Positions 1 to 14,652 of a stretch of DNA of 14,652 nt are shown here, in pieces; position 1 is the stretch's first letter, and every line of letters starts with the position of its first letter. The translations under genes were made by a program, and so were the position numbers. Under the pieces are notes generated by a model. The model made no database searches, was not told where the DNA came from, and worked only from the letters and a program-made list of their open reading frames with translations. Origin of the DNA: Lysobacteraceae bacterium (lineage in GTDB: Bacteria; Patescibacteriota; Patescibacteriia; JAACEG01); the NCBI GenBank assembly GCA_011682665.1, contig JAACEG010000019.1:1-14652 (forward strand), written 5' to 3'.

Positions 1-53
1 TATTTACTGATTGTTATATCCATAATTTTAGATATTCAAATGTTGAATTTTAT

Positions 54-1109
54 TCAGTATTTTTTAAATTCTTTTGAAAATTCTGATAATAAATTTTTTT
101 CTTTAACCTTTTTTATTATTTTTCCTTTTTTGCAAATTAGACCGACTTTTTTCCCGCCGATAATTGCGAGATCTGCCTCGCGGGATTCGCCTAGACCATT
201 GACAACACAACCCATCACAGCAATATGAATTGGTTTTTTATATTTTGAAACTAATTTTTCAACTTTTTTAGTTAAGCCAATTACATCAATTTCTGTCCGT
301 CCGCAGGTAGGGCAACTTGTTATTGTCGGACCTTCTTGACGTAAATTTAGCGATTTTAAAATTTCGCGCGCTACTTTTATTTCTTTAAGCGGATCAGCTG
401 TCAAGGAAACGCGAATTGTGTCGCCCATTCCTTCATATAACAAATATCCAAGTCCAATCGCCGACATTATAGTCCCTTTAAATTCAGTTCCAGCTTCTGT
501 AATTCCGATATGAAGAGGATAGTTCACTTTTTTACTAAGCAGTTTATAGGCTTCTACAGTCCTTTCAATATCAGAGGCTTTTAAAGAAATAACAATATTA
601 GTAAAATTTAATTTTTCCAATATTTTAATATGCCTTAAAGCCGATTCAACCATTCCTTTGCTAGTTGCTTTGTTATTATATTTTTCAAGAATATCTTTTT
701 CCAAGGAACCAGCATTAACGCCTATGCGAATTGGAATTTTTTTCTTTTTAGCGGCTTCAACTACTTTTTTTATTTTTTCTTGAGAGCCAATATTCCCTGG
801 GTTTAATCTTAATTTATCAATTCCTTGTTTAATTGCTTCTAAGGCTAATTGATAAGAAAAATGGATATCAGCTACAAGCGGAATGTTTATTTGCGATTTT
901 ATTTTCCCTAAATTTTTAGCCGCTTCCATATTAGGAACGGCAACACGCATAATTTCACAGCCGGCTTTTTCCAGTTTTTTAATTTGAGAGACTGTTTTTT
1001 TAAGATCCGCAGTGTTAGTATTTGCCATTGATTGGATAGAAATTGGCGCGTCTCCACCAATATAAGTATTTCCAACCTTTATTTTTTTTGTTTTTTTTCT
1101 ATTTTGCAT
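54..1109 (-). CDS. ispG: 4-hydroxy-3-methylbut-2-en-1-yl diphosphate synthase (IspG/GcpE)
   Basis: This 351-residue protein is IspG, the iron-sulfur enzyme that converts MEcPP to HMBPP in the penultimate step of the MEP isoprenoid pathway in the cytosol. The N-terminal TIM-barrel part (about residues 1-255) shows the family blocks IQSM (25-28), RVAVPN (55-60), ADIHF (80-84) and RLNPGNIG (101-108). The C-terminal domain carries the [4Fe-4S] ligands C266 and C269 (SCPTCGRTEID) and C301, plus E308 (MGCVVNGLGES). The length fits the short, two-domain bacterial form. The start ATG lies inside the end of murA (11-bp overlap), so translation is probably coupled; no Shine-Dalgarno is visible. It ends in TGA. 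Nothing is missing from the active site, so it should be functional. Confidence 0.97.
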   Translation of the reverse strand: MQNRKKTKKIKVGNTYIGGDAPISIQSMANTNTADLKKTVSQIKKLEKAGCEIMRVAVPNMEAAKNLGKIKSQINIPLVADIHFSYQLALEAIKQGIDKLRLNPGNIGSQEKIKKVVEAAKKKKIPIRIGVNAGSLEKDILEKYNNKATSKGMVESALRHIKILEKLNFTNIVISLKASDIERTVEAYKLLSKKVNYPLHIGITEAGTEFKGTIMSAIGLGYLLYEGMGDTIRVSLTADPLKEIKVAREILKSLNLRQEGPTITSCPTCGRTEIDVIGLTKKVEKLVSKYKKPIHIAVMGCVVNGLGESREADLAIIGGKKVGLICKKGKIIKKVKEKNLLSEFSKEFKKY

Positions 1110-2352
1110 AAATTTTAGCGCCTAAATTTTTTAATCTTTGAATAATATTTTCATATCCCCGTTCAATTTGATAAGTATTTCCAATTGTTGTTGTTCCTTG
1201 CGCTATCAAGCCGGCTAAAACTAAAGTAATGCCGGCGCGTAAGTCAGGGCTGTCAACATTTTTTCCAAAAAGATGAGTAGGCCCTTTAACAATGGCCCGA
1301 TGCGGATCGCACATAATAATATCCGCTCCCATCTGATTTAATTTATCAGTGAAAAAAAGACGGCCGTTAAAAATCGGATCATGGATTAAACTGTTTCCTT
1401 CCGCTTGCGTCATTAGTAAAGTAAAAGGCGCTTGTAAGTCAGTCGCAAATCCAGGATATTCATGGGTAATAATATTAACCGGATTAAATTTTTTTGTAGG
1501 AAGAGTTTTTATAAAATTTTTTCCTATTTCTAATTTTCCGCCAGCCTTTTTAATCATAAGCAAAAAAGTTTCCAAATGTTCAGGAAGACAATTAGAAATT
1601 TTTATCGCGCTTTTAGTCAGGAGTCCCATTATGACGAAAGTTCCCACTTCAATCCTATCAGGCATAATTTTTGTTTTATTCGCTAATAATCTTTTTACGC
1701 CTTTTATAGTAATAATACTTGTTCCAGCGCCTTTTATTTTTGCTCCGCATTTGTTTAGATATTTTGCTAATTCAATAATTTCTGGTTCTTGAGCAGTATT
1801 TTTTAAAACGGTTGTTCCTTCTGCTATTGAGGCCGCCATAATCATTGTTTCTGTGGCAGTAACGCTAATTTTTGGAAAAACAAAAATAGCTCCGTGTAAT
1901 TGTTTTGTTGTAAAATAATATTTATTATTTTTTTCTTCGCAATGAGCGCCTAAACTTTGCAGTCCATTGATAAAAATATCAATAGGCCGTTTGCCAATAA
2001 GGCATCCGCCTGGATAAGGAATTGTTGCTTTTTTAAAACGCGCTAATAAAGGTCCTGATAAAATAATTGAAGCGCGTAGATCTTTTCCTTTTTTTTCGTC
2101 TATATCTGTTTTTGATATATTATCAGTATTAATAAGAAAACTTCCTGACTGATTTTTTTTAATATTTACTCCTAAATCTTTAAGAATATCCATCATTTTT
2201 TTAATATCGTTGATTTGTGGAACATTACTTATTTTGTTTTCGCCTTTAGTAAGGATTGTTGAGGCTATAATTTTTAGAGCTGAATTTTTAGCGCCTTTGA
2301 CTTTTATTTCACCGGATAATTTGTTTCCACCTTTGATTATATATTGTTTCAT
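1099..2352 (-). CDS. murA: UDP-N-acetylglucosamine 1-carboxyvinyltransferase (MurA)
   Basis: This 417-residue protein is MurA, which transfers enolpyruvate from PEP to UDP-GlcNAc in the first committed step of peptidoglycan synthesis. Visible family residues are K22-N23 in KGAKNSALK, the catalytic C117 in PYPGGCLIGKRPID, D305 in YPGFATDLQAPF, R372 in DLRAGITLV and R398 in QIERGY. C117 is the residue alkylated by fosfomycin; it is Cys here and not the Asp seen in fosfomycin-resistant lineages, so sensitivity of the enzyme is expected. The length matches the family (about 420). It is the first gene of a two-gene operon with ispG, sharing 11 bp. A sigma-70-like promoter lies 30-60 bp upstream. 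No Shine-Dalgarno precedes the ATG. Confidence 0.97.
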   Translation of the reverse strand: MKQYIIKGGNKLSGEIKVKGAKNSALKIIASTILTKGENKISNVPQINDIKKMMDILKDLGVNIKKNQSGSFLINTDNISKTDIDEKKGKDLRASIILSGPLLARFKKATIPYPGGCLIGKRPIDIFINGLQSLGAHCEEKNNKYYFTTKQLHGAIFVFPKISVTATETMIMAASIAEGTTVLKNTAQEPEIIELAKYLNKCGAKIKGAGTSIITIKGVKRLLANKTKIMPDRIEVGTFVIMGLLTKSAIKISNCLPEHLETFLLMIKKAGGKLEIGKNFIKTLPTKKFNPVNIITHEYPGFATDLQAPFTLLMTQAEGNSLIHDPIFNGRLFFTDKLNQMGADIIMCDPHRAIVKGPTHLFGKNVDSPDLRAGITLVLAGLIAQGTTTIGNTYQIERGYENIIQRLKNLGAKIYAK

Positions 2353-2383
2353 AGAAAATCGTTTTTATATTTTTAATAATTTT

Positions 2384-2412
2384 ATTGTAGCGGATAAAAA
2401 GATAATTGTAAA
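2384..2412 (-). promoter_or_regulatory. promoter of the murA-ispG operon
   Basis: On the minus strand TTTACA (2412-2407) and TACAAT (2389-2384) are separated by exactly 17 bp, a good sigma-70-type match. Transcription would start near 2377, giving a leader of about 25 nt. A second TATAAT on the same strand (2426-2421) has no clear -35 box. Confidence 0.6.
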
Positions 2413-2447
2413 TACTTGGAATTATATTTGATTTCTATCTGTAAGTG

Positions 2448-2475
2448 TTGACATATTTTTTATATAAGTTATTAT
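2448..2475 (+). promoter_or_regulatory. promoter of the T-box leader transcript
   Basis: A perfect TTGACA (2448-2453) is followed after 16 bp by TATTAT (2470-2475). The predicted start is near 2482, directly ahead of the leader hairpins. It is divergent from the murA promoter, with about 35 bp between the two -35 boxes. Confidence 0.7.
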
Positions 2476-2505
2476 AGTAATAACTTTAACAATTGCAAAA
2501 TCTAT

Positions 2506-2549
2506 AAGTCAGATCCTCTGAAATAAATTCAGGGGACTGGGTCTGACTT
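2506..2549 (+). repeat. REP-like imperfect hairpin at the 5' end of the leader
   Basis: The arms AAGTCAGATCC (2506-2516) and GGGTCTGACTT (2539-2549) pair with one G-U. An inner stem CTCTGAA/TTCAGGG closes an ATAAA loop. GTCAGAC-type palindromes are typical of REP elements linked to Y1 (RAYT) transposases, but no transposase is present here, so the REP label is inference. A second short hairpin, TTTCAC-ATTT-GTGAAA (2549-2564), follows at once. Confidence 0.5.
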
Positions 2550-2568
2550 TTCACATTTGTGAAAGATG

Positions 2569-2853
2569 ATCTCTGCGTTAGTGGAGATTCGGCTTCCTCC
2601 GTAATCATAGGATAACTGATATCCCTGTCAGGGCAATAGATGGCTTTCTTTTGAAAGCATTAGCTGGATGGCTTGCCATCCGAAGCCTTGGCGTAGGATG
2701 GAGTCAGCAAAGAGATTTTAAAATCCGTTTACTGGCGGATTTTTTTAAATCCGCGAATGGATTTTAAATAATTAAGGGTGGCACCGCGGGAAATAAAGCT
2801 TCTCGTCCCTTTATCCAAATTTTATTTTGGGTAGAGAGATGAGAAGTTTTTTT
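2569..2853 (+). promoter_or_regulatory. T-box leader (tRNA-sensing riboswitch)
   Basis: The T-box core AGGGTGGCACCGCG is present exactly at 2775-2788. In the antiterminator AAGGG (2774-2778) pairs with CCCTT (2807-2811). In the competing terminator CTTCTC (2799-2804) pairs with GAGAAG (2841-2846), followed by seven T. The two forms share 2807-2809, as a T-box switch requires. Upstream, ATCTCT (2569-2574) pairs with AGAGAT (2711-2716) as a likely stem I base, and a nested AAATCC/GGATTT helix (2718-2767) fits stem III. In the family, uncharged tRNA bound by codon in stem I and by its NCCA end at UGGN stabilises the antiterminator. Here UGGN is TGGC, which predicts a tRNA with discriminator G (for example Ser, Trp, Asp or Asn). 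I could not assign the specifier codon; TGG, GAT and TCA all occur in the plausible loop (2688-2706). It controls the small ORF at 2897. Confidence 0.88.
2799..2853 (+). terminator. regulated terminator of the T-box leader
   Basis: The stem CTTCTCGTCCC / GAGATGAGAAG (2799-2809 with 2836-2846) has six unbroken terminal pairs, then one G-U and one mismatch. It is followed by T7 (2847-2853). It excludes the antiterminator, because the CCC at 2807-2809 is used by both. Confidence 0.85.
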
Positions 2854-2886
2854 GTTGAAAAATAAAAACAAAAATTAAAATAAAAA

Positions 2887-2891
2887 AGGAG
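2887..2891 (+). promoter_or_regulatory. Shine-Dalgarno of the T-box-controlled ORF
   Basis: AGGAG lies 5 nt before the ATG at 2897 within AAGGAGA. It fixes the start and shows that the ORF is translated. Such a site is rare in this window. Confidence 0.8.
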
Positions 2892-2896
2892 AAACA

Positions 2897-3139
2897 ATGA
2901 AAATTATAGTTAACAGATGTCCTTTACAATCAGATATTTTAAAATCATGCAAAAAAAATAAGCATAAGATTTTTTTTGTTTCTTGTAATGGAAAAATAAT
3001 CCACGCAACAGTAAAAAGTTTTAAGATGACAAGTTTTTCTATCGGAATTATTGAGGGAGTTGCTGATAAATATGGAAATTTTACTGCTGAATGTATATTT
3101 CCTGATGATGTTGCAAGGATAGATTTTCAGGAAGTGTAA
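2897..3139 (+). CDS. 80-aa protein of unknown function under T-box control
   Basis: I do not recognise this protein. It is 80 residues, basic in its N-terminal half and acidic at the end, with four cysteines (8, 18, 30, 66), no tryptophan, no signal peptide and no membrane segment. From about residue 24 the pattern is alternating beta strands with turns at NGK, DKYGN and PDD, ending in a strand ARIDF. This could be a small beta-barrel (Sm/SH3-like) fold, but that is a guess. A strong Shine-Dalgarno and an intrinsic terminator on each side (the T-box one upstream, 3186-3228 downstream) make it a single-gene transcript. The T-box implies that its expression rises when one tRNA is uncharged. It is not an aminoacyl-tRNA synthetase, transporter or biosynthetic enzyme, the usual T-box targets. 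The coding call is firm; the function is open. Confidence 0.8.
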   Translation: MKIIVNRCPLQSDILKSCKKNKHKIFFVSCNGKIIHATVKSFKMTSFSIGIIEGVADKYGNFTAECIFPDDVARIDFQEV

Positions 3140-3185
3140 AATCAATAAAAATGGGAAAAAAGAGATAGGTAGCTAGGCTGGCTAA

Positions 3186-3228
3186 AAAAGGTTCATTTGT
3201 AAAAAGCAAACGAACCTTTATTTTTTTT
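3186..3228 (+). terminator. intrinsic terminator after the 80-aa gene
   Basis: AAAGGTTC pairs with GAACCTTT, extended inward by TTTG/CAAA, and the stem is followed by ATTTTTTTT. On the minus strand the same stem is followed by six T, so it may act in both directions. Confidence 0.85.
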
Positions 3229-3251
3229 ATAACTATTTTATCAATATTTTA

Positions 3252-3293
3252 AAAGTTGACAAAACTATGCGGTCGCACAATTTTATCAATTTT
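3252..3293. repeat. palindrome 1 with core ATGCGGTCGCA
   Basis: The dyad is centred between 3272 and 3273. The inner TGCG-GT-CGCA is followed by arms such as AAAA/TTTT and TTGA/TCAA, with a few mismatches. The core ATGCGGTCGCA (3267-3277) is repeated exactly at 3393-3403. The arms include TTGACA (3256-3261), which resembles a -35 box. Confidence 0.55.
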
Positions 3294-3381
3294 ACGTTAT
3301 TTTAAAATTTATATTTATTTGTTAAAAATATTTTTAAAACAGGTCATTTGAGCATGGACAGACTGAGACTTGCATTTACTA

Positions 3382-3415
3382 TTGTAAAATTGATGCGGTC
3401 GCATGTATTTTACAA
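3382..3415. repeat. palindrome 2 with core ATGCGGTCGCAT
   Basis: TTGTAAAAT (3382-3390) and ATTTTACAA (3407-3415) are perfect inverted arms around ATGCG-GT-CGCAT (3393-3404). Only the TG/GT pair between them fails to match. It could be an operator pair with palindrome 1, or the fold of a small mobile repeat. Confidence 0.6.
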
Positions 3416-3446
3416 CAATATGAATTTTTTGCTTTTGATTAATGAT

Positions 3447-3474
3447 ATTCTAATATTCTACAGAATACTAGAAT
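3447..3474. repeat. 28-bp AT-rich palindrome
   Basis: ATTCTA-a-TATTCT-ac-AGAATA-c-TAGAAT is symmetric apart from one A/C position and a 2-nt centre. It is unlike the GCGGTCGC palindromes. An operator for a dimeric regulator is possible. Confidence 0.45.
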
Positions 3475-3629
3475 GTTGTTATGTATTTTTTAAATATAAT
3501 TATAAAATATATTTAGTTTTTATCTGTTGAAAACTTTTGCTATTTTATTTGGTTGTTTTTTATTTTTATGTTATTATTAAAAATAATTAAACTAAACGTA
3601 AAAGAAAACAAATTTTTTGCTATTATTTT

Positions 3630-4133
3630 ATGCCTAAAAAAATAAAAAAAATTTCAAATGAATATTTCGGAATTATTTTAGAAGATATAAACTCTAAATT
3701 TGATATTATAAAAAAGGGGCAGTTAAATCTAAGTGAAAAATTTGACAGGTTAGAAGAAAAAGTTGATAGAAATTATCAAGAATTTATTGGGTTTAGAGAT
3801 GAGACAAGATCTAATTTTAAGACTGTTTTGAGTATTTAGACAGAATTGATAATGAGATCCAATCAATAAAATCAGAGATGGTTGAAATTAAAAAAACGCT
3901 TCATAAAAAATCAGACTTGAATAGAATGTCTAAATTATCTTGAATTACGAAATACATAAATTTTGCTGTCTTTGCGAGAAAGGAGCGAAGCGACTGACGA
4001 AGCAATCCCAATAATTGGCGATATATTCTCGGGATTGCTTCGTCGTTCCTCCTCGCAATTTCGTAATTCAAGGAAATTAGAAAAAAGAGTTAAAATAATT
4101 GAAACAGATCTTTTGCGATTTAAAACAGTTTGA
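3630..4133 (+). pseudogene. disrupted small coiled-coil protein gene
   Basis: The first 69 codons (MPKKIKKISNEYFGIILEDI...) encode a charged coiled-coil protein of a type common in CPR genomes, of unknown function. The frame is broken at 3830-3832, where TTG AG replaces an expected TTG GAG. Restoring one G continues as EYLDRIDNEIQSIKSEM and on to NRMSKL at 3937. There a 136-bp palindromic element (3938-4073) is inserted. After it, and after removal of one copy of the duplicated AAATTA, the same frame resumes as EKRVKIIETDLLRFKTV and stops at TGA 4131-4133. The repaired protein would be about 120 residues. Two independent lesions make it a pseudogene. The family name is from memory of similar proteins and less sure than the reconstruction. 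Confidence 0.8.
3938..4073. mobile_element. MITE-like palindromic insertion with 6-bp target duplication
   Basis: The terminal inverted repeats CTTGAATTACGAAAT (3939-3953) and ATTTCGTAATTCAAG (4058-4072) are perfect over 15 bp. Inside is a second long inverted repeat with arms containing GACGAAGCAATCCC and GGGATTGCTTCGTC. The inner arms resemble the widespread non-coding repeat built on TTGCGAGGAGCGAAGCGACG. The host sequence AAATTA is duplicated at 3932-3937 and 4074-4079. No transposase is encoded, so movement would need one in trans. Confidence 0.85.
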
Positions 4134-4161
4134 TTAAAATAATTGATCATTGATTTTTAAT

Positions 4162-4206
4162 AAAAAAAGGCCTTGAACCGAAAGCGCGAAGCTAACAGTC
4201 CAAGGC
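4162..4206 (-). terminator. terminator of the secreted-protein gene
   Basis: On the minus strand GCCTTGGA (4206-4199) pairs with TTCAAGGC (4177-4170) over 8 bp including one G-U, followed by seven T (4168-4162). On the plus strand the G-U becomes an A/C mismatch and there is no T run, so the minus strand is the functional one. Confidence 0.7.
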
Positions 4207-4277
4207 TGAGGCGACTCAAGCTGGCAGGAGGTGGACCGACTTAAGTCATGGGGAGAGGAGAAAGAAATCCGGAATTA
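4207..4277 (-). other. structured GC-rich 3' region, possible RNA element
   Basis: Between the stop of the secreted-protein gene and its terminator lies a stretch much richer in G/C than its surroundings. It contains the perfect palindrome GACTTAAGTC (4238-4247), a hairpin GCTGAG-GCGA-CTCAAGC (4205-4221, plus strand), and GTCCA/TGGAC pairing across it. I recognise no RNA family. It may be an mRNA 3' element or a small RNA. Confidence 0.3.
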
Positions 4278-4694
4278 TCAATCATAATTTTCATTTGTTA
4301 TGATTGAAAGATAAACTCCGGGGAATGATTCGTCTAATTTTCCATTCAGCAAAAAAATTTTATAAAGTCGCCAATTTTCTTTTTTATAAATGAATACAGC
4401 GACATCTAAATGGTTTTTATAATCATATATTCCACTAATTCTAATAGGGTAAAAAAGTATATAATTTTTCCTCCCGTATGGATTTGTATATGGATAAGCA
4501 GTAGGACATTCATATAATTTTCTCAGCTCACAATAAAGATTTTTAAGCTTTTGAACCGTTTGGCTCCGAACTTGGGAAATTTCAGGTGGAGGGGGTAAAT
4601 CTGATGGTAATTGGCATTCAGCAGCAGCAGCAGAAGAAGCGGTTAATGAAATAAATAGAAAAAGCAATAATGTGATTAAAATATTTTTTGTCAT
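4278..4694 (-). CDS. small secreted protein of unknown function
   Basis: This 138-residue protein has a clear Sec signal peptide: a short K-containing start, a hydrophobic core LLLFLFISLTASS and an Ala-rich end, with likely cleavage after A25. The cysteine at 27 does not sit in a lipobox, so this is not an obvious lipoprotein. The mature part of about 113 residues has C27, C55 and C63, a PPPP turn, a helical segment (44-62), and then a Tyr-rich beta-like half (65-135) with repeated aromatic strands. No family is recognised. AGGAG lies 9 nt before the start (4708-4704), one of only two clear Shine-Dalgarno sites in the window. It is transcribed away from the secretion locus, from a shared spacer, so co-function with that locus is possible but unproven. 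Confidence 0.75.
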   Translation of the reverse strand: MTKNILITLLLFLFISLTASSAAAAECQLPSDLPPPPEISQVRSQTVQKLKNLYCELRKLYECPTAYPYTNPYGRKNYILFYPIRISGIYDYKNHLDVAVFIYKKENWRLYKIFLLNGKLDESFPGVYLSIITNENYD

Positions 4695-4765
4695 TTTTTT
4701 AGTCTCCTTTTATTTTATTTTGTATAATGTTCAGATTTTGAATCAATTTAAGACTATCATAAAAT
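4695..4765. promoter_or_regulatory. divergent promoter region between the secreted-protein gene and the secretion locus
   Basis: TATAAT at 4723-4728 could serve as the -10 of the plus-strand locus (start about 4735, leader about 30 nt), though no good -35 box is present. On the minus strand TTAAAT (4751-4746) and ATTATA (4727-4722) with an 18-bp gap could serve the secreted-protein gene. Both are weak matches. Confidence 0.35.
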
Positions 4766-7690
4766 ATGCGTTTTGTCAACCTAATATTTAAAAAAATAAA
4801 CAAAAAAGCGTTTTTTATAGCAATTTTATTGTTTCTTTTTTTGATTATTGCTGGAAATTTTGTTTATGCGCAAGCGGAATCCACACATCTTCCTTTATGG
4901 CAAGATGCTTTATTAATTACTTTATCTAAAATAATTTACGCGCCTGTTTGGATATCAGGAAAATTGATTGGCGTTATGATGGGATTATTTCTTTCTGCGG
5001 CGCGATACAATGATTTTATAATTGCCGCTCCGGTTCTTACTGGCTGGGAAATTATCCGCGATCTTTGCAATATGGGTTTTATTATTGTTCTTTTGATAAT
5101 TGCGATTGGCTCAATTTTACGCATAGAAAGTTATAGCTATCGGACTTGGTTACCTAAATTAGTAATAATGGCTGTTTTAATAAATTTTTCCAAAGCGATT
5201 TGCGGAGTTGTGATTGATATTGCGCAAATAGTAATGCTTACTTTTGTAAGTGGAATTTCTGAAATAGGAATGGGTAATTTTGCTGATATGGTGGGATTAA
5301 ATCGTTTTCTTAGTTTTTCTAATTATGCGGGTGTGGTTGCAAAAGCTGAAGCTGGGAGTGAAGGAATTACAGCTTTATCAATAGCTGGAACAATGATTCT
5401 AGCTTTAGTTTTTTCTTTAATAACTCTAGTTGTAATAACAGCAATTACTTTAGTTCTTGTGATAAGAATTGCCGCACTTTGGATTTTAGTGATTTTATCC
5501 CCGTTTGCTTTTTTGTTTTCCGCTTCTCCTGCTGGGAATAAATACGCTTCGCAATGGGTGCAGAGTTTTACAAAGTGGGTGTTTACGGGTCCTGTTTTAG
5601 CTTTTTTTATTTGGCTATCTTTTTTAACTGTAAAAGGAACAGGAAATGTTATATTTGGTAGTCAAAAAGGAAGTGTAGTGGTCGGGGGAGCAATGGCTGG
5701 TCTTGCGGATATTGGAAGGATTGAAGTTATGGGGACTTTTATTGTCGCGATTGTGATGTTAATGGCGTCTTTGGTCGTGGCACAACAATTAGGAGGAATG
5801 GCGGCGTCGGTCGCCGGCAGCGCGTATCGATCAATCACCAGCCGATGGGATAAAACAGTTAGCGGAGTAAGAAGTGTGGTAAGATCTCCCTGGACAGGAG
5901 CTAAGGAGTTAGCTAATGTAGGAACCAATAAATTACATAAATATACAGGAGTTGATCTTAATCTAAAGAGAGCTTGGGCAGGCGTTAAAAGGCAAAAAGA
6001 ATACAATAAGGCTAAGGATTATACGGAGGGAGCAACATCGGCTCAAAAAGCCATGGAGGAGGGAGGTAGAGCGCATGGACTTCTTGCTATGACAGGAAAG
6101 CAGGGAGAGGCATGGGATTATGTGATGAATTGGAAAAATTTTGGAGGATTATATAGAGAAAGAAGAAAAGGGGGGAAACAGTTAAAAGATATAAGAAAGA
6201 ATTTAGAAAAAGAAAAGAAAGAAGAAGAATTTAAGCGCGATTTTACTGAAGCGGATAAAACAAAGCAAAATAAGATGTTATTTTCCTTAGAAAAAGAAAA
6301 AGAAAAAAAAGAACAAAAAATAGCATCCTCTAATGAATATAGCAATAAATTTAAAGAAGCTACAAAAGAAAAAGACAGAATAGAAGAAAGAATTGAATTT
6401 GCAAAAGATACGCAGAAAAAAGGCATAGAGTCGGGAGGATTTGTTAAATTCAAGGCAGATTTTGTAAATCAAACAAAACAACAACAAGAAGCTGAATTAA
6501 AAACAATATCTGATAAACGCGGAAAAATAGAAAAAAAGTTGCAAGATGAAGATATTAAGAATGAAGAAAGAGAAAAATTACAAGCAAAAAAAGAATCAAT
6601 AGATAAAAATTATAAGTTTGCCCAAGGCGCGATTGGCAAAAATATAAATATTGAAAAAGCTAAAACAGACAAATCAGTTAAAACAAAGATTGAATCTTAT
6701 AAGCAGGAAAATGAAAAAGTTGTTAATGATTTTGAAAAAACCAAAAAACGAATTGAAAATTTAGGCGATGAAATTGCCAGAAACATACCAGAGTACAGTT
6801 TTGAAGCGGCTGCCGCTGATGATAAATTAGTTAGGGAGGAAATGAGCAAAATATCCGGAGTTGAGAATTCTGATCAATTAAATTTAATGTTAAGAGATGC
6901 CATAAAAGACCATGATAAAATTAGAATCAAAGCTTTGACAAAAAAAATGACAATGAGAGCCGATGAGAATGAATTTTTAAGTAATCTTAAATATAGCACA
7001 AATTATAAAGGACTCCAGGAGTTTATGAAAAATTTAGCAACTAAAGGACATAAGCATTATGGCGGATTTTCCAAGCAAGAAGCTTATGAATTAGGCGCTG
7101 ATATTAGCGAGAAAGCAAAGCTTACAAAACATTGGGAAGCAACAGGTGGATTCAAAATAGAAAATGGTGATTGGAGGCCGACAACTGAAAAAGAACATAT
7201 TGCTTCTAGCAATATAGAACAATTTAAATATCATCTTCAGGATTTAATCAGGAAAAATAATCGTTTGGCTTATGGCGAACATGATAAAGATACTGGCAAA
7301 TTTCACCTTACAAAAGGCGGTTTAGTAACTTTAAAATTAATGGATAATCCAGGAGGTTGGAAACAATGGCAAACTAATGGGCAGATGAACGCGGCGATAC
7401 ATTTAAGCTCTGATGATTCTACAAGACGAATGAAAGAAGCAGGGATTAGCGATAAATTAATTAATACAATTAAAGAACGCGCCGGCAGCGCAAGCGGAAT
7501 GGAAGATTTTGATACTGATAAAATAGCTGATGAGATTGAAAAAGCGCAAACAGATCCTGAATTTAGAGAAAAAATAAGGCAGGAGAATGTTAAAAAAGAG
7601 CAGGAAGAAAAAAGAAAAAAGAAAAAAAGTGAAAAGAAAGCAGAGAGGAAGAAGGGAGAGGAAGAGGAAACAGCTATGGATTCGGATTAA
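4766..7690 (+). CDS. VirB6/TrbL-type polytopic membrane protein with long charged C-terminal tail
   Basis: This 974-residue protein starts with a signal-peptide-like segment (1-37, ending VYAQA) followed by about six or seven hydrophobic helices between residues 55 and 342. The block WILVILSPFAFLFSASP (239-255) and the W-rich helix after it (270-290) are typical of the VirB6/TrbL-like inner-membrane channel subunits of type IV secretion. Beyond residue 355 the protein is soluble, Lys/Glu-rich and largely coiled coil (about 460-680), then a less repetitive region (690-900), ending in a KKKKSEKK tail. Typical VirB6 proteins are around 300-400 residues, so some 600 residues are extra. It is the first gene of the locus with PrgI, TraC-like and VirB4. 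The start is chosen because it gives the signal segment; no Shine-Dalgarno is visible. Confidence 0.8.
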   Translation: MRFVNLIFKKINKKAFFIAILLFLFLIIAGNFVYAQAESTHLPLWQDALLITLSKIIYAPVWISGKLIGVMMGLFLSAARYNDFIIAAPVLTGWEIIRDLCNMGFIIVLLIIAIGSILRIESYSYRTWLPKLVIMAVLINFSKAICGVVIDIAQIVMLTFVSGISEIGMGNFADMVGLNRFLSFSNYAGVVAKAEAGSEGITALSIAGTMILALVFSLITLVVITAITLVLVIRIAALWILVILSPFAFLFSASPAGNKYASQWVQSFTKWVFTGPVLAFFIWLSFLTVKGTGNVIFGSQKGSVVVGGAMAGLADIGRIEVMGTFIVAIVMLMASLVVAQQLGGMAASVAGSAYRSITSRWDKTVSGVRSVVRSPWTGAKELANVGTNKLHKYTGVDLNLKRAWAGVKRQKEYNKAKDYTEGATSAQKAMEEGGRAHGLLAMTGKQGEAWDYVMNWKNFGGLYRERRKGGKQLKDIRKNLEKEKKEEEFKRDFTEADKTKQNKMLFSLEKEKEKKEQKIASSNEYSNKFKEATKEKDRIEERIEFAKDTQKKGIESGGFVKFKADFVNQTKQQQEAELKTISDKRGKIEKKLQDEDIKNEEREKLQAKKESIDKNYKFAQGAIGKNINIEKAKTDKSVKTKIESYKQENEKVVNDFEKTKKRIENLGDEIARNIPEYSFEAAAADDKLVREEMSKISGVENSDQLNLMLRDAIKDHDKIRIKALTKKMTMRADENEFLSNLKYSTNYKGLQEFMKNLATKGHKHYGGFSKQEAYELGADISEKAKLTKHWEATGGFKIENGDWRPTTEKEHIASSNIEQFKYHLQDLIRKNNRLAYGEHDKDTGKFHLTKGGLVTLKLMDNPGGWKQWQTNGQMNAAIHLSSDDSTRRMKEAGISDKLINTIKERAGSASGMEDFDTDKIADEIEKAQTDPEFREKIRQENVKKEQEEKRKKKKSEKKAERKKGEEEETAMDSD

Positions 7691-7718
7691 TATTTATTTT
7701 ATATTTTATTCATAATTT

Positions 7719-8684
7719 ATGATGAGTGAGGAAAATTTTGAAAAAATAAAAAAATTATTAAATTATATAATTGAGAATGATAACTCAAAGCAGGCTTTGA
7801 TTTTTGTGAGAAGATTTTCTAAATTAGAGGATATTTTTAGTAATAAAAAAGATTATAAAAAATGGTTAATCAAGGCCAAATTTATTGCGCTTCCTTTATT
7901 AAAGAAAGCAGAAATTATTGATTTATTAAAAGAAAATTTTTTAATGATTTTTTTTATTGAAAATTATGATATAATAGAAAAGCTGGAAAGCAGAATGATA
8001 AATTTTATCGTGTTTAGCGAAAGAGATGAGCTAAAAAAAGATTTAAGAAAAGTTTTATTAGATAATCAAGAAATTTTAACTGAAAAAAAATTATTAATTG
8101 GAGATGACATTCTTCCAGCAACAGTAGGTAATTGGTTAAAAGATTATATTTCTAATATTGGCAATGAGCCGGCTGATAAAGTAAAGCAAGCGCAATATTT
8201 AACATCGTCTGATAATATTAAAAAAATAGAAAAGCAAGAAAAAGAAAAAGTTAAAACCCTGATTGAATTATATGAATATTTGAAATTATCTTCAGAAACC
8301 CCCCTAGGCCATGAAGAAAGTTATCCCATGGAAATAGATGGAAAATTTTATGATTTTTCCAAAGGAGAATTGCAAACTTGTCCTAAAAATATTTTAAGCG
8401 CAATTGATTCGGTTTTAGGCAAAGAAACAGGAGGAGAATCAAATGATATATTTGAAATAACGGATCAGGAACGCGAGCAATATAAACAAGAAAAAGCAAA
8501 TAAATTAGAAAATAAATTTAGCAATGAAATAGAAAAAAAAGCCATTGGAGAAGAAGTACTGGACAAAGTGGATAGAAGCCATATAGTCGCGAGGAAGAGA
8601 GAATTAAACGCGCTTCTTAGGCAATATAAGAAGGGGAGCTTAGAATATAAGGCGATTAAGGATGAACTTGATAAATTAGAATAA
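7719..8684 (+). CDS. uncharacterised protein of the CPR type IV secretion-like locus
   Basis: The protein has 321 residues and is soluble and mostly helical, with no signal peptide or membrane segment. Residues 1-125 form a charged helical region. The motif ILPATVGNWLKDY (131-143) is followed by a segment ending ELYEYLKLSSETPLG (183-197). These blocks resemble proteins I recall from similar loci in CPR genomes, but no function is known to me. The C-terminal third (245-321) is a Lys/Glu-rich coiled coil. It lies 28 bp after the VirB6-like gene and is probably co-transcribed, so a cytoplasmic accessory or chaperone-like role is conceivable. The start could be either of two adjacent ATG codons (7719 or 7722); neither has a Shine-Dalgarno. 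Confidence 0.75.
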   Translation: MMSEENFEKIKKLLNYIIENDNSKQALIFVRRFSKLEDIFSNKKDYKKWLIKAKFIALPLLKKAEIIDLLKENFLMIFFIENYDIIEKLESRMINFIVFSERDELKKDLRKVLLDNQEILTEKKLLIGDDILPATVGNWLKDYISNIGNEPADKVKQAQYLTSSDNIKKIEKQEKEKVKTLIELYEYLKLSSETPLGHEESYPMEIDGKFYDFSKGELQTCPKNILSAIDSVLGKETGGESNDIFEITDQEREQYKQEKANKLENKFSNEIEKKAIGEEVLDKVDRSHIVARKRELNALLRQYKKGSLEYKAIKDELDKLE

Positions 8685-8710
8685 TAATTTTCAATTTTCA
8701 GTAAAAATAA

Positions 8711-8793
8711 TTCTCCCCCTTGTAGGGGAAGTTAGAGGGGATATTATTTTATAATTTTACCCCACCTAACTTCCCCTATATAGGGGAGGAATC
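8711..8793 (-). repeat. bipartite palindromic repeat, copy 1
   Basis: On the minus strand it reads as half A (CCTCCCCTATATAGGGGAA, then GTTAGGTGGGGT) followed by about 13 A/T bases and half B (CCCCTCTAACTTCCCC, then TACAAGGGGGAGAA). Each half is a hairpin. The facing TTAGGTGGGGT and ACCCCTCTAA segments also pair. The same unit recurs at 12195, 14297 and 14470. Confidence 0.8.
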
Positions 8794-8794
8794 T

Positions 8795-8908
8795 AATTTT
8801 CTTATTTTTCCACATAATAAAGAGTGGCTGAAAGAGATAGTTTCAAAATTAAAAAATTATAAATTCAATCAATCCCGCAATTATCTGTGGGATAAAATTA
8901 AAAATTAA
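8795..8908 (+). pseudogene. possible C-terminal gene fragment
   Basis: A frame open from 8726 to TAA 8906-8908 has no start codon. Its second part reads FPHNKEWLKEIVSKLKNYKF and then NQSRNYLWDKIKN, which looks like a real helical protein end (two W, one H, amphipathic spacing). The upstream part runs through repeat copy 1, so the 5' end may have been replaced by that insertion. A chance open frame in A/T-rich DNA is the alternative. Confidence 0.25.
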
Positions 8909-8953
8909 AATCTAATAAGGTTAACTAAGCTAACAAACTAATGAAGCTAACTT

Positions 8954-10390
8954 ATGCTAAAGAATATTTTACAAAAATTTGAAAAACTTCCTGAAGAAAA
9001 AAAGCGGTTTTTGTCGTCGCCGATGGTTTTGTCATCTTTAGAAGAAATTGAAAAAAAATACAAAGTTAAATTAGCCTTAATTTTAATGGAAATAGTTGTT
9101 GATAAAAGCAAAGCGGATAATTTGGCGAATTTTTTAGAAAATCGCTTGGCGCTTAAAAAAAATATTGCTTTTCAAATAGCGCAAGAATTAGAAGGTTTAA
9201 TTTTAAGAGAGTTTAATCTTTTAAAAGATTTCAAAAGTGAAGAAGAAAGAACAGAATTAGACATAATTTCAGAAGGGTCAATAAAGAATGAAGAAAAGCC
9301 TTTAAATTTCAAAAGCAAAAAAACAATAAGAGTTGATAGTGGAGAAGATGAAATTAAAAAAATAGAAAACAAAATTAAAAATTTAAAACCGATATTTGTA
9401 AAATTAGTAGATTGGGAAAAAGAAGCAGATAGAATTATGTCGCAATTAAATATTAGTTTTAAAACTGATTTATTAAAAAATAGGTTTAAAAATATTATTA
9501 TCAGTGCCCTTAAAGGAGTGAGAAGTTGGATTGATTTTAAAGACATTTTAGAAAGAAGGGAAAATGAAGCTGGGATGGAATTTTCTAAAGAAATTGTAAA
9601 TAAAATTTTATTATTAGTTAAAAAAAGAAAACAAGAAATAGAAAATGGAGATGGCTTGGAAAAACAAAAACAAGAAAATAAAGAACAGGCAAAAAAGCAG
9701 ATAGAAAAAGAAGCGCGCGATTTGCCAATAATTTTTAAATCAGATAAAATAGCAATAGATAAAAAAAACAAGAGTGTTCACAAAAATATTATAAATAAAA
9801 AGCAAGGATTTTTAAGTCCTCCTCCGCCGGTTATTGTGAAAGAAGAAAAGAACGAGAAAAAAAATCCGTTGGCTGGCGAAAAAAAAATAAAGCAGGGGAT
9901 AAAACAGATTTTAGATAAAAAAACAGGTCTTAAAAAAGCAAAATCTTTTAAGGATTTTATATTTGGGAAAAAGAAACAAGAAGATATGAAATTTAATTCT
10001 TTTGATCAAAAAGGAATAAAGAATTTTAATAAAATTATTTCTGAAGAATCAGATAAAAAATCAAAGCTTGTTGGCCCAATAGATGAATTAACTGATTTAA
10101 CTATAAAGGATTTTAGAAGTTGGTCTGAAGATCCTTTTGAAGCTATTAAAAAAGTTAAAGAAAAAATAAATATTTTATTAGAAGAATCTTTGAAGAAGAG
10201 AAGTTTAGGAATAAAAGCGTGGAAGAATAGTGAAATAAATAAAGCTTATTCGGAGATTTTGCATAATGCTATAATTAAACATAAGCAAGTAGAAGGAATT
10301 ATTCAAGAAATGAAAAATGAAAGAAAACCAACTTTAACATTAAAAGAATTTGAAGCCATAGAACAGTTGAACAGAGAGTTAAGAGCATAG
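8954..10390 (+). CDS. uncharacterised helical protein of the secretion-like locus
   Basis: The protein has 478 residues and is soluble, with no signal peptide. Residues 1-95 form a compact helical domain (KLPEEKKRFLSSPMVLSSLE, then a hydrophobic helix KLALILMEIVVD). The middle (95-345) is Lys/Glu-rich and low-complexity, with a PPPPV kink at 289-293. The C-terminal domain (375-478) contains SEDPFEAIKKVKEKI, LGIKAWKNSEI and KPTLTLKEFEAIEQLNRELR. That last pattern matches proteins I recall next to PrgI/VirB4 in other CPR genomes, so it looks like a conserved but unnamed component. It follows the 321-aa gene after a repeat-filled gap of 269 bp. The start ATG has no Shine-Dalgarno; it is chosen because the conserved-looking helical domain begins there. 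Confidence 0.75.
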   Translation: MLKNILQKFEKLPEEKKRFLSSPMVLSSLEEIEKKYKVKLALILMEIVVDKSKADNLANFLENRLALKKNIAFQIAQELEGLILREFNLLKDFKSEEERTELDIISEGSIKNEEKPLNFKSKKTIRVDSGEDEIKKIENKIKNLKPIFVKLVDWEKEADRIMSQLNISFKTDLLKNRFKNIIISALKGVRSWIDFKDILERRENEAGMEFSKEIVNKILLLVKKRKQEIENGDGLEKQKQENKEQAKKQIEKEARDLPIIFKSDKIAIDKKNKSVHKNIINKKQGFLSPPPPVIVKEEKNEKKNPLAGEKKIKQGIKQILDKKTGLKKAKSFKDFIFGKKKQEDMKFNSFDQKGIKNFNKIISEESDKKSKLVGPIDELTDLTIKDFRSWSEDPFEAIKKVKEKINILLEESLKKRSLGIKAWKNSEINKAYSEILHNAIIKHKQVEGIIQEMKNERKPTLTLKEFEAIEQLNRELRA

Positions 10391-10522
10391 AAATTTAAAA
10401 TTTAAAAATGAAAAGTGAAAAACGACAAGGAAAAATTGTAAAATAATTTTCAATTCTTAATTTCCAATTTTCAATCAATTTCCAATAACTAAATTTTTAA
10501 TGAGCGAATTAAAAATAAATTT
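10391..10522. other. spacer with low-complexity repeats
   Basis: It holds AAATTTAAAATTT-type sequence and then a tract built on CAATTTTCAATC/TTTCCAA units (10446-10485). No gene is seen. Confidence 0.5.
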
Positions 10523-10882
10523 ATGGCGAATAATAATTATGATTTAGAAGAAAGAACGGCGAAGTTTAGCGAAAATGTTATTGATTTTATTAAAAGTGTA
10601 AATAGAAATCCACTTAACGATTCTGTTTTAAGACGATTGATTAGGTCGGCTACGAGCGTCGGAGAAAATTATTGCGAAGAGAATAATGCAAGCTCAAAAT
10701 AGGATTTTAGAAACAAAATTTATATTTGTAGGAAAGAAATAAACGAAACAAAATATTGGTTTAGAATGTTAGTAAAAACAAATCCTGAATTAAAAGACAA
10801 GGCAAAAGAACTATGGCAAGAATCGCAAGAACTAAACTTAATTTTTCAAAAAATAGTCAACTCTTTAAATAAAAAGAAATAA
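10523..10882 (+). pseudogene. four-helix-bundle (S23-type) protein gene with an in-frame TAG
   Basis: The frame encodes 119 codons starting MANNNYDLEERTAKFSENVI. It carries the hallmarks of the small four-helix-bundle family known from 23S rRNA intervening sequences: RRLIRSATSVGENYCEENNA in helices 1-2, then KDFRNKIYICRKEINETKYW. Codon 60 (10700-10702) is TAG, where the family usually has Lys in ASSKKDF; one base change from AAG would explain it. The rest of the frame stays fully open and conserved to TAA 10880-10882, so the mutation is recent, or the position is polymorphic or a sequencing error. The gene stands inside the secretion locus but the family has no known secretion role. It is flanked by inverted AATTTTCAATT-type repeats, consistent with insertion of a small cassette. 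Confidence 0.8.
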
Positions 10883-10885
10883 AGT

Positions 10886-10915
10886 TTGAAAATTGAAAAT
10901 TGTAAATTGAAAATT
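10886..10915. repeat. left arm of a 30-bp inverted repeat around prgI
   Basis: TTGAAAATTGAAAATTG followed by TAAATTGAAAATT is the reverse complement of 11421-11450 with one mismatch in 30. It ends 11 bp before the PrgI-like start codon. Confidence 0.8.
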
Positions 10916-10926
10916 AAAATTTATTT

Positions 10927-11364
10927 ATGCGACAATTTGTTGTCCCACAATTTATTGATGTAGAAAACAAAATTTTTGGTCCAATTACTATCAGGCAATT
11001 TATTTTGCTAATGGTGGCTTTACTTTTATCAATTGTTTTTTATAAATTTGTTGATTTTATTTCATTTATTTTTATATCTATTTTTATTTTTGGCATAGCC
11101 TCCATTTTTGCTTTTTCTAAAGTCAATGGTCGTCCCATACATTATTTTTTATTGAATTTTATACAAACTTCTACTAGACCAAAAATGAGAGTATGGTGTA
11201 AAGATTTTGGCATTTTAGAATTTAAAAGTAGAATTATTAAGAAAGAAAAGAATGAGGAAGTTGTTTCATATCGTCCAAAAATATTAGAAAAATCTAAACT
11301 ATCTAAATTGTCTTTAATCGTTGACACAGGCGGTAGATATCAAGAAGAAGTAAATTTAGATTAG
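10927..11364 (+). CDS. prgI: PrgI-family membrane protein
   Basis: This 145-residue protein has the PrgI-family layout. A short conserved N-terminus (RQFVVPQFIDVENKIFGPIT) is followed by two adjacent membrane helices (about 24-40 and 44-63) and a cytoplasmic tail starting NGRPIHYFLLNF. The tail is rather longer than in typical PrgI proteins and ends in a charged stretch. In Gram-positive conjugation systems PrgI-like proteins are small inner-membrane subunits encoded beside the VirB4 ATPase; they are thought to correspond to the VirB3-type component. Here the order PrgI, TraC-like, VirB4 is as expected. It is bracketed by a near-perfect inverted repeat. No Shine-Dalgarno is visible; the start gives the family N-terminus. 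Confidence 0.85.
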   Translation: MRQFVVPQFIDVENKIFGPITIRQFILLMVALLLSIVFYKFVDFISFIFISIFIFGIASIFAFSKVNGRPIHYFLLNFIQTSTRPKMRVWCKDFGILEFKSRIIKKEKNEEVVSYRPKILEKSKLSKLSLIVDTGGRYQEEVNLD

Positions 11365-11420
11365 AATTGTATTATCTAAGCAATTTGGCAATAAAATTGG
11401 AAAAACAAGACATCTTATAA

Positions 11421-11450
11421 AATTTTCAATTTACAATTTTCAATTTACAA
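11421..11450. repeat. right arm of the 30-bp inverted repeat around prgI
   Basis: It begins AATTTTCAATTTACAATTTT and matches the inverted copy at 10886-10915 at 29 of 30 positions. It ends 9 bp before the next start codon. Confidence 0.8.
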
Positions 11451-11459
11451 ATAAAAACT

Positions 11460-12128
11460 ATGTCCAAGAAAAAAATTATTAGAAAAACTACTCAAGAATA
11501 TTTAAATATTTCTGAAATTAAAGATGATTGTGTTATACTAAAAGATGGAACTTTGGTTTCTGTTATTATGGTTTCCAGTATAAATTTTTCATTAAAATCT
11601 GCCGATGAGCAGGAAGCGATTATTCAAGCCTATATAAATTTTTTAAATTCTTTGCGTTTTCCTTCCCAAATTGTTATTCAATCAAGAAAATTAAATATTG
11701 ATCCTTATTTGCGGAAATTAAAAGTTTTAAACAAAACGCAAACAAATGATTTGCTAAAAATGCAAATAGCCGAATATTATAGTTATATTTCTGATTTAGT
11801 GAAAATTGGGCAAATTATGACAAAAAAGTTTTATATAGCTATCCCTTATAGCGCTTTTCAAGATGAGAAAAAATCATTTTTAAGAAAAATATTAGAAATT
11901 TTTTCTTCAGCCTCAGTAGTAAAGCTTAAAAAAGAGGTTTTTTTAAGGCGGCATAAAGAACTAATGCGTAGAGTAGATATTGTTATAGGAGGTTTAAGCA
12001 GTATGAGTTTAAATTCGGTAGTTTTAGACACACAAAGTTTGATTGAGCTTTATTATAATATTTATAATCCTTTTGTATCTAAACAGCAACCATTGCCTGA
12101 TTTGCAAAAATTAAGAGTTGAGGAATAA
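11460..12128 (+). CDS. TraC-like protein (N-terminal VirB4-type domain)
   Basis: The protein has 222 residues and is soluble. It shows the TraC-like pattern found at the N-terminus of VirB4/TraC ATPases: YLNISEIKDDCVILKDGTLV (14-33), a beta strand, then SADEQEAIIQAYINFLNSL (47-65) and FPSQIVIQSRKLN. A helical part follows (85-120), then FYIAIPYS. Walker motifs are absent, so it cannot hydrolyse ATP itself. In many CPR loci this domain is a separate gene ahead of VirB4, and it may dock with the ATPase or the membrane complex. It lies 95 bp after prgI and is followed by a 200-bp spacer with a palindromic repeat. The start has no Shine-Dalgarno. Confidence 0.75.
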   Translation: MSKKKIIRKTTQEYLNISEIKDDCVILKDGTLVSVIMVSSINFSLKSADEQEAIIQAYINFLNSLRFPSQIVIQSRKLNIDPYLRKLKVLNKTQTNDLLKMQIAEYYSYISDLVKIGQIMTKKFYIAIPYSAFQDEKKSFLRKILEIFSSASVVKLKKEVFLRRHKELMRRVDIVIGGLSSMSLNSVVLDTQSLIELYYNIYNPFVSKQQPLPDLQKLRVEE

Positions 12129-12144
12129 GAATAACTAAATTAAA

Positions 12145-12167
12145 AATGCAAAATGCAAAGTGCAAAA
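12145..12167. repeat. short tandem repeat TGCAAAR
   Basis: Three successive 7-bp units TGCAAAA, TGCAAAG and TGCAAAA lie just after the TraC-like stop codon. They are of the low-complexity kind that fills several spacers here. Confidence 0.5.
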
Positions 12168-12194
12168 TTACAAAAAAATTTTCAATAATGATAA

Positions 12195-12274
12195 TTCTCC
12201 CCCTCGTAGGAGGAGTTAGAGGGGGTATTATTTAGTTTTTACCCCACCTAACCTCACCTAAAAGGGAAGGAATC
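12195..12274 (-). repeat. bipartite palindromic repeat, copy 2
   Basis: This is the same orientation and layout as the copy at 8711. On the minus strand half A is followed by GGTGGGGTAAAAACTAAATA and half B. Its middle is almost identical to that of the copy at 14470. Half A is degenerate here (TTCCCTTTTAGGTGAGG). Confidence 0.75.
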
Positions 12275-12328
12275 TGGATTTTATAGTTTTGGGGATATAG
12301 TTAAATTTTGCGTTTAATATAATTTTTT

Positions 12329-14236
12329 ATGTTTAATCCAAGCGATATAAAACAACAGGAAAAAGAATTAGCTAAAGCAAAAGCCCAGAAAGAACACTTA
12401 GGCTTTGTTGAAAAAGAAAAACAGGAAGCAAAAAAGACTCAAGAAGAAAAGATTATTTTAGAAGAGGAAAAAGTTTATAGGCGCGGAATAGTGACTGTTA
12501 AAGATATTATTGCGCCTGACGCTTTTGAAGTTAAACCAGCTTTTGTTAAATTAGGAGACAAATACGTGAGAACATTATTTGTCATAGATTATCCACGTTA
12601 TATTTCTGTTGGGTGGTTTTCTCCTATTATTAATTTTAGTTCAACGCTTGATATAAGTATGTTTACACCGATTAAAGCTGGGATTGTTTTAAGGCAACTA
12701 AGAGATAAGGTTGGCAATTTAGAAGCGCAATTAATTGCTGATGCTGAAAAAGGAGCCCCGCGGGATCCATTAAGGGAAACAGCTTTAAGAGATATTGAAA
12801 AATTAAGAGACGATTTAACACAAGGTTTGGAGCATTTTTTTCAATTTTCGCTGTATGTGACTATTTACGCTGATTCTCCAAAAAAGTTAGAAAGCATCAC
12901 AGAGGAAATAGAAGCAATGTTTGGAGCTAAATTAATTTTAAGCAAAAGAGTCTTATATCAGGCAGAGCAAGGTTTTAATTCCTCGGTTCCTTTATGTGAT
13001 GATCAATTGCAGATCCCTTTTAATATGAATTCCAGCCCGGCTGCGTCTTCTTTTCCTTTTATATCATCAGAACTTACTTCTGACGAAGGAGTTCTATACG
13101 GCATTAACCGTCATAATAACAGCTTAATTTTGTTTGACAGATTTTCTTTGCAAAATGCTAATATGGTTGTCTTCGCTACATCAGGCGCCGGAAAAAGTTA
13201 TAGCATTAAGTTAGAAGTTTTAAGAAGTATGATGTTTGGCACTGACGTTATAATTATTGATCCTGAACGTGAGTATGAACATTTAAGCGAAGCTGTAGGC
13301 GGATCGTATATTAATATTTCACTAAACTCAGAAATAAAAATCAATCCTTTTGATTTACCGCGTTCTATTGGTAAAGAAGTTAAAACAGGAGATATTATTA
13401 GAAGCGCAGTTATTACTTTGAAAGGGATGATGAGGTTAATGTTAGGAAAATTATCTTATCAAGAAGATTCTTTAATCGATCGCGCTTTAATAGAAACCTA
13501 CGCTAAAAAAGATATTACGCCTGATAGTGATTTAAGAAAAGCAAAAATGCCTTTAATGCAAGATTTTCAAGAAATTTTAGAAGGTATGGAAGGGACTACT
13601 GATTTGATTTTGAGAATTAGAAAATATACAGAAGGAACATTTTCCGGTCTTTTAAATAATTATACTAATGTTAATATGGATAATCAGTTGATTGTTTTTT
13701 CCGTAAGAGATTTAGAAGACGAGCTTAAACCAATTGCTATTTATATGATCATAAATTATATTTGGAATATTGTCCGTTCAAAAATGAAAAAAAGAATATT
13801 AGTTATTGATGAGGCTTGGTGGTTAATGCAAAGGGAAGATTCGGCAAAATTTATATATGCCTTAATTAAAAGATGCAGGAAATATTATTTAGGTGTTACG
13901 ACTATTACCCAAGACGTTAATGATTTTCTTGTTTCCCCTTATGGTCAGGCGATTGTTAATAATTCTTCGCTTCAATTGCTTCTTAAACAAACATCTTCAG
14001 CGGTTGGGATTATACAAAAAACTTTTATGATTACGGAAGGCGAAAAATATTTACTTTTAGAAAGCGGAGTTGGTGAAGGTATATTTTTTGCTGGACGTAA
14101 ACATGCGGCTATAAGAGTAGTGGCTTCTTATACAGAAGATCAATTAATAACTTCTGATCCTCGGCAATTATTAGAAATAGAGGAAGCCAAAAAAGAATTT
14201 GATGAACAATTAAAAAATGAGAATAAAGGTGTTTAA
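12329..14236 (+). CDS. virB4: VirB4-family type IV secretion ATPase
   Basis: This 635-residue protein is the energising ATPase of a type IV secretion-like system, acting at the cytoplasmic face of the membrane. It has a charged N-terminal helix (1-50), a domain starting RRGIVTVKDIIAPDAFEVK (51-69), then the RecA-like motor. The Walker A is ATSGAGKS (283-290, K289), next IIIDPEREYEHL (308-319). The Walker B is RILVIDEAWWLM (489-500, D494-E495) and TTITQDVNDF (524-533) carries the downstream Gln motif. FSGLLN (438-443) and the SVRDLEDELK block (458-467) also match the family. All catalytic residues are present. It is the last gene of the locus in view; the following DNA is repeat-rich. The start has no Shine-Dalgarno. 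Confidence 0.93.
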   Translation: MFNPSDIKQQEKELAKAKAQKEHLGFVEKEKQEAKKTQEEKIILEEEKVYRRGIVTVKDIIAPDAFEVKPAFVKLGDKYVRTLFVIDYPRYISVGWFSPIINFSSTLDISMFTPIKAGIVLRQLRDKVGNLEAQLIADAEKGAPRDPLRETALRDIEKLRDDLTQGLEHFFQFSLYVTIYADSPKKLESITEEIEAMFGAKLILSKRVLYQAEQGFNSSVPLCDDQLQIPFNMNSSPAASSFPFISSELTSDEGVLYGINRHNNSLILFDRFSLQNANMVVFATSGAGKSYSIKLEVLRSMMFGTDVIIIDPEREYEHLSEAVGGSYINISLNSEIKINPFDLPRSIGKEVKTGDIIRSAVITLKGMMRLMLGKLSYQEDSLIDRALIETYAKKDITPDSDLRKAKMPLMQDFQEILEGMEGTTDLILRIRKYTEGTFSGLLNNYTNVNMDNQLIVFSVRDLEDELKPIAIYMIINYIWNIVRSKMKKRILVIDEAWWLMQREDSAKFIYALIKRCRKYYLGVTTITQDVNDFLVSPYGQAIVNNSSLQLLLKQTSSAVGIIQKTFMITEGEKYLLLESGVGEGIFFAGRKHAAIRVVASYTEDQLITSDPRQLLEIEEAKKEFDEQLKNENKGV

Positions 14237-14247
14237 ATCCCTTAGGC

Positions 14248-14550
14248 AATACCTTCTCTAACTCCCCCTACAAGGGAGAGAATCGTGAAGAATGGGTTCC
14301 TCCCCTATTTAGGGGAGGTTAGGTGGGGTAAAAATATGAAATAATACCCCCTCTAACTCCCCCTAAAAGGGGGAGAATCATGGAAAAAGGTTCCCTTACA
14401 AGAGGGGAGAATTATAAAATAAAATTCCTCCCCTATTTAGGGGAGGTTAGGTGGGATAAGAATAACGTGTTCTTCCCCTATTTAGGGGAGGTTAGGTGGG
14501 GTAAAAACTAAATAATACCCTCTCTAACTCCCCCTACGAGGGAGAGAATC
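14248..14550 (+). repeat. cluster of whole and half copies of the bipartite palindromic repeat
   Basis: In order there are: a half B (14248-14284); a full A-B unit (14297-14379); a degenerate fragment (14391-14413); a lone half A (14425-14457); and a full A-B unit (14470-14550). Half A contains CCTCCCCTATTTAGGGGAGG and half B contains CTCCCCCTAAAAGGGGGAG, both strong hairpins. The full units point opposite to those at 8711 and 12195. The cluster starts 11 bp after the virB4 stop. Confidence 0.85.
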
Positions 14551-14652
14551 GTGAAAAGGGGGTAAAAACTAAAAATTAGAAATTAAAATTTTTTTTGAAG
14601 CTATTAAAATTTTATAAAATTGACTGATAACTATAATAAAATATATTCTTAT
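14551..14652. other. A/T-rich end of window, possible promoter
   Basis: TATAAT at 14632-14637 lies in A/T-rich sequence without a convincing -35 box. It might start a transcript beyond the window. No gene is seen. Confidence 0.25.

What the first reader, a model, noticed from the sequence alone, without database searches (positions are those of the whole stretch)
2569..3139. T-box riboswitch controlling a lone 80-residue protein of unknown function
The T-box core, antiterminator and terminator with T7 are all present, with a good promoter upstream. Yet the only gene before the next terminator is a small cysteine-containing protein with a strong Shine-Dalgarno. Known T-box targets are aminoacyl-tRNA synthetases and amino-acid synthesis or uptake genes. 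Either this is a new tRNA-responsive small protein (a starvation effector or translation factor), or an original target was lost and replaced.
Basis: partly seen in the sequence, partly recalled or inferred. Interest (0 to 1): 0.78.

Follow-up and report, generated by a model that had tools for sequence, protein, structure and literature searches.

The report
Tryptophan-tRNA switch driving an orphan protein
A bacterium with a tiny genome carries an RNA switch that looks built to sense uncharged tryptophan tRNA, on a shorter plan than textbook switches of its kind, in front of a small protein of unknown job; relatives carry the same switch in front of tryptophan genes and of other small proteins.

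Summary
Window 2507-2853 is a real T-box leader with promoter, antiterminator, terminator and T-run; the only gene before the next terminator is an 80-aa ORF with a strong Shine-Dalgarno. The antiterminator UGGC fits G73 of this genome's tRNA-Trp. A covariance model of the leader matches 38 of 380 genomes of the class (three supplied the model); in 54 of 59 aligned matches the bulge ends in UGG, and 21 of 53 loci have a trpD-, trpB- or trpS-type gene among the first three ORFs. A terminator follows 51 of 53, yet Stem I is short (median about 42 nt); a 2020 review says transcriptional T-boxes generally need a long one. The 80-aa protein is a near-orphan (one homologue, 65% identical). In the same genus the orthologous leader precedes other genes, so the cargo slot varies. 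Small Cys-rich ORFs recur behind this leader (18 of 53). What the 80-aa protein does is not shown; Rof, Hfq and anti-TRAP readings found no support. Verdict: new variant of a known kind, moderate interest.

The parts
2448..2475 (+). sigma-70-type promoter, TTGACA-16-TATTAT
   Evidence: 11 of 12 consensus matches; consensus scan only; similar boxes before the L017 and L002 leaders (read by eye)
2507..2548 (+). short Stem I: helix 2507-2514/2541-2548, 3' bulge ACUGG 2536-2540, helix 2515-2522/2528-2535
   Evidence: 7 of its 16 pairs change on both sides among four leaders; fold z -4.0, 0 of 200 shuffles
2538..2540 (+). specifier UGG (Trp)
   Evidence: bulge columns end in UGG in 54 of 59 aligned matches (rows include duplicates); the other five are not aligned there, UGG seen in their raw letters, though for L064 and L086 a Stem I around it was not established
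2550..2563 (+). linker hairpin UUCAC/GUGAA between Stem I and Stem II
   Evidence: two of five pairs change on both sides
2569..2588 (+). Stem II, conserved loop UGCGUUAGUG
   Evidence: two of five pairs change on both sides
2590..2613 (+). Stem IIA/B pseudoknot with F-box CCGUAA 2599-2604; AGGA 2609-2612 can pair with UCCU 2595-2598
   Evidence: invariant in four leaders, so no covariation here; F-box CCGUCA of another T-box described in PMC7583486
2616..2707 (+). Stem III, base CUGAU/GUCAG, with a lineage-specific insert
   Evidence: 36 of 53 leaders with a perfect 6-bp base, 3' arm chosen for best pairing; arms shuffled among leaders: mean 17, max 23; in the window 5 bp and an A-C mismatch
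2774..2811 (+). antiterminator with T-box bulge UGGC 2779-2782
2799..2853 (+). intrinsic terminator with U7 tail, overlapping the antiterminator
   Evidence: z -7.1
2886..2891 (+). Shine-Dalgarno AAGGAG
2897..3139 (+). 80-aa ORF, no Trp, Cys at 8, 18, 30, 66
   Evidence: homologue P0002 65% identical
3187..3232 (+). downstream terminator; a 78% identical copy follows the second T-box unit of the genome

Best explanation
A tRNA-Trp-responsive transcriptional T-box of a short-Stem-I form found across many Patescibacteria. Uncharged tRNA-Trp pairs its CCA anticodon with UGG in the Stem I bulge and its G73-CCA end with UGGC, holds the antiterminator and lets RNA polymerase reach the 80-aa gene; with charged tRNA-Trp the terminator forms. 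The 80-aa protein is thus made when tryptophan is short. It sits in a slot whose cargo differs between close relatives and is often a small Cys-rich protein. My guess for its action (about 0.3) is a small regulatory protein that binds a macromolecule, like anti-TRAP in logic but not in target. Shown by comparison: leader anatomy, UGG specifier, differing cargo behind one leader. Inferred: the switching itself and everything about the protein's action.
For: Covariation (four of five measures reached by 0 of 500 shuffles), UGG in the bulge, trpD-, trpB- and trpS-type genes behind the same leader, tRNA-Trp with G73 in this genome, UGGN letter C in 26 and U in 27 of 53 against 0 C in the 15 of 23 other class T-boxes whose core was read, terminator hairpin after 51 of 53, specifier loops of canonical look with UGG in relatives L007 and L074, same leader with other cargo in G001 and at the second locus of this genome.
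Against: No expression or binding data. Rfam score below its cut-off in the window. The bulge lacks the 5'-strand S-turn (AGUA/GAA, recalled) of canonical specifier loops. One of five covariation measures (further pair types) is reached by 269 of 500 shuffles, and the structure was drawn from the same four sequences. U at UGGN in half the leaders needs a G-U wobble, though PMC7778990 reports the same for 46% of its Trp T-boxes. Window Stem III base has an A-C mismatch. In L081 and L075 a terminator stands between the small ORF and trpS, so trpS there may not be on the T-box transcript.
Confidence: 0.82

Rival explanations
1. The T-box is a leftover: its true target was lost and the 80-aa ORF is a chance or decaying neighbour with no role in tryptophan supply.
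For: Near-orphan protein, one homologue; not found in G001 or G003, and only two weak partial matches in the other 379 class genomes searched; cargo differs in G001.
Against: Strong Shine-Dalgarno, own terminator, intact leader; homologue at 65% identity and 83% positives over 77 aa; small proteins recur in this slot.
Confidence: 0.15
2. The protein is an anti-TRAP analogue that relieves a tryptophan-bound regulator of the TRAP type.
For: Same logic: Trp T-box and small protein (PMC11255114, start of abstract seen; PMC2494555, passages seen).
Against: TRAP (PF02081) in 0 of 38 genomes with this leader, B. subtilis control positive; no CxxC motif in the 80-aa protein.
Confidence: 0.03
3. The protein is an Sm-fold factor (Hfq-like or Rof-like Rho inhibitor).
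For: Weak Pfam Hfq hit E 0.15; helix-then-strands order in a poor model.
Against: Homologue P0002 gives no Hfq hit; hhalign to close relatives of E. coli Rof 1.1%; global alignment to three Rof proteins no better than shuffles.
Confidence: 0.07

Closest known systems
T-box riboswitch (RF00230), transcriptional class
   Same: UGGN bulge, Stem II, F-box, Stem III, antiterminator/terminator switch
   Different: short Stem I (42 nt in the window) with a bulge on the 3' side only and a 5-nt apical loop, no recognisable distal double T-loop; scores below Rfam's cut-off
Short/ultrashort Stem I T-boxes (actinobacterial ileS)
   Same: truncated Stem I used together with Stem II and the IIA/B pseudoknot (PMC7583486, passages seen)
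   Different: those are described as translational and the solved ones are Ile-specific; here a terminator follows and the specifier is Trp. TBDB (PMC7778990, passages seen) already mentions class-I hits with truncated Stem I, so single cases may have been catalogued
Anti-TRAP (rtpA) unit of Bacillus subtilis
   Same: Trp T-box in front of a small protein
   Different: no TRAP in the 38 genomes searched; the 80-aa protein has no CxxC motif; no sequence comparison with anti-TRAP itself was run

Membership tests
T-box riboswitch | UGGN T-box bulge in an antiterminator competing with a terminator | tested here: met
   (both hairpins fold and overlap; competition itself not measured)
T-box riboswitch | specifier triplet in Stem I matching a tRNA of the genome | tested here: met
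   UGG; tRNA-Trp CCA with G73
T-box riboswitch | Stem IIA/B pseudoknot with F-box (where present) | tested here: met
   CCGUAA, invariant in the four leaders compared, against CCGUCA in the review; the AGGA/UCCU pairing was not tested by covariation
T-box riboswitch | Rfam RF00230 curated score | tested here: not met
   36.9 bits against 93; only 2 of 14 control genomes have a match over it. A score cut-off, not an anatomical feature; relative L007 with the same Stem II part scores 96.8
T-box riboswitch, transcriptional class | long Stem I with distal elbow-binding double T-loop | tested here: not met
   window Stem I is 42 nt with a 5-nt apical loop; median about 42 nt over 51 leaders
T-box riboswitch | read-through on uncharged cognate tRNA | not testable with these tools
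   needs in vitro transcription
Anti-TRAP system | TRAP protein present | tested here: not met
   0 of 38 genomes; the window's own genome is 76% complete
Rof (PF07073) | sequence or profile similarity | tested here: not met
Hfq (PF17209) | profile score over the curated cut-off | tested here: not met
   12.1 bits against 27

The most novel reading that the evidence does not exclude
Patescibacteria run a tryptophan-starvation programme built on short-Stem-I transcriptional Trp T-boxes whose cargo slot holds a changing set of small effector proteins: zinc ribbons that often end in a Trp codon close to a terminator, so that ribosome stalling may add a second tryptophan check, and orphans such as this 80-aa protein, serving host-dependent life on scarce tryptophan.
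Probability: 0.3. Interest if true: 0.78.

Novelty: new variant of a known kind. Interest (0 to 1): 0.52.

Why it matters
If it switches as drawn, a transcriptional T-box can work with a short Stem I, against a published generalisation, and the regulon behind it gives a handle on how reduced bacteria respond to tryptophan shortage. In the open-licence library held, 0 papers hold both 'T-box riboswitch' and 'Patescibacteria' and 0 hold both 'T-box' and 'candidate phyla radiation'.

Tried and rejected
Rof/YaeO: a resemblance noticed by eye (C-x9-C spacing, recalled) was tested with the E. coli rof gene fetched from NC_000913: best BLASTP match 6 residues, hhalign 1.1% against 14 close Rof relatives, global alignment no better than shuffles in 6 of 6 comparisons with three Rof proteins (137 to 368 of 500 shuffles reach the score). 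The broader Rof alignment A6 was not put through hhalign. Hfq: E 0.15, not repeated in the homologue. Structure: AlphaFold2 with two sequences, pLDDT 46, not used further; no fold search was run on it. Anti-TRAP: no TRAP found. Phage or plasmid origin: no relative of the protein in viral contigs, plasmids or phages; the exact leader pattern in 0 viral contigs. Other homologues of the 80-aa protein: weak partial matches in G213, G335 (inside larger open frames) and G400 (two stops inside) were taken as chance. Discriminator: UGGC and UGGU leaders both occur in genomes with G73, so that letter does not prove specificity on its own.

Papers: the searches gave capped listings in which I saw no paper on T-boxes in Patescibacteria; the two strict searches gave 0. 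This holds for that library and those words only. PMC2494555, PMC7778990, PMC7583486, PMC11665869: passages seen. PMC5370408: passages and section 9 seen. PMC11255114: start of abstract seen in a listing.

Limits: the genome is 76% complete; trpS was not found in it. The model R1 was built from short-Stem-I leaders and so favours them. Five duplicate or near-duplicate rows (L065, L069, L073, L076, L089) were dropped to reach 53 loci, L021 is represented by L066, and the three new phylum loci (L125-L127) are not in the 53. Of the 21 Trp-gene loci, 11 rest on a Pfam family of the first ORF plus my reading of which member it is, 10 on reading alone. The terminator count has no shuffle control. 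Whether the small Cys-rich proteins also occur without a T-box was not tested (one search gives relatives without context).

Full report
What is there. The window lies in a 0.68-Mb, 109-contig, 76%-complete genome. Named contigs with the same leader pattern belong to Patescibacteria (Falkow-, Kerfeld-, Komeili-, Staskawicz-, Nealson-, Doudnabacteria and unnamed kin). Next to murA (divergent, 1099-2352) lies one transcription unit: promoter, T-box leader, 80-aa ORF, terminator; further downstream are other ORFs, among them PrgI- and TraG-like ones. RF00230 finds the T-box at E 1.9e-6 but below its cut-off, probably because Stem I is not the usual one.

The leader as a family. Four leaders (window; second locus of the same genome, L002; same genus, L017; same family, L021) align with lineage-specific inserts. 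Their common structure, drawn from these sequences, has 29 pairs formed in 112 of 112 lettered cells; 11 pairs change on both sides. Four of five measures are reached by 0 of 500 shuffles, the fifth (further pair types) by 269; sliding the partners by 1 to 3 columns drops the paired cells to 31-55%. The model R1 made from them matched 38 of 380 genomes of the class, three of which supplied the model, and 5 of 379 drawn from the phylum, two of them already known. An exact pattern from the IIA/B part lies in 27 stretches of named genomes. Over 67 sources R1 gave 59 matches.

Specificity. In 54 of 59 rows the Stem I bulge ends in UGG (51 of them NYUGG); the other five are not aligned there and show UGG in the raw letters. 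L074 has a short Stem I with a specifier loop of canonical look (AGUA ... GAAUGGA) and L007 a long one with UGG, while sharing the Stem II/IIA-B part. UGGN is C in 26 and U in 27 of 53; among the 23 other T-boxes of the class found by Rfam, the 15 whose core was read show U or A, never C. The genome's tRNA-Trp (CCA) has G73; nine of nine loci that ARAGORN names tRNA-Trp, this one included, end in G there by the pattern, which allowed only A or G. Trp genes stand among the first three ORFs in 21 of 53 loci. By Pfam family of the first ORF plus reading: Glycos_transf_3 (trpD type) in L042, L043, L053, L062; PALP (trpB type) in L045, L049, L052, L058, L071; tRNA-synt_1b in L054 and, partial, L059. 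By reading: trpB in L048, trpB-like genes in L039, L050, L055, trpS in L081, L091, L047, L075, L051, L057. The rest are mixed: phosphatase-like, PPDK-like, dehydrogenase, amidoligase, radical SAM, HAD, aminotransferase and unknown proteins. So the tRNA is most likely Trp; the target set is broad.

A short-Stem-I transcriptional T-box. In 51 of 53 leaders a hairpin of at least 10 bp (below -12 kcal/mol) ends at a T run within 170 nt after the T-box; the misses are L078 (-9.1) and L063 (no shuffle control). Stem I is about 42 nt (median of 51; the extremes of 15 and 70 come from a regex and include misplacements). The review PMC7583486 (passages) states that transcriptional T-boxes generally need a long Stem I with the elbow-binding motif and that most short forms are translational. 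By anatomy this family is an exception; function is untested, and R1 favours short Stem I by construction. TBDB mentions class-I hits with truncated Stem I, so the shape may not be wholly unseen.

The cargo. The window's leader and that of G001 are orthologous: 86% identity from inside murA through Stem IIA/B (window 2200-2623), 72% over T-box and terminator (2701-2852), then only short A-rich matches. G001 carries a LMWPc gene (E 3.7e-16) and a gene weakly like sulfotransferases (E 0.16) there. The second unit of the window's genome shares the leader (70%) and the downstream terminator (78%) but carries two small zinc-ribbon-like ORFs, whose Pfam scores stay below the cut-offs. The slot's content therefore differs within a genus and within one genome.

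The 80-aa protein. One homologue besides itself among 5.8 billion proteins; no match in 37 relatives, two weak ones in the other 379 class genomes, one with stops in the other 378 phylum genomes, none in viral contigs, plasmids or phages. Neither it nor the homologue has Trp; four Cys are shared; absence of Trp is weak evidence at 80 aa. No fold could be assigned.

Small proteins recur. 18 of 53 loci have a Cys-rich ORF under 100 aa as first likely ORF (counted by reading; L057 is partly masked). Of 17 aligned from 16 loci, 10 have Trp within the last four residues, against 5 of 158 long ORFs; the 17 are not independent. In L081, L075, L087, L090 and L080 a hairpin with T run starts 16-20 nt after the first base of that Trp codon (weak, -8 to -9 kcal/mol, in L087 and L090), in L067 and L070 30-33 nt; none was found in L039, L040 and L002. 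A nested ribosome-stalling check is possible, not shown.

Conclusion.

Noticed in passing
L081, L039, L040, L067, L070, L075, L002, L087, L090, L080: Small Cys-rich ORFs behind Trp T-boxes with a Trp codon among the last four codons (10 of 17 aligned, against 5 of 158 long ORFs); in seven of these ten loci a terminator-like hairpin starts 16-33 nt downstream of it.
   Followed up: partly
L017, L061, L074: LMW-phosphotyrosine-phosphatase-like genes directly behind the Trp T-box at three loci.
   Followed up: partly
L038, L044, L060, L088: A roughly 265-aa family without Pfam match and with a CPDYPH/CPDYGH motif directly behind the Trp T-box.
   Followed up: no
L074:3950-4076 and L007:1501-1743: Relatives with specifier loops of canonical look (short and long Stem I) but the same Stem II/IIA-B part, a possible series from long to bulge-only Stem I.
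   Followed up: partly
window 2722-2746; also L017, L067, L040, L046: A conserved terminator-like hairpin AATCCGTTT(T)ACTGGCGGATTTTTT between Stem III and the T-box in many of the leaders printed.
   Followed up: no
L057, ORF behind the T-box: Masked bases inside the small ORF of this locus.
   Followed up: no
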